Below, in pieces: positions 1 through 64,000 of a stretch of DNA of 64,000 bases. The notes beneath the pieces were generated by a model. That model saw nothing but the letters and a program-made list of their open reading frames with translations, was not told the origin of the DNA and did not search any database. This stretch comes from Parasaccharibacter apium. GTDB lineage: Bacteria; Pseudomonadota; Alphaproteobacteria; Acetobacterales; Acetobacteraceae. Where the stretch lies: assembly GCF_002592045.1 (NCBI RefSeq), contig NZ_MEJG01000001.1:248001-312000 (forward strand), in the 5' to 3' direction. The stretch's first letter is position 1, and each line of letters begins with the position of its first letter. Position numbers and translations under genes: made by a program.

Positions 1-858
1 CGCTGCCAGACTATGCGTCCCTAACCGCCCTGCATTTAATGTAGTGATTTGAAAGAGCAAAAGCTCTGCCGTGGCGGTCACCATCATCGGCAAACCAAGG
101 TGCAAAAGCTCCTTAATAAGCGACAGACGCACCTTCATAGGCTTCAATAACGCCCGTAAATTGGCTTTACGCAGGCATAGCCCCAACAAAACAAGGCTCG
201 CCCCCCACCCTGTGAGCATGGTGGCATGGGCCGAGCCGAACAGCCCATAAGCCGGTAAACCAAACCAACCATGAATTAGAGCCGCATTCAGCACCCCATT
301 ACACACGGCCATAATCGGCATTGTCCATAATAAGAGCGATTCTGCCCCCAAGGACGGCAAGGCCACGCGGCATAACCCTAACAGAACGAGATTCGGCAAT
401 AGGGCATAGAGCAATACATCAATAAACCGCCCCCCTTGCGTGACGACAAGGTCGGGCTCTCCCATCCATGTGAAAATCGGGCTGGAGCATAATAAAATCA
501 ACAAACACGGTATAAAGGCCAGCAAGGCGACCATAACCCCAGCACTGATGATGCTGCGTTTATCATGCCCTCCATGATGGCCATGCTCCACCCCACCACG
601 CGCATGGGAGAGCAGCACGCCGACTCCACCCAACACCGCTTGGAAGGAAATCATGGTCGTAAAAAAGAAATTGTTGGAAATCCCACCAATGGCAACCGCA
701 TCGACCCCTAAACTCCCGAGAAGGATCGTATCAGTCACCCCCATGGCCATCTCTGCCAACTGAGCGAGGGCAAGAGGCAAACTAACCTGAATGAGAGTGC
801 GGATATGCGCGGACATCCCTACTCTAGGGTGTTTTATGTGGATTTTTGATGCAGACAT
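1..858 (-). CDS. MATE family efflux transporter, C-terminus cut by window edge
   Basis: Membrane exporter of the MATE family, which moves organic cations or drugs out of the cell in exchange for Na+ or H+. Translating the minus strand from the ATG at 858 gives an open frame of about 286 residues up to base 1. It has repeated hydrophobic segments and typical MATE text near the N-terminus (ALAQLAEMAMGVTDTILLGS), followed by a second-half-like start (LIKELLHLGLPMMVTATAELL). About 160 residues are expected to be missing beyond the edge. A second in-frame ATG at 816 is an alternative start. A His-rich cytoplasmic loop (GHHGGH) lies around residue 105. The gene diverges from cysS across about 90 bp. 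The family is secure; the substrate cannot be read from sequence. Confidence 0.85.
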   Translation of the reverse strand, partial: MSASKIHIKHPRVGMSAHIRTLIQVSLPLALAQLAEMAMGVTDTILLGSLGVDAVAIGGISNNFFFTTMISFQAVLGGVGVLLSHARGGVEHGHHGGHDKRSIISAGVMVALLAFIPCLLILLCSSPIFTWMGEPDLVVTQGGRFIDVLLYALLPNLVLLGLCRVALPSLGAESLLLWTMPIMAVCNGVLNAALIHGWFGLPAYGLFGSAHATMLTGWGASLVLLGLCLRKANLRALLKPMKVRLSLIKELLHLGLPMMVTATAELLLFQITTLNAGRLGTHSLAA

Positions 859-951
859 ACCATTCTCTTAACGCATATAACCCAAGACGCAACTGTGAAA
901 GTCGTAATTCCCCTGTTGCACCAGACGCATCTCTGTCGCATTGAACAGATT

Positions 952-2340
952 ATGACTACGAAGCAGAGCCACATCACCGTGCCCCCCGCCTTGTTCAGCC
1001 TAAAGCTGCATGACAGCCACCGCCGTGAGACTGTCCCCTTTATCCCCGAAGACCCGGCGCATATCCGCCTCTATTTTTGTGGGCCAACGGTTTATGACCG
1101 CGTCCATCTGGGCAATCTGCGCTCTATGCTTAGTGCAGATATTATGGTGCGCCTGCTTCATGCTCTTTATGAGCGCGTCACTTACGTCCGCAACATTACT
1201 GATATTGATGATAAAATCATTCAACGTGCCACGGAGAATGGGGAGGACATCACCCACCTTACCGAACGCACAACAAAGGACTTCCACCAAGACCTTACTG
1301 CACTAAATATCCTACCCCCCACTATTGAGCCGCGTGCTACGCATCATATCCCTGACATGCTGGCGATGATTGAGCGTCTCATCACCCAAGGCCACGCTTA
1401 TGAAGCTGACGGGCATGTGTTGTTTGATGTTACCTCCTTCCCCAGTTACGGCGCGCTCTCTGGTCGGTCGCTAGAGGATATGCAGGCCGGAGCGCGTGTG
1501 GAGGTTGCCGATTATAAACGCCATCCCGGTGATTTTGTCCTCTGGAAGCCTTCCAACGCAACAGAACCCGGCTGGGATAGCCCCTATGGGCGCGGGCGGC
1601 CTGGTTGGCATATTGAATGTTCCGCCATGGCAGAACGCTATCTAGGGGAGAGTTTTGATATTCATGGCGGGGGCAATGACCTCCTATTCCCTCATCATGA
1701 AAATGAGCGTGCCCAATCGCTTTGCTGCCATCCTCATAGCCATTTCGCCCGCCATTGGCTCCATACGGGGATGCTGCTCTCTGGTGGGGAGAAGATGTCC
1801 AAATCGCTGGGCAATTTCCATACAATCCATGAGGTGTTAGAGCGCGCACCCGCAGAGGCCCTCCGCCTGCTTTTCCTTGGGGCGCATTATCGCTCTACTC
1901 TGGACTTCACCTGGGAGAAGCTGGAGGAAGCACGCCATATTATGGACCGCTTCTACCGTGCTTTGGAGAAAACCCCCGCCACGAAAGACGATTCACGCCC
2001 TGTTGATGTCCTTAATGCGTTATGTGACGACCTCAATACACCACAGGCACTCAGTATTCTGCATCGTTATGCTGATGCGGCGTTAGAGGGCCAACAAGAG
2101 GCCGCTAATCAGCTCCTCGCAGGGGGGCAGCTTTTGGGCCTCTTTACCATGAGCCCGACTGAATGGTTCCAAGGGGGAACAGAGCTAGACCCTGCTACGA
2201 TTGATGCCCTTATTGAAAAACGCCTCGCAGCGCGTAAGGTGCGCGATTTTGCCCTTGCCGACCAGATACGCAATGACCTCGCCGCCCAAGGGATTCTGCT
2301 CGAAGATGGCCCTAACGGCACCACTTGGCGCAAAGGATAA
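952..2340 (+). CDS. cysS: Cysteine--tRNA ligase
   Basis: Class I aminoacyl-tRNA synthetase charging tRNA-Cys. From the ATG at 952 it is 462 residues, normal for the family. Visible motifs are the zinc-ligand Cys in FCGPTVYD (about residue 43), the HIGH-type motif HLGN (52-55), the zinc site in WHIECSAMA and LLFPHHENE, and the KMSKS loop (GGEKMSKSLGN, near residue 283). The C-terminal helical domain ends with the usual region after the RKVRDFALADQIR segment. An in-frame GTG at 895 would add 19 residues that do not resemble the family, so the ATG at 952 is preferred, although no strong Shine-Dalgarno sequence precedes it. trmJ starts 6 bases after its stop, so they are probably co-transcribed. 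Confidence 0.95.
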   Translation: MTTKQSHITVPPALFSLKLHDSHRRETVPFIPEDPAHIRLYFCGPTVYDRVHLGNLRSMLSADIMVRLLHALYERVTYVRNITDIDDKIIQRATENGEDITHLTERTTKDFHQDLTALNILPPTIEPRATHHIPDMLAMIERLITQGHAYEADGHVLFDVTSFPSYGALSGRSLEDMQAGARVEVADYKRHPGDFVLWKPSNATEPGWDSPYGRGRPGWHIECSAMAERYLGESFDIHGGGNDLLFPHHENERAQSLCCHPHSHFARHWLHTGMLLSGGEKMSKSLGNFHTIHEVLERAPAEALRLLFLGAHYRSTLDFTWEKLEEARHIMDRFYRALEKTPATKDDSRPVDVLNALCDDLNTPQALSILHRYADAALEGQQEAANQLLAGGQLLGLFTMSPTEWFQGGTELDPATIDALIEKRLAARKVRDFALADQIRNDLAAQGILLEDGPNGTTWRKG

Positions 2341-2346
2341 ACAACA

Positions 2347-3132
2347 ATGACAGGCCGTAATGGTGGGGCAGACCTCGCCCCACCCGCTCTATTCGACCCC
2401 GTTGTCATCCTTGTGCGCCCGCAATTAGCGGAGAATATCGGCACCACAGCGCGCGCTATGGCTAATGGGGGGTTATTTCACCTCCGCCTTGTTGCCCCGC
2501 GTGATGGCTGGCCCCAAGCACGCGCATGGTACGCGTCCTCTGGGGCTGACCGCATCCTAGAAGCTGCAACTGTTTTTGATACAGTCGATGACGCGATTGC
2601 AGACCTTCACCGTGTTTTTGCCACCTGTCCACGGCCTCGCCACGTCATTAAACCGGTAATGACAGCCCGTGGAGCAGCAGCTGAGTTACGCGCTATCAGT
2701 TCCCGCCACCTTAAAGCGGGCATCCTTTTTGGGCCAGAGCGCGCAGGGTTGGATAATGAGGATATGGCCCGTGCCGATACGCTCATCCGTTACCCGCTGA
2801 ATCCGCGCTTTATGTCGCTTAATCTGGCTCAAGCGGTCTTAGTCATGGCTTATGAGTGGTATCTTACAGAAGATACCGTACCTGAGCGTTATTTTATGAC
2901 GAATGAAACACATGTCGCCACAAAGGGGGAGGTTGAGACCTTTATGACCCACCTCATCCGCGACCTTGACGAATGTGGCTTCCTCCATCATGAACAAAAG
3001 CGGCCCGGTATGGTCCGCAATCTTCGTCATCTCTTTGCCCGTGGCGAAGTGACTGAGCAAGAGTTACGGACCCTCCATGGGGTCGTCAGTGAACTCTCCC
3101 GCGCGCGTAAAGCCCGCCACTTGAAAAAGTAA
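2347..3132 (+). CDS. trmJ: tRNA (cytidine/uridine-2'-O)-methyltransferase, TrmJ-like
   Basis: SPOUT-family RNA methyltransferase that uses S-adenosylmethionine to methylate the 2'-O of a nucleotide in the tRNA anticodon loop (TrmJ acts at position 32). It is 261 residues. The SPOUT knot motifs are clear: an N-terminal VRPQLAENIGTTARAMANGG segment, FGPERAGLDNEDMA in the middle, and the cofactor-binding loop YPLNPRFMSLNLAQAV. The C-terminal helical extension (HHEQKRPGMVRNLRHLF) matches TrmJ rather than the shorter TrmL. It sits directly behind cysS and 10 bases before the KirBac gene. The methylated nucleotide is inferred from the family. Confidence 0.85.
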   Translation: MTGRNGGADLAPPALFDPVVILVRPQLAENIGTTARAMANGGLFHLRLVAPRDGWPQARAWYASSGADRILEAATVFDTVDDAIADLHRVFATCPRPRHVIKPVMTARGAAAELRAISSRHLKAGILFGPERAGLDNEDMARADTLIRYPLNPRFMSLNLAQAVLVMAYEWYLTEDTVPERYFMTNETHVATKGEVETFMTHLIRDLDECGFLHHEQKRPGMVRNLRHLFARGEVTEQELRTLHGVVSELSRARKARHLKK

Positions 3133-3142
3133 CGCTCTCTTT

Positions 3143-4174
3143 ATGTTCTTCCAAAGCCCGCATGACCTCCTCCTACGTTATAAACAAAAGCGGCAACAAC
3201 AACGCCCTCCGGCACAAAGTAGTTTTCTCTCGCAAGATAATATCTTTAACATCCCTGTAAAAAGGCGTACGGGGGTACGTCTCTTAGGGGACCTATATCA
3301 TATCAGCCTAAGCATAGGTTGGACTGCCTTTTTTGCCGCCGCCACGGGGGCTTATTTCTTCATCAATCTCCTCTTTAGCCTTTGCTTTTTTTGCCTACCC
3401 CATGGGGTTAGCAACGTCCAAAAGAACGATTTTTGGGCAGATTTCTTCTTTAGTGTGCAAACGCTCTCAACTGTGGGTTATGGTTATCTCTACCCGCAAG
3501 GTTATCTGGCCAATGCCATTGCCTCTATAGAAGTATTCGTTGGCGTGGTGTTTACCGCCATCATCACCGGCTTGGTCTATGCACGCTTCTCCCGCCCCCG
3601 TGCAGCCGTCCTCTTTAGCCGCGTGGCCACACTTTCCCAGCGGGGCGAGCATATGTGCCTCAATTTCCGTGTTGGTAATTTGCGGCGCACCCCCCTCATC
3701 AATGTAGAGCTTGAAGCAATTATCGCCCGCACACAAAAAGACGATACAGGCCGGGAGACCCTCCAGCTAGACACATTGCCATTAACCCATGGCCATATTC
3801 CGCTGCTCCCTGTTAGTCTCTCCTTCACCCATACCGTTACGGAAGAAAGCCCGATTTATGAGCGGGATAAAGAGGCTCTGCTGCAACAACAAGCGGTCAT
3901 CCTGCTCACCCTCACCGCAACGGACCCCGTATCCGCACAAAGTGTATTTTCATACCGCATGTATAAAGCCGATGACCTTCTCCCAAAGTCACGCTTTGTT
4001 AGTCTGCTCCAGCCAAATAATGATGGGGTCTTAGAGGTCGACTTCAGCCTCTTTCACTCGACCATCCCTGATGGCACAAGCGATACAAACAACGCACCTT
4101 CCCCACAAGAGCCGGTGGAGGCCCAGCAGCACCCAGAAGATGCTCCTACTCCTCCCTCCGAGCCGCAGGGATAA
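3143..4174 (+). CDS. KirBac-type inward-rectifier potassium channel
   Basis: Inner-membrane K+ channel of the prokaryotic inward rectifier family, 343 residues. In order: a cytoplasmic N-terminus with the slide-helix region (about 30-55), TM1 (58-84), pore helix (98-108), selectivity filter TVGYG (110-114), TM2 (123-146) ending in the family's RFSRPRA linker, then the immunoglobulin-like cytoplasmic domain to about residue 290. A Pro/Glu-rich tail of about 45 residues follows. In characterised KirBacs the filter is followed by Asp or Glu (GYGD/GYGE); here it is Tyr (GYGYLYP). It follows trmJ by 10 bp and ends one base before the stop of convergent gltX, inside a palindrome. Family is confident; its role in pH or osmotic balance is inference. 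Confidence 0.9.
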   Translation: MFFQSPHDLLLRYKQKRQQQRPPAQSSFLSQDNIFNIPVKRRTGVRLLGDLYHISLSIGWTAFFAAATGAYFFINLLFSLCFFCLPHGVSNVQKNDFWADFFFSVQTLSTVGYGYLYPQGYLANAIASIEVFVGVVFTAIITGLVYARFSRPRAAVLFSRVATLSQRGEHMCLNFRVGNLRRTPLINVELEAIIARTQKDDTGRETLQLDTLPLTHGHIPLLPVSLSFTHTVTEESPIYERDKEALLQQQAVILLTLTATDPVSAQSVFSYRMYKADDLLPKSRFVSLLQPNNDGVLEVDFSLFHSTIPDGTSDTNNAPSPQEPVEAQQHPEDAPTPPSEPQG

Positions 4175-4185
4175 ATTATCCCTGC
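4165..4185. repeat. 21-bp palindrome holding both convergent stop codons
   Basis: Ten-base arms (GCAGGGATAA and its reverse complement) flank a single central A. The + strand stop TAA of the KirBac gene is 4172-4174 and the minus-strand stop TAA of gltX is 4176-4178, so both genes end with the identical codons CAG GGA TAA (Gln-Gly-stop). A hairpin could protect both mRNA 3' ends. There is no T-run on either side, so it is not a typical intrinsic terminator. Confidence 0.7.
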
Positions 4186-5510
4186 ACCGCGTCCTCTAAG
4201 CGTTGCAGCACACGCCCGCGGCCCATAAGCGGTAAAAGCGCGGCAAGCTCTGGCCCAGCATCCTCACCTGTTAGAGCCAAACGTAAGGGCAGGAAGAGCT
4301 TCTTGCCTTTACGGCCTGTCTCAGCCTTTATGAGGTCGATCCAGCGTTTCCACACTGTTTCATCCCACGGCTCTGCGGGTAAAAGCTGTGCTGCTTGGCG
4401 GAGGAACGCGCCATCTTCAGGCTGCGAGGGTGCGACAATATCCCCCTGCACCACAGCCCACCAATGTGCAATCTCTACCGCAAGGTCGATATTCCCACGG
4501 ATGGCCAACCAGAATGCCTCATCAGCCCCCTCTGGCAAACGTGGCCGGATTTCCTCATACGACATGCTATGCAACACGCGCCGGTTCAACCCCAAAAGCT
4601 GTGGAACATCAAACCGTGCGGCAGAGCGTGATACATGGCTAATATCATAGCCTTGAATAATCTCCGCCATATCTGCCACTTGCGGGTCGTCCGAACTTCC
4701 CAACCGGGCAAGATAAGCCACTAAGGCCCGTGGCTCTATCCCATCATGCCGCAAGGTGGAGAGAGACAAACCGCCTAAACGTTTGGAGAGCTTACCGCCA
4801 TCCTGCCCCAAAAGCAGCGGCAGATGCCCAAAGGTGAAATGCCCTGCTTTGGTGCCGATAGCCTCGGCAATATCCAACTGCACACCCGTATTGGTCACAT
4901 GGTCTTCCCCACGCAGAATATGGGTGATGCCCATATCCACATCATCAATAACAGAAGCCAATGTATAAAGGATGCTCCCATCCGCACGGACCAATACCGG
5001 GTCGGACACGGCACTTAACTTTACATGGCACTCCCCCATCACAAGGTCTTGCCATGTCCGCGTTGTCCCGCTGAGCTTAAACCGCCAATAAGGCACCTTG
5101 CCATTTGCCTCGGCGCGAGCGCGTTGCTCCTCTGTCATCCGCAGCATCGCACGGTCATAAAGCGGGGGCTTCCCCTCTCGCAGACGTTGCTCGCGCTTAT
5201 ATTTCAGCTCTAGTTCACTCTCAAAACAAGGATATAACCGCCCATCAGCTTTAAGCTGAGCAATGACTTCCTCATAACGGGCTAAACGCTCAGACTGCCG
5301 AGCATATTCGTCCCAGTCTAACCCAAGCCATGTGAGGTCCCGGCCAATCCCCTCCTCATACGCTTTGCTGCCGCGTTGTGTATCTGTATCATCCATCCGC
5401 AGCAAAAAGCGGCCCCCATGCCGCCGCGCGAACAGCCAATTCGCTACGGCAAGACGTGCATTACCAACATGGAGCTGCCCTGTGGGCGAAGGAGCAAAGC
5501 GTACTTTCAT
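4176..5510 (-). CDS. gltX: Glutamate--tRNA ligase
   Basis: Class I synthetase charging tRNA-Glu (and, in many alphaproteobacteria, also tRNA-Gln before amidation). The start is set at the ATG at 5510, where the family's VRFAPSPTG begins; an upstream ATG at 5534 would add eight unconserved residues. The 444-residue product has HVGN (14-17) for HIGH and GGKLSKR for KMSKS. The C-terminal anticodon-binding helical domain is present (GRKGKKLFLPLRLALTG), which rules out the short GluQ tRNA-modifying paralogue. Acetobacteraceae often carry two gltX copies and this sequence alone does not say which one this is. It is the last gene of the aroG-pncB-acidic protein-gltX run and converges on the KirBac gene. 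Confidence 0.92.
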   Translation of the reverse strand: MKVRFAPSPTGQLHVGNARLAVANWLFARRHGGRFLLRMDDTDTQRGSKAYEEGIGRDLTWLGLDWDEYARQSERLARYEEVIAQLKADGRLYPCFESELELKYKREQRLREGKPPLYDRAMLRMTEEQRARAEANGKVPYWRFKLSGTTRTWQDLVMGECHVKLSAVSDPVLVRADGSILYTLASVIDDVDMGITHILRGEDHVTNTGVQLDIAEAIGTKAGHFTFGHLPLLLGQDGGKLSKRLGGLSLSTLRHDGIEPRALVAYLARLGSSDDPQVADMAEIIQGYDISHVSRSAARFDVPQLLGLNRRVLHSMSYEEIRPRLPEGADEAFWLAIRGNIDLAVEIAHWWAVVQGDIVAPSQPEDGAFLRQAAQLLPAEPWDETVWKRWIDLIKAETGRKGKKLFLPLRLALTGEDAGPELAALLPLMGRGRVLQRLEDAVQG

Positions 5511-5564
5511 AATCATTCCGTCTTTTGGTCTCATAAATCTAAAAACTAAGGGGCGGCGTTAGGG

Positions 5565-6116
5565 TTAGGATTCAGCCTGCTTGCGGCGGATGATTTCCGT
5601 CACAAAGGCCTCGTCATCATCCTCATCAGCAAGGTCATCATGCGCAGTGTCCGAAAAACCCTCAAGAGCGGCTTCATCAACAAGGCGGCGCGGGTCTAAG
5701 GCACGCCAATCACGCTCCATCGGTGTGGCAGGGCTGGAGACAAAATCATCCAGCTCCGTGCTGGCCTTCCATCCATCTTCACCAGCATCCACAACCTCAG
5801 CATTCTCCCCAAAGGCGAACCAACTTTCCAGCACATCGCGCTCTGCAGCCCCGGGGATACGGCACCGCTCTATACTATCGCGCACATAAGCACGCGCAAA
5901 AGCATTAGCATGGGCGAGGTCTAAAAAACCTTTGACCTCCTCCACCACGTCATCATCACCCGCACTCGCCCCGGATTGGTCGAGGATACGCACCACCCAG
6001 CCAGTCTCCCCCGGCTTGGCAGTGGCGGCTTGCTCTGGCTCCTCCCCTTCGCTCACTTCCCCGCGAATACCAGTGATGAAAGCGCGCTGCGCCTCTTTAT
6101 CAGCCTCATCCATCAT
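5565..6116 (-). CDS. Acidic hypothetical protein
   Basis: No recognised family. 183 residues, strongly acidic (many Asp and Glu, including DLADEDDDEAF near the C-terminus), with no signal peptide or membrane segment, so probably cytoplasmic. The start ATG overlaps the pncB stop by four bases (ATGA), which points to translational coupling with nicotinate phosphoribosyltransferase; gltX follows about 55 bases downstream. A central block (WVVRILDQSGAS ... DLAHANAFARAYVRDSIERCR) looks like a small alpha/beta fold with a helix. The overlap and clean reading frame support a real gene; the function is unknown. Confidence 0.75.
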   Translation of the reverse strand: MMDEADKEAQRAFITGIRGEVSEGEEPEQAATAKPGETGWVVRILDQSGASAGDDDVVEEVKGFLDLAHANAFARAYVRDSIERCRIPGAAERDVLESWFAFGENAEVVDAGEDGWKASTELDDFVSSPATPMERDWRALDPRRLVDEAALEGFSDTAHDDLADEDDDEAFVTEIIRRKQAES

Positions 6117-7291
6117 TTGGCTCTCTCCTGAAGTTTCTGCAAAAGGAACTCACGGCCAATCTTCACCCGTGGCACCTCATCATAAGCAACAATATCCGCC
6201 GTTGCATAAGTCTCCGACCAGCGATCAGGCAGAAAAGACCCAGTGCCCACAATATCAATCGGGGCAGACGCATCATGCATGGCTGTGCATTTAGCAATGC
6301 CAAAGCCAGAGGAGACAATAATCTTTACCTTTGTGAAGCCTGCCTCATCCAACGCTTCACGCATCCGCCATATCGCTGCGGCAGAGACCCCCGTCCCCAC
6401 CAAATAACGCAGCTCTTTCTCCGAGCGATAACGCCGAATCGTACCCGGCGTGTGACGCTCCAACACTTCATAAGAGCGTTGCGGGTCTAACCCTTCTAAA
6501 AACCGCCCGCCATGCGTATCTAGCCGCACACTCACATTCCCCGCTGCTGCACGCTCTGGGAAGCGGCGGCAGACAGCCAGCGCATCGCTCACCTCTTGGC
6601 CAAAATAATCAACTAGAACGGTTAAACCTTCATCGGGGAAGCGTTCCACATACATTTCTGCGGCCCGCAAGGTAGAGCCTGCATAGCCAATAAAGGCATG
6701 TGGCATCGTCCCTAGCCCACGCTCCTGCCCAAAAAAGCGTGCCGTATCGTGATTCGCATTGCCGATAAAGCCAACAGCCCCTTCCTTCTGCGCGGCGCGA
6801 GAGCCCACAGCGGCGGCATAAGCCATAAGCTCTTGCATCTCCGCCCCCGCGCAATGGCGTGCATCCATCGCGAGGAAGGGCACTTTGGGTAAGGCCAAAG
6901 CCATTTGATACGCGTTATGTGCCGCAACACAAGCCGCCCCTGTTTTTTGGAGCAACAATGTCTCTAACGGCGCAAGGGCCTCCAACGAGCCTGTAAGGTA
7001 AAAGAGCGGGTCACCCGCCCCAACCCATGTCCCCTCTGGATGGACCTCTGTAATCTCCACCGCAAAACCTTGATGCTGGGCAACATTCTCTACCCAGCGC
7101 AGAGCCAAGCCATAAGCCGCCACAACCGGGCGACGGATAAAGACGGCATAGGTTACTCGACTATCCCCAAACTGGCGGACAATATCGCGCATTCTTAAAA
7201 AATACGCATCCGTCCGCCCCTCAATCTGGGCCGTCTCCAACTCTTGCCGCGGGGTTTTTGCCTGTTTGAGGGCCTGATTCCAACCGCTCAC
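6113..7291 (-). CDS. pncB: Nicotinate phosphoribosyltransferase
   Basis: Salvage enzyme joining nicotinate and PRPP to form nicotinate mononucleotide for NAD synthesis. The 392-residue product has family features: an N-terminal region with the YFLRMRDIVRQFGDS segment, DARHCAGAEMQELMAYAAA in the centre, the VDYFGQEVSDAL stretch, and a C-terminal phosphate-binding segment IIVSSGFG followed by DIVGTGSF. The start is GTG at 7291, preceded by AAAGGAG at good spacing (5 bases). It lies 54 bp downstream of aroG with a weak terminator-like hairpin between, and overlaps the acidic protein gene by 4 bp. Confidence 0.9.
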   Translation of the reverse strand: MSGWNQALKQAKTPRQELETAQIEGRTDAYFLRMRDIVRQFGDSRVTYAVFIRRPVVAAYGLALRWVENVAQHQGFAVEITEVHPEGTWVGAGDPLFYLTGSLEALAPLETLLLQKTGAACVAAHNAYQMALALPKVPFLAMDARHCAGAEMQELMAYAAAVGSRAAQKEGAVGFIGNANHDTARFFGQERGLGTMPHAFIGYAGSTLRAAEMYVERFPDEGLTVLVDYFGQEVSDALAVCRRFPERAAAGNVSVRLDTHGGRFLEGLDPQRSYEVLERHTPGTIRRYRSEKELRYLVGTGVSAAAIWRMREALDEAGFTKVKIIVSSGFGIAKCTAMHDASAPIDIVGTGSFLPDRWSETYATADIVAYDEVPRVKIGREFLLQKLQERAK

Positions 7292-7302
7292 ACGACCACT
7301 CC

Positions 7303-7337
7303 TTTATAAAGAGCCCGCCAGCACGCGATGGGCTGGC
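7303..7337 (-). terminator. Possible weak intrinsic terminator after aroG
   Basis: On the minus strand GCCAGC (7337-7332) can pair with GCTGGC (7322-7317) around a nine-base loop, followed by GGGCTCTTTAT. The stem is only six pairs and the U-tract is interrupted, so it may cut rather than end transcription from aroG into pncB. Confidence 0.35.
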
Positions 7338-7345
7338 CGTTCTGC

Positions 7346-8722
7346 TCACCCTTTTGCAAAGATACGCGCCATCCGCTCGGAGAGCTGGAAGGCAATCTCC
7401 AAAGATTGCTCCGCATTCAACCGTGGGTCACAGAATGTTTTATAGCATGTTGGCAAGTCAGCATCGGTCAAACCGCGCGGGCCGCCGGTGCATTCTGTCA
7501 CGTTATAGCCTGTCATCTCCAGATGAATCCCGCCAGGGATACGCCCTGCTTGCTCAAACACATCCATAAAGCCGGTAATCTCCCCCAATACATGCTCAAA
7601 CGCACGCGTTTTATACTTATTGGAGGATGTCGTGGTGTTACCATGCATCGGGTCGCACACCCATGTCACACGGCGGCCTGTTTGGGAAACAGCCTCCAAT
7701 AAAGGCGGCAGAAGCTCCCGCACCTTTTGATGCCCCATACGGGAAATCAAGGTAATGCGACCGGCCTCATCCTCTGGGTTGAGAATATCTAAGAGTTTTT
7801 TCAAATCCTCCACTGTGGTGGTCGGCCCGACCTTGATCCCAATCGGGTTATCCACCCCACGGAGGAACTCCACATGCGCGCCATCAGGCTGGCGCGTGCG
7901 ATCCCCAATCCAAAGGAAATGAGCCGAGAGGCCATAATGCCGCCCGGTCGTCTCATCAATACGTGTCAAAGCTTGCTCATAAGGCAGCAGCAATGCCTCA
8001 TGAGAGGTAAAGAACTCCACCTCATCATATTGAGGGGCATTATCATCCACACCACAGGCTTTCATAAAAGCAAGGCTGCCTTCAATCTGGCTGGCAAGCT
8101 GCGCGTAACGCTCCCCTTGGGGGGATTGCTGCACATAATCCAACATCCAACGATGCACATCATGCAGATTAGCAAAGCCGCCATGGGAGAAAGCCCGCAA
8201 TAGATTCAACACACCAGCGGCTTGAAAATACCCCATCTCCATACGGGCTGGGTCTGCTTTACGCGCTTCAGCGGTGAAGTCAGGACTATTGACGTTATCC
8301 CCGCGATAGCATGGCAGCTCCACCCCATTGCGTGTCTCGATGTCAGAGGAGCGCGGCTTCGCATATTGCCCGGCCATGCGTCCGATTTTCACCACAGGCA
8401 CTTTGGCTGAAAAAGTCAGCACGGCAGCCATTTGCAGCAGAACGCGGAACGTATCGCGAATAATATCGCCGGTGAACTCCCCAAAACTCTCCGCACATGG
8501 GCCGCCTTGCAAGACAAAGGCCTCCCCGCGTGAAGCCGCTGCTAACCGCGCTTTGAGCCTGCGCGCCTCCTCCCCAAAAACGAGTGGTGGATAGCGATGC
8601 AACCGCGCCTCAACCTCGGCAAGAGCGTTCTGGTCCTCATAATGCGGGGCTTGGCGGATGGGCCGCGTGCGCCAACTCTCGGGAGACCATGAAGCTTTGC
8701 TCTGCCTATCTGACTGCTGCAT
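7346..8722 (-). CDS. aroG: 3-deoxy-7-phosphoheptulonate synthase, class II
   Basis: First step of the shikimate pathway: phosphoenolpyruvate plus erythrose 4-phosphate gives DAHP. The 458-residue length and motifs fit the class II (plant/AroAII) family: WSPESWR near the N-terminus, FVLQGGPCAESF (Cys metal ligand, about residue 77), GRMAGQYAKPRSS, and WVCDPMHGNT, with the late GGIHLEMTGYNVTECTGG block. AGGAGAG precedes the ATG at 8722 by about five bases. Downstream pncB and gltX are on the same strand. No leader peptide or attenuator was seen in the 180 bases upstream. Confidence 0.93.
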   Translation of the reverse strand: MQQSDRQSKASWSPESWRTRPIRQAPHYEDQNALAEVEARLHRYPPLVFGEEARRLKARLAAASRGEAFVLQGGPCAESFGEFTGDIIRDTFRVLLQMAAVLTFSAKVPVVKIGRMAGQYAKPRSSDIETRNGVELPCYRGDNVNSPDFTAEARKADPARMEMGYFQAAGVLNLLRAFSHGGFANLHDVHRWMLDYVQQSPQGERYAQLASQIEGSLAFMKACGVDDNAPQYDEVEFFTSHEALLLPYEQALTRIDETTGRHYGLSAHFLWIGDRTRQPDGAHVEFLRGVDNPIGIKVGPTTTVEDLKKLLDILNPEDEAGRITLISRMGHQKVRELLPPLLEAVSQTGRRVTWVCDPMHGNTTTSSNKYKTRAFEHVLGEITGFMDVFEQAGRIPGGIHLEMTGYNVTECTGGPRGLTDADLPTCYKTFCDPRLNAEQSLEIAFQLSERMARIFAKG

Positions 8723-8899
8723 CTTACTCTCCTACAACATGGGGAACGGGGCGAATTTACCACACCCCAATGGTATGTTTATGCTGTTAGCACCCTATTT
8801 TATGGCCGAAATATTGTGCAAATGGTAGAGTTTGCAACAAATTAATCATCCTCACGCTCACGCATCTATCATCTTTCTCTCTGAAAAAACTTGATTATT

Positions 8900-8928
8900 A
8901 CGCCCCATATAGCGAGTATAACGCCCCA
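8900..8928 (+). promoter_or_regulatory. Direct repeat ACGCCCCA x2 in the aroG / secreted-protein intergenic region
   Basis: The octamer ACGCCCCA occurs at 8900-8907 and 8921-8928, start points 21 bases apart (about two helical turns), with TATA-like sequence between (AGTATAAC at 8915-8922). This layout suits binding of a tandem regulator near the promoter of the gene starting at 8962. No regulator can be named. Confidence 0.25.
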
Positions 8929-8961
8929 GAAGTAGCTTTACTACGCAGGACGTAATCACAT

Positions 8962-9399
8962 ATGGCTTCGCGCTTTTCTTCCCCCCTCATGCGGCTGACA
9001 ACACTCGCGGCATTAGGGCTTGCCACCACTCTTAGCTCTCACGCTGTTGCGCAGAGCGTCCATTTTAGCACGCCTTATCAGGACGACTCCTCCAGCAAGG
9101 TTAGCAGCAAAAAATCGACACAAAAAACCACAGCACCAACCACCCATGGTGGTGAGCATTTCCACGCTACGGGCCATCGTCCCCCACCGCCTGGCTATCA
9201 GGATGTGCCCTCCACAGAGTTTGAAAATGGGCCAGACCCGGACCATGAAGCCCATCTACGGGCCAATCGTGATTCTGTCACGGGGAGTAATTTGGGTCAT
9301 TTCGGCAGTGCTTATCAGGACAGCAACCCCATCCAAAGCGGAAAAATGGGCGATGCAACAGGCAATGGCTGGGTCGCCCCACGTGGCAACGGCTTTTAA
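8962..9399 (+). CDS. Small secreted hypothetical protein
   Basis: 145 residues of unknown function. The N-terminus is a clear Sec-type signal peptide (basic start, hydrophobic stretch LTTLAALGLATTL, likely cleavage after SHAVA near residue 30). The mature part is low-complexity, polar and rich in Ser, Lys, Thr, His, Pro and Gly (KVSSKKSTQKTT; HRPPPPGYQDVPSTEFENGPDPDHE). It contains two related phrases, TPYQDDSS and SAYQDSNP. A periplasmic or surface protein is likely. It is transcribed alone, divergent from aroG and convergent with the FUSC gene. Confidence 0.7.
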   Translation: MASRFSSPLMRLTTLAALGLATTLSSHAVAQSVHFSTPYQDDSSSKVSSKKSTQKTTAPTTHGGEHFHATGHRPPPPGYQDVPSTEFENGPDPDHEAHLRANRDSVTGSNLGHFGSAYQDSNPIQSGKMGDATGNGWVAPRGNGF

Positions 9400-9400
9400 T

Positions 9401-9428
9401 CGCCCTTTGCCTCTCTAAAAGCAGGGCG
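9401..9428. terminator. Hairpin between convergent genes
   Basis: CGCCCT..TGC and GCAGGGCG can form an eight-pair stem with a two-base bulge around a short loop, between the stop at 9399 and the FUSC stop at 9429. The T-tract is poor, so termination is a tentative reading. Confidence 0.35.
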
Positions 9429-11525
9429 TTACCCCCGGTTACGCCCGCGTGCGAGTAGGAACTCATATTCCTTACGGAAGAAGTTTCTACTCGCCATATA
9501 TTCAAAATGAATAATCCGCAATGAGCCAATCCCCACGGCTAGATCATGCCGTGTTGTACTCGTGCCGTGGCTCTGCCGATATTTTTCTATTAGGAACTGT
9601 TGTTCCTCTAAAAAAGCTTTACTAGTAGAGCGCGGAAGATGGCCGCCTGCTTCTGTCAGATGGATAATATCTTTTACCATCTGCTCACCTGTTTGTAGCG
9701 CATTTTCGGGCAAACGCTTTTGCAACGCCAAATCCCGCAAGGTGATGAGATGCCGTCCTACTGTCATCACCGCCAATGTCCCACGGACCATGCTGTTAAC
9801 GTCATGCTGGGGTAATTTCCCTGCAAAACGTATGACCTGCTCCATGCGTTGTGTGGTTTGGCTTGTCCAGTCATTTTGGGCTTGCTTACGGCCTTGCAAA
9901 GGCTGTTTAAGCTGGCGAATCTCCTCCACCAGCTGGCGGCGTAATTGCGCCCAGGCTTGCTTAACGGAAAAAGGCATCACCGTTTTAAAAATCTGCACCC
10001 CACTCCATAACGCCAAAAGCAAAGCAAGGGATTGGTTAAACCACTCTACCTCATTAATGCGCGCCTGGTTATCCAACCCCAATACCCAAGGAAAGAAATT
10101 AACATAAGAGGCTGCAATACCAACTGTAGGGGGATAGCGTAACGCTATCCCACCTAGAAACATCAACACCGCAAAAGGAAGAGAAAATACCAGGTAATTA
10201 GAAGTCAGCGGCATCACAAAAAATACGGGAATAATACTGGCCAATACCGCCCATACCGCCCCGTAAAAGAAGGATTTACTCACTAAAATCATATTATCCA
10301 TAATGGAGAAACGAGCGCAAACCACAGCCAATAGGCTTAAATAAGCCCACCCGTAGGACCACGCGGTTACTTCCCATATTAGTGCTCCTAAAATCATCGC
10401 CACTGCAGCACGCACCGCATTGGTAAAAGCCAACCTCCCATCCGCAATACGGTGAATATGATGCCGCACCGAGACATGCCGCTTCTGTAACCCTGCAAAT
10501 TGAGATTCCACAGCCGAGCGGAAATCCACCAACATGGCTTCCACCCCCACCCCGGCGATGCTTTGCTGGATGGAATCATCATCATTCAGCGGCAGGCAAC
10601 GGTCTAATTCCTCCCGATTCTCCTGCAACATAACATCCAGCCGCCCCAACCCCGCGACCACTTGGAGAATGTCTTTTTTCAATAAATTGGAGAGATCATC
10701 CATTTCCTCAGCAACACGCTCCAGCCCCTTAGCTAAACGCTCTGGAATATGCGAGGCAGAAGCAAGGCGAGAGCGCAGCCCCACCCCACGTGCAAGAACA
10801 AGAGCCACACGCTCTAACGTGACATAAGCGCGGTCCGCATCCTCCCCTGCTAAGCGGGAATCAATACGGATAAACTCTAACTGGTCATTAAAACTTTGCA
10901 GTGAGCCAAGCAGCCGCGTTAGCCCCTTAATCCCCTCATCATCACGTCGTAAAACATGCCCTAATGCGATGGCTGTTTGGCTCAGCAACTCGGCAATACG
11001 CTTTTGCAATTCCGCCCGTGCTGCACGGTCCGCCCCCGGTACAGCAATCATCCCCGCGACCATCTCGCAAACAACGCCGAGCAAAATATAAGAGCCACGC
11101 GCCATAGCGATATAGAACACATGGTCCGGCTGCTCGGCTGAGGCAAGGGCGATAATAGCCCCCGTATAACCAGCGAGAACCATCGCATAACCACGGAAGT
11201 TATCCAGCAAACAGGCAATACCCGTACACCAGCCGACCCATCCCGCTAAGAGCAAGAAGAAAATCCATGGATGTTGCGGGGCAATGGCGATGAGGCCAAT
11301 CCCCCCCACCATCCCCAGCATGGTCCCAGCAATACGCCACCGCCCTTTAGAGAGACTCATCCCGCGAGAATTCTGGGCGACAATCCACACCGTCATAGCC
11401 GCCCATTGCGGCCCGCCCATCTCCATCTTCAAAGCGATGGCAAGAGCGACTAAGCAGGCGATGGTTGTTCTAAGGGAGAAGAAAACGGCACTCAGAGTTG
11501 TGGGCTGTAACTTTGGCCAACTCAT
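9429..11525 (-). CDS. FUSC family efflux protein
   Basis: Inner-membrane protein of the fusaric acid resistance / aromatic acid exporter family, 698 residues. It shows the family's two-half layout: about six TM segments in residues 15-165 (AMTVWIVAQNSRGMSLSKGRWR is the conserved first loop), a long cytoplasmic helical region (about 170-365), a second TM cluster (about 365-510), and a C-terminal cytoplasmic domain. It normally exports aromatic acids or related toxic organics, often with an MFP and an outer-membrane channel, neither of which is next to it here. It follows gor by 27 bp and may be in the same operon. Confidence 0.85.
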   Translation of the reverse strand: MSWPKLQPTTLSAVFFSLRTTIACLVALAIALKMEMGGPQWAAMTVWIVAQNSRGMSLSKGRWRIAGTMLGMVGGIGLIAIAPQHPWIFFLLLAGWVGWCTGIACLLDNFRGYAMVLAGYTGAIIALASAEQPDHVFYIAMARGSYILLGVVCEMVAGMIAVPGADRAARAELQKRIAELLSQTAIALGHVLRRDDEGIKGLTRLLGSLQSFNDQLEFIRIDSRLAGEDADRAYVTLERVALVLARGVGLRSRLASASHIPERLAKGLERVAEEMDDLSNLLKKDILQVVAGLGRLDVMLQENREELDRCLPLNDDDSIQQSIAGVGVEAMLVDFRSAVESQFAGLQKRHVSVRHHIHRIADGRLAFTNAVRAAVAMILGALIWEVTAWSYGWAYLSLLAVVCARFSIMDNMILVSKSFFYGAVWAVLASIIPVFFVMPLTSNYLVFSLPFAVLMFLGGIALRYPPTVGIAASYVNFFPWVLGLDNQARINEVEWFNQSLALLLALWSGVQIFKTVMPFSVKQAWAQLRRQLVEEIRQLKQPLQGRKQAQNDWTSQTTQRMEQVIRFAGKLPQHDVNSMVRGTLAVMTVGRHLITLRDLALQKRLPENALQTGEQMVKDIIHLTEAGGHLPRSTSKAFLEEQQFLIEKYRQSHGTSTTRHDLAVGIGSLRIIHFEYMASRNFFRKEYEFLLARGRNRG

Positions 11526-11552
11526 GCCTATCTTCCCCCCTTTAATAAAGCC

Positions 11553-12944
11553 TTATTGCTTATCCACCATACGGGTTGGGGTTCTCATCGTCACGAACTC
11601 CTCTGCGGTGCTAGGATGCAAAGCAATCGTTTGGTCCAACTGCTTCTTCGTCAGCTTTGCCGTTACAGCAATAGCCAGCATTTGAATAATCTCTGGCGCA
11701 TCAGGCCCGACCATATGCGCGCCCAACACAATATCGCTCTGGCGGTCCACCACCAGCTTCATCAACACCTTCCCGGCCCGTTTCGGCAATGTTTGGCGCA
11801 TAGGGGTGAAGGTGGATGTATAAATAGCGAGGTCATGCTTTTGGGCCGCTTCCTCTTCACTCAGCCCCACAACCCCTATCGGGGAGGAGAAGAACACCGC
11901 CTTAGGCAGCGTCTCAAACGACCATGTGCGCCCTTGCGGGTTAAAAAGCTGCTCGGCCAACATATGGCCTTCTGCAATCGCCGTGGGGGTTAGGTTATAT
12001 TCATCACGAATATCCCCAATCGCATAGATAGAAGGGATATTCGTCCGCCCATCAATCCCAGCGACAACATGACCCTTCTCCATCGCTACGCCGACAGAAT
12101 CAAGGCCTAGCTTATCAATAGCGGCCCGGCGACCCGTTGCCATAATAACGGCATCAACCTCATGAGCCGTGCCATCGTCTAATATAAGGCGAACAGCTTT
12201 ACCACCGCCAACATCCTCTAGCCGCACGGGGCTCGTGCCGGGATGTTGCGTAATGCCATATAGGTCTATCAACTCTTTTAGATGCGCGCGAACCTCACCA
12301 TCAAAGCCGCGCAAGGGCAACGTCTGACGGTAGAATAAATCCACCTGAGAGCCCATACCGGCTAAGATACCAGCAAACTCCACCCCAATATACCCGCTAC
12401 CAATAATCGCAACCTTTTGGGGCCGCTCTGGGAGATGAAATAGCTCATCAGAGGTAATGGCCAGCTCTGCACCGGGGATGTCCAACCGTATTGGGGTCGA
12501 GCCTGTGGCGAGGACAATCTTCTTAGCCCGCACGCGCTGTACCGGGGCATCAGGTGCAAGGACAGAAGGGCCAATCTCGATCGTATGAGCATCAATCAGG
12601 CGGGCATCCCCCGTATAAAGGGAGATGCCTGCTTTCTCCAACATAGAGATGTAAATGCCATTTAGACGTTCAATCTCACGGTCTTTCGCAGCAAGGAAGC
12701 TATACCAATCGAATGTTTCAGGCCGTTGGACATCCCAACCAAAAGCTGGGGCATCCTCAATCATACGGCCTGTCTCTGCAGCATAGACCATCAGTTTTTT
12801 GGGGACACAACCGAGATTGACACAGGTCCCACCCCAATGACGGCGTTCGGCAATGCCCACGCGGGCCCCGTTCTGCGCGGCAATACGCGCACAACGCACC
12901 CCACCTGAGCCAGCACCAATGACAAAGAGATCCAATTCCTGCAT
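11553..12944 (-). CDS. gor: Glutathione-disulfide reductase
   Basis: FAD- and NADPH-dependent reduction of oxidised glutathione. From the ATG at 12944 the product is 463 residues. It has the FAD-binding GAGSGGVR at the N-terminus, the redox-active disulfide GGTCVNLGCVPKK (about 42-54), the NAD(P)H-binding GSGYIGVEFAGIL, the second FAD motif YAIGDI, and the C-terminal catalytic HPSTAEE. An upstream in-frame start at 12965 adds seven unconserved residues. It lies between fpr and the FUSC exporter, all on the minus strand, which suggests a shared redox or stress role. Confidence 0.92.
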   Translation of the reverse strand: MQELDLFVIGAGSGGVRCARIAAQNGARVGIAERRHWGGTCVNLGCVPKKLMVYAAETGRMIEDAPAFGWDVQRPETFDWYSFLAAKDREIERLNGIYISMLEKAGISLYTGDARLIDAHTIEIGPSVLAPDAPVQRVRAKKIVLATGSTPIRLDIPGAELAITSDELFHLPERPQKVAIIGSGYIGVEFAGILAGMGSQVDLFYRQTLPLRGFDGEVRAHLKELIDLYGITQHPGTSPVRLEDVGGGKAVRLILDDGTAHEVDAVIMATGRRAAIDKLGLDSVGVAMEKGHVVAGIDGRTNIPSIYAIGDIRDEYNLTPTAIAEGHMLAEQLFNPQGRTWSFETLPKAVFFSSPIGVVGLSEEEAAQKHDLAIYTSTFTPMRQTLPKRAGKVLMKLVVDRQSDIVLGAHMVGPDAPEIIQMLAIAVTAKLTKKQLDQTIALHPSTAEEFVTMRTPTRMVDKQ

Positions 12945-12990
12945 AGCGTGCCTTCCTCCCCGCAAAGACTCCTGCCTTTACAGCGCGGCT

Positions 12991-13884
12991 TTACCGCTCT
13001 GCAAACGCTTTCTCGACCACATAAGAGCCTTGGCGACTCATATTACCTTCCTCAAAACCGCGCTCTTCCAGCAGTTTTTGTGTATCTGCAAGCATCTCTG
13101 GGGAGCCACAAATCATCACACGATCATGCTCTGGGTCTAGCTCATCAATATTCAGGTCACGGAAGATGCGGCCATTATTGATCAATGCCGTGATACGCTC
13201 CTGCACGGGGAACTCCTCACGCGTCACAGCGGGATAATATTTCAGCTTCGCAGCAACATCTTCACCAAGAAACTCATGCTTTGGCAGGATATTGGTGATG
13301 TAATCCCGATAAGCCAATTCCCCACGCTCACGCACTGTATGGGTGAGGATGACATTCTCATAGCGATCATACGCATCAGGGTCTTTAATCAAGCTCATGA
13401 AAGGAGCAAGACCCGTCCCGGTGGAGAGGAAATATAGATTCCGCCCCGGTTTGAGATTATCGAGCAGCAAAGTGCCAACTGGCTTACGGCCAATCAATAC
13501 CGTATCACCAACCTTTACATGGCGCAGGCGGGAAGTGAGTGGGCCATTCTCCACCGCAATGGAGAGGAACTCCATCTGATCCTCATAATTCGCAGAGGCA
13601 AGGGAGTAAGCACGCAATAACGGCTTGCCCTCTACCTCAATCCCAATCATCGCAAACTGCCCGTTGGAGAAGCGCAAGCCGGGGTCGCGAGTCGTGGTGA
13701 AGCTGAAGAGCCGGTTTGTCCAATGATGCACTTGCTTCACCGTGGCCGGATAAAGATGGCCATATTCTTTCGTTGGGGTAGCAAGGCGATATTGGCCCTC
13801 ATGCCCTTCAAAAGGGACAAGGCCCGTCAATGGCTCAGCAATAACGGGGGTCGGAGCTGATTCAGCAGGATAAGGTGTGCTCAT
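12991..13884 (-). CDS. fpr: Ferredoxin--NADP+ reductase
   Basis: FAD enzyme passing electrons between NADPH and ferredoxin or flavodoxin. 297 residues from the ATG at 13884 (MSTPYPAES), which replaces an upstream start at 13905. Motifs: RAYSLASANY for FAD, STGTGLAPFMSLI for NADP phosphate binding, VMICGSPEML near the C-terminus, and a family-like end (SYVVEKAFAER). The protein starts with about 40 extra polar residues before the FAD domain. gor follows 46 bp downstream. It diverges from the helicase gene across about 195 bp in which no clear operator was seen. Confidence 0.9.
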   Translation of the reverse strand: MSTPYPAESAPTPVIAEPLTGLVPFEGHEGQYRLATPTKEYGHLYPATVKQVHHWTNRLFSFTTTRDPGLRFSNGQFAMIGIEVEGKPLLRAYSLASANYEDQMEFLSIAVENGPLTSRLRHVKVGDTVLIGRKPVGTLLLDNLKPGRNLYFLSTGTGLAPFMSLIKDPDAYDRYENVILTHTVRERGELAYRDYITNILPKHEFLGEDVAAKLKYYPAVTREEFPVQERITALINNGRIFRDLNIDELDPEHDRVMICGSPEMLADTQKLLEERGFEEGNMSRQGSYVVEKAFAER

Positions 13885-14078
13885 GAATCCGTATTCCTCT
13901 CTCAAATGACACTCAGGTCACAATCTTTTATCTCAAGGGGGTGATACTAGCGAGAGGCCATCATTACCACCCATCATGCCCCGTACCATGCCTATCTTTT
14001 CCTCTTTTGTCATCACAAACACAGTCATACCCGCCTTTTTGCTTGACTTCCCTACCCACCACTCCCGAAAACACCCCT

Positions 14079-16571
14079 ATGACAGATGCTTCCCCGCCCC
14101 GTGATTCCGCCCATACAGTGCCAACCTCCCCTGCAGAACTGGCTTTAACACAGGCTGAAGAAGCCTTTGGTGCGCATCTTGCCATCACCCCACGCGAGCG
14201 TGCTGCTTTGCTCCGGCAAGTGGCGCGCCGTTTAGGGGCTGATAAAACCAGCATTAATGAGGCCGAGCTCCTCCACGCGCTCTGCCAAGTCCGCCGCCGT
14301 GGTTGGGCTAACAGCATGATGAACCATGCTCATCGCAGCGGGGCTGTTTGGGTGCGTAAAGCTGATGTCCTCCTCGCAGCGGAACGGATTCACGACCCCC
14401 TCATTGATGAAGAAGGCCAAGCCGCCGTGCTGGAAAGCCTCTTGGAGGAACGCTGGCGGGATATGGCCGATACCCCCTTGCGCGTCCTTGATGATGTGCG
14501 TGCCGACCTAGCCGATGCAGGGACGTACCTCTCTGGTGCGCAAATTGAGCGTCTCTCCCACAGCATTGCCCGTGCCTTTGGTGGGGTTGATCTCGGCTTT
14601 GAAGATGAGCTGATCCTTGAGGAAGAACGCCGCGCACGCGAGCAAGAGGACATCCGCGCCAAAGCCGAGGCCCGCCGCGCACGCGAGCTCCAGAAGATTA
14701 AAGACTGGGAAGCCACACTTGTCGGGTTTGAGAAACTCCCCGCCCTTCTGCATTGCTCCCGCCGCGAAGCCCTACGTTGGATTGCAGAACAGCGCATCCC
14801 CATCGCCAAACGCGACCAACAGCCAGACGGGTTGGAGATTTTCTATTTTGACCCAACCGAGCTTAAAAAATGCCGCCCGCTCCTCAATAGCTGGCGGCGT
14901 GGGACAAGCCAAAAACGCGATGAAGATTATGATGATAGCCCCCAAGCCCGCAAAGGCAATGCAGCTATCGCACGTGTAGCGGCATTAGACCGCTTTGCAG
15001 CGCATTTCCGCACGGCACGCGCACTTAATCGCCGCATCACGCTTGTGACAGGGCCGACCAACTCCGGCAAATCTCATACAGCGTTAGAGGCCCTCGCTCA
15101 GGCAGAAAGTGGGTTGGCCCTCGCCCCGCTGCGCCTCTTAGCCCATGAGTTCCGCGAGGCTATGCTAAGCCGCGGTGTACCTGCCTCCCTCACCACGGGG
15201 GAGGAGCGCATCATCGACCCCACCGCTCGCCATCTTGCCGCTACCGTGGAGATGTGCCCATTTAACAACCCTGTTGATGTGGCCATCATTGATGAAGCCC
15301 AAATGCTCAGCGACCCCGACCGAGGTGCGGCATGGACAGCGGCCATTATGGGGGTGCCTGCCCGCCATGTGTTCATCTTAGGCGCGGCAGATTGCATCCC
15401 CCTCGTCAAACGCATTGCCGAACTCTGTAATGACCCCGTTGATGAGATCCATCTAGAGCGTAAAAGCCCACTGCGCCCTGCGGGCACACTTGCCTTAACG
15501 GACCTCCGCGCAGGGGATGCCCTCATCGCTTTCTCCCGCCGGGATGTGCTGGACCTCCGCGCCGAGCTAATGGCCCATAACCGCCGGGTAGCCGTTATTT
15601 ACGGGGCGTTAAGCCCAGAGGTCCGCCGGGCCGAGGCAGCACGCTTTAACCGTGGTGAAGCGGACATCCTCATCGCAACCGATGCGATTGGCATGGGGCT
15701 TAATCTCTCCATTCGTCGGGTGGTATTCAGCACGCTGCGCAAATATGATGGGCGGCAAACGCGCAATCTTGTCTCTCAAGAGGTCAAGCAAATTGGCGGG
15801 CGCGCGGGCCGTTTTGGTAAACATGAGGAAGGCTTGGTCTGCGTGCTAGAAGGGGCGGGCCGTCCCAGCTTCATCCGCCATATGCTCGAAGCCCCACCAG
15901 AGCCTATGCTAGAGCTACGCCCCCTTGTGCAGCCTGATGCTGACATTGTGCAAGCTGTTGCTCAAGAGATGGAATCAGACAGCCTCTATGGTGTGCTAAC
16001 CCGCATTAAACGGGCTGTTTTACGCCCTGATGACCCCAATTACCGCCTTGCGGATATGGAGCAAGCGTTAGAGATTGCCGCAGCCTTGGAGGGGGTAGAT
16101 GGGTTAGACCTCTCCACCCGCTGGACCTACGCCATGTGTCCTATCAACACACGCGATAACGGCATCCCCCGCCTTGTGGAATGGGCGGCCCTCCATGCGC
16201 GCGGGCAATCCATCTTCCCCCCCGGCACGGGCCGCCTTCCCCAAGCCTCTACCGCCGGGCGTGAAGAATTAGAACGCGCTGAAAAACGCCATCGCCGCCT
16301 TGTGACATGGCGGTGGCTGGCAATGCGCTTCCCCGATAATTACCCAGAGCTCATCGTGGCGGAACGAAATGCCGCTATCTTAGATGAATGGATTGAGCAT
16401 GTCCTTCGCACCCAGAGCCGGATGCGCGAGACCTCCCGCCGCCATCAGGGCCGCCGGGGCGAGCATCATCCAAAACCCCATGCGGGAGGACGCGGCCATC
16501 ATAAAGCCTCCCATGGTAAGAAAAGCAACTTGGGCTCTAAAAAACCACATCACAAACGCAAAACGCATTAA
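14079..16571 (+). CDS. SUV3-like DEAD/DEAH RNA helicase
   Basis: 830 residues from the ATG at 14079; an upstream in-frame start at 13941 would add 46 residues without family character. Helicase core: Walker A GPTNSGKSHT (about 325), motif II IIDEAQML (about 404), and motif VI QIGGRAGRFG (about 570). The spacing and the VFILGAADCIPLVKRIAEL block resemble the mitochondrial SUV3 family, where it works with RNA-degrading enzymes. The N-terminal 300 residues contain a coiled, Arg/Glu-rich stretch (EEERRAREQEDIRAKAEARR). The C-terminus is a basic His/Lys tail (KPHHKRKTH), a likely RNA-binding extension. The RNA role is inferred from the family. Confidence 0.85.
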   Translation: MTDASPPRDSAHTVPTSPAELALTQAEEAFGAHLAITPRERAALLRQVARRLGADKTSINEAELLHALCQVRRRGWANSMMNHAHRSGAVWVRKADVLLAAERIHDPLIDEEGQAAVLESLLEERWRDMADTPLRVLDDVRADLADAGTYLSGAQIERLSHSIARAFGGVDLGFEDELILEEERRAREQEDIRAKAEARRARELQKIKDWEATLVGFEKLPALLHCSRREALRWIAEQRIPIAKRDQQPDGLEIFYFDPTELKKCRPLLNSWRRGTSQKRDEDYDDSPQARKGNAAIARVAALDRFAAHFRTARALNRRITLVTGPTNSGKSHTALEALAQAESGLALAPLRLLAHEFREAMLSRGVPASLTTGEERIIDPTARHLAATVEMCPFNNPVDVAIIDEAQMLSDPDRGAAWTAAIMGVPARHVFILGAADCIPLVKRIAELCNDPVDEIHLERKSPLRPAGTLALTDLRAGDALIAFSRRDVLDLRAELMAHNRRVAVIYGALSPEVRRAEAARFNRGEADILIATDAIGMGLNLSIRRVVFSTLRKYDGRQTRNLVSQEVKQIGGRAGRFGKHEEGLVCVLEGAGRPSFIRHMLEAPPEPMLELRPLVQPDADIVQAVAQEMESDSLYGVLTRIKRAVLRPDDPNYRLADMEQALEIAAALEGVDGLDLSTRWTYAMCPINTRDNGIPRLVEWAALHARGQSIFPPGTGRLPQASTAGREELERAEKRHRRLVTWRWLAMRFPDNYPELIVAERNAAILDEWIEHVLRTQSRMRETSRRHQGRRGEHHPKPHAGGRGHHKASHGKKSNLGSKKPHHKRKTH

Positions 16572-16578
16572 CCCCACA

Positions 16579-16615
16579 AAAAAGGGCGTGCCCAAATGCA
16601 GGACACGCCCTTTTT
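16579..16615. terminator. Bidirectional intrinsic terminator
   Basis: AAAAGGGCGTG-type arm at 16579-16590 pairs with CACGCCCTTTTT at 16604-16615 (twelve pairs, 13-base loop). The A-run and T-run on the two sides allow termination of both the helicase gene (+) and the convergent lipoprotein gene (-). Confidence 0.85.
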
Positions 16616-16637
16616 GCGACAACGCTAAAGCCTCACC

Positions 16638-17744
16638 TTACCGGCTTGGGATCGTCACCATTGCACCTTTAGCAGTCGCTGTCTCGGCAATTGCATGGAT
16701 GAATTGCAGCATGGAGAAAGCAAGCTTACTGGCAAGGTCATTCTTTGCAATCCAATACCAAGAGCCCTCATACTCCACAGATGTATAAGCGACATCATCA
16801 CCAGGGCGCGCTGGGCTGCAATGGATGATAATTGCAGGTTGCGGCTCATTAGGACCACGTACAACAGATGGTGCAGTAATGCCCTTTTCCACCATTTTTT
16901 TTGGCACTTCCATCGTGCTGGCCACATCCTCCCAAATAGATAACATGGAGCGTGTCACCATCGCGACCTCGCCTGGATGATTAGGCTTACGCCCATAAAC
17001 AACCTCTGCCTGCTCACTCCCTGCGGGGAGTTGCAATGCCTGGCGCACTTGGCCTTGTAGCTCTGTAATCTCAGGCGAACTACTCTTTGGCAAAAGGATA
17101 AAGGTCCGCTCTGGCTGGGCAGGTTCTGTTTTGGTGGCTGCTGTCGGAGCAATGCTACGGATGCTCAGCGCATTACCTGCTTGCAATTTACGTAACGCAC
17201 GCAGCAAATACGTAAAGCGAATGGAAGCCTCTTTACCCTCTGTCCCTGCAATCGTACTGGTCGTATTACTCGCCGGGCCGATAGACTGCATCGTCATTTG
17301 CAGCAGCGTATCAACCGGCAAGCCGCTGGAGATTAACGGCAGAAGCGTTTGTGGCGAAATCGGCCGCAAAATATTCACCGAGAATTGCACACCAGAGACA
17401 GGCTGGTACGTCACAGTCGGGCTATCGCTATAGGAATAACCTAAAGACCCACCCAAAGAGCCACCTGCCCCTTGAATCCAGGGCGTACCGCTAATATTTG
17501 CGCTAGAACTTGTCTCGGCTGTATAAGCTGAGATGATCTGTGTCGTCTCAATCAAGGTCGGCGACAAAGAATAACGGAGCTGCACAATGTTAAAGAGCAT
17601 CTCCTGGTTCTGTTGTCGGCTCATTTCCTTTTCATAATCCAGCCGGTCCCGCCGCATATTATGCGGACCAACCGAAGAAGAACATGAGGACAAGGCTAGC
17701 GCACTAACTGCCAGCACACGCCCCATAGAACGAAGCAATGTCAT
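16638..17744 (-). CDS. Outer-membrane-type lipoprotein, function unknown
   Basis: 368 residues. The N-terminus is a lipoprotein signal peptide with lipobox LSSC (Cys21), so the mature protein is lipid-anchored. The segment after it (RDRLDYEKEMSRQQNQEMLFNIVQLRYS, not contiguous motif) matches a pattern I recall from uncharacterised proteobacterial lipoproteins with an N-terminal 'EQLLLNIVRLRY'-like stretch. The middle is Gly/Ser-rich (GAGGSLGGSLGYSYSDSPT), and the C-terminal half has a WYWIAKNDLASKLAF region that could be a small folded domain. No enzyme motif is visible. It has its own upstream hairpin and follows serS on the same strand with 180 bp between. Confidence 0.75.
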   Translation of the reverse strand: MTLLRSMGRVLAVSALALSSCSSSVGPHNMRRDRLDYEKEMSRQQNQEMLFNIVQLRYSLSPTLIETTQIISAYTAETSSSANISGTPWIQGAGGSLGGSLGYSYSDSPTVTYQPVSGVQFSVNILRPISPQTLLPLISSGLPVDTLLQMTMQSIGPASNTTSTIAGTEGKEASIRFTYLLRALRKLQAGNALSIRSIAPTAATKTEPAQPERTFILLPKSSSPEITELQGQVRQALQLPAGSEQAEVVYGRKPNHPGEVAMVTRSMLSIWEDVASTMEVPKKMVEKGITAPSVVRGPNEPQPAIIIHCSPARPGDDVAYTSVEYEGSWYWIAKNDLASKLAFSMLQFIHAIAETATAKGAMVTIPSR

Positions 17745-17763
17745 AATTTATCCTGAAGAAAAT

Positions 17764-17793
17764 GTGTTGAGAGCCCTATAAAGCCCTCAACAC
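17764..17793 (-). promoter_or_regulatory. Inverted repeat in the lipoprotein gene leader
   Basis: GTGTTGAG (17764-17771) and CTCAACAC (17786-17793) form perfect eight-base arms around a 14-base centre, about 20 bases before the lipoprotein start codon. It could be a repressor site or an mRNA hairpin that masks the ribosome site. It lacks a following T-run, so it is not a terminator. Confidence 0.4.
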
Positions 17794-17924
17794 TACATTA
17801 TCTCGCTGTTAATATATCACAGTCCATCACGGCTCTACCAGCTAAAAAGAGTAAGAAAAACAAGGACCATCCCCCATTTAGCTTCTCTTTTTAGTGAACA
17901 GCCCTCCCAATAAATCATCCTTCT

Positions 17925-19190
17925 TCAATGTTGAATGACATCAATACCCCCCATATAAGGGCGCAAAGCCTCAGGCACGATGATGCTGCCATCCTCCTGC
18001 TGATGCACTTCCATCAAGGCAATCATCACCCGCCCCACCGCAAGGCCGGAGCCGTTAAGTGTATGCACAAAGGCGGTCGTCTTTTCCTTACGCAGACGGG
18101 CATTCATCCGCCGCGCTTGAAAGTCCCGCGTATTGGAGCAAGAGGAGACCTCTCGCCATGCTTGCTGCCCCGGCAACCATGCCTCTAGGTCATATGTTTT
18201 AGCCGCCCCAAAGCCTGTATCCCCCGCACAGAGCAACACACGGCGGAAGGGCAGGCCCAGCCGCTCCAACACGGTCTCGGCTGCACGGGTCATACGCTCA
18301 TGCTCTGCCTCGCTCTCCTCTGGTGCGACAATGGAGACAAGCTCGCATTTCGTAAATTGATGTTGACGCAACATACCCCGCACATCCCGCCCCGCAGAGC
18401 CAGCCTCAGAGCGGAAGCAGGTGGAGAGGGTTGTCATGCGCCGTGGCAAACTCTCCGCCGTGAGAATCTCCCCCATAACTGAGGCTGTCAGCGGCACTTC
18501 CCCCGTAGGGATGAGCCAACGATCATCATCTGTATGGAACGAATCTTCCGCAAATTTGGGTAATTTATCCGTACCATACATAGCCGCTTCATTCACCAAA
18601 AGCGGTACAGTGACCTCCTCATAACCAAACTCCCCCGTATGCACATCGAGCATAAACTGCCCTAAGGCCCGCTCTAGCCGCGCTAGGGCTCCACGCAACA
18701 TCACAAACCGCGAGCCTGCAATCTTACCCGCCGCGGTAAAATCCATCAGCCCCAAAGCTTCGCCAAGCTCAAAATGTTGTTTGGCCTCAAACGCAAAGGA
18801 CGGCACCTCCCCACGTTGATGCACCACGACATTATCGCTCTCATCCTTGCCATCAGGCACGGAAGCATCAAGCTGGTTTGGCAAGCGTTGGAGGACACCA
18901 TCAATGCGTGCTTGGATTTCGCTCGCTCGGGCCTCTAACTCAGCAATCTGCTCCCGCAATGCCGCACCGCGGGCCTCGATGGCGGTTGTATCCTCCCCTG
19001 CCCGTTTGGCTTGGCCAATCTCTTTTGCCAAGCCTTTCCTTTGCCCTTGGGCCTCCTGCAATGCAGCTAAAGCAGCCCGGCGTTGTTCATCCTCTTTCAC
19101 CAAGCTCTCCGCCACAGCAGGGAGGTTGCGCCGTGCCAAAGCGGCATCGAAAGCAGCAGGATCAGCGCGTAGGGCTTTAAGGTCGTGCAT
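17925..19190 (-). CDS. serS: Serine--tRNA ligase
   Basis: Class II synthetase charging tRNA-Ser (and selenocysteine tRNA where present). 421 residues, standard length. The N-terminal coiled-coil arm that grips the tRNA long variable arm is evident (about 30-105, rich in Glu, Lys, Ala and Arg). Class II motif 2 is seen as [21 protein letters not shown] and motif 3 as [16 protein letters not shown]. It sits 29 bp after tatC in the long minus-strand cluster, the position commonly seen in alphaproteobacteria. surE, often next, is absent here. Confidence 0.95.
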
Positions 19191-19219
19191 AAGGTCAAAT
19201 ACTCCGTATAAGCTCTTAA

Positions 19220-20089
19220 TTATGGGAGGGTGGATGAGGTCTCATCGTCATCATCAGCGGTGATAGGCTTAGGCTCTACCAAGCGAGCGGTTAGGATAGA
19301 GACCTCATACAACCCTACAAGCGGGATAGCGAGGCCCAGCATTGTAATTGCATCCGGCGGGGCCAATACCGCTGCAACCGCAAAAGCCGCCACATACGCA
19401 TAACGGCGAACACGCCTTAACTGCCCCGTCCCCACAAGCCCGGCCCGAACAAGGAGGGTTAATATCACGGGGAGCTCAAAGCAAATCCCAAAGGCCATAA
19501 TCATCTTGGTGACGAGATTAAGATATTCCGAGACACGCGCTTGCAGCTCTATGCCCATCTGATTCGCCCCCCCTAATTGTTGGAAGGAGAGGAAAAACTT
19601 CCACGCAAAGGGGAAAACGAGGTAATAGGCCAACGCCCCCCCTGCGACAAACAACACCGGTGTGGCAATCAAAAAGGGCGCGAAGGCCTTCTTCTCATTC
19701 TTATACAAACCCGGTGCGATGAATATCCATGCCTGGATAGCAATCATCGGGAAGGAGAGGAAGAAAGCCCCAAAAACCGCTACACGCACATAGGTAAAAA
19801 AAGCCTCATAAAGGGCTGTATAAATCAAATGCGGTTGCTCACCCTTCTGCCGCATGATGCTCGCTAAAGGGGCGGCCAGAAAGCGGTAAATCTCACCCGA
19901 GAAGTGATAACATAGCAAAAACGCCACTACGAACGTCGCTAAAGACCAAATTAACCGTCGCCGAAGCTCCATCAAATGCTCCAGCAACGGCATGGGCTTA
20001 TCCTCTACAGCCCCATTATCCTGCGCCTCTGCTGTGGGGAAGGGCTGTGAGGGCGGCTCATTTATTTTAGAGGGGTCATGCTGGGTCAT
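19220..20089 (-). CDS. tatC: Sec-independent protein translocase TatC
   Basis: Multi-spanning inner-membrane receptor for twin-arginine signal peptides. 289 residues, longer than Escherichia coli TatC because of a 30-residue polar N-terminal lead. The conserved [16 protein letters not shown] is at about 32-47, and six TM segments follow, including [14 protein letters not shown] and [21 protein letters not shown]. Its ATG overlaps the tatB stop by four bases (ATGA), implying coupled translation. The amidase at 48147-48983 has a twin-arginine signal and is a plausible cargo. Confidence 0.93.
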
Positions 20090-20694
20090 GAGGTCGTTGT
20101 CTCCCCCGTTTTATGAGGCTGTGATGGCGCAAGAATGGTCGTGCGTTTACCATGATGCAAAGCAATTTCAGGCGGCAAGAAAGCAGGACGATGCCAATAA
20201 CGTGCTTCTTCAATCAAGCGTAGAGCCGTTGTCGGGGGGAGGAGTGCGGGGGCACGCTCCAACGCTGCGGCTTGCTCTTGCATACGGGCATTATGCGGCT
20301 GGGAGTTTGTATAAGAACGCGGCTGTCCTAGCTCCTCACTCCCCGGTGCAGGCGGCGGAGGCGGTGGTGGTGGTGGAGGCGGCGGTGCCATGGGCATACC
20401 CCCTTGATGGCCAGCCCCCATCTGTTTTTCTAATGTGCGGTCAGGGTCAATCGCCTTACGTAACTGCTCGCGTGGGCTGAATTGCCTAATCTCCCGCAAT
20501 TGGTCTCGTGCCTCACTGAGATCGGCCTCCTTGACCATCTCATCAATATGATGCTGAAACTCCGCCCCCATCTTCCGAATGGCTTTAAGCGTCTTAGAGA
20601 GCGTCCGCATCGCCACGGGGAGGTCTTTAGGGCCGATACAGACGAGTGCCACAATCACCAATAAGGCAATTTCTGTCCAACTCAAATCAAACAT
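20086..20694 (-). CDS. tatB: Sec-independent protein translocase TatB, with polyproline tract
   Basis: Single-span Tat component. 202 residues: N-terminal TM helix (FDLSWTEIALLVIVALVCIGP, the conserved Glu and Gly-Pro included), amphipathic helix with DLPVAMRTLSKTLK, then a cytoplasmic coiled region. A low-complexity segment contains 12 consecutive prolines (about residues 105-116) and is followed by a Gln/Pro-rich tail ending in a disordered C-terminus. The length and the LPVAMR start fit TatB more than TatA. No tatA lies between scpB and this gene (19 bp gap). A run of prolines should stall ribosomes unless EF-P assists. Confidence 0.88.
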   Translation of the reverse strand: MFDLSWTEIALLVIVALVCIGPKDLPVAMRTLSKTLKAIRKMGAEFQHHIDEMVKEADLSEARDQLREIRQFSPREQLRKAIDPDRTLEKQMGAGHQGGMPMAPPPPPPPPPPPPAPGSEELGQPRSYTNSQPHNARMQEQAAALERAPALLPPTTALRLIEEARYWHRPAFLPPEIALHHGKRTTILAPSQPHKTGETTTS

Positions 20695-20713
20695 CGTCCC
20701 ACCTCCCCCCTCT

Positions 20714-21352
20714 TTATGAAGGCTGAATGGTTTCTTCTAGCTCACTTCCCCCCTCATCGGAAGGCGGCTCAAAGAGCAATTCTTCCCGTCTGGGGAGGTC
20801 ATTAAGACTTGCAAGGCCAAAAATCCGTAAAAATTGTGGCGTTGTCCCCCAGAGAACAGGCCGCCCCGGCACCTCTTTACGCCCTTTAGGGGTTATCAAT
20901 CCCTCTTCAAGCAATGTATCAAGAATACTCTGCCCAAGCCGCACCCCGCGGATTGTCTCAATCTCCACCCGCGTGCAAGGCTGATGATATGCCACAATCG
21001 CCAAAGCCTCCAACGTGCCTTGGCTCAACCGCCTTGGCCGCTCAATCACCCGCGCAAGGGCAGGGCCAAACATAGCGCGTGTCCGTAATTGCCAGCCACC
21101 AGATACCGCCTGAAGCTCCACCGCATGGCCTTTATAACGCTGGGCCAGACCATCAAGAACAGCACCGGGATTATCTGCCTGTTCCTCTAACCCTTGCTCC
21201 CGCAATATCGCCACAATAGCACTAGCAGAAACCGGTCCCGCATTGGCAAATAGCAGAGCCTCTACAAAGCTAACTGCCATTGCGACTCTATCATGCTCCA
21301 CCATGTCCGACGGACTCTCCAGCATGGCTGATTGTATCTCACTCTCACTCAT
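20714..21352 (-). CDS. scpB: Segregation and condensation protein B
   Basis: Winged-helix dimer that joins SMC and ScpA in the condensin complex for chromosome compaction. 212 residues from the ATG at 21352, which overlaps the scpA stop by eight bases; an upstream in-frame start (21427) would lie well inside scpA. Family text is clear: VEALLFANAGPVSASAI, a helix-turn-helix region with ALAIVAYHQPCTRVEIETIRGV, and the beta-wing near LLEEGLITPKGRKEVPGRPVLWGTT. The C-terminus is acidic (DEGGSELEE). Confidence 0.93.
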   Translation of the reverse strand: MSESEIQSAMLESPSDMVEHDRVAMAVSFVEALLFANAGPVSASAIVAILREQGLEEQADNPGAVLDGLAQRYKGHAVELQAVSGGWQLRTRAMFGPALARVIERPRRLSQGTLEALAIVAYHQPCTRVEIETIRGVRLGQSILDTLLEEGLITPKGRKEVPGRPVLWGTTPQFLRIFGLASLNDLPRREELLFEPPSDEGGSELEETIQPS

Positions 21353-22106
21353 GCCCGCTCTCCTCTCTCTGCCGCCATTCGATGACGCCAAACGCATTTT
21401 CCTGCCGTAACTCCACCTGCCCCCCACGGGCCATCTCCAACCCGGCCATCAAGGCCCCGGCAAGGGCGGCACGCTGGCTAAGGGGGCCGCCTTCTGTCAG
21501 CTCTGGCAAGACAGACGCCAAGGATTGCCACCCTGCCACATGCGCCCGCCCTAAAAGCCGTGCAAGTGCAGAGCGCGCTTGCTGGATGCTCCAATACCGC
21601 GCCACACGCGGAGCATAAGAGCGTTTGCGCCCGCTCCGCCGCCGCGCAGCAAGATAAGCCAGAACCAAAGCCGGCATATCCCCCTTGAGCGGGGCCATCT
21701 CAATACGCGTATGATTTTCCGGCTCTGGTCGGGCAAACACATCACGCCCCAAGCGCGGTTGCTCCTCCAACCATGCCGCAGCACGGTGCATCTGCTCTAG
21801 GTCAATCAACCGCTCATGCAACTGCCCAGCGGCATCTTCCGCCTCATCATCCTGCGTAGCAGATGGCAGCAAAAGGCGAGATTTTAACCATGCCAACCAA
21901 GCTGCCATGACCAACCAATCCGCCGCAATCTCCAACCGTAACGCCTCCGCCCCACGGCGGGCGCGCTCTACAACATCCAGATATTGCTCTGTAAGTTGCA
22001 GAATGGAGATTTTCTGGAGGTCCACCTTCTGAGAGCGCGCAAGGTCTAAAAGGAGGTCCAACGGCCCCTCAAACCCCTCCAACACCAAATGCAATGCGTC
22101 ACTCAC
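21345..22106 (-). CDS. scpA: Segregation and condensation protein A
   Basis: Kleisin subunit of the SMC-ScpAB condensin. 253 residues. The N-terminal domain has the hallmark FEGPLDLLLDLARSQKVDL and the QYLDVVERARR helix, and a C-terminal winged-helix region ends near residue 240. A charged linker containing DDEAEDAAGQLHERLIDLEQ is normal. The SPOR-domain gene lies 18 bp upstream. In many alphaproteobacteria nagZ sits between the SPOR gene and scpA; it is not here. Confidence 0.93.
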   Translation of the reverse strand: MSDALHLVLEGFEGPLDLLLDLARSQKVDLQKISILQLTEQYLDVVERARRGAEALRLEIAADWLVMAAWLAWLKSRLLLPSATQDDEAEDAAGQLHERLIDLEQMHRAAAWLEEQPRLGRDVFARPEPENHTRIEMAPLKGDMPALVLAYLAARRRSGRKRSYAPRVARYWSIQQARSALARLLGRAHVAGWQSLASVLPELTEGGPLSQRAALAGALMAGLEMARGGQVELRQENAFGVIEWRQREESGHE

Positions 22107-22124
22107 AAGCGATAGACCATTACG

Positions 22125-23129
22125 TTAGTTTGTCACCACAGCACAAGCCTGCGCTTGCGCATGCAGCTTCACGCAGAATTGCCGCGCCGCTGCCCTGTCA
22201 GCAAAGCCTCCCACCCGCAAACGGATGAAGTGCTTACCATCGCGCTCCACCGTCCGCAAAATAGGCTCACGCCCGCCTAAAAGGTCTGGCAAGCGGCTAC
22301 GCAGATGCGCCCATTCCTGCCGAGCTTGCGCCTCATTTTGTAAAGCAGCAAGCTGCACTTCATATAATGTCGCAGAGGCCGGGGCTGGTGCTTCGGCCTG
22401 CGCCGCCTTGGCCTCTTTCCCCTGCCCTGCTGCATTATCGGGTATAGCCGGTGGCAAGGGAGCAACTTTTGCCGGGGGAGGAAGCTCCCCTTCCTGAACG
22501 GCTGAGGTTTGCGCTGCTGGAGCTTTCACAGCCTCTTGCTTCGCCTCGGTCTTTGTTTCCCCATCCATAGGACGAGCCCCTGCATTATCTGCCCCAGATG
22601 GCGGCTTCGTTTCCGACAGTGACGAGGCTTCACCCTCTTTATGAGCGGTGGTGTTAGCTGCCGTTGCTTTCTCCTCCCCATTAGTTACAGGCTGGTCCAA
22701 CCGTCCCGCAAGCAAGCCCGCATCGGGCTGTTCTGGCGGGGGGGCTAAATGCACCGCACCGCGACCGGTAACATCACTTTTGGTTGTATCATCCCCCATA
22801 ATCATCATACCGCCGGGGTCAGCGGGGCGATCCTTCACAGCATAAGGCGGCGGGCCAATCACAGGCACACCGGCGGGATGACTACCCACAACCCAATTCC
22901 ACACCCCGCCAATCACAAGCAGCAACGCCGCTCCCGCAACGGCAAGAATCATCAAACCACGCGTGCCGGATTGCCCCGTTAAAAGCGATGAGACAAACCC
23001 CGCACGACCCGCTGCATCGCCATCACGCGGTCCACGCTCTTTACGCGATGGCCGCTGCGCCCTGCCAGCTAAGCGCTCGCGCCCCTGTGGGGGCGTGTCA
23101 TCCTCATACTCATCATCCGGCCTAGCCAT
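22125..23129 (-). CDS. SPOR domain-containing membrane protein
   Basis: 334-residue bitopic protein: a basic N-terminal cytoplasmic tail (RERLAGRAQRPSRKERG), one TM segment (about 60-83, LMILAVAGAALLLVIGGVWNW), a long low-complexity linker rich in Ala, Glu, Lys and Pro, and a C-terminal SPOR domain (about 255-334, YEVQLAALQNEAQARQEW...LRVGGFADRAAARQFC). SPOR domains bind denuded peptidoglycan at the division septum, so it probably acts in cell division. It starts 3 bases after the argS stop, so is likely co-translated with it. Confidence 0.88.
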   Translation of the reverse strand: MARPDDEYEDDTPPQGRERLAGRAQRPSRKERGPRDGDAAGRAGFVSSLLTGQSGTRGLMILAVAGAALLLVIGGVWNWVVGSHPAGVPVIGPPPYAVKDRPADPGGMMIMGDDTTKSDVTGRGAVHLAPPPEQPDAGLLAGRLDQPVTNGEEKATAANTTAHKEGEASSLSETKPPSGADNAGARPMDGETKTEAKQEAVKAPAAQTSAVQEGELPPPAKVAPLPPAIPDNAAGQGKEAKAAQAEAPAPASATLYEVQLAALQNEAQARQEWAHLRSRLPDLLGGREPILRTVERDGKHFIRLRVGGFADRAAARQFCVKLHAQAQACAVVTN

Positions 23130-23132
23130 GAC

Positions 23133-24944
23133 TTAGCGTAGCTCCTCTACCGCTTCGACACCTAAAAGCCCTAGCCCGATGCGCAATGTCGCGGCAATGG
23201 CCGCAACAAGAGCCAAGCGTGCCTTGCTCGCCTCTGGGGCATCATCTTGAATAAAGCGCAAGCTCGTCTCCTCACGCCCGCGATTCCAAAGCGCATGGAA
23301 GTCCGCCGCAAGATCGATGCAGTAGGTTGCAATACGGTGCGGCTCCCGCGCGAGAGCAGCGGCCTCGATCTGGCGAGGCAATTCTGCAATGCGGCGTAAG
23401 ACGGCTAATTCCTCATCCGCTGTAAGGGAAGATAAATCCTGCCCTGCAAGGGCGGCCTCTGTCATAGCCTCCGCCCCGTAACGCTCCTCCCCCAACCGTA
23501 GAACAGACCGACAACGTGCATGAGCGTAATTGACGTAAAAGACCGGGTTATCCCGCGTCTGCGCAACGACGGCATTGAGGTCGAACTCCATCTGCGCATC
23601 GGCCTTACGGGTCAGCATGGTAAAGCGCACGGCATCCTTGCCGACTTCATCAATCAAATCCCGCAAGGTCACAAAGGTGCCAGCCCGTTTGGACATACGC
23701 ACTGGCTCGCCATCTTTCACAACACGCACAATCTGACACATCACGACTTCAAAAGCCGTCTTACCCTCCGTCAACGCCGTAATGGCTGCACGCATCCGCG
23801 AGACATAGCCGCCATGGTCAGCCCCCAATACGTCAATCAAAAGGTCCGAACGGGATGCTTTATCAGCATGATAGCCAACATCATTGGCAAAATATGTGTT
23901 CGACCCATCAGACTTCCGCAAGGCACGGTCTTGGTCATCCCCAAACTCTGTCGAGCGGAAAAGCGTCTGAGGGCGCGCCTCCCAATCCTCGAGCTTCTTA
24001 CCCTTTGGGGGCTCTAACACGCCTTCATAAAGCAGGCCGCGCGCTTCCAACTGAGCGATGGCCGCATCCACCTTCCCGCTCTTTAAAATCTCTGCCTCAC
24101 TGCTAAAGATTTCATGCTCAATCCCTAAAGCTGCGAGGTCCTCTTTAATCATCCCCATCATCTGGGCGAGAGCTTCCGCCCGCACGGTCTCAAACCACGC
24201 ATCCTCTGGGGCAACACCCCCATCAGCCCCGGCAAGGGCACGGCCATGTTTTTTGGCCAAAGCCTGCCCCACAGCAATGAGATAATCACCTTGATATTGC
24301 AAACCACTCGGGGCCAAAGCCCCAAACTCATCAGCCGGAATCTCCGTACCAATAGCCTGAAGATACCGCCAATACGCCGCCCATGTTAGCGCAATAACTT
24401 GCGCCCCAGCATCATTAACGTAATATTCCCGCGTGACGTTAAAACCCGCTGCTGCTAGCAGGTTCGCTAGTGCATCCCCCACCACAGCCCCACGGCAATG
24501 GCCAACATGCATCGGCCCGGTCGGATTAGCCGAAACATACTCCACATTCGCACGTTTCCCCGCCCCTAAGCGGGACTGCCCATAAGCCGCCCCGCGCTTG
24601 AGAACAGCTTTTGCGACATCATGAAACAAAGCAGGCTTTAAGGTCATATTCACAAAGCCAGGGCCTGCCATCTCTACATGGGCGATGTCAGGCAAAGCCT
24701 CTAGCTGCGCGACAAGCTCTTTAGCAATCTCAAAAGGTTTCCGCTTAGCTGGCTTTGCTGCCAAAAGGGCCGCATTCGTTGCCATATCCCCATGAGACGC
24801 ATCACGCGGGGGAGTGACCTCCACACGGGCAGCAACATCATCTGGCAGGTCAGGCAATACGGTCTTGAGAGCCGCAACGACCTTCTCGCGCATGACGGAA
24901 AAAAGACAATCTGGAGATGATGCTGTCGGGGCAAGAGCTGCCAT
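23133..24944 (-). CDS. argS: Arginine--tRNA ligase
   Basis: Class I synthetase charging tRNA-Arg. 603 residues. The Add-1 domain is at the N-terminus, followed by the HIGH motif in YVSANPTGPMHVGHCRGAV (about 135-153). The catalytic domain carries the usual KMSKS-equivalent region (VRMSKRAGTF). The C-terminal DALR anticodon domain starts around residue 485 with NPVFYVNYAHARCRSV. It is first of the block argS-SPOR-scpA-scpB-tatB-tatC-serS, with dgt 76 bp upstream. Confidence 0.95.
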   Translation of the reverse strand: MAALAPTASSPDCLFSVMREKVVAALKTVLPDLPDDVAARVEVTPPRDASHGDMATNAALLAAKPAKRKPFEIAKELVAQLEALPDIAHVEMAGPGFVNMTLKPALFHDVAKAVLKRGAAYGQSRLGAGKRANVEYVSANPTGPMHVGHCRGAVVGDALANLLAAAGFNVTREYYVNDAGAQVIALTWAAYWRYLQAIGTEIPADEFGALAPSGLQYQGDYLIAVGQALAKKHGRALAGADGGVAPEDAWFETVRAEALAQMMGMIKEDLAALGIEHEIFSSEAEILKSGKVDAAIAQLEARGLLYEGVLEPPKGKKLEDWEARPQTLFRSTEFGDDQDRALRKSDGSNTYFANDVGYHADKASRSDLLIDVLGADHGGYVSRMRAAITALTEGKTAFEVVMCQIVRVVKDGEPVRMSKRAGTFVTLRDLIDEVGKDAVRFTMLTRKADAQMEFDLNAVVAQTRDNPVFYVNYAHARCRSVLRLGEERYGAEAMTEAALAGQDLSSLTADEELAVLRRIAELPRQIEAAALAREPHRIATYCIDLAADFHALWNRGREETSLRFIQDDAPEASKARLALVAAIAATLRIGLGLLGVEAVEELR

Positions 24945-25020
24945 AATCTATATTATTCCCTTTAAAACCTGCCAAAGCCCTTCTTACGGCTTGGTCTTTC
25001 TTCCGTCCCTGATACCGCAC

Positions 25021-26190
25021 TTACCCTAAAACGGAAATATCCATCAGCCGCCGATGTTCCTCCATCGCAAAACGATCCGTCATCCCCGCGATATAATCGG
25101 CAACTACACGGCGCGAGGCGGCCTCGTACCCTTTTTTCTTGCTTGGCAAAGCTTGCTCCCGCCATGGCGTTGGCAGTAGCTCCGGCTCATTACCCAAAAT
25201 AGTGCAAATATCTCCCAAAGCGATACGCGCTTTACGGGTCATCCGCTGTACACGCCAATGCCGATACATCCGCGCATAAAGGAACTTGCGTATCTCCTTA
25301 TTCCGCTCGGCCATTTCGGGCGAGAACTCCACCATCGCCCGGCCTGCATGGCGCACCTCATCCGCATTTTGCGGGTCTAAGGCGGCCAGATTCTTCTGGC
25401 TTTGTTCAATCAGGTCACTCGCTAAGCGATTAATCACCCGCCGCACTGTCTCATGCCGAATACGCTGGTCACGGTCAAACGCCCCATGACCGGACCAATC
25501 CAGCGCACGCGCTTCCTCAAGGCAGGTTTTTAAAAGTGGGACAGATTCAATATCCTCAAAACTGAGCAAGCCCGCCCGCAAGCCATCATCAAGGTCATGC
25601 CCATGATAAGCGACATCATCACAAATAGCAGCAATCTGCGCTTCTACAGAGGCATAACATTCCAACTCTAACGGGTAACGGTCATCAAAACTCACCAGCC
25701 ACGGGGGGGGTCGTTTTACAGGGCCGTGATGTTTTGCCAGCCCTTCCAACGCCTCCCATGTTAGATTCAAGCCATCAAAGCCATTATATCGCGCTTCAAT
25801 CTCCGTCACTTGCCGTAAGGATTGGATGTTATGGTCAAACCCACCCCAATCCTTCATCGCCTCTTGCAACGCATCCTCCCCGGCATGACCAAAAGGCGTA
25901 TGGCCAAGGTCATGCGCGAGGGCGATAACCTCTGTTAAATCCTCATTCACCCCTAATGTCCGGGCAATAGAGCGGGAAATTTGTGCGACTTCGAGCGAAT
26001 GGGTCAGCCTTGTGCGGAAAAAATCACCTTCATGATTCAAAAAAACTTGCGTCTTATATTGCAGCTGACGAAACCCCGCCGAATGTAACACACGGTCACG
26101 ATCACGCTGCCACGGGGTGCGGGTGGAGCTTTCCTCCTCTGCAAATTGTCGCCCGCGCGCGCCTTGCAACTGTACAGCGTATCTAGCCAT
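25021..26190 (-). CDS. dgt: dGTPase-like triphosphohydrolase
   Basis: HD-domain enzyme splitting dGTP (or other dNTPs) to the nucleoside and tripolyphosphate, controlling dNTP pools. 389 residues, the size of the type 2 dGTPase-like family. Metal ligands are visible: RLTHSLEVAQ (His), ALAHDLGHTPFGHAGE (His-Asp), and AAICDDVAYHGHDLDDG further on. The N-terminal STRTPWQRDRDRVLHSAGFRQLQ is typical. The gene lies between argS and the divergent erpA, an arrangement common in alphaproteobacteria. Confidence 0.9.
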   Translation of the reverse strand: MARYAVQLQGARGRQFAEEESSTRTPWQRDRDRVLHSAGFRQLQYKTQVFLNHEGDFFRTRLTHSLEVAQISRSIARTLGVNEDLTEVIALAHDLGHTPFGHAGEDALQEAMKDWGGFDHNIQSLRQVTEIEARYNGFDGLNLTWEALEGLAKHHGPVKRPPPWLVSFDDRYPLELECYASVEAQIAAICDDVAYHGHDLDDGLRAGLLSFEDIESVPLLKTCLEEARALDWSGHGAFDRDQRIRHETVRRVINRLASDLIEQSQKNLAALDPQNADEVRHAGRAMVEFSPEMAERNKEIRKFLYARMYRHWRVQRMTRKARIALGDICTILGNEPELLPTPWREQALPSKKKGYEAASRRVVADYIAGMTDRFAMEEHRRLMDISVLG

Positions 26191-26344
26191 TATGCTCTAT
26201 TGTCCCCATATCCATATGTAGGCTGCTATAATTACACAGCCTTTCAACTTTTGATTCTTGGCGTCCAATTTTATAGTGTCAACCGTTCCGCAACCATTTC
26301 TGCCGCGATGGTAGGCGTTTTTGTGATGATAAGGAGCATATCTC

Positions 26345-26680
26345 ATGGCCGAGTTTGGCATTTCCCCCGCGGCAGCGGCCCGTATCGCAGAGATTATTAG
26401 CCAGCAACCCCAGCCTGAAAACACCGCCCTGCGTGTTGCCGTCCTCGCGGGCGGGTGCAATGGCTTCCAATATCAATTTAAGCTTGTCCAAGAGCGAGAA
26501 AGCGATGACCATTTAATTGAAAAAGACGGCGCACGCGTCTTTGTTGACCCTACAAGCCTAGACCTCCTCGAAGGGGCAGAGCTAGATTTTGTTGATAAAC
26601 TCATGGGCGCGCATTTTACAGTTAAAAACCCCAATGCGGCCTCATCTTGCGGGTGTGGCAGTAGTTTCTCCCTCACCTAA
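26345..26680 (+). CDS. erpA: A-type iron-sulfur cluster carrier (ErpA/IscA-like)
   Basis: 111-residue carrier delivering Fe-S clusters to apo-proteins. The three conserved cysteines are in place: AGGCNGFQY (first) and SSCGCGSSF (second and third) near the C-terminus. The N-terminal ISPAAAARIAEII helix and the central AVLAGGCNG beta strand match the HesB/IscA fold. ErpA versus IscA cannot be decided from the sequence; ErpA fits the dgt-neighbour context. AAGGAG precedes the ATG by about eight bases. xth follows 26 bases after the stop. Confidence 0.88.
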   Translation: MAEFGISPAAAARIAEIISQQPQPENTALRVAVLAGGCNGFQYQFKLVQERESDDHLIEKDGARVFVDPTSLDLLEGAELDFVDKLMGAHFTVKNPNAASSCGCGSSFSLT

Positions 26681-26706
26681 CGCCTTTTTTGGAGACCTCA
26701 CACCCT

Positions 26707-27477
26707 ATGTCCCTGACCTTTGCCAGTTGGAACATCAACTCCATCCGCACCCGTGCCCATCTGGTAAAAGACTGGCTGGACCGCAATGAAGCCTGTACCT
26801 TGCTCTGCCTGCAAGAAATTAAATGCGAAGCCCACCAATTCCCCCCTCTCTTTGAGGAGGCTGGCTTTCATGTCGCTGTCGCGGGGCAGAAGGCTTATAA
26901 CGGAGTTGCCCTCATCAGCCGCGCCCCTCTAACCATCACGACCGACCACCTCCCCGGTTTTGAAAGTGACGAGGCCCGTTACATCGAGGCTGAGCTAGAC
27001 GATGTGACCATTGGTAATCTCTACCTCCCCAATGGCAATTCTGGCGGAGAGGCCGGCTTTGCTAAGAAGTTAAACTTCTTTGACGCCCTTTATCATCGCG
27101 CCCGTGCTTTGCAGCAAGAGGGACGCTCCTTCGCCTTTATTGGCGATTATAATGTCTGCCCAACGGATGAAGATTACGCCCCCAAAGCTCTCTCCCCCGA
27201 TGATGCCCTCCTCCGCCCAGAAAGTCGCGCGGGCTTCCGCCGTCTGCTATGGTCCGGCCTGACAGACGCACTGCGCTGCCTACACCCTACCGGGCAACAT
27301 TATACATTCTGGGACTATCAGGCAGGGGCATATCAACGTAATTCCGGCTTACGGATTGATCACGCCCTCCTCTCCCCCCGCCTTGCCGACCGCCTCACCA
27401 GCTTCACCATCGACAAAGACGAACGCGGCCGAGACAAACCCTCCGACCATGTACCGGTGGTCGTTACTCTTTCCTAA
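26707..27477 (+). CDS. xth: Exodeoxyribonuclease III
   Basis: AP endonuclease and 3'-5' exonuclease for base-excision repair. 256 residues from the ATG at 26707; an upstream ATG at 26689 would add six residues before the conserved FASWNINSIR. Motifs: LCLQEIK (metal-binding Glu), YNGVALISR, GNLYLPNG, FIGDYNVCPTDED, and the C-terminal RIDHALLSP and SDHVPVV (catalytic His). It follows erpA closely. Its TAA overlaps the convergent nucleotidyltransferase stop (27474). Confidence 0.93.
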   Translation: MSLTFASWNINSIRTRAHLVKDWLDRNEACTLLCLQEIKCEAHQFPPLFEEAGFHVAVAGQKAYNGVALISRAPLTITTDHLPGFESDEARYIEAELDDVTIGNLYLPNGNSGGEAGFAKKLNFFDALYHRARALQQEGRSFAFIGDYNVCPTDEDYAPKALSPDDALLRPESRAGFRRLLWSGLTDALRCLHPTGQHYTFWDYQAGAYQRNSGLRIDHALLSPRLADRLTSFTIDKDERGRDKPSDHVPVVVTLS

Positions 27478-28289
27478 AACGGCACCTTCACCATGGCTCG
27501 GAACAAAGCCTCGGCCTGCTTCTGCACGTCTTGCTTTGGTTTGGGGAAGGGGCGGGTCTCGGCGTGGGCGAATTCGGCTTCGATAAGCTCATTCACCGCA
27601 GGGATGGAAGGGCCGCTCTGCTGCTCCCGGCTTCTGGATTTAAGGTACAGCAACTCCCGGATAGGCCCCAATACGGAGCGTGGCACGTCACAGCCCTGAC
27701 AAAGGGCTTGAAAGTTCATCGGGGGCTGGCCCTGCCCGTGCAGGCGCATCCAGCGTAACGCCATGGCCGGGCGTAGCGCGTAAAACAGCCGCTTATAATG
27801 TGTTGTTCCATCCTGTTGGAAAGCACGCTTCCAGCTATTACGCCCTAGATTTAGATAATGAAGTTGGCAGCTTAACCCCGCTTCAATCTGCTGGGCAAAG
27901 GCGGTAAGCTCATCAGCTTGTGCTTGCCATACATAACGCACCGGGCTGACTAACCATTCCAACAAAGTGGGATTAGGTTTCATCAATAGATTCAGGGCCT
28001 TGCGTATATCCCAGCCATTTACGTCCAAATCATCAGAGATAGGCAGCTCAATCACATCCCGGCCCGGCATTAAGGACAAATACCAATCCAACCGATGGCG
28101 ATAGATAAAGCGCACATCATAATCACTATCTGGCGAGGGGAACCCCCATGCACGGCTGCCACTCTCCACAGCAAACAGGATCTCCACATCATGATCCTGC
28201 TCAATCTGTCGCAAGCTGGCCATGACCTCCGCCCGCACCGCTGGAGCAATTTCCGGCACGTAATCCGGCATCATCTCATCAAAACTCAT
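27474..28289 (-). CDS. Predicted nucleotidyltransferase (RlaP/YcgL-like)
   Basis: 271 residues from the ATG at 28289, which follows GGGAG. The N-terminal 100 residues form a DNA polymerase beta-type nucleotidyltransferase domain: the signature GSRAWGFPSPDSDYDVRF provides the helix-turn with GS and two acidic metal ligands (DYD), and a third acid is expected in the VIELPISDDLDVNGWD strand. This pattern matches the 'predicted nucleotidyltransferase' family (PF10127). Relatives are linked to RNA repair, but nothing here shows the substrate. The stop overlaps the xth stop by three bases. Confidence 0.75.
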   Translation of the reverse strand: MSFDEMMPDYVPEIAPAVRAEVMASLRQIEQDHDVEILFAVESGSRAWGFPSPDSDYDVRFIYRHRLDWYLSLMPGRDVIELPISDDLDVNGWDIRKALNLLMKPNPTLLEWLVSPVRYVWQAQADELTAFAQQIEAGLSCQLHYLNLGRNSWKRAFQQDGTTHYKRLFYALRPAMALRWMRLHGQGQPPMNFQALCQGCDVPRSVLGPIRELLYLKSRSREQQSGPSIPAVNELIEAEFAHAETRPFPKPKQDVQKQAEALFRAMVKVPF

Positions 28290-28349
28290 GCGCCGCTCCC
28301 CTTTCATACTTCCCTAAGCTTGCGCCAGAGCTGAACGGAAGGAAATGGC

Positions 28350-28395
28350 TTGATTTTAAAAATAATTTTAATATTAAAATTGATTTTAAGAATCA
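28350..28395 (+). promoter_or_regulatory. AT-rich promoter with palindrome, possible iron-responsive operator
   Basis: TTGATT (28350-28355) and TATTAA (28372-28377), 16 bases apart, form a plausible sigma70 promoter. The perfect 18-bp palindrome AATTTTAATATTAAAATT (28364-28381) covers the -10 region, and TGATTTTAAGAATCA (28381-28395) is an imperfect inverted repeat just after it. The sequence TGATTTTAA occurs twice (28351 and 28381). Location before a siderophore receptor suggests a Fur-like repressor site, although it is not a textbook Fur box. Confidence 0.5.
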
Positions 28396-28414
28396 CTCTC
28401 ATAAAGCAGGTTCC

Positions 28415-30634
28415 ATGCGCACAACGCTCCGTCTTCTACTCACCGGCTCAACCTTGACCCTTTGTGCATCTACCCCTAGCTGGGCGGAGACGGCCCTTGC
28501 TCCCTCTAGTGTCAGTGCTTCTGCACCCGTTTCTAAGGGGCAGAAGCTCACCAAAAAACACATTAAACGCACAAAGAAAAAGACATCCCTTCCTCACACA
28601 CCACGAGAAGAGTTCATCCATGTCTATGGCAATGGTCGTGTCAGCTACGGTGCGCAAGAAAGCAGCATCGGGGATAAGACGGGCGTTTCCTTCTTACAAC
28701 AAACGCAAACTGCCAATGTTGTCACTCATCAGACGATCAAGGACATGGACCCGCAGAGCATGGAGGACATCGCCAAATATGTTCCCGGCATTACCATTGG
28801 CAACAACTTTGGCGGCACACAGGATAGTTTGTTAAAACGAGGCTTCGGCGGGCCAGATGATGGCTCCATCCTGAGGGATGGTGTGCGTATGCCCATAGGC
28901 CGTAACTTCACCACCGCCACGACAGAACGGGTCGAGGTCCTAAAGGGACCGGCCTCATTATTCTACGGTATGCAGGAGCCAGGTGGTGTCATCAACATCA
29001 TCACCAAACAACCCCGTAAGGATTGGGCAGCCTCACTCAATAGCTCATGGGCTTCTCTTGGTGGCGGGGTCGGCACGCTGGATGTTGGCGGCCCTCTTTC
29101 GGCCAATAAAGAGCTGACATTCCGCCTAATCTCAAGCTTTAAAAATGAAAATTATTGGCGCAATTTCGGAGCCAATAAAGAGAAGATTGTAGCACCAAGC
29201 TTGCGTTATGAGCATCAACGCCTCAAGCTCGACCTTTCCTACCAATGGGAGGACTATCACAATGTGTTAGACCGGGGGGCCTTCTTCTATAACGGCAAGC
29301 CAATCAGTGGCCGCCGGTACCGATTAGATGAACACTGGACGGCTGATTACGGTACACGCCATCTCTTAGCAGGGGCGGCGGAATACCAACTCACACAGCA
29401 TGACAGGGTACGTCTTACCAGCGGTTGGAATGCAGATAGATATCATGACCGACAAGCAGACCCACGGGATTATAACCCCACCACGGGCGTCCTGCGCCGC
29501 CGTTTTCGCAGCAATACCGGCACAACCCGAGCGAACAGCTATGTCGCACTAGATATTATCGCCGAGCATAAACTACTGGGCATGACGCATAAAATTGCCA
29601 TAGGCGGTGATTACGAAAACCGGCGCATCACACAAGGGAGCTTCCTAACCGGCAATATCTATGGGGGGTTCCGTCCCTCCGACCCTGTTTATGGTCTGCT
29701 CCCCAGGATAGGCGTGGATGATAAAAGCCTCGGTTATTTTCACACCCGCATCAATAGTGCGTCCTTTTATTTTAAAGACAACATCCATATCGGCCACGGC
29801 ATTACCATTTCACCAGGTGTTCGGTATCAATGGTTCCACTATTCTTATGGTGGTGGAGAGCCTTTTATCAAAGCTACAGACGCCTCCTTTGTTAAGCCAC
29901 TTCCGTTTATCGGGGTTGTTTATCAACCCAGCAAGCATGTCTCATTCTTCTGGGATTATTCACAATCCTACAATCCCAACCAAATATCCCCCGGCACGGT
30001 GCTAACCAGCGGATATAAACCCACAAGCGGGCGACAATTTGAGGTTGGTGCCCGGTATCAAAAAGGCTTCCTAACCGCAGATGTCGCCCTCTACAATATT
30101 CATAAGAAGAACATCCAACAAACTGACGGACAAACCGAGACCGGAGCCCTACGGCAGCGTTTGTCCGGTCTAGCCGGGTCTAAAGGCGTGGAGGCCGAGA
30201 TCAATGGTCGTCTCTCCCGCCACTGGAATCTCATCGCCAATTACGCCTACACTTACGCTCGTACCATAAAGGATATTCCCGCCACACAGGGCAAATTACT
30301 CACCAACGTGGCCCGCCATACTGGTGGTGGGTATCTAACATACCAAACCAACCTGCCTTGGCATCGCTCTAGCCTGCGTTTTGGGGCAGGAGCACGTTAT
30401 GTCGGACGGAGGCCCGGTGATGCCCGTAACAGCTTCTGGCTACCCGGCTATGCCACAGTGGACCTTTTTGCGGCGTGGAAAATCAGACAAATTTATGGTC
30501 ATACAGCCAACATTCAGCTCAATGCGGACAATATTGCCAATAAGGCTTATTTCATCTCCAGTTCAGGAGCAAATACCCGCGTTTCATGGGGGCAAGGACG
30601 GACCATACGGATGAGCATCGGCATTGCTTTGTAA
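28415..30634 (+). CDS. TonB-dependent siderophore receptor
   Basis: Outer-membrane, TonB-energised gated barrel importing an iron chelate. 739 residues: signal peptide (about 1-24, cleavage after SWA), a plug domain (NVVTHQTIKDMDPQSMEDIAKYVPGITIG... GFGGPDDGSILRDGVRMPIG), the VEVLKGPASLFYGMQEPGGVINIITKQP hallmark at about 170-197, then a 22-strand barrel. It ends with YFISSSGANTRVSWGQGRTIRMSIGIAL, a typical C-terminal strand. A 40-residue Lys-rich segment (KGQKLTKKHIKRTKKKT) precedes the plug. No siderophore synthesis, permease or sensor gene is next to it, so it stands alone. Confidence 0.92.
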   Translation: MRTTLRLLLTGSTLTLCASTPSWAETALAPSSVSASAPVSKGQKLTKKHIKRTKKKTSLPHTPREEFIHVYGNGRVSYGAQESSIGDKTGVSFLQQTQTANVVTHQTIKDMDPQSMEDIAKYVPGITIGNNFGGTQDSLLKRGFGGPDDGSILRDGVRMPIGRNFTTATTERVEVLKGPASLFYGMQEPGGVINIITKQPRKDWAASLNSSWASLGGGVGTLDVGGPLSANKELTFRLISSFKNENYWRNFGANKEKIVAPSLRYEHQRLKLDLSYQWEDYHNVLDRGAFFYNGKPISGRRYRLDEHWTADYGTRHLLAGAAEYQLTQHDRVRLTSGWNADRYHDRQADPRDYNPTTGVLRRRFRSNTGTTRANSYVALDIIAEHKLLGMTHKIAIGGDYENRRITQGSFLTGNIYGGFRPSDPVYGLLPRIGVDDKSLGYFHTRINSASFYFKDNIHIGHGITISPGVRYQWFHYSYGGGEPFIKATDASFVKPLPFIGVVYQPSKHVSFFWDYSQSYNPNQISPGTVLTSGYKPTSGRQFEVGARYQKGFLTADVALYNIHKKNIQQTDGQTETGALRQRLSGLAGSKGVEAEINGRLSRHWNLIANYAYTYARTIKDIPATQGKLLTNVARHTGGGYLTYQTNLPWHRSSLRFGAGARYVGRRPGDARNSFWLPGYATVDLFAAWKIRQIYGHTANIQLNADNIANKAYFISSSGANTRVSWGQGRTIRMSIGIAL

Positions 30635-30649
30635 AGCTATCACCATAAC

Positions 30650-30682
30650 AAAGGCCGGAGCACTCCACCCGCCCCGGCCTTT
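30650..30682. terminator. Terminator between TonB receptor and aspS
   Basis: AAAGGCCGG (30650-30658) and CCGGCCTTT (30674-30682) make a nine-pair stem with A and T flanks, located between two convergent genes, so it can serve both. Confidence 0.75.
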
Positions 30683-30718
30683 ATCGCACCGCCTAAACCA
30701 CCCGCTAGGGGCTGTAAC

Positions 30719-32539
30719 TCAGCCTTTCTTTTCCGCCACGTTACCGTTAGAGGCAGAAGGTTTCGGCTTAGGTAAGTCTAGCTTGAGGGAAAGCTCCTTC
30801 AAGCGGGCTGGCTCGACCGGTGCAGGGGCTTCCATCATTAAATCCTCCCCGCTCTGATTCAGCGGGAAGAGAATAACCTCACGAATATTCGGCTCATCAG
30901 CGAGCAGCATGACGATGCGGTCCACACCCGGTGCCGCACCACCATGCGGCGGAGCACCATAGCGGAAGGCATTGAGCATCCCACCAAAGCGCGCCTCCAC
31001 AACATCAGGGCCATAACCTGCAATCTCAAACGCCCGTAACATCACCTCTGGCAGATGGTTACGCACCGCCCCGGAGGATAGCTCCACACCATTACAGACA
31101 ATATCATACTGATAAGCCTTGATGCTCAACGGGTCCTGCGTATTCAGGGCCTCCAAACCACCCTGCGGCATGGAGAACGGGTTGTGGGAGAAGTCAATCT
31201 CCCCTGTTTCCTCATTACGCTCATACATGGGGAAGTCCACCACCCAGCAGAAGCGGAAGGCATTTTGCTCAATCAGCTCTAGGTCTGTCCCGATCTTCGT
31301 CCGCACTACGCCAGAGAATTTGGCGACCTCATCACCCTTCCCTGCCGCGAAGAACACAGCATCACCGGCCTTCAAGCCGCACATCTCACGGATTTTCGCA
31401 ACGCGCTCGGCTTCCAGATTTTTGGCAATTGGGCCTTTACCGCCTTCTTCATCAAAAATGATATAGCCAAGACCACCAGCCCCTTGGTCCCGCGCCCAAT
31501 TATTGAGTTTATCGAAGAAGGCACGAGGACGGCTGCCCGCACCCGGTGCCGGGATCGCTCGCACCTGCCCACCAGAGGCAGCAATACGCGCAAATAACCC
31601 AAAGCCAGAGCCTGCAAATTGCTCCGTTACATCCTTAATAATCAACGGGTTACGCAAATCCGGCTTATCGGAGCCATAATCGCGCATCGCATCCGCATAG
31701 GCAATACGGGGGAAGGCCCCTTCGGTAATCTTCCATCCCTCTGGGGTAAACTCGTTAAACACGCCCGCTAATACTGGCTCTAGCACTGCGAAAATATCTT
31801 CCTGCGTGGCGAAAGACATTTCAAAATCCAGCTGATAGAACTCGCCAGGGCTGCGATCCGCACGGGAGGCCTCATCACGGAAACAGGGAGCGATCTGGAA
31901 GTATCGGTCAAACCCCGCCACCATCGCCAACTGCTTAAATTGCTGCGGAGCCTGCGGCAACGCATAGAACTTACCCGGATGCAACCGTGCAGGCACGAGG
32001 AAGTCCCGCGCACCCTCTGGGGAGGAAGCTGTAAGAATAGGGGTTTGGAACTCAGTAAAGCCCTGCTCGACCATACGACGACGCAAGCTGGTGATAATCT
32101 GGCTCCGCAAGATGATGTTGCGGTGCATTTTCTCACGCCGGAGGTCGATATAGCGATATTTCAGGCGCAAATCCTCAGGATAATGCTCTTGCCCCGCCAC
32201 TTGGAAAGGCAGCACCTCCGCACGGGATTGCACATCAATCTCGCTGGCACGAACCTCCACATCCCCTGTTGGCAAGGCGGGGTTACGCTGCCCATCCTCA
32301 CGCACCACGACCTCACCAGTGACGGTGATGACGCTCTCCACCCGCAAACGCTCGGCTTTTTCGAGCAATGCCCCCTCAGAAGGGATAACAATTTGCGTCA
32401 TGCCGTAATTATCGCGTAGGTCGATAAAGAGCAGCCCGCCATGGTCCCGCTTGCTATGAACCCAGCCAGAGAGCCGTACGGTCTTGCCTGCATCATCAGC
32501 ACGCAGGGCATTGCAAAGATGGGTACGGTACTGGTGCAT
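30719..32539 (-). CDS. aspS: Aspartate--tRNA ligase
   Basis: Class II synthetase, 606 residues from the ATG at 32539 ([13 protein letters not shown] matches the family start). N-terminal OB-fold anticodon domain, then the catalytic domain with class II motif 2 ([22 protein letters not shown]) and motif 3 ([14 protein letters not shown]), separated by the bacterial-type GAD insertion (about 290-420). The tail is a basic/polar extension. Many alphaproteobacterial AspRS enzymes are non-discriminating and also charge tRNA-Asn; that cannot be settled here. A 17-bp palindrome lies 47 bp upstream. Confidence 0.95.
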
Positions 32540-32585
32540 GAATCTCAAACCTCGTCACTATCGTCTTTAACGGCATGAGGAGCCT

Positions 32586-32602
32586 TACGTCATTATGACG
32601 TA
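32586..32602. promoter_or_regulatory. 17-bp palindrome upstream of aspS
   Basis: TACGTCA (32586-32592), three-base centre TTA, then TGACGTA (32596-32602). Perfect seven-base arms; 47 bp upstream of the aspS start. It could be an operator or an mRNA stem. No regulator is named. Confidence 0.4.
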
Positions 32603-32699
32603 GCGTCCTTCTTATCGCTGCTTCCTACCTGAAAAACCAGGAAAACGCCAATCTTAATCCATCATCTCTCATACGAGCAAAGAAAAGAGAGGGAGAGCC

Positions 32700-33650
32700 T
32701 CAATAAAGATCATAACTCCGATATTTTTTCAGGATATGCTTTTGGAGCGTATCAATCATATAGCGCTTTATGTTATACTTCCATGTCCCGAAACGAATTT
32801 CCGGCCGGGGGACTGGCTTTTGGCCGAAGCTAGCCAGCATTTTTGCTGTACGAACAGAGCCAAAACTATCAAAGTCAAAGATCAAATGCCGCTCTTTAGC
32901 CTGCTCTATCGCCTTCCAAATAAGTAACATTGTCATACCCGGCACTTTAGAACGACGACAGCGTGCCGATTGCCAAAAATACAGCGTTTTTTCATCCCAT
33001 ATCAATAAAGCCGCAGAGACAAGTTTTTCCTGATCATAAGCATAAAGGGCTGTCGCTTGCCCACGTTGATATGCAGCTTCAAATAGCGCCTTAAGCAAAG
33101 GAAAATCATGATGATTATGCGGCAATTCTCGTTGAACTAAAGCAATAAATGTCTCACATTCCCCTGCTTGTTGGACAGAGAGTTTCTTATCGGCTGTTCT
33201 AATGAGATTACGCGTTTTATGGTCACAATCCTGCCAGACGGCATCCAACGATTTTTCCGGCATAATGCGAAAGGTAAATTCATGTAATATCTTAAAACCT
33301 GCCAAACGGAAGGCCAATAAAGATTCATTATCAGGGTCAACAAAGAAATGAATACCATCATATTTTGGCAAGCGCTCTATTGTTTTTTCAACAACATGGC
33401 GGATATTTTGTTCATACCGAAAGGACTTAGATTGCGGCAAGGAAAAATACGGCCCCAATACCCGCGTATATTTAGGCATCTTAATAACCGATGACCCTAA
33501 TGTCTTTTTCACAAGGAAAGGAAAACGAGACACAATCTTCCCCCCCATCTCAATATCAATTGATGCAAATCTTCCACGGCTTGCTATCTCCAGCCACCAT
33601 TCTTGATGAAAAATGGATGGCGGCTCATACACTGCAAACGTGTCAGACAT
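32700..33650 (-). CDS. FemAB / GNAT-like acetyltransferase-fold protein
   Basis: 316 residues from the ATG at 33650 (a GTG at 33659 would add three). The fold fits two tandem acyltransferase domains of the FemAB/BioF2-like type: FHQEWWLEIAS at the start, PYFSLPQSKSFRYE, and a C-terminal GNAT-like half (LYAYDQEKLVSAALLIWDEKTLYFWQSA, then FDFDSFGSVRTAKMLASFG). Relatives add amino acids to peptidoglycan or acylate sugars. The gene is clearly more AT-rich than its neighbours and has no operon partner, so recent transfer is possible. Substrate unknown. Confidence 0.75.
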   Translation of the reverse strand: MSDTFAVYEPPSIFHQEWWLEIASRGRFASIDIEMGGKIVSRFPFLVKKTLGSSVIKMPKYTRVLGPYFSLPQSKSFRYEQNIRHVVEKTIERLPKYDGIHFFVDPDNESLLAFRLAGFKILHEFTFRIMPEKSLDAVWQDCDHKTRNLIRTADKKLSVQQAGECETFIALVQRELPHNHHDFPLLKALFEAAYQRGQATALYAYDQEKLVSAALLIWDEKTLYFWQSARCRRSKVPGMTMLLIWKAIEQAKERHLIFDFDSFGSVRTAKMLASFGQKPVPRPEIRFGTWKYNIKRYMIDTLQKHILKKYRSYDLY

Positions 33651-33808
33651 AAGAAGCACTTTATAAAATATAACTCAAGACAAGCTTTCCTCTTATCACC
33701 CCGCCCTTCCAACACATACTAATATTTGTTTTAATATATCTAGAAATATTCCTACAATATTAATATTCAACCTTTTAAAACCAATAGCGCATCAATATTA
33801 AAATATAT
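33651..33808. other. AT-rich intergenic spacer
   Basis: About 158 bases between the oxidoreductase stop and the FemAB-like start, mostly A and T with several TATA-like stretches and small inverted repeats (for example AATATTAATATT). No ORF or hairpin with a G+C stem was found. It may hold the FemAB-like gene's promoter and a DNA-bending or silencing region. Confidence 0.5.
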
Positions 33809-35425
33809 TTATATAATGTGAGTTCTCACTTCCTCGTTTACAAACCTTTCAAAATCCACCGCTGCTCGCGCCATCGCCGCAGACCGCCCCGAAGATACTA
33901 ATGCGACCACTTTCTGATCCTTTATATAGGCCGCCATAAAATCAAAGCCCCCTAGATCACCCTCTATTAAAATATAATCAAAGCTTTCCCCCCAACCTAG
34001 ATATTCCACCTTTTTGCCAAATTGCTGCGTCCAATACCATGGCATTGGCATAGGCTGTCGTGGCAGACCCAAAATACTACGCGCTGCTGCACGGCCCTCA
34101 CATTGGGCAGGCCGCCAATGCTCGACCCGGCACAAAGTTCCATTTCGCCGGAATGCCGCAACATCGCCTGCCGCATAAATACCAGGTCGTACCTGCATAT
34201 TATCATCTACGATAATACCCTGTACGCCCCCTTCTTCCTCTTCTTTTGTTTGCTCAGGTAAAAAATCCCGACACGGCTCATTCCCAATGGAGACCAGCAC
34301 ATGAGTACATGTTAAGGTCATACCGTCATCAAGTTCGACCCCTGTTACGCGCTCTGTCCCATGGATTGCCACAACAGACGCATCTGTCACAAAGGCAACG
34401 CCATTATCCTCATGCAGACGACGTAAAACCTGCCCAATTTCCCGGCCCCATTGTCGCTCCATCGGGACAGGATAATCAGGAGCAATAATTGTAACGCCAG
34501 CACCTTTTTGCCGCAGAGCAGAGGCTGTCTCTAACGTTGTAAGGCCACAGCCAATGAGGATAACGGCTTGATCCCCCGTAATCTCTTCAGCAATCTTCCA
34601 CGCATCCCGCACGGTGTGGAGAGACATGACACCTTCAAGCCCAATCCCAGGGAGCGGCGGTAAAACAGGACGCCCTCCCGTTGTTATCAGGATATGATCG
34701 GCATGATAGGTCTTACCTTCATCCAGCCGTACTTGCTTTGCCTCACAATCTAACGCAACAACTTTTCCACGCATCCTGGCCACTTCGTGCCGTGCGTAAA
34801 ATTCCTCACTCAACAAAGGAGAGGGTTGGACCTTCTCTCGCCCTCCCAAGAATACCCCTTTACTCAACGCAGGACGCTCATAAGGCACAAAGCCTTCATC
34901 ACCAATCATCGTGATACGCCCAGCAAACCCTTCCTCTCGTAATGTATAAATTGCACTCGCAGCAGCAGCCCCTGCCCCGAGTACGAGTACCGTCTCATCC
35001 TCTCCACATTTAGCCGCTGGTTTTTGAATAATCGGATTAGCCCCAACAAGGACACGCCCCTCCACCTGTCTTACGGGATAAACAGGCAAAGACGAAAAAG
35101 CGATCGGCTCCTTTACCTTACCATCCTGCACCCCAAAGACAGCCTTATGCCAGGGACAGACAATCACATCACCATGAACAGGGCTACGGCAAGAAAGTTT
35201 CCCACGGAATGATGCCCCCTTATGCGGGCACCTCCGCCCTACGGCGTGGATCTCATCCCCCACACGCACCAAAGCAATAGCCTGCTCCTTTAATGTGATA
35301 GAAAGAATATCCCCTTCTCTCACATCATCCACCGCCGCCACATCATAGAGGGTCTGATCTGGCAAAGCAGGAGTAGTCGTCCCATTGACATCCGGCCCAA
35401 GAGCAGCTTGAGGAGCAATCTCCAT
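33809..35425 (-). CDS. Rieske-FAD pyridine nucleotide-disulfide oxidoreductase (AIF-like)
   Basis: 538 residues from the ATG at 35425. An N-terminal Rieske [2Fe-2S] domain shows both ligand pairs, CPHKGASF and CPWHKAVF, at about 65-110. The rest is an FAD/NAD oxidoreductase of the AIF/ferredoxin-reductase kind: GAGAAAASAIYTLREEG (FAD), GCGLTTLETASALRQKG (NAD), YAAGDVAAF (second FAD site). Such enzymes move electrons between NADH and ferredoxins or Rieske oxygenases. No partner oxygenase is next to it. A terminator for the DUF2076 gene separates it from that gene. Confidence 0.85.
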   Translation of the reverse strand: MEIAPQAALGPDVNGTTTPALPDQTLYDVAAVDDVREGDILSITLKEQAIALVRVGDEIHAVGRRCPHKGASFRGKLSCRSPVHGDVIVCPWHKAVFGVQDGKVKEPIAFSSLPVYPVRQVEGRVLVGANPIIQKPAAKCGEDETVLVLGAGAAAASAIYTLREEGFAGRITMIGDEGFVPYERPALSKGVFLGGREKVQPSPLLSEEFYARHEVARMRGKVVALDCEAKQVRLDEGKTYHADHILITTGGRPVLPPLPGIGLEGVMSLHTVRDAWKIAEEITGDQAVILIGCGLTTLETASALRQKGAGVTIIAPDYPVPMERQWGREIGQVLRRLHEDNGVAFVTDASVVAIHGTERVTGVELDDGMTLTCTHVLVSIGNEPCRDFLPEQTKEEEEGGVQGIIVDDNMQVRPGIYAAGDVAAFRRNGTLCRVEHWRPAQCEGRAAARSILGLPRQPMPMPWYWTQQFGKKVEYLGWGESFDYILIEGDLGGFDFMAAYIKDQKVVALVSSGRSAAMARAAVDFERFVNEEVRTHII

Positions 35426-35500
35426 TATCGTGTCCCTTACACACACCCTTTATCCAAACATTCCACCCATCTAACAGAGGCATACGACCTGGAATGTTCT

Positions 35501-35529
35501 TAAAAAATGAGTGGGGCACATAGCCCCAC
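35501..35529 (-). terminator. Terminator after DUF2076 gene
   Basis: Read on the minus strand, GTGGGGC pairs with GCCCCAC around a five-base loop (arms at 35529-35523 and 35517-35511), followed by TCATTTTTTA. This is a good intrinsic terminator for the DUF2076 gene ending at 35559. Confidence 0.85.
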
Positions 35530-35558
35530 CCATCGCTATATTATGGCCTTATACGCTT

Positions 35559-36362
35559 TCAAAAAAAGTCATCCCGATCCGCATTATCATCTGCAAAATC
35601 TTGCGGGCCGAAATCTTGTGCGCCGAAGCTTCCAGCTTCTGTCCCACTCCCATTAAAGGGATCGGCACCTTGTGGGCCGTTAAAGTCCCCATTATTCCCA
35701 TCGCCATAATAATTATTGACGATGGTTGTCTCATTACCAAAATCGGCCCCTGTTCCAACAGCTCCTTCATGAGCGCCATGCTCGCCAGAGAACAGCCCTT
35801 CCAGTGCGTGTGCTGCCATCATACCACCAGCCACACCGGCCGCTGTTGTCAAAGCCGACCCTAGAAAACCAGAGCCAGAACGAGCAAACATCCCCGGCTG
35901 ATACCCTGGTGGCGGGGCATAGCCGCGGCCCATCTCCGGTGCTGCTGCCCCGGAGGCCGGCCCCCACCCTGGAGGAAGAGACGCAGCACGCGGCGGAGCG
36001 GACGTTTGACCATTACGCCCAAACAACCCTGAGAAGAAACCACCTGATTGCCCTGCTTGCGAACCAGATTGAGACGCCACTTGCTGTTGTAGCAAAGCAA
36101 TCTCCCCCCGCGCTTGTTGGAGCTGAAACTCTAGCTCACGAATACGAGCTTGCGCTTGTGCCAAAGCAGCCTCCTGCACGACAGCCAGCTGCGTAATGCG
36201 GTAACGTGCCTCAGGATAACGCTGGAAGTTCTCGGCGATATAACGATCCGCTTCGGGGTCTATAGGCGGGAGACTTGCCGGCCCCTGACCATTCGGCAGC
36301 CCTACCCCACCCCCAACACGGGCGACAAAGCGGCTTATGAGATCACGTTCTTCCGAATTCAT
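35559..36362 (-). CDS. DUF2076 domain protein
   Basis: 267 residues from the ATG at 36362. The N-terminal 90 residues have the DUF2076 pattern ([44 protein letters not shown]) with a coiled coil. The centre is Gly/Pro/Ser-rich ([27 protein letters not shown], likely a short hydrophobic turn), and the tail is Asn/Gly/Asp-rich. Function unknown. It diverges from glyQ and has its own terminator. Confidence 0.8.
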
Positions 36363-36549
36363 GACTATGTTATCCTTCATCACATCAGGGTCGTCCCAAT
36401 CAGGGAGATCGCCCTTTATTCTCTATAAGATAGGATACTGTTCCCCGCCCCTGCAAGGCCCCGCTCACGAAGGCGGCCAAAATCGGCCTCTAACTGCTAG
36501 CGATGATGCCCATCATCCTATAGAATGCCCCCAATCATGCTTTACATTT

Positions 36550-37446
36550 ATGGAGCCTCGTGAATTGTCCGCATCCCGGCCCCCTTGTTTTCAGGATCTG
36601 ATCCTGCGTCTTCATCAGTTCTGGTCTCAAAAGGGCTGTGCCATCCTTCAGCCTTACGATACCGAGCTCGGCGCAGGCACACTCTCGCCACATACTACAT
36701 TGCGTGCTCTTGGCCGTAAGCCTTGGGCTGCGGCCTATGTGCAGCCATGCCGCCGCCCCTCTGATGGTCGCTATGGGGAAAACCCCAACCGCTTACAGCA
36801 TTATTATCAATATCAAGTTCTGCTCAAACCCACACCGCAAGAGAGCCAGAACCTCCTGCTTGAGAGCTATCGTGCGATTGGGATCGACCCAGAGAAGCAC
36901 GATATCCGCTTTGTTGAAGATGATTGGGAGAACCCCACAATCGGCGCGTGGGGCCTTGGTTGGGAAGTCTGGTGCGATGGGATGGAGGTAACGCAATTTA
37001 CCTACTTCCAGCAGGTTGGCGGCATCCCAACGGTCATCCCCTCTACCGAGCTAACTTACGGGTTGGAGCGACTAGCTATGTATGTGCAAGGGGTGGAGAA
37101 TGTCTATGACCTCGACTTCAACGGTCGGGGCCTCACTTACGGCGATGTGTTCCTCCGGGCTGAGCGTGATTATTCCCGCCATAATTTCGAGCTTGCCAAT
37201 ACGGATATGCTCCTTGCCCAATTTAACGCTGCCGAGGCTGAATCCATCCGCCTCTCTGAAGCCGGTGTGGCCCAGCCAGCTTATGACCAATGCTTAAAAG
37301 CCTCCCATCTATTTAACCTCTTAGATGCGCGCGGGGTTATCTCCGTCTCCGAGCGTGCTTCTTATATTGGGCGTGTGCGTACATTAGCGAAAGCCGCTTG
37401 CGAAGCTTGGCTTGCTGGAGATGAGGAGGACACCACCCATGGCTGA
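36550..37446 (+). CDS. glyQ: Glycine--tRNA ligase alpha subunit
   Basis: Catalytic subunit of the bacterial (alpha2beta2) glycyl-tRNA synthetase. The ATG at 36550 gives 298 residues; an upstream in-frame start at 36337 would run through the divergent promoter. The product matches the family from [13 protein letters not shown] onward: [44 protein letters not shown], and the catalytic [21 protein letters not shown]. Its stop overlaps glyS by eight bases. The 166-bp upstream stretch holds a seven-base inverted repeat (36502-36517). Confidence 0.93.
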
Positions 37447-39541
37447 ATTGCTACTTGACCTTTTTTGTGAGGAAATCCCCTCCGGAATGCAAGCCCGCGC
37501 GGCAGAGGACCTTACCCGCTTGCTAGAGCAAGCCCTAGTCCCCCTCAACCCCCGCACTATACGCGGTTTTTACGGGGCACGTCATATTGCCGCTAGCCTA
37601 GAGGTGGATGAGAGCATCCCTGCGCGCACCCTCTCCGAGCGTGGACCGCGTGAGAGTGCACCTGAGAAAGCTCTTGCTGGTTTTTGCCGTAAACATGGTG
37701 TCTCCCCTGATGCTCTGACAAAAGAGAACGGCTTTTGGGTCCTCCATCGCACACTCCCGCCCATCAATGCAGCAGCTCTCATCGCCGAGCAGCTACCAGA
37801 GCTATTATGGAAGTTCCCTTGGCCTAAGGCGATGCGTTGGGGCAATGGTTCGCTCTTTACATGGGTGCGCCCGCTTCATCATATTGCCTGTGTGTTGGAT
37901 GGGCAGACCGTCCCCTTCAGCCTTGCGCGTCAGGATGATGATGCTCATGGCCTTACAAGCGGCAATGTGACAGAGGGTCACCGCATCCTCTCCCCCGGCA
38001 CGTTCACCATCACCAATACGGCGCAATGGCTGCGGGATTTAGAAGCTCGACTTGTCATCCTTGATGAACAAAAACGCGCTGATCTCATCCGCAATGGTGT
38101 GCATAAATTAGCCGAGGATAAAGGCTTAAAGCTCGTTGAGGATGAAGGGCTTGTCCAAGAAGTCAGCGGGTTGGTGGAATATCCCGTACCTTTGCTCGGC
38201 CGCATTGATGATACCTTTATGGACCTTCCGCCAGAGGTGATGCAGGTCTCCATGCGGGTAAATCAACGCTATTTTGCGCTGCGTACGCAAGAGGGCAAAG
38301 CAGCTCCCTATTTTGCCTTTGTCGCCAATCAAAGCTTCACTGATGCAGGGGCCCTCTGCATCGCGGGGAATGAGCGCGTCCTACGCGCCCGCTTTGCTGA
38401 TGCCCGGCATTTCTGGGACCTTGACCGCAAAACCAAACTCGCAGAGCGTGTCGCTGCGCTAGGGGCTGTGACCTTCCATGCTAAGCTTGGCACGCAAAAA
38501 GAACGTGCAGAGCGCATCGCCACTTTAGCGGGCCTCATCGCCACAGATATGGGCCTTAATGAGGGGCAGATAGCCCACGCTAAGCGGGCGGGCCTGCTCG
38601 CTAAAGCAGACCTAACAACGGGCATGGTGGGTGAGTTCCCTGAGCTTCAAGGCGTCATGGGGGGCTATTATGCGGCCCATGATGGTGAAGCCTCAGAGGT
38701 GGCACAAGCTGTTGCTGAGCATTACATGCCCCGCGGGTTGAACGACCAAACAGCTAACGCGCCCATCTCCATCGCTGTTGCTCTCGCTGATAGGCTGGAT
38801 ATGCTGGCAGGCTTCTTCACAATTGGGGAGACACCCAGTGGCTCTGGCGACCCTTACGGGTTGCGTCGCGCCGCTTTAGGCGTCATCCGCACCATTCGTG
38901 ATAATGGCCTCCGCCTAGACCTTGGCCACCTGCTCTCCAAAGCGGCTATCCCTCATGCCAGCAAGGCCGGTAAGGATTCCGCTCTTGAGGATATAGATGG
39001 GTTCTTCATCGATAGGCTGCGCGTCCAACTGCGTAATGAGGGCCGCCGCCATGACGTGCTGGATGCCACATTGGCCGTCACGCAAGCCCTAGAGGGCACA
39101 ACCCTCTTTAAGCATTTAGATGGTGACCTCGTCCGCCTGCTCAACCGGGTGGAGGCTCTCTCTACCATGATAGGCACAGAGGATGGGAAGAATCTTCTCG
39201 CCGCCTATCGCCGTGCCAATAACATCCTCCGTATTGAGGAGAAAAAAGACGGCCCCTATACCCCCACGCCAGAAGCACATCTCTATGTGCAGGAGGAGGA
39301 GCGTGCGCTAGATGACGCCCTTAAAGAGGCTGGGCCTATTATTGATGCCCATTTGAAGAAGGAGGACTTCACCAGCGTTATGCAGCATCTTGCCGCTCTA
39401 CGCCCGGTGATCGACCACTTCTTTGAGGCCGTCACGGTAAATGCAGACGATGCAGCACAACGCAGCAATCGCCTGCGCCTCTTAAAACGCTTTAGCCAAA
39501 GCGGGCGGCTCATTGCTGATTTTAGCAAGATTGAAGGCTAA
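37439..39541 (+). CDS. glyS: Glycine--tRNA ligase beta subunit
   Basis: tRNA-binding subunit, 700 residues, standard length. The start at 37439 ([17 protein letters not shown]) overlaps the end of glyQ by eight bases, so the two are co-translated. Markers: the N-terminal [35 protein letters not shown], and [13 protein letters not shown] in the HD-like domain, and a C-terminal anticodon domain. A terminator follows. Confidence 0.95.
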
Positions 39542-39575
39542 ACCACCCTTCATCACACGTTCAGCACATCATTAT

Positions 39576-39612
39576 AAAGGCCGGTTGGGGGTATGTCCTG
39601 ACCGGCCTTTTT
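39576..39612. terminator. Terminator after glyS / lysE-type gene
   Basis: AAAGGCCGGT (39576-39585) pairs with ACCGGCCTTT (39601-39610), then two further Ts. Located between convergent genes, so it probably serves glyS and, in reverse, the LysE gene. The stem repeats the AAAGGCCGG core of the terminator at 30650. Confidence 0.8.
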
Positions 39613-39622
39613 ATGTTCGTTC

Positions 39623-40285
39623 TTATCCAGGAGCGGCGGGGTTATGAGTGAGGAATATCTTCGCCCCAAACCCGATAAACACAAGCCCAGTAAGCCGATC
39701 AAGCCGCCGCACCACCACTGGCCTGTTAAAAAATTGCGCTAAAGGCACAGTAAGAGCCACCAGCAGCCCTAGCCAAATAAATGTCAATAAGACCTGAATC
39801 ACCACCTGTACTAAGGTAAAGGCCACAATATTGGCATCTGGTGGGATGAATTGTGGGAAGAACGTCACCACAAAAATCCCCGCCTTAGGGTTCAGCAAGT
39901 CCGTCAACACCCCTCGGCGGAAACCGGACCAAAAATCGTGACGAGATGTAAGAGAGGGACGAAATGTCGTTGGCGGAGACGCTGTCAACGCGGCTCTAGG
40001 ATGAAAGAGCTGAGAGCAGCCTATCCATAATAAATACAATGCCCCCACACATTTTACGATGAAGAAGGCTTTGCTAGAGGCAGCCAATAATGCCGTCAGC
40101 CCAAAAGCGGCCGCTAAGCCCCATATGGTTAGCCCGAGTGCGATGCCAAAAATGGCCCCTACCCCAGCGCGCCGCCCCTCTGCTGCGGCTGTCCGTAAAA
40201 CCATGATGGAATCCAACCCCGGCGTAATGGTGAAAAGCGCGCCAGCGGTCGTAAACGCTAATAAGGGGAGAAGCCACGCATGCAT
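39623..40285 (-). CDS. LysE/RhtB family amino-acid exporter
   Basis: 220-residue inner-membrane protein with about six hydrophobic segments. The N-terminal FTITPGLDSIMVLRTAAAEGRRAGVGAIFGIALGLTIWG (several segments, not one motif) and the GVLTDLLNPKAGIFVVTFFPQFI stretch are typical of LysE/RhtB exporters of amino acids and homoserine lactones. Substrate not predictable. It starts about 30 bp after the rodA stop on the same strand and may be the last gene of the mre operon. Confidence 0.88.
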   Translation of the reverse strand: MHAWLLPLLAFTTAGALFTITPGLDSIMVLRTAAAEGRRAGVGAIFGIALGLTIWGLAAAFGLTALLAASSKAFFIVKCVGALYLLWIGCSQLFHPRAALTASPPTTFRPSLTSRHDFWSGFRRGVLTDLLNPKAGIFVVTFFPQFIPPDANIVAFTLVQVVIQVLLTFIWLGLLVALTVPLAQFFNRPVVVRRLDRLTGLVFIGFGAKIFLTHNPAAPG

Positions 40286-40315
40286 AAAGACCGACTACCT
40301 CTCACGCTTATTGCT

Positions 40316-41470
40316 TTAATCAGGGTCATCCCGATGGACCCAGCTTGATAAAAGCAGGCCAAAACCAAACATCATTGTCAACATGGCCGACCCCCCATAG
40401 GAGATAAGCGGCAAAGGCACCCCACCAACAGGGATGACCCCCATCACCATAGAGAGATTTACAACACAATATAAGAAAAAATCCATCGAGATACCCAGCC
40501 CGACCAGCCGGCCAAACCGATTACGGCATCGCAGTGCAATTAACATCCCGCTCATTGTGATGAGAAAGAGCAGGCCAATCACCAACACACCGCCCGCATA
40601 GCCCCATTCCTCACCAATCATGGTGAAGATAAAATCCGTCTGCTTTTCTGGCAGGAAGCTAAGCTGGCCCTGCGTGCCATGCATATAGCCTTGCCCCCAG
40701 CGACCACCCGCCCCAAGGGCAATCCGCGATTGTAGAATATTATACCCCGCCCCTAACGGGTCATGCTCAGGGTGTAGAAACGTATCAATCCGCGCTTTTT
40801 GGTAATCATGCAGGTGGCTGTAAAGAAACGGCCCTAAGAACGGGATAGGCGCAGCCAGCAGGATGATTAACCACCAGCGCATCCCTGCGGCAAAAAAGAG
40901 CGAGGCCCCAATCACACCCACAATGGTTGCCGTGCCAAGGTTAGGCTCCTTTAGCACCAACACGACAGGAATAGCCGTTAAAATCGCGGGGATAATCAAG
41001 CGCAGCGGATTTCCCATCCGCTCCCGCCCTATCCGGTAAAACCATGTTGAGAGCATCAACACCAGCGCGATTTTAGAAAACTCTGAAGGCTGAAACTGAA
41101 AGCCCCCCAAATTAATCCATCGCTCTGCCCCCTTACCCACATGGCCCATTTTCAACACCAGAGCCAAAAGCAAGATGGACAAACCATAAATCGGGATGGA
41201 GAGCATCCGCAAAACGCGCGGGCTAGCAAGGGCTACCCCCAACATCATCAAAAGCCCAAAGCCAAAGCGTATAATCTGCGGTTGAGCAAAGGCTTCCGCA
41301 CGCCCGCCACCTGCTGAATATAAAGCGATATACCCAACACCAGCCAAGCAGCACACCAGCAGAACAAAAAACCAATTAATCTGCCATAAACGCGAGAACA
41401 TGCGCAGGTTAGGCTCTGCTCGCAATAAACGCCGCGCTGTGCGAGGGACAGTAAAATCCTTGAGGGACAT
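40316..41470 (-). CDS. rodA: Peptidoglycan glycosyltransferase RodA
   Basis: SEDS-family glycan polymerase of the rod complex. 384 residues, about ten TM segments. Family text: LIIPAILTAIPVVLVLKEPNLGTA, FLPEKQTDFIFTMIGEEWGYAGG, and MGVIPVGGVPLPLISYGGS. The last two flank the conserved extracellular loop with the catalytic Asp region. It follows mrdA by nine bases. Partner: PBP2 (mrdA). Confidence 0.95.
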   Translation of the reverse strand: MSLKDFTVPRTARRLLRAEPNLRMFSRLWQINWFFVLLVCCLAGVGYIALYSAGGGRAEAFAQPQIIRFGFGLLMMLGVALASPRVLRMLSIPIYGLSILLLALVLKMGHVGKGAERWINLGGFQFQPSEFSKIALVLMLSTWFYRIGRERMGNPLRLIIPAILTAIPVVLVLKEPNLGTATIVGVIGASLFFAAGMRWWLIILLAAPIPFLGPFLYSHLHDYQKARIDTFLHPEHDPLGAGYNILQSRIALGAGGRWGQGYMHGTQGQLSFLPEKQTDFIFTMIGEEWGYAGGVLVIGLLFLITMSGMLIALRCRNRFGRLVGLGISMDFFLYCVVNLSMVMGVIPVGGVPLPLISYGGSAMLTMMFGFGLLLSSWVHRDDPD

Positions 41471-41479
41471 AAGCCTCCC

Positions 41480-43414
41480 CTACTCGCTTACATCATCAGC
41501 GCGTGCCACAACCCCGCGCGAGAGTGACGTCCGATTAGCAGGGTCTCTTACCAACGTATCGGTCATAATCTGCGCGGCCAGCGGGGCGGCCTCTGTCGCA
41601 CCAGCATTACCATGCTCTACAACGACCGAAACCGCATAACGCGGGTTATCATAAGGTGCAAAACAGATGAACAACGCATGAGGGCGATACTGCCACGGCA
41701 GATTCATAGAGTTAAAATGCCCGCTCTCACGCAAAGCGCGGGGAACATTACGCACCTGTGCCGAGCCCGTCTTCCCCGCCATTTGCACACCGGGGAGGTT
41801 TAAACGCGCTTTGGGAGCCGTCCCTTGTGGCTCATTCACCACCGCGAACATCCCACTCCGCGCGGCTATGAGAGAATCCTTCGCAAAGGGCAGAGGAGGA
41901 ATATCCTCCGGCACAAGCTTCTCACTCACCGTCCGAACAAGATGGGGTTGCACCATCCGCCCCGTAGCTAAGCGAGATGTATATGTAGCCAAAGCCAGAG
42001 GCGTTGTTTGCACTAAGCCTTGCCCAATTCCCGCATTAACGGTGTCACCGCCATTCCAATGATGCCCATGCCGCCGCCGCATCTCTGGCGTGGGGACAGA
42101 GCCCGCCCGCATATGGGGAAGCTCTATGGGTAAATGGCCACTTAGGCCTAAGCTAACAGCAGCCTCGTGAATCGCATCCATCCCACACCGGCGCGCTACT
42201 TGATAGAAATAAACGTCACACGAATATTTCAATGCCTGATGCAGGTTAATAGAGCCATGCCCATAACGGCTCCAACAATGGAAGCGCACCCCGCCCATGT
42301 CATAATAACCCGGGCATGTAAAACGCTCCGAAGGGGTAATGGCACGGGCCTTCAATGCCGCTAATGCTACGGCAGGCTTAAAGGTAGAGCCCGGCGGATA
42401 AAGACCGGACACAGCTTTATCCACCAACGGCGTAGCGGGGTCGGTAATTAAGCTATTCCATTGCGTACGGCTAATCCCGCCATCAAATAAAGTGGGGTCG
42501 AAGGAGGGCGTGCTGACCAGCCCCATCACCTCCCCATTGCGGCAATCCATCACAACCGCACTCGCCACACGCTCACCAATGCGTTCTCTGATGCGTGTTT
42601 GCAGCACTGTATCTAGCGTCAAACCTAGCCGCGCACCGGGTTGGCCTTCTACACGTTCCAACTCGCCCATCACACGGCCATAGGCGTTGACTTCCATCTC
42701 CACCGTGCCGGGCTGGCCCCGCAGCGTAGCCTCTTGCGTTTGCTCTAACCCCCCGCGGCCTATCTTCATCCCCGGTAGGGCCAAGGCGGCATCATGCTGC
42801 ACATCAGTCTCATTTGGCGGGGCGACATAGCCGATAATATGAGACATCAGCTCTTTAAACGGATATTCGCGCGTGGTGCCAACATCAATCAACACACCCG
42901 GCAAGCTCGGCGCATTTAACCCCAAACGCGCCACATCATCCCATGTGAGGAACTCTTTCAGCGTCAACGGCACATAACGACGAATATGTTTGCGGTCCCG
43001 TTCTATACGGGCCCGGTCCCGCTCATCTAGCGGCACAATGGTGGCAAACCGATCCACCACCGCTTGGAGGTCCGTTGTCTCCTCCACCATCACAAGGGCG
43101 CGCCAATTTGGTTTGTTCCCCGCAACGAGCACACCGCAACGGTCGTAAATCTCCCCACGTGCGGGCGATATTTGCCGCCGACTCGTCCGATTACGACGCG
43201 CTTGCTCCTTTAACGTCCCGCCTTCTACAACCTGCAATTTGTAAAGATGATGTGCCAGAGTGCCCATAACGCCCGTTTGCACGGCCAATAACAATAGGGC
43301 ACGGCGCGTAAACATACCCCCCCCTATTGCCCGTTCTTCCGTAAAAGACGGGTCAGGTGGTGAGCTACTCCGCCTCCGAAATAGCGAGCCGGTATCATTG
43401 CGCCGGAGGGACAT
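41480..43414 (-). CDS. mrdA: Penicillin-binding protein 2
   Basis: Transpeptidase cross-linking peptidoglycan for rod elongation. 644 residues: a cytoplasmic N-terminus and TM at about 38-58 (TRRALLLLAVQTGVMGTLAHHLY), the dimerisation/pedestal domain with the RGEIYDRCGVLVAGN start, and the catalytic domain with SxxK in PPGSTFKPAVAL, SxN as YSCDVYFYQVAR, and KTG in MAGKTGSAQVR. It is followed nine bases later by rodA. The gene starts 71 bases after mreD. Confidence 0.95.
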   Translation of the reverse strand: MSLRRNDTGSLFRRRSSSPPDPSFTEERAIGGGMFTRRALLLLAVQTGVMGTLAHHLYKLQVVEGGTLKEQARRNRTSRRQISPARGEIYDRCGVLVAGNKPNWRALVMVEETTDLQAVVDRFATIVPLDERDRARIERDRKHIRRYVPLTLKEFLTWDDVARLGLNAPSLPGVLIDVGTTREYPFKELMSHIIGYVAPPNETDVQHDAALALPGMKIGRGGLEQTQEATLRGQPGTVEMEVNAYGRVMGELERVEGQPGARLGLTLDTVLQTRIRERIGERVASAVVMDCRNGEVMGLVSTPSFDPTLFDGGISRTQWNSLITDPATPLVDKAVSGLYPPGSTFKPAVALAALKARAITPSERFTCPGYYDMGGVRFHCWSRYGHGSINLHQALKYSCDVYFYQVARRCGMDAIHEAAVSLGLSGHLPIELPHMRAGSVPTPEMRRRHGHHWNGGDTVNAGIGQGLVQTTPLALATYTSRLATGRMVQPHLVRTVSEKLVPEDIPPLPFAKDSLIAARSGMFAVVNEPQGTAPKARLNLPGVQMAGKTGSAQVRNVPRALRESGHFNSMNLPWQYRPHALFICFAPYDNPRYAVSVVVEHGNAGATEAAPLAAQIMTDTLVRDPANRTSLSRGVVARADDVSE

Positions 43415-43485
43415 CTATACTAAACGCTAAAAAAAGATTAAAAAACGAAAAATCAAGCTATTTAAGCCACATTCGCCATAGTTTA

Positions 43486-44052
43486 TTACAATCTGTCGTG
43501 CTTTTCCATAACGGAAAGGCCCCATAGATAAAGAATATGCAAAAAAGGGTAGCTTCCTACCGCCAATGCCTCTTGAAATACGATCGGATAGACAGAAAGA
43601 GCGCCACGAACCCTAATAACCATCAAAACCCAATCCGTTAGAGCTTCCCCCAGGACAATTAGACCGTAGAGACTCCACGCTAAAAGGAAACCCTGCCGCG
43701 ATAGGCTTACCCTGCATCCGTGGGCCACACCATAAGCAACCAACATCCAAAACAAAAGGACACCCGGCGGATTAACACTAAATAATTCCACAATTAATCC
43801 ACCGCAGAACAACCCCACAAGCGGCATAAAGGCAGGACGATAAAGCGACCAGAACCACACTGTCCCCAAAATAAGGGCTACTTGCAGCTCCATCTGTCCT
43901 AAAATTCCAAAAGGCGTGGAGAGGATAACTGCCAGGACCACCATTATGATACATGGGAAAAACTTACGCCGCATGCGGACCATCAGTTTCCGCTGTCTAG
44001 CCCCTTCTAGAGCGTCATGGTCTAACCCTCCGTGCTCAAATCGCATGACCAT
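43486..44052 (-). CDS. mreD: Rod shape-determining protein MreD
   Basis: 188-residue inner-membrane protein with about five TM segments and the family's hydrophobic layout; weak sequence conservation is usual for MreD. A basic N-terminal stretch (ARQRKLMVRMRRKF) is followed by CIIMVVLAVILSTPFG. Its position between mreC and mrdA decides the call. It belongs to the mreBCD-mrdA-rodA operon. Confidence 0.88.
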   Translation of the reverse strand: MVMRFEHGGLDHDALEGARQRKLMVRMRRKFFPCIIMVVLAVILSTPFGILGQMELQVALILGTVWFWSLYRPAFMPLVGLFCGGLIVELFSVNPPGVLLFWMLVAYGVAHGCRVSLSRQGFLLAWSLYGLIVLGEALTDWVLMVIRVRGALSVYPIVFQEALAVGSYPFLHILYLWGLSVMEKHDRL

Positions 44053-44102
44053 TTTACGCGTCCCTTTAATATACTACTCTCATAAATAACATGGCCTCTA
44101 AA

Positions 44103-45038
44103 TTATCCATTCTGCAAAGATGTAAACGGTAGAAACCTGCGCAAACTCTGCCAAGTAGAGGGGGTATTACCATCATGTTGCTCCGGCAAAAGCGGCGGTT
44201 TCTCCCGCACACGGCCAGAACTTACCGGCCCTTCTGGCATAAAATCACCATCAAAAATACGCACTAAATCCAGATGCTCCAACGCAGCATCTGGCACCAC
44301 AACAGGCTGCCCAGGTGCCAAATAATGGACCCGCCCTACAGCAATACCGCCGGTTAATCCTGCCGTTTGCGCCCGTGTTACGAGATGTTCTCCCTCCTCG
44401 GGATGAATATTCTGATTATAATACATCAGGCGTGGGTAAAGCGTATTATCGCCTATCATCATGGCATCCCCACCGCTATTTTGCAGCGTAACGGGGATAC
44501 GGCTTGCCGCATCTTCAATAAGTAATACACGGACCACATGCGGGCCGACTTCGCTCACCCGCCCTACAAGGCCGACCTCATCCACAGCGAGACTACCAAC
44601 AGTAACATGATGCCCTCCGACATCAAGCAAGACTGCCCGGAGATACGGCCCTGTCTCATCGCGCACAACCCAACCACTTACATAGTCCCGCGCACCTTCT
44701 GCCCCCCAATGAAGGACCGATTTTAAACGGGTATTTTCTTGCTTGAGGGTTTGTGCCTCCCCATACCAATAAATAAGTTTGCGGTTCTCCTTCCGTAAGC
44801 GGGCATTTTCCGCCAAAAGGTCACCAACACCTTGTAAGGTGAGTTGCCATTTATGAAATTGCCGCTGCGGGAATAATAACGCTTGATAAACCGGCCCAAC
44901 ATCGCGCACAGCTCCCATACGCAGCTGCGCCATCCTATCTGGCCAGATTTGCCCTGTTAGAATGATCCCCACAGCCAAAAACACAAAGACCGGCAAAACC
45001 AGCCCAGACAAAAGCTGACGTGTGTGGATGGAGATCAT
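44103..45038 (-). CDS. mreC: Rod shape-determining protein MreC
   Basis: 311-residue bitopic periplasmic scaffold linking MreB to PBP2. TM at about 10-30 (LVLPVFVFLAVGIILTG), a coiled coil (LLAENARLRKENRKLIYWYGEAQTLKQENTRL, 70-105), and two beta domains with GWVVRDETGPYLRAVLLDVG and VDEVGLVGRVSEVGPHVVRVLLI. A Pro-rich tail closes it. It starts 78 bases after the mreB stop. Confidence 0.93.
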   Translation of the reverse strand: MISIHTRQLLSGLVLPVFVFLAVGIILTGQIWPDRMAQLRMGAVRDVGPVYQALLFPQRQFHKWQLTLQGVGDLLAENARLRKENRKLIYWYGEAQTLKQENTRLKSVLHWGAEGARDYVSGWVVRDETGPYLRAVLLDVGGHHVTVGSLAVDEVGLVGRVSEVGPHVVRVLLIEDAASRIPVTLQNSGGDAMMIGDNTLYPRLMYYNQNIHPEEGEHLVTRAQTAGLTGGIAVGRVHYLAPGQPVVVPDAALEHLDLVRIFDGDFMPEGPVSSGRVREKPPLLPEQHDGNTPSTWQSLRRFLPFTSLQNG

Positions 45039-45116
45039 AAAAGGGTGGCTCCTCCCCTCTCACCCTACCTTATAGCTAAAGAGGGCAGCAGGTTACCCCT
45101 GCCAAGAGAGGCTCTA

Positions 45117-46163
<1,047 letters not shown>

Positions 46164-46243
46164 TCAAAACTCCTGGCAGGATGACCCCGCTTTTACGAGG
46201 GTAAAGAAAACGGTCCGAATACCATCCACAGCATTCGCCGCAA

Positions 46244-46271
46244 ATTATAAAGACCCACGACCGTTCAGCAA
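46244..46271 (-). promoter_or_regulatory. Likely sigma70 promoter for mreB
   Basis: Read on the minus strand: TTGCTG (46271-46266), a 16-base spacer, then TATAAT (46249-46244). Transcription would begin around 46237 and mreB starts at 46163, giving a leader of about 70 bases. Confidence 0.6.
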
Positions 46272-46356
46272 GGCCATATTCCCGCTTCTGAGCGTTTTTT
46301 TCGCAGAAAACCCCACTTATTAATAAGCTGTTATATTCATGAACTTATTTTTTCAC

Positions 46357-46383
46357 AAAAAATGGGGGGTATCCCCCCATTTT
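46357..46383 (-). terminator. Intrinsic terminator of leuA
   Basis: Perfect stem: on the minus strand AAAATGGGGGG (46383-46373), loop ATA, CCCCCCATTTT (46369-46359), then further Ts. The loop is only three bases. It follows the leuA stop at 46385 by one base and separates leuA from mreB. Confidence 0.85.
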
Positions 46384-46384
46384 A

Positions 46385-47956
46385 CTAGGCCACATCCTCT
46401 GCGGGTTCACCGCGTAAGCGTTTCACTAATAATTTATTCAAAGCATGAATATAAGCCCGCGTGGCTGATACAACCGTATCGGCATCACTGCCTTGCCCAT
46501 CCACAAGGCGGCCACCCTCTTGCAAACGTACCGTCGTACGCGCCTGGGCATCCGTCCCTTCAGTCACATTCGCTACTGAGAATAACGCTAAGGTCGCCTC
46601 ATGGGGGAAGGCCTCACCTAACGCACGGAAGGCCGCATCCACCGGGCCATTCCCCGTTGCAGTGACGTGCTGCGACTCACCATCAATCTCCAGCGTCATA
46701 ACAACATGCGCGGCATGTTCTGTCCCACCCTTCAGATCCAAAGAGATAAGACGAATACGCTCATGGTCGCGACTTTCATCATCCACTAAAGCCCGCACAT
46801 CATCATCAAAAACGATCTTCTTTTGATCTGCCAAAGCCTTAAAGCGTTGGAAGGCCGCGTTAATTGTCTCCTCTTTCAGCTCATCATAACCCAGAGCCTT
46901 CAATTTATCGCGGAAAGCAGCACGACCAGAATGTTTACCCAACACCAAAGAGGTACTCGTCCAGCCCACGCTCTCCGGCGTCATAATCTCATATGTTCCG
47001 GCATGTTTGAGGATACCATCTTGATGGATGCCACTCTCATGAGCAAAGGCGTTACGCCCCACAATGGCCTTATTGGGTTGGACATCAAAGCCTGTAATGG
47101 TCGCCAGCAAACGGGACAGCCCCAGCAGACGCGGAGTCTCAATCCCTGTCTCCATACCGTAGCGGTCATGCCGAGTCCGCAACGCCATGACGACTTCCTC
47201 TAGTGCTGCATTACCTGCGCGCTCGCCAATGCCGTTAATCGTACATTCAATCTGGCGGGCTCCCCCCTCAACAGAGGCCAGCGTATTGGCCACAGCCAAA
47301 CCTAAATCATTATGATTATGGGTGGAGAAAATCACCTGATCCGCCCCCGGGACACGCTCCTTCAACATCGTGAAGATGCGCTCCATCTCATCAGGGGTCG
47401 CAAAGCCGACTGTATCGGGGATGTTAATAGTCGTTGCCCCGTTCGCAATGGCTGTTTCCACACAACGACACAGAAAATCTGGTTCCGTCCGGGAGCCATC
47501 CTCAGCTGACCATTCAACATCATCTGTATAGCGGCGGGATTCTTTATTGCCGAATGCTATCAGCTCCAACACGCGCTCCGGCTCCATCCGCAGCTTGTAC
47601 TTCATATGCAGAGGCGAGGTGGAAATAAAGTTATGAATCCGCCCCCGGCGCGCACCTTTAATCGCCTTACCAGCAGCCTCAATATCCCGCGCAGCACTAC
47701 GGGCCAACCCACAAATAACAGGCCCATCTACATGGTCAGCAATTTGTTTTACGCTCTCGAAATCACCTTCTGAAGCGGCGGGGAAGCCTGCCTCAATTAC
47801 ATCAACCCCCAGCGCAGCCAAAGCATGAGCCATACGCAGCTTCTCATCCAAATTCATGGAGAAGCCAGGAGACTGCTCGCCATCGCGCAAAGTGGTATCG
47901 AAAATAACGATGCGTTTATCGTCAATATGACCAAAAGAAGGATGCTGAAAAGACAT
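46385..47956 (-). CDS. leuA: 2-isopropylmalate synthase
   Basis: First committed step of leucine synthesis: acetyl-CoA plus 2-ketoisovalerate gives 2-isopropylmalate. 523 residues, the normal long form. The catalytic TIM-barrel domain has [19 protein letters not shown] (residues 16-35), the [16 protein letters not shown] metal site, and [19 protein letters not shown]. The C-terminal LeuA regulatory domain that senses leucine starts around residue 395, with the [17 protein letters not shown] and [23 protein letters not shown] stretches. GAGGG sits 8 bases before the ATG. Upstream lies a leader peptide and terminator (48003-48087), so control is probably double: attenuation and allosteric feedback. 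Confidence 0.95.
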
Positions 47957-47989
47957 CGTAACGCCCTCAATTTCTACGTTGTGACAAAT

Positions 47990-48050
47990 GATAAGAACAA
48001 AACCCCTGAACGCAGCAGACCATCTGCCTGCCTATACGGCATTCAGGGGG
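47990..48050 (-). terminator. leuA attenuator terminator hairpin
   Basis: RNA read on the minus strand: CCCCUGAAUGC (48049-48039) pairs with GCGUUCAGGGG (48013-48003) over 11 positions, one of them U-G. Inside is a second small hairpin, GCAGA-UGG-UCUGC, and the stem is followed by UUUUGUUCUU. It stands between the leader ORF and leuA, 47 bases before the leuA start. The leader stop codon lies inside the first arm. Confidence 0.85.
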
Positions 48051-48087
48051 TCATAAGTCGTAGAAGGAGGGTACGAAAATCTAACAT
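48043..48087 (-). CDS. leuL: leuA leader peptide
   Basis: ATG at 48087 opens a 14-residue peptide, MLDFRTLLLRLMTP, ending with TGA at 48045-48043. Five of 14 residues are leucine, with the codons TTA, CTC, CTT, CTA, CTT, and the run LLLRL sits just before the terminator arm. It is too short for ordinary gene finders. The Leu-rich content, position and terminator together support a leucine attenuation leader. A weak AGG lies about 11-13 bases upstream; a clear promoter was not found. The symbol is by analogy with enteric leuL; the sequence is not similar. Confidence 0.8.
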   Translation of the reverse strand: MLDFRTLLLRLMTP

Positions 48088-48146
48088 TACACGCGTTACC
48101 TATCGCCTTTTCCGATATAATGCAAGCGATGAGACCATTCTTCTTT

Positions 48147-48983
48147 TTAAAGCGTTGCGCTTACCCGATTATGAAAATAATGGTCGATCGCCTGCTTCAT
48201 CGCTTGGGCTACTTGCGTCCTATGGGCTGCGCGGCGCAATGCTTGCTCATCTAAATGGTTGGACATAAAGCCCATCTCCACCAACACTGAGGGAATATCG
48301 CCCGATTTCAACACCCGAAAGGCCGCATGACGCGAGGGGTGATGCAGCAATTGCACTCGATTCTGAAATGCCTGAATCACGCTCGCAGCCATATGGGCCG
48401 AGCCACGTCGTGTTTCCTCATGAATCAGGCTATTCAAAATCGCTTCAACTTCAGCTGGCACACCTCCTATCCCTGCATGGCCTGCAAAACGGTCCGCACT
48501 ATTTTCCGTCTCAGCTAATGCGGCTGTTTGTTTGTCCGAGGCATTACCAGATAATGTATAAACACTCGCCCCGCGTACCTGTGGTTGATGCAATGCATCG
48601 GCATGCATAGAGATAAAAAGGTCTGCCTTGTGTTTGTGAGCCAATTCCACACGCCCTGCTAAGGGGATAAACCGGTCATCATTGCGGCTAAGAACAACCT
48701 GATATTGCCCTGATGCCATGAGCATACGCTGTAACTCTGTCGCGGCGGCCACAGCGATATGCTTCTCATACGTCCCAGAGACGCCAATCGCCCCGGGATC
48801 TTTGCCGCCATGCCCAGGGTCCAACATGATAACCGGCTTAGGCGGTGGCGCATGGCGTAAAATAGCCGGAGCATGACTATTATGCCGCCTCGCAGCTGCT
48901 AGCCCAGGGTGGGGCCCAAATGTTGTTGCCATACCACCGGCTATGGTCCCCCTCACAAAACCACGACGCGTTAAGCCTGCCAT
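48147..48983 (-). CDS. amiC: N-acetylmuramoyl-L-alanine amidase
   Basis: Zinc amidase cutting the bond between peptide and glycan in peptidoglycan. 278 residues. The N-terminus has a twin-arginine signal (LTRRGFVRGTIAGGMATTFG), so export should be Tat-dependent. The Amidase_3 domain spans about 50-270: IMLDPGHGGKDPGAIG (His ligand), the EKHIAVAAATELQRML Glu, LFISMHADAL (His), and VEMGFMSNHLDEQAL with the catalytic Glu. The short AMIN-less form fits a septal amidase. It ends 59 bases before the leuA leader peptide. Confidence 0.88.
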   Translation of the reverse strand: MAGLTRRGFVRGTIAGGMATTFGPHPGLAAARRHNSHAPAILRHAPPPKPVIMLDPGHGGKDPGAIGVSGTYEKHIAVAAATELQRMLMASGQYQVVLSRNDDRFIPLAGRVELAHKHKADLFISMHADALHQPQVRGASVYTLSGNASDKQTAALAETENSADRFAGHAGIGGVPAEVEAILNSLIHEETRRGSAHMAASVIQAFQNRVQLLHHPSRHAAFRVLKSGDIPSVLVEMGFMSNHLDEQALRRAAHRTQVAQAMKQAIDHYFHNRVSATL

Positions 48984-49641
48984 AGCCTCTACACTCTCTC
49001 CAACAGAGTTCTGCCCCTCATATCGTATTTCACCTTATTATACTGCATTGTAAATATTCACATAGTGATCCGTCGCTTCCTTCCGTCATTGCCGCGATAA
49101 ATTGACTATAATTTAGATAAAATAGTCTCCTTTTCAGACATGAATATACTCTTAAAAAAGGCAGAAAATGGCTGTATTCTGCCTTACCATAGGGGGACGA
49201 ACTCCCCTCTTGCCAGCCACGCTAATTTACGTCATTCTATAGTTAGCAAAAGCCGGTAACATGGTACGTCCTGATTTAACTCATAAAAGGCCGTGCCAAG
49301 CGCGGCTCACGCATGTAGTACGCTTTATGCCGTTCGGTGTCGAAAGCCTGGGGCCATTAACCTTCAGTACGCTCACACCCTGGCAGGAGGTCTGCATCTA
49401 CAACTAACGCGATCGGCCCAGTGGCATAACCATCTCACAGGCGGGTTGCATGATAATCCCGGTGGCAGTGTCTGCTACCAGCATGTTTACCAGAGGCTGC
49501 AATGCTGTTCTGTGTTATTCCTTATGGCGTACCGCGTGATACGAAGCCCGCTCGCCAGAAAATGGACAGGATGCCCTCTATTGATCAAGACAATCGGCGC
49601 CAGGAAGGCTATACGCCGCGCGCCACGGAGTCCCGTCCTTC
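48984..49641 (+). other. 658-bp amiC-rne intergenic region (rne leader)
   Basis: No convincing protein gene: an open frame at 49293-49649 (118 codons) shows no recognisable protein character and runs 8 bases into rne. The region likely carries the amiC promoter (48984 to about 49100) and a long rne 5' leader. Long, structured rne leaders that RNase E cleaves to control its own synthesis are known in enterobacteria; whether that holds here is inference. Structures seen: a terminator-like hairpin on the minus strand (49158-49185), AGGGG..CCCCT at 49191-49208, and a tight stem GGTGGCAG/CTGCTACC at 49461-49479. No T-box or riboswitch core was recognised. Confidence 0.5.
49150..49185 (-). terminator. 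Orphan intrinsic terminator on minus strand
   Basis: On the minus strand AAGGCAGAA (49185-49177) pairs with TTCTGCCTT (49166-49158) around a ten-base loop, followed directly by TTTT (49157-49154). That is a standard intrinsic terminator, but no minus-strand gene lies upstream before rne. It could end an unannotated small RNA or block antisense transcription into amiC. Confidence 0.6.
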
Positions 49642-52416
49642 ATGACTAAACAAATGCTCATAGACGCCACACACGCTGAAGAAACCCGCGTGGTGGTCAT
49701 GAACGGCAAGCGTATTGAAGATTATGATGTTGAAACATCAGCGCGCCGTCAGCTCAAAGGCAATATTTATCTCGCTAAAGTTATTCGTGTAGAGCCAAGT
49801 TTACAGGCCGCCTTTGTGGATTATGGCGGCAATCGCCACGGCTTCCTCGCTTTTAGTGAAATCCATCCCGACTATTTCCAAATCCCTGTCGCTGATCGCG
49901 AGAAACTCCTCGCCCTTCAAGAGGAGGAATATGCCGCTGAACAACGCGAGCAAGATGATCCCCTCGAAGAGGACGACCGTACGGAAGACACCCTCTCTGA
50001 TGATAACAGCGATGGTGATAATGACAGTGATGGTGAAGATGTAAGCCCAGAAATTGTCAGCGGCGAGCATGATACTGGTGATGAGCATAGCGCCAGCCGC
50101 CGCATGGCGCGTTTTCTACGCAATTATCGCATCCAAGAAGTCATCCGCCGCCGGCAAGTGATCCTTGTCCAGGTTGTAAAGGAGGAACGTGGTAATAAAG
50201 GAGCTGCTTTAACGACCTATCTCTCCCTTGCGGGACGTTATGGTGTGCTCATGCCCAATACCCTCCGCGGGGGCGGTGTGTCGCGTAAAATCACCTCCGA
50301 GACAGACCGGCGGCGTTTACGCAGCATTGTAAACATGCTGGACCTCCCCCCCACAATGGCGATGATTATCCGCACCGCCGGGGCGGGCCGCCCGGAGACG
50401 GAGATTACGCGGGATTGTGAATATCTCCTCCAACTCTGGGAGGATATTCGCACTCATGCGCTTACCTCTATCGCCCCTGCTTTAATTTATGAGGAAGCAA
50501 GCCTCATTAAACGGGCTATTCGTGACCTCTTTACCCGCGATATTGAGACCGTGTTGGTTGATGGAGAAGAGGCGTGGAAAAATACGCGGGAATTTACACG
50601 CCTGCTGATGCCCCATAACGTCAATCGCATCCGCCTTTGGCAAAATAGAGGGCAAAATCTCTTCGCCCATTATCAGGTAGAAAGCCACCTTGATGCGATG
50701 TTCTCCCCCACTGTGCGGTTGGAATCTGGGGGCTATCTCGTCATCAATCAGACCGAAGCCCTTGTCGCTATTGACGTCAACTCCGGCAAATCCACCTCCC
50801 AGCGCAATATTGAGGAAACCGCCCTCCGCACAAATCTAGAAGCCGCTGAGGAAGTCGCTCGCCAACTCCGCCTGCGTGACCTTGCCGGGCTGATTGTCAT
50901 CGACTTCATCGATATGGAAAGCCGCCGCCATAATAACCAGGTGGAAAAACGCCTCAAAGATGCCTTACGGTTGGATAGAGCGCGGATTCAGATAGGCCGT
51001 ATCTCTCATTTCGGCCTTTTGGAGATGTCGCGCCAACGCCTGCGCCCCTCCATTGCTGAGAGTATGCTCAGCCCCTGCCCGCATTGCCAAGGCACTGGCT
51101 CCATCCGCGGGGTGGAGAGCATGGCCTTACAAGTACTACGCAGTGTAGAAGATGAGGCCAGCCGCCGTCGTGCTTCGGAAATTGTCGTGCATGTTAGCCC
51201 TAATATCGTCCTTTACATGCTTAATAGCAAAAGGGCGGCTATTAGCGGGATGGAACAACATCACGACATGACCATCCGTTTTGAAAATGACAATACCCTC
51301 CCAGAAGGGGAGCTCCGCATTGAGCGTGTTGCCCCCCGTCACAAGACGGCACGTGAAGATAATCCTATCACTACCATCCGCACGATTAACATTGCTGATG
51401 AAGCTCCCCCTGCGCCTACATCCACCACAGATGAAGCACATCATGAGATGGAAGAGAGCAATAACGATAAAACCTCTCGTCGTCGCCGGCGTCGGCGCGG
51501 TGGACGTCGCCGCGATGATGAAACCCAAGATACTCTAAACCCAACAAACGAAGATACAGACATGCCTCCCTCAATGGAAAGCAATGAAGAGAATGACCGC
51601 GCCCTCATGCCCGGCCGGCGTCGGACACGGACACGGCGCGTTACATCCTCCTCCGCCACCGCTCCTCAACACGAAGCACAAGAACGGTCTCACCGCCGCG
51701 AGCTTTCTTCCCGCCGTCGCCCCCCGCGCCAGCAGGAAGAACTTATCTCCACTGAAGAGCTCGCCGCTTATCAAGGGCCAACACCTGCAAATCCTTTCCA
51801 AAATGCCGGCATTGATATTTTCGATATGATGGAACAACAGGAGGCCCGGCACGCATCCCCAACTCTTCATCAAGACGAGCAGCAAGAACACGCTGTAGCG
51901 GAGGAGGCCCCTTCCTCCACACGCCGTCGCCGCCGCCCAGCGCGTAGGCATGAACGCCTCGAAGAAGAGAATGAAGCCACACCGCGCCGTCCACACACGC
52001 CGCGCCAACCTCCAACACGCAGCCGCATCGTCACAGATCAAGAAACAGAAGACGACGCGACCCACATGGTGAAAATCTCCACACGCTCTGCCTCTACAGG
52101 TGCAGATAGTGAGACCACCACGCGCTCTTCCACGCGTCGTGCACGGCCGCGCCGCCGGCCTACTACAGCCCGCACCACGACAATGGATGAAGCTATAGAA
52201 GAGACCGCTACATCCGCAGATGAAGCTGTAGAAAAAGCCTCCCCTGCACGCAAACGTCGCCCTGCGCGACGGAAAAAAGCCGAGGACACGCCTGCTGCCC
52301 CCACGCAAGAAGCCACAGCAGACACCACCCCTGCGGAGAATATCGCTGCCCCACAGCCCGTCAATATTGACGAAGCCAAACCCCAAAAACGGCGAGTGGG
52401 TTGGTGGCGGCGTTAA
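49642..52416 (+). CDS. rne: Ribonuclease E
   Basis: Essential endonuclease for mRNA decay and rRNA/tRNA maturation, and scaffold of the degradosome. 924 residues. Start MTKQMLIDATHAEETRVVV is typical. S1 RNA-binding domain (about 35-170) is interrupted by an acidic insert of about 65 residues (DDPLEEDDRTEDTLSDDNSD...), as in other alphaproteobacteria. The catalytic DNase I-like domain carries AIDVNSGKST (about 377) and LIVIDFIDM (about 420). The zinc link CPHCQGTG is at about 479. The last 350 residues are low-complexity, Arg/Pro-rich with RRRRRRGGRRR and repeated TRRRRRPARR motifs, the expected unstructured RNA/protein-binding tail. Confidence 0.95.
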   Translation: MTKQMLIDATHAEETRVVVMNGKRIEDYDVETSARRQLKGNIYLAKVIRVEPSLQAAFVDYGGNRHGFLAFSEIHPDYFQIPVADREKLLALQEEEYAAEQREQDDPLEEDDRTEDTLSDDNSDGDNDSDGEDVSPEIVSGEHDTGDEHSASRRMARFLRNYRIQEVIRRRQVILVQVVKEERGNKGAALTTYLSLAGRYGVLMPNTLRGGGVSRKITSETDRRRLRSIVNMLDLPPTMAMIIRTAGAGRPETEITRDCEYLLQLWEDIRTHALTSIAPALIYEEASLIKRAIRDLFTRDIETVLVDGEEAWKNTREFTRLLMPHNVNRIRLWQNRGQNLFAHYQVESHLDAMFSPTVRLESGGYLVINQTEALVAIDVNSGKSTSQRNIEETALRTNLEAAEEVARQLRLRDLAGLIVIDFIDMESRRHNNQVEKRLKDALRLDRARIQIGRISHFGLLEMSRQRLRPSIAESMLSPCPHCQGTGSIRGVESMALQVLRSVEDEASRRRASEIVVHVSPNIVLYMLNSKRAAISGMEQHHDMTIRFENDNTLPEGELRIERVAPRHKTAREDNPITTIRTINIADEAPPAPTSTTDEAHHEMEESNNDKTSRRRRRRRGGRRRDDETQDTLNPTNEDTDMPPSMESNEENDRALMPGRRRTRTRRVTSSSATAPQHEAQERSHRRELSSRRRPPRQQEELISTEELAAYQGPTPANPFQNAGIDIFDMMEQQEARHASPTLHQDEQQEHAVAEEAPSSTRRRRRPARRHERLEEENEATPRRPHTPRQPPTRSRIVTDQETEDDATHMVKISTRSASTGADSETTTRSSTRRARPRRRPTTARTTTMDEAIEETATSADEAVEKASPARKRRPARRKKAEDTPAAPTQEATADTTPAENIAAPQPVNIDEAKPQKRRVGWWRR

Positions 52417-52428
52417 GTCTTACCCCAT

Positions 52429-52453
52429 CATAAAGGCCTATTTAGGTTTTATG
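52429..52453 (+). terminator. Likely terminator after rne
   Basis: CATAAAG..CCT (52429-52439) pairs with AGGTTTTATG (52444-52453), with one bulged base and an ATTT loop, 13 bases after the rne stop. The stem is AT-rich with T at the 3' side, so moderate strength. Confidence 0.45.
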
Positions 52454-52498
52454 CAGGATGGCTGGGTTTCGGTCCGGCCATTCTGCGTATCTCCTTCC

Positions 52499-52852
52499 TT
52501 ACCGACAAACGCTATTCGTACCGTTCTGCGCAATGAACGTCCCTGTTAATGGCTGAAAACAAGCATTACGCGTACAGCTATTGCCCGTCATCAAACCACC
52601 ATTATAAATCGCTTCACCAGTGCTGGCTTGTTCGTGCAAAGCCGTACCGCAGAGGGGTGTATCCGCTGGGGCAGAAGGAAGATTCAGTTTTACACGTTCG
52701 GAAGACTCAACCTCTGACTGCCCAGTAGGAGCCCCGACGAAACTCTGAATCTTAGGATGTTGAGCCGCGGCGACCTCGCGTGCGGTAGGATGGCTCGTAC
52801 AGCCTGCCAAAAACATAATTCCCATACCCAACATAATTCTATAACGATACAT
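52499..52852 (-). CDS. Small lipoprotein, function unknown
   Basis: 117 residues from the ATG at 52852, which follows AAGGAG by eight bases. Lipoprotein signal with lipobox LAGC, after which the mature protein is small, Ser/Thr/Gln-rich, with four Cys residues (CGTAL, NSCTRNACFQ, SVCR at the last residues) that could form two disulfides. No known domain. It lies 24 bp after the xseA start region on the same strand, downstream of xseA, and converges on rne. Confidence 0.7.
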   Translation of the reverse strand: MYRYRIMLGMGIMFLAGCTSHPTAREVAAAQHPKIQSFVGAPTGQSEVESSERVKLNLPSAPADTPLCGTALHEQASTGEAIYNGGLMTGNSCTRNACFQPLTGTFIAQNGTNSVCR

Positions 52853-52876
52853 CACCCCCACTCCTTCTCATCCGTG

Positions 52877-54409
52877 TTATAAAGCAAGCTCACCTTGCGA
52901 TTTATCTGCCTCTGGCGGTGTAGCGGCTGTCTCATGCACTACACGGCCCTTACGATGCCGTTTTTTCCCTCCCTCATTAGGCTCTAGCTTAGCTTGTCTT
53001 GCACCGTCTGCAAACGCAAGCTGCACTGCACCCCCTTGAGGTAAAGCCGCCGCGTGCGTCACTGGTCGTCCCTTTGCATCCTGCACCAGCACATAACCAC
53101 GCTCCAACACCGCACGGGGAGAGACAGCCTCTAAATGCCGTGCCACCCCGGCAAGACGCTCTTGCTGCAACGCCAATGGCCCTTGAATCGCCCCAATTTG
53201 CAACGGCATCCGCATAAGACGCATCTGGCAGCCCTGCCAAAAACGCTCCCACCCTGCCTGCAACCGCCCCGCCTGCCCCTCCAGCAAACGATGACGCTGA
53301 CCAAGAACCGTCTCCATTGCCGGGAGGTGAAATGTCGCCCCCCCCAAGCGTGCACGCGCACGCATCACAAAGCCCGGTAAGGCAAGCTCCAACCTTTGAG
53401 CGCGGTCATCCAAACGCATACGTGCCGTATCAAGCAGGCTAGGCAAGTCCGGCATACGCGCGGCCATTGCTTGCAACTGCAAGCTCTGCTTTTGCAAAAT
53501 ACCCACTAACCCGCTCGAAAGGCGCGCTGCCCGATGGGCAAGGTCTGCCACAAGCTCCGAGCGCACAGGCACGGCCATCTCCGCCGCGGCAGTCGGTGTC
53601 GGGGCCCGGCGGGCGGCTGCATAATCTACGAGGGTTGTATCGGTCTCATGCCCCACGGCGGAAATAACCGGCAAGGGGCACGCCGCCACGGCCCGTACCA
53701 CAGCTTCATCGTTAAAGGCCATGAGGTCCTCTAACGAACCACCCCCACGCGCTACAATTAACACATCTGGCGGGTGGGGAAGCTGCCCCATTGCCTTAAC
53801 AGCATGAGCAATTTGCTGTGCCGCTCCCTCCCCCTGCACGGCAACGGGCCAGAGCAAAATCTCACGGGGGAAACGGCGGGCAATAGTGGTGCAAATATCA
53901 TGCAAAACCGCACCAGAGCGTGAGGTAATCACCCCAACACGATGCGGCAGGGAGGGGATAGGCTTCTTCCGCTCCGGCGCAAAAAGCCCTTCATCTCGCA
54001 GGCGCACCCTTAGGGCCTCTATTCGCGCGAGCATGGCCCCTTCCCCAGCAAACTCCATCCGCTCAATAATCAGTTGATAGCTCGACCGCTCCCCATAAGA
54101 GGAGATGCGCCCAGTGGCGATAACCTCTGTCCCATTTTCTGGCACCATACCAAGGCGGGAGGCATTGCCCCGCCAAATCACCCCAGCAATCTTCCCCCCC
54201 TCATCTTTGAGGGAAAGATAAATATGCCCAGAGGCATAACGCTTCATCTCCGTGATTTCCCCACGGACGCGCACACGGCCAAAGCTTCCCTCCAGCACGC
54301 GCTTAATGGCGGAAGAAATCGCCCCAACAGAATATTCGGGGATGTTACTCCCCGCCGAAGTAGCATTTTGCGGCTCTTGGGCAGAAAAAAGAAGGTCTCG
54401 TTCCATCAT
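52877..54409 (-). CDS. xseA: Exodeoxyribonuclease VII large subunit
   Basis: Processive single-strand DNA exonuclease subunit working with XseB. 510 residues, about 50 longer than in Escherichia coli. N-terminal OB-fold (EYSVGAISSAIKRVLEGSFGRVRVRGEITE), the catalytic domain (VGVITSRSGAVLHDICTTIARRFP; PVAVQGEGAA; VLIVARGGGSLEDLMAFNDEAVVRAVAACPLPVISAVGHETDTTLVDYAAARRAPTPTAAAE spread over about 90 residues), then long coiled coils. The end is basic and low-complexity (GGKKRHRKGR). It diverges from purD, a common alphaproteobacterial arrangement. Confidence 0.92.
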   Translation of the reverse strand: MMERDLLFSAQEPQNATSAGSNIPEYSVGAISSAIKRVLEGSFGRVRVRGEITEMKRYASGHIYLSLKDEGGKIAGVIWRGNASRLGMVPENGTEVIATGRISSYGERSSYQLIIERMEFAGEGAMLARIEALRVRLRDEGLFAPERKKPIPSLPHRVGVITSRSGAVLHDICTTIARRFPREILLWPVAVQGEGAAQQIAHAVKAMGQLPHPPDVLIVARGGGSLEDLMAFNDEAVVRAVAACPLPVISAVGHETDTTLVDYAAARRAPTPTAAAEMAVPVRSELVADLAHRAARLSSGLVGILQKQSLQLQAMAARMPDLPSLLDTARMRLDDRAQRLELALPGFVMRARARLGGATFHLPAMETVLGQRHRLLEGQAGRLQAGWERFWQGCQMRLMRMPLQIGAIQGPLALQQERLAGVARHLEAVSPRAVLERGYVLVQDAKGRPVTHAAALPQGGAVQLAFADGARQAKLEPNEGGKKRHRKGRVVHETAATPPEADKSQGELAL

Positions 54410-54484
54410 CCTGCTATTCTATGCTAAATGAAGGGCAACGTAAAAGCGGCTATCAACACCGCAGGCTCATATAAAGGAAACAGG

Positions 54485-55723
54485 ATGCGCGTACTTCTTG
54501 TTGGTTCTGGCGGGCGGGAACATGCCCTCGCTACCGCCATTGCCCGGTCCCCTCAGCTCAAAGCCCTCTTTGCCGCCCCCGGTAATCCCGGCATAGCAGA
54601 ATGCGCCCGTTGTGTCCCTATTGCAGCTGATGATATTGCAGGCCTTGTAGAGTTCGCCAAAAAAGAAGCGATCGACCTTGTCGTCCCCGGGCCGGAAGTC
54701 TCCCTCGTGGCGGGGTTAGCCGATGCATGTAAAGAGGCTGGCATTGGCTGCGCTGGTCCTTCCAAAGCGGCAGCGGCCTTAGAAGGCAGCAAGGCCTTTA
54801 CAAAAGAAGTGGCCGATGCTGCGGGCATCCCCACCGCACGCTGGCAGCGTTTTGATACTAATAGCAGCATAGACGCCGCCAAAGCCTATGTGCGTGAGCA
54901 AGGTGCGCCGATTGTCATCAAGGCCGATGGCCTCGCTGCGGGCAAAGGCGTTGTTGTGGCACAAAGCGTTGATGAAGCCCTCGCCGCTATTGATCATCTC
55001 GGCCTCCCCCTCGTCATTGAGGAATGTCTTACAGGGCGGGAAGTATCCCTCTTTGCCTTTTGTGCAGATGATAAAGCCAGCCTGATTGGTGCCGCACGGG
55101 ACCATAAGCGCGTTGGCGATGGCGATACTGGCCCTAACACAGGCGGGATGGGAGCCATCTGCCCCCCACCGGATTTTGACCGCGCCGCACAAGAGGCCGC
55201 ATTAGACCTCACGGTCCGTCCCATGTTGGCTGAGATGCTCCGCCGGGGCACGCCCTTCCGTGGTGTCATCTTCGCAGGCTTGATGCTGACAGAAGAAGGG
55301 CCAAAGCTCATAGAATATAATGTCCGCTTTGGTGACCCAGAGGCCCAAGCCCTGCTCATCCGCTTAGAGAGCGACCTCCTCCCCGCCCTCAAAGCCCTCG
55401 CAGAGGGCACCCTCTCTGAGGAGAGCATCCGCTTTACAGACCAGCCCTCTCTCTCCCTCGTGCTCGCGGCTAAAGGCTATCCTGATGCTCCGGTAAAAGG
55501 GGGTGTCATTTCTGGCTTAGACCGCACCGCACAACTCCCCGGCGTCTCCGTATTCCACGCAGGGACAAAGCTAGAGGGCGATAAATTGGTGGCGAATGGA
55601 GGGCGTGTGCTGACCATCTGCGCCACAGCCCCCACGGCAGCCAAGGCGCGCTCTCGCGCTTATGAGGCCGCAGCGACCATTCAATGGACTGATAAAATGC
55701 TCCGCAGCGATATTGGGCTCTAA
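54485..55723 (+). CDS. purD: Phosphoribosylamine--glycine ligase
   Basis: Purine biosynthesis, step two: PRA, glycine and ATP give GAR. 412 residues from the ATG at 54485, after AAAGGAA; an upstream start at 54428 adds 19 unconserved residues. The ATP-grasp fold shows VLLVGSGGREHALA at the N-terminus, PIVIKADGLAAGKGVVVAQ, GPNTGGMGAI and LIEYNVRFGDPEAQ. No terminator with a strong T-run follows; a G+C-rich hairpin candidate (55740-55766) lies between it and the convergent HAD gene. Confidence 0.95.
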   Translation: MRVLLVGSGGREHALATAIARSPQLKALFAAPGNPGIAECARCVPIAADDIAGLVEFAKKEAIDLVVPGPEVSLVAGLADACKEAGIGCAGPSKAAAALEGSKAFTKEVADAAGIPTARWQRFDTNSSIDAAKAYVREQGAPIVIKADGLAAGKGVVVAQSVDEALAAIDHLGLPLVIEECLTGREVSLFAFCADDKASLIGAARDHKRVGDGDTGPNTGGMGAICPPPDFDRAAQEAALDLTVRPMLAEMLRRGTPFRGVIFAGLMLTEEGPKLIEYNVRFGDPEAQALLIRLESDLLPALKALAEGTLSEESIRFTDQPSLSLVLAAKGYPDAPVKGGVISGLDRTAQLPGVSVFHAGTKLEGDKLVANGGRVLTICATAPTAAKARSRAYEAAATIQWTDKMLRSDIGL

Positions 55724-55774
55724 AGCAGCATCATAGGTGATACCCCCACCCCCTTCCGGCGGGCGGGGGCCTCC

Positions 55775-56449
55775 TTAGCTCTCCGTCTTTGCTAACAGGG
55801 TCGGAAGCTCCCACAAACTATCAATATGATATGTAGGCTTTAACGCCTTACAGACCTCTGCCACACCATGGCCGTAGCTGGCCCAGCAAACATCCATACC
55901 GAGTGTTTGGGCAAAGCCGATATCGGCCGTTGTATCCCCCACCATGAGGAACCCCGCTGCGGGGACGGAAGGAAATAGCGGGGCAAGACGATGCTGAAAC
56001 ACCTCTTGCTCTGGCTTACGCGGTAGCCCTTCTTCTGCACCGAGGGTGACCTCAAAAAACCCATCAAGCTGGAACCGTGCCAAACTATGACGCAAGGTTG
56101 GCCCATGCTTGTTACTAAGGGCCACCAGCCGATAGCCACGCTGCTTTAAAATAGGCAAGACCTCATGCACCCCATCATACAGGAAGGTCTCCTCCGCATC
56201 CGCTTGGGCATAACGCTTCCGATAGGCTGCGACATAACGCTCGGCTTCTTCGGGGGAGCTATCATTGACTAACCCCTTATAAAACCCTTGGAGCGCATCG
56301 CCCTTACCTAACCGCTCTGCCAGCTCCGCAGCGGAGGGCGGGGTACGGCCAATGTCCTCAAAAGCTTCGCGCAAGCTCCTAATAATAGCCGGGCGTGTTT
56401 CAGCCAATGTGCCATCATAATCAAGTAAAAGAACAGGATAACGTAACAT
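55775..56449 (-). CDS. HAD-family phosphatase (phosphoglycolate phosphatase-like)
   Basis: 224 residues. The HAD nucleophile motif is LLLDYDGTLAETRPAI (Asp10, Asp12), motif II LVALSNKHG, the Lys in LPRKPEQEVF, and motif IV MVGDTTADIGFAQ. A cap domain of type C1 is inserted between motif I and II. Gph-type activity (2-phosphoglycolate hydrolysis) is plausible but the substrate is not fixed. It starts 12 bases after the SCO-like gene stop and is probably co-transcribed with polA. Confidence 0.82.
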   Translation of the reverse strand: MLRYPVLLLDYDGTLAETRPAIIRSLREAFEDIGRTPPSAAELAERLGKGDALQGFYKGLVNDSSPEEAERYVAAYRKRYAQADAEETFLYDGVHEVLPILKQRGYRLVALSNKHGPTLRHSLARFQLDGFFEVTLGAEEGLPRKPEQEVFQHRLAPLFPSVPAAGFLMVGDTTADIGFAQTLGMDVCWASYGHGVAEVCKALKPTYHIDSLWELPTLLAKTES

Positions 56450-56461
56450 AGCGGCGGTCCT

Positions 56462-57124
56462 TTATTGGCTCTTTTGCTGAGGGTGAGCCATGAGGTGCTC
56501 TAACCCAGCCGTCAACGCCGTTGAATCATGCGTAACAGGGAGCATCCCAGCATAATGGCCCTCTGGGTCCATGACCACAAAGGACGGCGCAGGCTTATAA
56601 TATCCAGTCCCCCGCTCCTGCTCATAAGGGGCATGGAACAAGCGCGTCATCGCTTGGGTCATGTTCTGGGTCGCAAAAACGGGAAAGATATGTGGGGCCA
56701 CCCCCATGACATAATCCTTCAACCCATCAGAATCCTCCGCCTTTGCATCTAAGGATACAACAAGGGGGAGGACCTTCCGGCCCTGTGCCTTCATGCTCAT
56801 AAGGGTGGCATCCAAAGCCTTTAAAGGCGGCTGGCATTGGGCAGCAGGGCAACGCGGGTCCACAAACCACACCACCATCCACGCCCCGCGGAAGTCCCCT
56901 TCCGTCACCATTCCCCCCCCAAGGGAAAAGACACGGAAAGAGCCACCAACCTCATTGCCCTGTTTATGGAGCCGCGCCCCTTCATCATGACCAGTGGAGA
57001 GATAATACCCCCCCAAACCTAACAACCCCGCGACCAGCAGCAAACCCGCTATAATCGCCCCAATCTTCCAACCTAGATGTTTTTTAGGCTCCACCCCGCC
57101 CGTACCGTCACTCTGCACGTCCAT
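56462..57124 (-). CDS. SCO1/SenC-like thioredoxin-fold membrane protein
   Basis: 220 residues from the ATG at 57124 (57127 is also ATG; AAGGAG fits 57124 better). One TM (about 18-40, IGAIIAGLLLVAGLLGLGGYYL) anchors a periplasmic thioredoxin-fold domain. SCO proteins bring copper to cytochrome oxidase with a CX3C pair and a His before the VMDPEG strand. Here the pair is RCPAAQC, a CX4C, and no His precedes SFVVMDPEG (Lys-Pro-Ala-Pro instead), so the copper role is uncertain. It may be a degenerate SCO or another redox protein. Sits between polA and the HAD gene, with short gaps. Confidence 0.7.
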   Translation of the reverse strand: MDVQSDGTGGVEPKKHLGWKIGAIIAGLLLVAGLLGLGGYYLSTGHDEGARLHKQGNEVGGSFRVFSLGGGMVTEGDFRGAWMVVWFVDPRCPAAQCQPPLKALDATLMSMKAQGRKVLPLVVSLDAKAEDSDGLKDYVMGVAPHIFPVFATQNMTQAMTRLFHAPYEQERGTGYYKPAPSFVVMDPEGHYAGMLPVTHDSTALTAGLEHLMAHPQQKSQ

Positions 57125-57150
57125 CATGCTCCTTACTATACCCTCAAACC

Positions 57151-59934
57151 TCAATGAGCCTCAGCCCAATTATCCCCAAGCCCCGTCTCCACCACCAAGG
57201 CTACATCCTTCAACGAGGCCGCTTGTTCCATCACATGCTTTACCAAAGCCGCTGTTGCCTCAGCGTCCTCATCGGGGACTTCGAACAATAATTCGTCATG
57301 CACTTGCAACAACATACGCGCTTTTAACCCGGCCTCAGCCAAAGCACGCGGTACCTGCACCATCGCTTTTTTGATGATATCCGCCGCCCCGCCCTGCAAA
57401 GGCGCGTTAATCGCCTGCCGCTCCGCATAGGACCGCTGCGCTGCCTGCCGCGCTTGCATCCCCGGCACATAACAACGCCGCCCAAAGGGGGTCAGGACAT
57501 AACCCTTCTCGCGCGCTTCTTCCTTCATGGCCTCCATATAGGTACGGATGCCGGGATAACGCTCAAAATACGCTTCAATATAGCGTTTGGCCTCCCCTTG
57601 GGGCACCTGCAACTGACGCGCCAACCCAAAGGCTGAAATACCGTAAATAATACCGAAGTTAATCGCCTTCGCCCGCCGTCTCGTCAACGCGTCCATCCCT
57701 TCTAAGGGGATATTAAACACCTCGGACGCTGTACGGGCATGAATATCCTGCCCATGACGAAACGCATCTAATAATGGGTCAATCTGCGCTACCTGAGCCA
57801 ATAAACGCAGCTCAATTTGACTATAATCCGCAGAGAGCAGCTTATGCCCCGGTGCTGCCACAAAAGCCTGCCGAATACGCGCCCCTTCCTCCGTGCGAAT
57901 GGGAATATTCTGCAAATTCGGCTCATTGGAGGAAAGCCGCCCTGTTGTGGTTGTCGTCATCTGGAAGGTCGTATGCACACGCTGGGTCTTCGGCTCCATC
58001 AGCTTAAGCAGCGCATCCGCATAGGTGGATTTCAGCTTTGCCAAACGCCGCCAATTTAGGATAGCCGTTGGTAAATCATGCCCTTGTACAGCAAGCTCCT
58101 CCAACACGCGGGAATCTGTCCCCCATGCGCCGGTTTTCGTCCGCTTGCCCCCCGGCAGACCCATCTCATCAAACAGGATTTCCCCTAATTGTTTAGGCGA
58201 GCCAATATTAAAGGGCCGCCCGGCGCGGTCATAAATCCCCTCCTCCATCTCCGCCATGCGTGTTGCGAAATCTTCCGAGAGACGGCGCAATTCCTCCGCA
58301 TCCACACGGATGCCAGCATCCTCCATCCCCTCCAGCACGGTGATGAGGGGACGCTCCATCTCCTCATACAAGGCGGTGGCTTTCTGCCGTGGTAAGGTCA
58401 GGCGCAATATCTTCCACAAACGCAATGTTACATCCGCATCTTCCGCCGCATAAGCGGTTGCTTTATCCAACGGGACTTGCGTAAAGGCGATGCGATTCCG
58501 CCCCGTACCCGTAACATCATCATACGAGATGGGCGTATGGTCTAAATGCAGGCGGGAGAGCTCATCCATCCCCTGCCCATGCGCCCCAGCAGACTGCGCG
58601 TAAGACAGCAGCATCGTATCATCCAGCGGCGTAATAACCTCCAATCCCGCACGGCGCAAAATCGTGAGGTCATATTTCGCGTTTTGGAAAATCTTCAACA
58701 CCGCCTCATCAGCCATCAATGGGGCAAGCAGGGCGAGTGCCTCTTTTACAGCGAGCTGCTCCCCAACAGGAGCCTCCAACGTGCCTTCATGACGGAACGG
58801 CACATAGCACGCCTTCCCCGGTGCAATAGCGAGAGACAAACCAACAATCTCCGCCGTGCGTGCATTCAGGCCCGTTGTTTCCGTATCCACCGCAACAAAC
58901 CCAGCCTTATAAGCAGCCTCCACCCATTGTTGAAGTGCCTCCTGCGTTGTCACCGTCTCATAAGGGCCAAAGGGAGCCTCACTGCGAGGCACCATATCGC
59001 CCTCCACCTCAGCCTCGCCACTAGAGGCTGGGCTCACATCAGGCTTATGCCGCGCTGGCGAGCGGGCCTTGCCCCCAAAACCCATGCGTTGAAGAATGGA
59101 GGAGAAGCCCATGCTCTCCAGCCAATGCCGCAACGTCTCGGCATCAGGTTCGCGGGGACGTAGCTCATCAACAGGGGTCGGCACAGCGACATCATCCGCT
59201 AATAAAACCAACTGGCGGGAAATACGGGCCCCCTCGGCATGGTCAATTAGGTTCTGCCGCCTTTTAGAAGGCTTCATCCCCGGTGCGGCCTCCAACACCG
59301 CCTCTAGCGAGCCATATTCATTAATCAACTGTGCCGCCCCTTTTGGGCCAATGCCCGGCACACCCGGCACATTATCGGTAGAATCCCCCATGAGGGCTTG
59401 CACATCCACCACTTTATCGGGCGTTACACCGAACTTCGCTTCAACCTCCGCTAAGCCGATGGGCTTTTGCTTCATCGGGTCCTTCAGCATCACCCCCTCA
59501 CGCACAAGTTGCATGAGGTCTTTATCGGAGGAAATGATGGTGCAATTCCCGCCTTGCTCCACCACCAGCCGCGCATAAGTTGCTAGGAGGTCATCCGCCT
59601 CCCAGCCGGGTAGCTCAATCGCGGGGATGCCGAATTGGTCCGTCGCTTGGCGAATGAGGTCGAATTGCGGGCGTAAATCCTCCGGCGGCTCTGGCCGATG
59701 GGCTTTATATTCAGGATAAATATCGTTACGGAATGTTTTGCGCCCTGCATCGAAGATGACAGCCATAGGCTGGCCCTCATGCTCCTTAATGAGGCGTGAG
59801 AGCATATTGGTAAAGCCATAAACGGCATTAACAGGCACACCCTCCGGGTTGGTCATCGGGGGGATGGCAAAAAAGGCACGGAAGATGAAGCCAGAACCAT
59901 CCACCAAAACCAGATGTGTGTTTTTTGACGTCAC
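57151..59934 (-). CDS. polA: DNA polymerase I
   Basis: Repair and Okazaki-fragment polymerase. 927 residues from the GTG at 59934, which AGGGAGAGG precedes at good spacing. An upstream GTG at 59964 also keeps the frame. Order: 5'-3' exonuclease (VLVDGSGFIFRAFFAIPPM start, DALMGDSTDNVPGVPGIGPKGA), 3'-5' exonuclease (VAVDTETTGLN at about 350, so proofreading residues are kept), and family A polymerase (ADYSQIELRLLAQ at about 700, RRAKAINFGIIYGIS, VHDELLFEVP). Confidence 0.95.
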   Translation of the reverse strand: MTSKNTHLVLVDGSGFIFRAFFAIPPMTNPEGVPVNAVYGFTNMLSRLIKEHEGQPMAVIFDAGRKTFRNDIYPEYKAHRPEPPEDLRPQFDLIRQATDQFGIPAIELPGWEADDLLATYARLVVEQGGNCTIISSDKDLMQLVREGVMLKDPMKQKPIGLAEVEAKFGVTPDKVVDVQALMGDSTDNVPGVPGIGPKGAAQLINEYGSLEAVLEAAPGMKPSKRRQNLIDHAEGARISRQLVLLADDVAVPTPVDELRPREPDAETLRHWLESMGFSSILQRMGFGGKARSPARHKPDVSPASSGEAEVEGDMVPRSEAPFGPYETVTTQEALQQWVEAAYKAGFVAVDTETTGLNARTAEIVGLSLAIAPGKACYVPFRHEGTLEAPVGEQLAVKEALALLAPLMADEAVLKIFQNAKYDLTILRRAGLEVITPLDDTMLLSYAQSAGAHGQGMDELSRLHLDHTPISYDDVTGTGRNRIAFTQVPLDKATAYAAEDADVTLRLWKILRLTLPRQKATALYEEMERPLITVLEGMEDAGIRVDAEELRRLSEDFATRMAEMEEGIYDRAGRPFNIGSPKQLGEILFDEMGLPGGKRTKTGAWGTDSRVLEELAVQGHDLPTAILNWRRLAKLKSTYADALLKLMEPKTQRVHTTFQMTTTTTGRLSSNEPNLQNIPIRTEEGARIRQAFVAAPGHKLLSADYSQIELRLLAQVAQIDPLLDAFRHGQDIHARTASEVFNIPLEGMDALTRRRAKAINFGIIYGISAFGLARQLQVPQGEAKRYIEAYFERYPGIRTYMEAMKEEAREKGYVLTPFGRRCYVPGMQARQAAQRSYAERQAINAPLQGGAADIIKKAMVQVPRALAEAGLKARMLLQVHDELLFEVPDEDAEATAALVKHVMEQAASLKDVALVVETGLGDNWAEAH

Positions 59935-60052
59935 GCCGTCCCTCTCCCTTGCCATATTGGGCACATTACTTTTGCTCTATAGGCTCTCTCTAGCGGATTT
60001 CCGCCGCTTTAAAAACGCCCCACATGCCGATAAGGCTGTATTTCTCCCTCTC

Positions 60053-61033
60053 ATGCTCTGTTATGCGCTATGTCTCACAGGGTGCAGCACGGGGCCGCGC
60101 CCGGAAACATGGCCTCACAGCCCTACAGAATCCGCCTTCATCCCCGCGAGCCTCTCCCTCCCGCTCTCCGATGGTAAGAGTGCGCCCATACGGCTTTACA
60201 CGCCACCCCAAAACAAGCCCCTACGCGGGGTGATTCTGGCCTTTCACGGCTTTGGGGATAGCCGCGATGCGTGGGAGGTTATGGCACCACCCTTAACGCA
60301 GGCTGGGTTCCTCATCGTTGCCCCTGATATACGCGGCTTTGGGGCCTTCCCCACACCACGGACATGGAGCAACACCCAACGCCTCATTGCTGATAGCCTA
60401 GCAGAGGCCCAATGGTGCCATCAGCAATGGCCCAAGCAACCGCTTTACCTAATGGGCGAGAGCATGGGGGGTGCTATTGCCCTCCTCACCAGCACTGCAC
60501 TGCATGCCCCCCACCCCACCGGGTTAATCCTCCTCGCCCCAGCCATCATGACATTAGGCCAGCCATGGCAAAGCCTTTTGGAGGGCTGGAATCTCATCAC
60601 CCCTCAAGCTCGCCTAACAGGGGCCCATATGCCGGGCCACCATATTGCAACGCGCAATATCAAAGCCCTCCGTCGCATGTTTTTCGACCCTCTCACCCGC
60701 CATGGCACAACCGTCCACGCCCTCCGGGGGCTAACGCATCTGATGAGCCATGCTGCCCAAGAGACCCCAAAACTACACACACCCACCTTGCTAATATGGG
60801 GTGATCGCGACCAATTTGTCCCCGCCTCTGCCACGCATCACCTTATCCAACGGGTGCCTCAAGGCCTTCTCCGGCTAGATGAACTCCCCCATGGCTATCA
60901 CCTCATCTCCCGCGAGCCGCAGAACCGCCCTGCCAGAGACATTCTCTCATGGCTTGAGCAGCCAGGGCATTTCCTCCCCTCCGGCGGGGATAATGCTGCC
61001 ACCATGTGGCTTTGGCTGGCAGAAACACAGTGA
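60053..61033 (+). CDS. Alpha/beta hydrolase, probable lipoprotein
   Basis: Serine hydrolase of the monoacylglycerol lipase/lysophospholipase kind. From the ATG at 60053 it has 326 residues, starting MLCYALCLTGC, a lipobox. The signal peptide is unusually short, so the real start may lie upstream (the frame is open to 59849, overlapping divergent polA). Fold markers: FHGFGDSRDAWE, nucleophile elbow GESMGGA, acid in IWGDRDQFVPA, and His in LPHGYHL. Substrate unknown. It diverges from polA by about 120 bp. Confidence 0.78.
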   Translation: MLCYALCLTGCSTGPRPETWPHSPTESAFIPASLSLPLSDGKSAPIRLYTPPQNKPLRGVILAFHGFGDSRDAWEVMAPPLTQAGFLIVAPDIRGFGAFPTPRTWSNTQRLIADSLAEAQWCHQQWPKQPLYLMGESMGGAIALLTSTALHAPHPTGLILLAPAIMTLGQPWQSLLEGWNLITPQARLTGAHMPGHHIATRNIKALRRMFFDPLTRHGTTVHALRGLTHLMSHAAQETPKLHTPTLLIWGDRDQFVPASATHHLIQRVPQGLLRLDELPHGYHLISREPQNRPARDILSWLEQPGHFLPSGGDNAATMWLWLAETQ

Positions 61034-61099
61034 ACGCACGAAAAAGCGACAATTCAGGGCTAGGCAAAACAGCAACTTCCCGTTAAAAGAACGGCCAGC

Positions 61100-61176
61100 G
61101 GACCCGTAGCTCAGCTGGATAGAGCGTTGCCCTCCGAAGGCAAAGGTCGCGCGTTCGAATCGCGCCGGGTCCACCA
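61100..61176 (+). tRNA. tRNA-Arg (anticodon CCG)
   Basis: 77-base tRNA with encoded CCA. Acceptor GGACCCG/CGGGTCC, D-loop GCTCAGCTGGATAGAGC, anticodon stem TTGCC/GGCAA with loop CTCCGAA (anticodon CCG, decoding CGG), T-arm GCGCGTTCGAATCGCGC. The discriminator is A. A restriction-modification gene begins 75 bases after its 3' end on the other strand, and tRNA-Arg genes are common integration sites. Confidence 0.96.
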
Positions 61177-61250
61177 TCCAACAGTCCTAAAAGCAAAGAC
61201 GTTAGGGGCGTATTTCAGCCCCTTGCTAGCCTCTTACCGTTGTCTTTCTC

Positions 61251-64000
61251 TCACAACGCCATCTTAGGCAACATAGCTAGCACCTCTCTCGTCTCTAATG
61301 CCACATGCAGCACTTTTAAAAAGAGCAAGAGGGGCCATTTAGGGTCTTGAGCTTCGGCAAGAGCCCAATCGTTCGGATCATTGGTGATGGTGGAGCGTTT
61401 ATCAATCTTGACCTGCTGACGATCCATGACCCACTCAAGAGCAGATTTGCCATTGACCTGATATTCATAGGCTTCCAGCGGAATACCTGTAATCTCGATG
61501 TGATTGTTATAAATCAGGTGGGTTTTGTCAGGGATGCGTTTGCCATCCTCACCACGGGTTTTGGCAAAGGCCATCTTCTCGACACGATAAAGCTGCTCCT
61601 CCGTAAGGCCCGCTTTGGTTTTGATATGCACATGCGTCGCATCATCCAGCGCGAAATAAGGCACAGCCGCCTCATACCCCAAATGAAGCTCCGCAAGCGC
61701 CCGTCCTGCTTTGGAAAATGCCCAGAAGTCATCTTCCGTCTTTACGCAAGGGATACGGGGGAGTTCTTTAGAAAGGCTGGTGGCGTAATGGCTGCGATAA
61801 TCCGGGGCATGAAGCAGACCATAGATGTAATAAAACACATCTTCTTCATCAAACTGCGCCTTGGGCCATGCTTTACGGAAATAGGCCATGCCCTCTGGCG
61901 TGATGGCACTTTTCTTTTTGTAACGAGCCGCGCTTGGCTCCTCCATCCCCCCAAACATATCCCCTTCAGGCTGCGCAGTTTTTATGGGTTCATAATGATA
62001 GAGAGGGAAGCATTGGGCCCCAGCCTGTAACAAATTGAGATCAGGTATATGATCCATCATGATTGCAGAGAAATCTGAAGCACTATTTCCCGTTACACAA
62101 ATCACCCTATTCTCCATCCCCACTTCTGGGAAGATTTTGGGGAGTTGATAGACTCTTTCATTCAGCCTGCGACTAAAGAAAAGGACCTCCTTCGTAAAAG
62201 GACGGTACATGCCAACACGCACCTCCCCATCGGAAATGGATAATGGCTTATCTGCTACTACTGTATCCTGTAAACCACTTGTCCAGCTCAGTGCCGTTGT
62301 TGCAAAGTCAGGAGAGCGTTTTAATTCATTTAACCGAGCCTCTTTCTTGCCATGAGGCAAAAGCTCATTGAGCCGTTCCCGCTCAGCTTCGTAAGCCGCA
62401 ACTTGTTGCTCTACACTCTGTTGGATACGCTCACGAGAGAAGTTCCAAACCCAGGCATCACGTTGTGTTTTCAGCCCATTAGAGTATATCCTAAAAATCC
62501 CCTTTTCACCTTTTCTACTGCCCATTGTCATAAAGGCTGAGAAGCTATCATCTCTCTGGTTTAACCAGTCGCCATGCTCATCAGGTGTCAATGTCTGCCA
62601 GCGGCGGAACGTACCATCGGGGTTGGTTTCTTGCCCCGCATCTGAGGCCTCGCTCGGGATAGCTGCGATAGACCCAAAGCGATGCAGCCAATGGAACTTA
62701 TCCGTCTCCGGGGCGTTGCTTAGGTTTGCCCCGGCGCGTGCATAAGCCTCCTGCGCTGTAAGATAGTCACCAATATCGCAAAAATGGATTTGGCCTTTGC
62801 CTGTATGAGTCTTTTTGCGGGCCAGAATGGTGATGGCAACCGGAGCCCGGCTGCCTTGCCCAAAAATATTATCCCGTTCCTGCCGTCGTTGTTCACCTGA
62901 TGTTCGCGCATTCCCACGCAGATGAAAAATCCAGATTTCGGAAAATTCACTTTCCAAAGCGTTACGGAGGCCAGTACTGGCAGCACTATCTATGAAGCCT
63001 GCATTGGTCACAAACCCTATGACGCCTTGTTCACCTATGCGATCCGAGGCCCAACGAATACTGCGGATATAGCTATCATAAAGGGAATTCTTGTTCATAG
63101 ATTGGGAGTTCCTTGCGTAAGTCTCCTCAATCCGTTTATCGAGATATTCATATTTATCATTCTGGGCCTGTCCGGCTTTACTAGCCCCCGCAGAATAAGG
63201 CGGGTTGCCCATAATCACCCGGATGGGGGCACTCTCCTGTGCAAGGATGCGGTCACTATTGCCTTTCAGGTATCCTCCCATGCTGTCATGCAGGGTTTTA
63301 TCTGTCTGCACATATTCTGTCAGATTGAAGGTGTCTGTCAGGCAGAGGCCACCAAAGGGTGCTTGTTTGCCTGTACGGGCGGTATAAGAGGTCGCGATAT
63401 TAATACCCGCCACGTAATAAGCGAGCAGGACAAGCTCATTGGCCCAAAGGCCGGGCTTGCCAAGGATGGCATCTTCTTTCCCGGCGGCCTCATATTTGGC
63501 AGCCAGTTTTTCAGTAGGGATGATGTAGTCTCCCTCACTACCATCGGCCTGACGTTGCCGTAGGTCAATCAACCGGGCGATAAAGCTGCCAGTACCGGTA
63601 AAGGGGTCCAAAACCGAGACGTTCTCATCCCCCATGCCACAGCCAAACTGCGTCTGAAGCACATGCTCAACAGAGCGGATGATAAAATCCACCACGGGGA
63701 CCGGTGTAAAGACAATGCCCAGCTTATCAGCTTGTTTTTTGAAGGCCTCTCGGAAGAAATCATCATAAAGCTGGATGGTCAGGGCCTGTCGGCTCTCCGG
63801 GCTGGCATCCTTCAGGCGGGCACGGATGCTGTCATAAAAGCTCTCCAGCCCTTGCTGTTCCTTCGTCAAGCCGTTGGCGTAAAGCTCCTGCGTGACGGCA
63901 TCAAGAGCTTGTGTCATGGGGTTGGAGCTATGACCACCATTTTCCCCGAAAAGAGCATCAAAAACCGGGCCTGTCACAAGGTGCTGGCCCAGCATCTCGA
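61251..64000 (-). CDS. Type ISP-like restriction-modification protein, N-terminus beyond window
   Basis: C-terminal 916 residues of a large single-chain protein; the frame is still open at base 64000. Visible: an N6-adenine methyltransferase domain with SAM motif I VLDPFTGTGSF (about 125 residues from the edge) and catalytic motif IV MGNPPYS (about 270). Target-recognition sequence follows, to a C-terminal tail. The FTPVPVVDFIIRSVEHVL start is typical of type ISP enzymes, whose nuclease and helicase parts would lie off the window. It would cut unmodified DNA and modify its own. Same protein could also be a helicase-methylase phage defence enzyme. Confidence 0.8.
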   Translation of the reverse strand, partial: EMLGQHLVTGPVFDALFGENGGHSSNPMTQALDAVTQELYANGLTKEQQGLESFYDSIRARLKDASPESRQALTIQLYDDFFREAFKKQADKLGIVFTPVPVVDFIIRSVEHVLQTQFGCGMGDENVSVLDPFTGTGSFIARLIDLRQRQADGSEGDYIIPTEKLAAKYEAAGKEDAILGKPGLWANELVLLAYYVAGINIATSYTARTGKQAPFGGLCLTDTFNLTEYVQTDKTLHDSMGGYLKGNSDRILAQESAPIRVIMGNPPYSAGASKAGQAQNDKYEYLDKRIEETYARNSQSMNKNSLYDSYIRSIRWASDRIGEQGVIGFVTNAGFIDSAASTGLRNALESEFSEIWIFHLRGNARTSGEQRRQERDNIFGQGSRAPVAITILARKKTHTGKGQIHFCDIGDYLTAQEAYARAGANLSNAPETDKFHWLHRFGSIAAIPSEASDAGQETNPDGTFRRWQTLTPDEHGDWLNQRDDSFSAFMTMGSRKGEKGIFRIYSNGLKTQRDAWVWNFSRERIQQSVEQQVAAYEAERERLNELLPHGKKEARLNELKRSPDFATTALSWTSGLQDTVVADKPLSISDGEVRVGMYRPFTKEVLFFSRRLNERVYQLPKIFPEVGMENRVICVTGNSASDFSAIMMDHIPDLNLLQAGAQCFPLYHYEPIKTAQPEGDMFGGMEEPSAARYKKKSAITPEGMAYFRKAWPKAQFDEEDVFYYIYGLLHAPDYRSHYATSLSKELPRIPCVKTEDDFWAFSKAGRALAELHLGYEAAVPYFALDDATHVHIKTKAGLTEEQLYRVEKMAFAKTRGEDGKRIPDKTHLIYNNHIEITGIPLEAYEYQVNGKSALEWVMDRQQVKIDKRSTITNDPNDWALAEAQDPKWPLLLFLKVLHVALETREVLAMLPKMAL

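Follow-up and report, generated by a model that had tools for sequence, protein, structure and literature searches.

Does the short leucine-rich open reading frame (ORF) in front of leuA, together with the hairpin in which it ends, form a leader that regulates this gene, and at which step of expression would it act? The window, a 64,000-nt stretch of the Parasaccharibacter apium genome, carries on its minus strand the gene for 2-isopropylmalate synthase (leuA, 46385..47956), recognized by its ORF and an NCBIfam match. Its product is 100% identical to the LeuA of Bombella saccharophila strain TMW 2.2558 (L001), which assigns the window to that species. Upstream on the same strand lies a leader ORF (48043..48087), MLDFRTLLLRLMTP*, with 14 codons and a UGA stop (AUG UUA GAU UUU CGU ACC CUC CUU CUA CGA CUU AUG ACC CCC UGA). 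Five of the 14 are Leu codons, as a preliminary description of this DNA had reported. The last of them, CUU, forms with the CGA before it a conserved codon pair (48055..48060, minus strand), and the stop comes four codons later. The same description had placed this stop in the first arm of an 11-pair hairpin, which is where we find it. The 5' arm of the hairpin, named P2 (CCCCUGAAUGC, 48039..48049), holds the UGA and pairs in the predicted folds with the 3' arm (GCGUUCAGGGG, 48003..48013) through 11 base pairs, one of them G-U. The loop contains a nested hairpin (48014..48032) that appears in predicted folds and lies in a stretch that varies in alignments, and P2 is followed by the U-tract UUUUGUUCUU (47993..48002); all these elements are on the minus strand.

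Folding of the 131-nt leader gave −46.9 kcal/mol, compared with −31.3 ± 3.5 kcal/mol for shuffled sequences (z −4.48; none of 200 shuffles was as good). The predicted fold also contains a second helix, P1, which joins the leader codons from CGU to the last CUU (48057..48076, minus strand) to four segments (GUC, GUAGAA, GAGGG and UUACG) over the leuA ribosome-binding site (47957..47986, minus strand). P1 includes UUCUAC/GUAGAA, which had earlier been raised as a possible secondary pairing (TTCTACG with CGTAGAA), and extends to CCCUC/GAGGG over the leuA Shine-Dalgarno sequence (47964..47968, minus strand), with pair probabilities of 0.994-0.999. A promoter scan ahead of the leader yielded no consensus promoter (1.0 expected by chance), and by eye the leader ORF has no clear Shine-Dalgarno sequence of its own on the 48087-48150 side. 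In relatives, boxes resembling CTTGCA are similarly placed and, judged by eye, suggest a very short 5' end or a leaderless start.

To delimit the element, we used a covariance model, R1, built from 66 sequences of the core and containing no leuA coding sequence. In the window, the conserved core consists of the leader end and the hairpin (47999..48072, minus strand; E 2.4e-10). R1 matches 179 of 200 Acetobacteraceae genomes, while its sole other match in the window's own genome scores at chance level (E 3.2). Our family set comprised 80 leuA loci and 60 further upstream pieces under 46 genus labels. The core, in the form CGACTT, CGACTA or CAACTT, is present in 137 of these 140 leuA upstream regions, a count that is not dereplicated, since the further pieces (L111-L170) partly overlap the loci (L001-L080) and the 137 rows hold 122 distinct sequences over 105 nt. 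In all 137, the core lies 11 nt from the base of the hairpin. The three regions lacking the standard core are L036, where it is shortened, and L070 and L160, which have none and come from the same organism, an Acetobacter metagenome-assembled genome whose leuA upstream region is AT-rich. Because the ORF and hairpin of the window are conserved in related genomes, they are not a product of chance. By eye, one sequence (L129, genus g49) repeats the 15-nt unit CGA-CTT-x-x-x four times, in tandem and in frame, ahead of the stop, and a single genome (L052/L131) has a second copy of CGACTT.

The leader has the hallmarks of a coding sequence rich in leucine. In the nine codons before the fixed Leu codon, which is itself excluded, the Leu fraction over the 137 family leaders is 0.413 in frame, versus 0.037 and 0.033 out of frame; for 82 leaders of the class Alphaproteobacteria, it is 0.377, versus 0.070 and 0.028. 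The family leaders were collected with a pattern demanding CGA or CAA before CTT or CTA, within which CTT serves as the fixed codon in 127 leaders and CTA in 10, preceded by CGA in 135 and CAA in 2. That pattern demanded no stop; one nevertheless occurs four codons past the fixed Leu codon in 109 leaders, six codons past it in 27 and 19 codons past it in one, as TGA (128), TAG (6) or TAA (3). For the class, the pattern demanded the spacing, T as third codon base (hence no CTA) and T-purine-purine at the stop, so the following figures are partly built in: the stop lies four codons on in 78 of the 82 leaders, and over all 82 it is TGA in 73, TAG in 6 and TAA in 3. CTT follows CGA in 63 of these leaders, another Leu codon in 18 and CGG in 1. 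Alignment of Acetobacteraceae leuA leaders, which had been proposed as a check, thus finds the frame, the Leu codons and mostly the stop retained.

The hairpin, for its part, covaries. Across 91 sequences, P2 pairing holds in 96.0% of cells, and changes on both sides of a pair are found in 52 cells versus 7.7 in shuffles (0/500), more than in any slid version of the helix; alignment A1 alone gives 20 versus 8.2. Even the second base of the stop codon participates, since a G-to-A change there can be matched by a change in its hairpin partner (pair 29/94 is AU in 13, GU in 6 and GC in 72 of the 91 sequences). A simple terminator scan, whose loop limit was 3-8 nt, did not list P2. The claim that the hairpin is an intrinsic terminator may hold for the window, where a U-tract follows P2, but it is not supported as a general mechanism: a U-tract, defined as at least five T in the 8 nt past the hairpin, occurs in only 15 of 218 sequences (11 of 136 family and 4 of 82 class sequences), so P2 is not generally an intrinsic terminator. 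Those with a U-tract include 4 of 10 sequences of the Bombella lineage, both sequences of genus g40, and L124 and L164 (UUUUUUUU). We therefore rejected intrinsic termination as a universal output and retained it only for Bombella and a small number of lineages; P2 may contribute to control as a terminator in Bombella and g40. No antiterminator of the enteric type was seen in the window folds. In five sequences from high-GC genera (L112, L140, L144, L146 and L156), the 3' arm is followed by a third copy, CCCCUGAGG, with which it could form an alternative hairpin. A further helix, P3, between CGACUUAGCC and GGCUAAUGUCG after the hairpin, gave z −3.7 overall and is predicted in L144 and L156; being supported in some high-GC genera and not general, it was left out of the main model.

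The element extends well beyond the family. At E 0.01 or better, R1 matches 101 of 385 Alphaproteobacteria genomes, once per genome with one exception. Three of the 101 belong to the family itself, and we examined 89 of the remaining 98. By tblastn, leuA is next to the element in 87 of these 89 loci, to which can be added one where a cupin gene stands between them. A second model, R2, matched 85 of 398 genomes of the phylum, all 85 from the same class or nearer, and the 27 further loci from this search all have leuA (tblastn), three of them in genomes already among the 89. Carriers identified by eye include Methylobacterium bullatum (L262), Phaeobacter inhibens (L264), which has a variant, and Paracoccus denitrificans (L263), which has a more diverged form. 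The element also precedes another LeuA type. In group f13 (L199, L219, L239, L276, L277 and L291), LeuA is 26-45% identical to that of the window, with L199 scoring above the TIGR00970 cut-off and far below that of TIGR00973, and the stems read CCCUUAGGCG or CCCUUGGGCG with matching partners. Five of the 87 class leuA loci (L243, L249, L253, L254 and L259) lack the core by pattern. Three of these have a Leu codon and a stop by eye; the other two, L243 and L253 from family f97, have a core one base shorter before the hairpin and, also by eye, no stop at the usual place.

What P1 adds is a link between the leader codons and the translation start of leuA. We assessed it with a coevolution test, in which the duplex energy between each leader segment and the Shine-Dalgarno region of its own leuA was compared with that obtained with the regions of other groups. 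In the family (59 genus labels, identical leader/site pairs merged), own pairs gave −10.60 and permuted pairs −9.05 (sd 0.26; z −6.1; 0/3000), and a separate run found 0 of 5000 permutations as strong. Outside the family, the class test covered 45 families and 77 of the 82 leaders, the other five having no start codon found; unmerged but averaged by family, it gave −13.26 versus −10.65 (sd 0.35; z −7.5; 0/5000). Some genera appear under two labels in these tests, which works against the result. Control regions gave z values of 0.1, −1.7 and −1.7 in the family and 1.0, 0.0 and −1.4 in the class. Immediately upstream of the leader segment, z was −3.8 in the family and −2.0 in the class, as expected of an extended helix. 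Compensation can be seen directly in Saccharibacter (GCCUCACC/GGUGAGGC), Neokomagataea (CGUCUUA/UAAGACG) and Bombella (CUUCUACG/CGUAGAA), and, in the class, in L182 (UGGUCCUUCG/CGAAGGACCA). The signal is uneven within the family. It amounts to z −4.2 without the Bombella-Gluconobacter clade and to z −1.3 in ten named genera outside that clade (307 of 3000 permutations as strong), and own pairs have little or no advantage over crossed ones in most Acetobacter, Gluconacetobacter, Novacetimonas and several others. By this sequence comparison and the predicted folds, P1 is a pairing that coevolves and sequesters the leuA Shine-Dalgarno region, a larger role than the secondary one first suggested for it.

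We then modeled what a ribosome on the leader would do, using thermodynamic calculations on short RNAs that allow nested structures only. Opening the GAGGG of the window is predicted to cost 11.0 kcal/mol in the free RNA. The cost falls to 2.7-3.8 kcal/mol when a ribosome waits at Leu codon 7, 8, 9 or 11, and to 8.1 kcal/mol when it occupies the stop. Averaged over 206 sequences, opening costs 6.12 kcal/mol in free RNA; a ribosome placed on the conserved Leu codon lowers this to 4.01, one placed three codons before it to 3.86, one on the stop to 5.04 and one ten codons upstream to 5.54. A drop of at least 2 kcal/mol is predicted in 44 of 104 groups for the conserved Leu codon, in 30 for the stop and in 28 for the upstream control. 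With a stalled ribosome in the window, P1 is lost in the model, but the Shine-Dalgarno sequence then pairs anew within a local hairpin that spans the start of leuA, with an unpaired probability of 0.18 or less.

Taken together, sequence comparison indicates that the leader end, its Leu codons and its stop are conserved, that P2 covaries, that leader codons coevolve with the leuA site and that the element is associated with leuA. The general idea of a Leu-codon leader whose structure would be disrupted by ribosome stalling is thus borne out by conservation in relatives. In our judgment, the leader is probably a leucine-responsive element that acts mainly by ribosome-mediated translational attenuation of leuA, a reading of which we infer the stalling, the direction of the response and the effect on translation. 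As long as no ribosome is on the mRNA, the leuA Shine-Dalgarno region would be paired with the leader's Leu codons and with the CGA that follows them, and P2, with the leader stop inside it, would draw the two strands of P1 together, leaving leuA poorly translated. With ample charged leucyl-tRNA, translation of the leader would be completed rapidly, and once the ribosomes had left, P1 and P2 would re-form. When leucyl-tRNA is scarce, a ribosome would wait at the Leu codons and cover the 5' strand of P1, and the leuA site would open. The ribosome footprint extends ~16 nt from the P site, and a ribosome waiting at the conserved CUU would also cover the first pairs, at the base, of P2. In Bombella and a few other lineages, the U-tract behind P2 may add transcription termination. 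The conserved CGA might slow decoding, although we offer this as a hypothesis only; a published report calls translation of a CGA-CGA pair in the his leader of Salmonella slow, but ties the slowness of Arg-Arg to charge in the exit channel (PMC11805395).

Could the leader control transcription instead? If P2 were an intrinsic terminator, a ribosome stalled at the Leu codons would cover its 5' arm and block termination. The window fits this, with an 11-pair GC-rich hairpin followed by UUUUGUUCUU, as do the U-tracts of L124, L164 and 4 of 10 Bombella-lineage sequences and the invariant 11 nt between CGACTT and the hairpin base (137/137 in the family). We nevertheless hold this account to be unlikely, since the U-tract is found in only 15 of 218 sequences though hairpin and leader are conserved, and since it does not explain why leader codons and the Shine-Dalgarno region coevolve. 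That coevolution is likewise not predicted by Rho-dependent termination or mRNA decay, in which the position of the ribosome on the leader would set the exposure of the untranslated stretch before leuA. Such a scheme would suit the majority of sequences, which have no U-tract, as well as Acetobacter, Gluconacetobacter and Novacetimonas, whose spacers are longer and have no clear Shine-Dalgarno pairing, yet we think it decidedly improbable.

An arrest peptide is a different kind of alternative, in which the nascent chain, ending L-R-L-x-x-P, would itself sense leucine and stall the ribosome at the stop codon. The peptide has a conserved end, and in many genera its last residue is Pro. However, conservation goes down to the codons, as 63 of 82 class leaders have CGA ahead of the Leu codon, the stop comes two codons later in 27 of 137 family leaders, and Arg or Pro is replaced in some class members. 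Moreover, stalling at the stop when leucine is abundant would tend to favor an open structure, which would be the wrong direction for a biosynthetic gene. We regard this possibility as very remote. Translational attenuation, the reading we favor, faces an objection of its own from Streptomyces, taken up below.

How does this leader compare with known ones? In enteric bacteria, leucine biosynthesis is controlled by a Leu-rich leader peptide through pause, antiterminator and terminator hairpins (Leu_leader in Rfam, RF00512). In contrast, the leader described here has no antiterminator in the window folds, no Rfam match and a U-tract in few sequences. The erm-type translational attenuators, in which a stalled leader ribosome frees a sequestered Shine-Dalgarno sequence, share that outcome with our proposal; their arrest is induced by antibiotics, whereas amino-acid shortage is the trigger proposed here. 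Searching Rfam 15 over window positions 46000-50000 with E up to 1 returned only a Termite-leu match, which lies elsewhere and below threshold, and a search of the loci of 20 relatives with E up to 0.5 returned only terC, again elsewhere. The Termite-leu match (46344-46406, minus strand; 23.3 bits against a threshold of 51) is over the 3' end of leuA, where a hairpin and U-rich sequence resemble a leuA terminator. In titles and abstract openings of the open-licence literature, we found no description of an alphaproteobacterial leuA leader, although one may exist in print; the 2004 study of attenuation in proteobacteria by Vitreschak et al. reportedly may bear on it. Within the same class, the ilv leader of Caulobacter, as described (PMC4117421), contains Ile and Val codons and a ribosome blocks its Rho-independent terminator. 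It shares with the mechanism proposed for the leuA leader ribosome-mediated control of a branched-chain amino acid operon, and differs from it in that here the codons are Leu and the coevolving partner is the Shine-Dalgarno region.

The closest known system is the actinobacterial LEU element, to which we liken the leader by description. As presented in the original account (Seliverstov et al. 2005, PMC1262725), it too has a leader ORF with a run of Leu codons before leuA, and a base stem formed by Leu codons and the Shine-Dalgarno box. P1 would be a base stem of this kind, though not in every genus here. The two differ in the interior, which that account describes as a pseudoknot or alternative hairpin and which here is a nested hairpin with the leader stop, in the conserved core from Leu codon to stop, and in phylum. 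The same paper cites work in which leuA leader mutations in Streptomyces coelicolor did not fit classical attenuation; its authors considered classical attenuation unlikely from these published mutations and favored a regulatory protein (PMC1262725). This work counts against translational attenuation for the leader described here.

These observations can be combined into a broader reading, on which we are evenly divided. The leader would be a widespread and probably ancestral alphaproteobacterial leuA RNA outside Rfam, in which the Leu codons double as anti-Shine-Dalgarno sequence and so serve as both sensor and switch. CGA-CUU, at its fixed distance from the hairpin, would perhaps be tuned to seat a starved ribosome on the hairpin base, with the slow CGA in the P site and the empty Leu codon in the A site. 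The RNA would have followed, or been acquired by, two LeuA types, with the terminator gained or lost by lineage. No Rfam 15 family covers the leader, yet a model built from one family detects a covarying element in 101 of 385 genomes of the class, and many short leader peptides become predictable. The leader also adds, from a different phylum, a second instance of a leuA Shine-Dalgarno box paired with Leu codons, which makes the mechanism of the LEU element testable in tractable organisms.

Two loci deserve a brief mention. In one genome (L246/L267), a cupin-like gene is inserted between the leucine leader and leuA. In another (L261/L266), a core-like element, which reads CGA ATT where the standard core has CGA CTT, stands before a gene resembling that for threonine dehydratase (ilvA, named from its translation). 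The leuA of the L261 genome carries its own copy of the element (L265), and the ilvA-associated element, with a weak score (E 0.004), may be due to chance or represent an isoleucine version of the leader.
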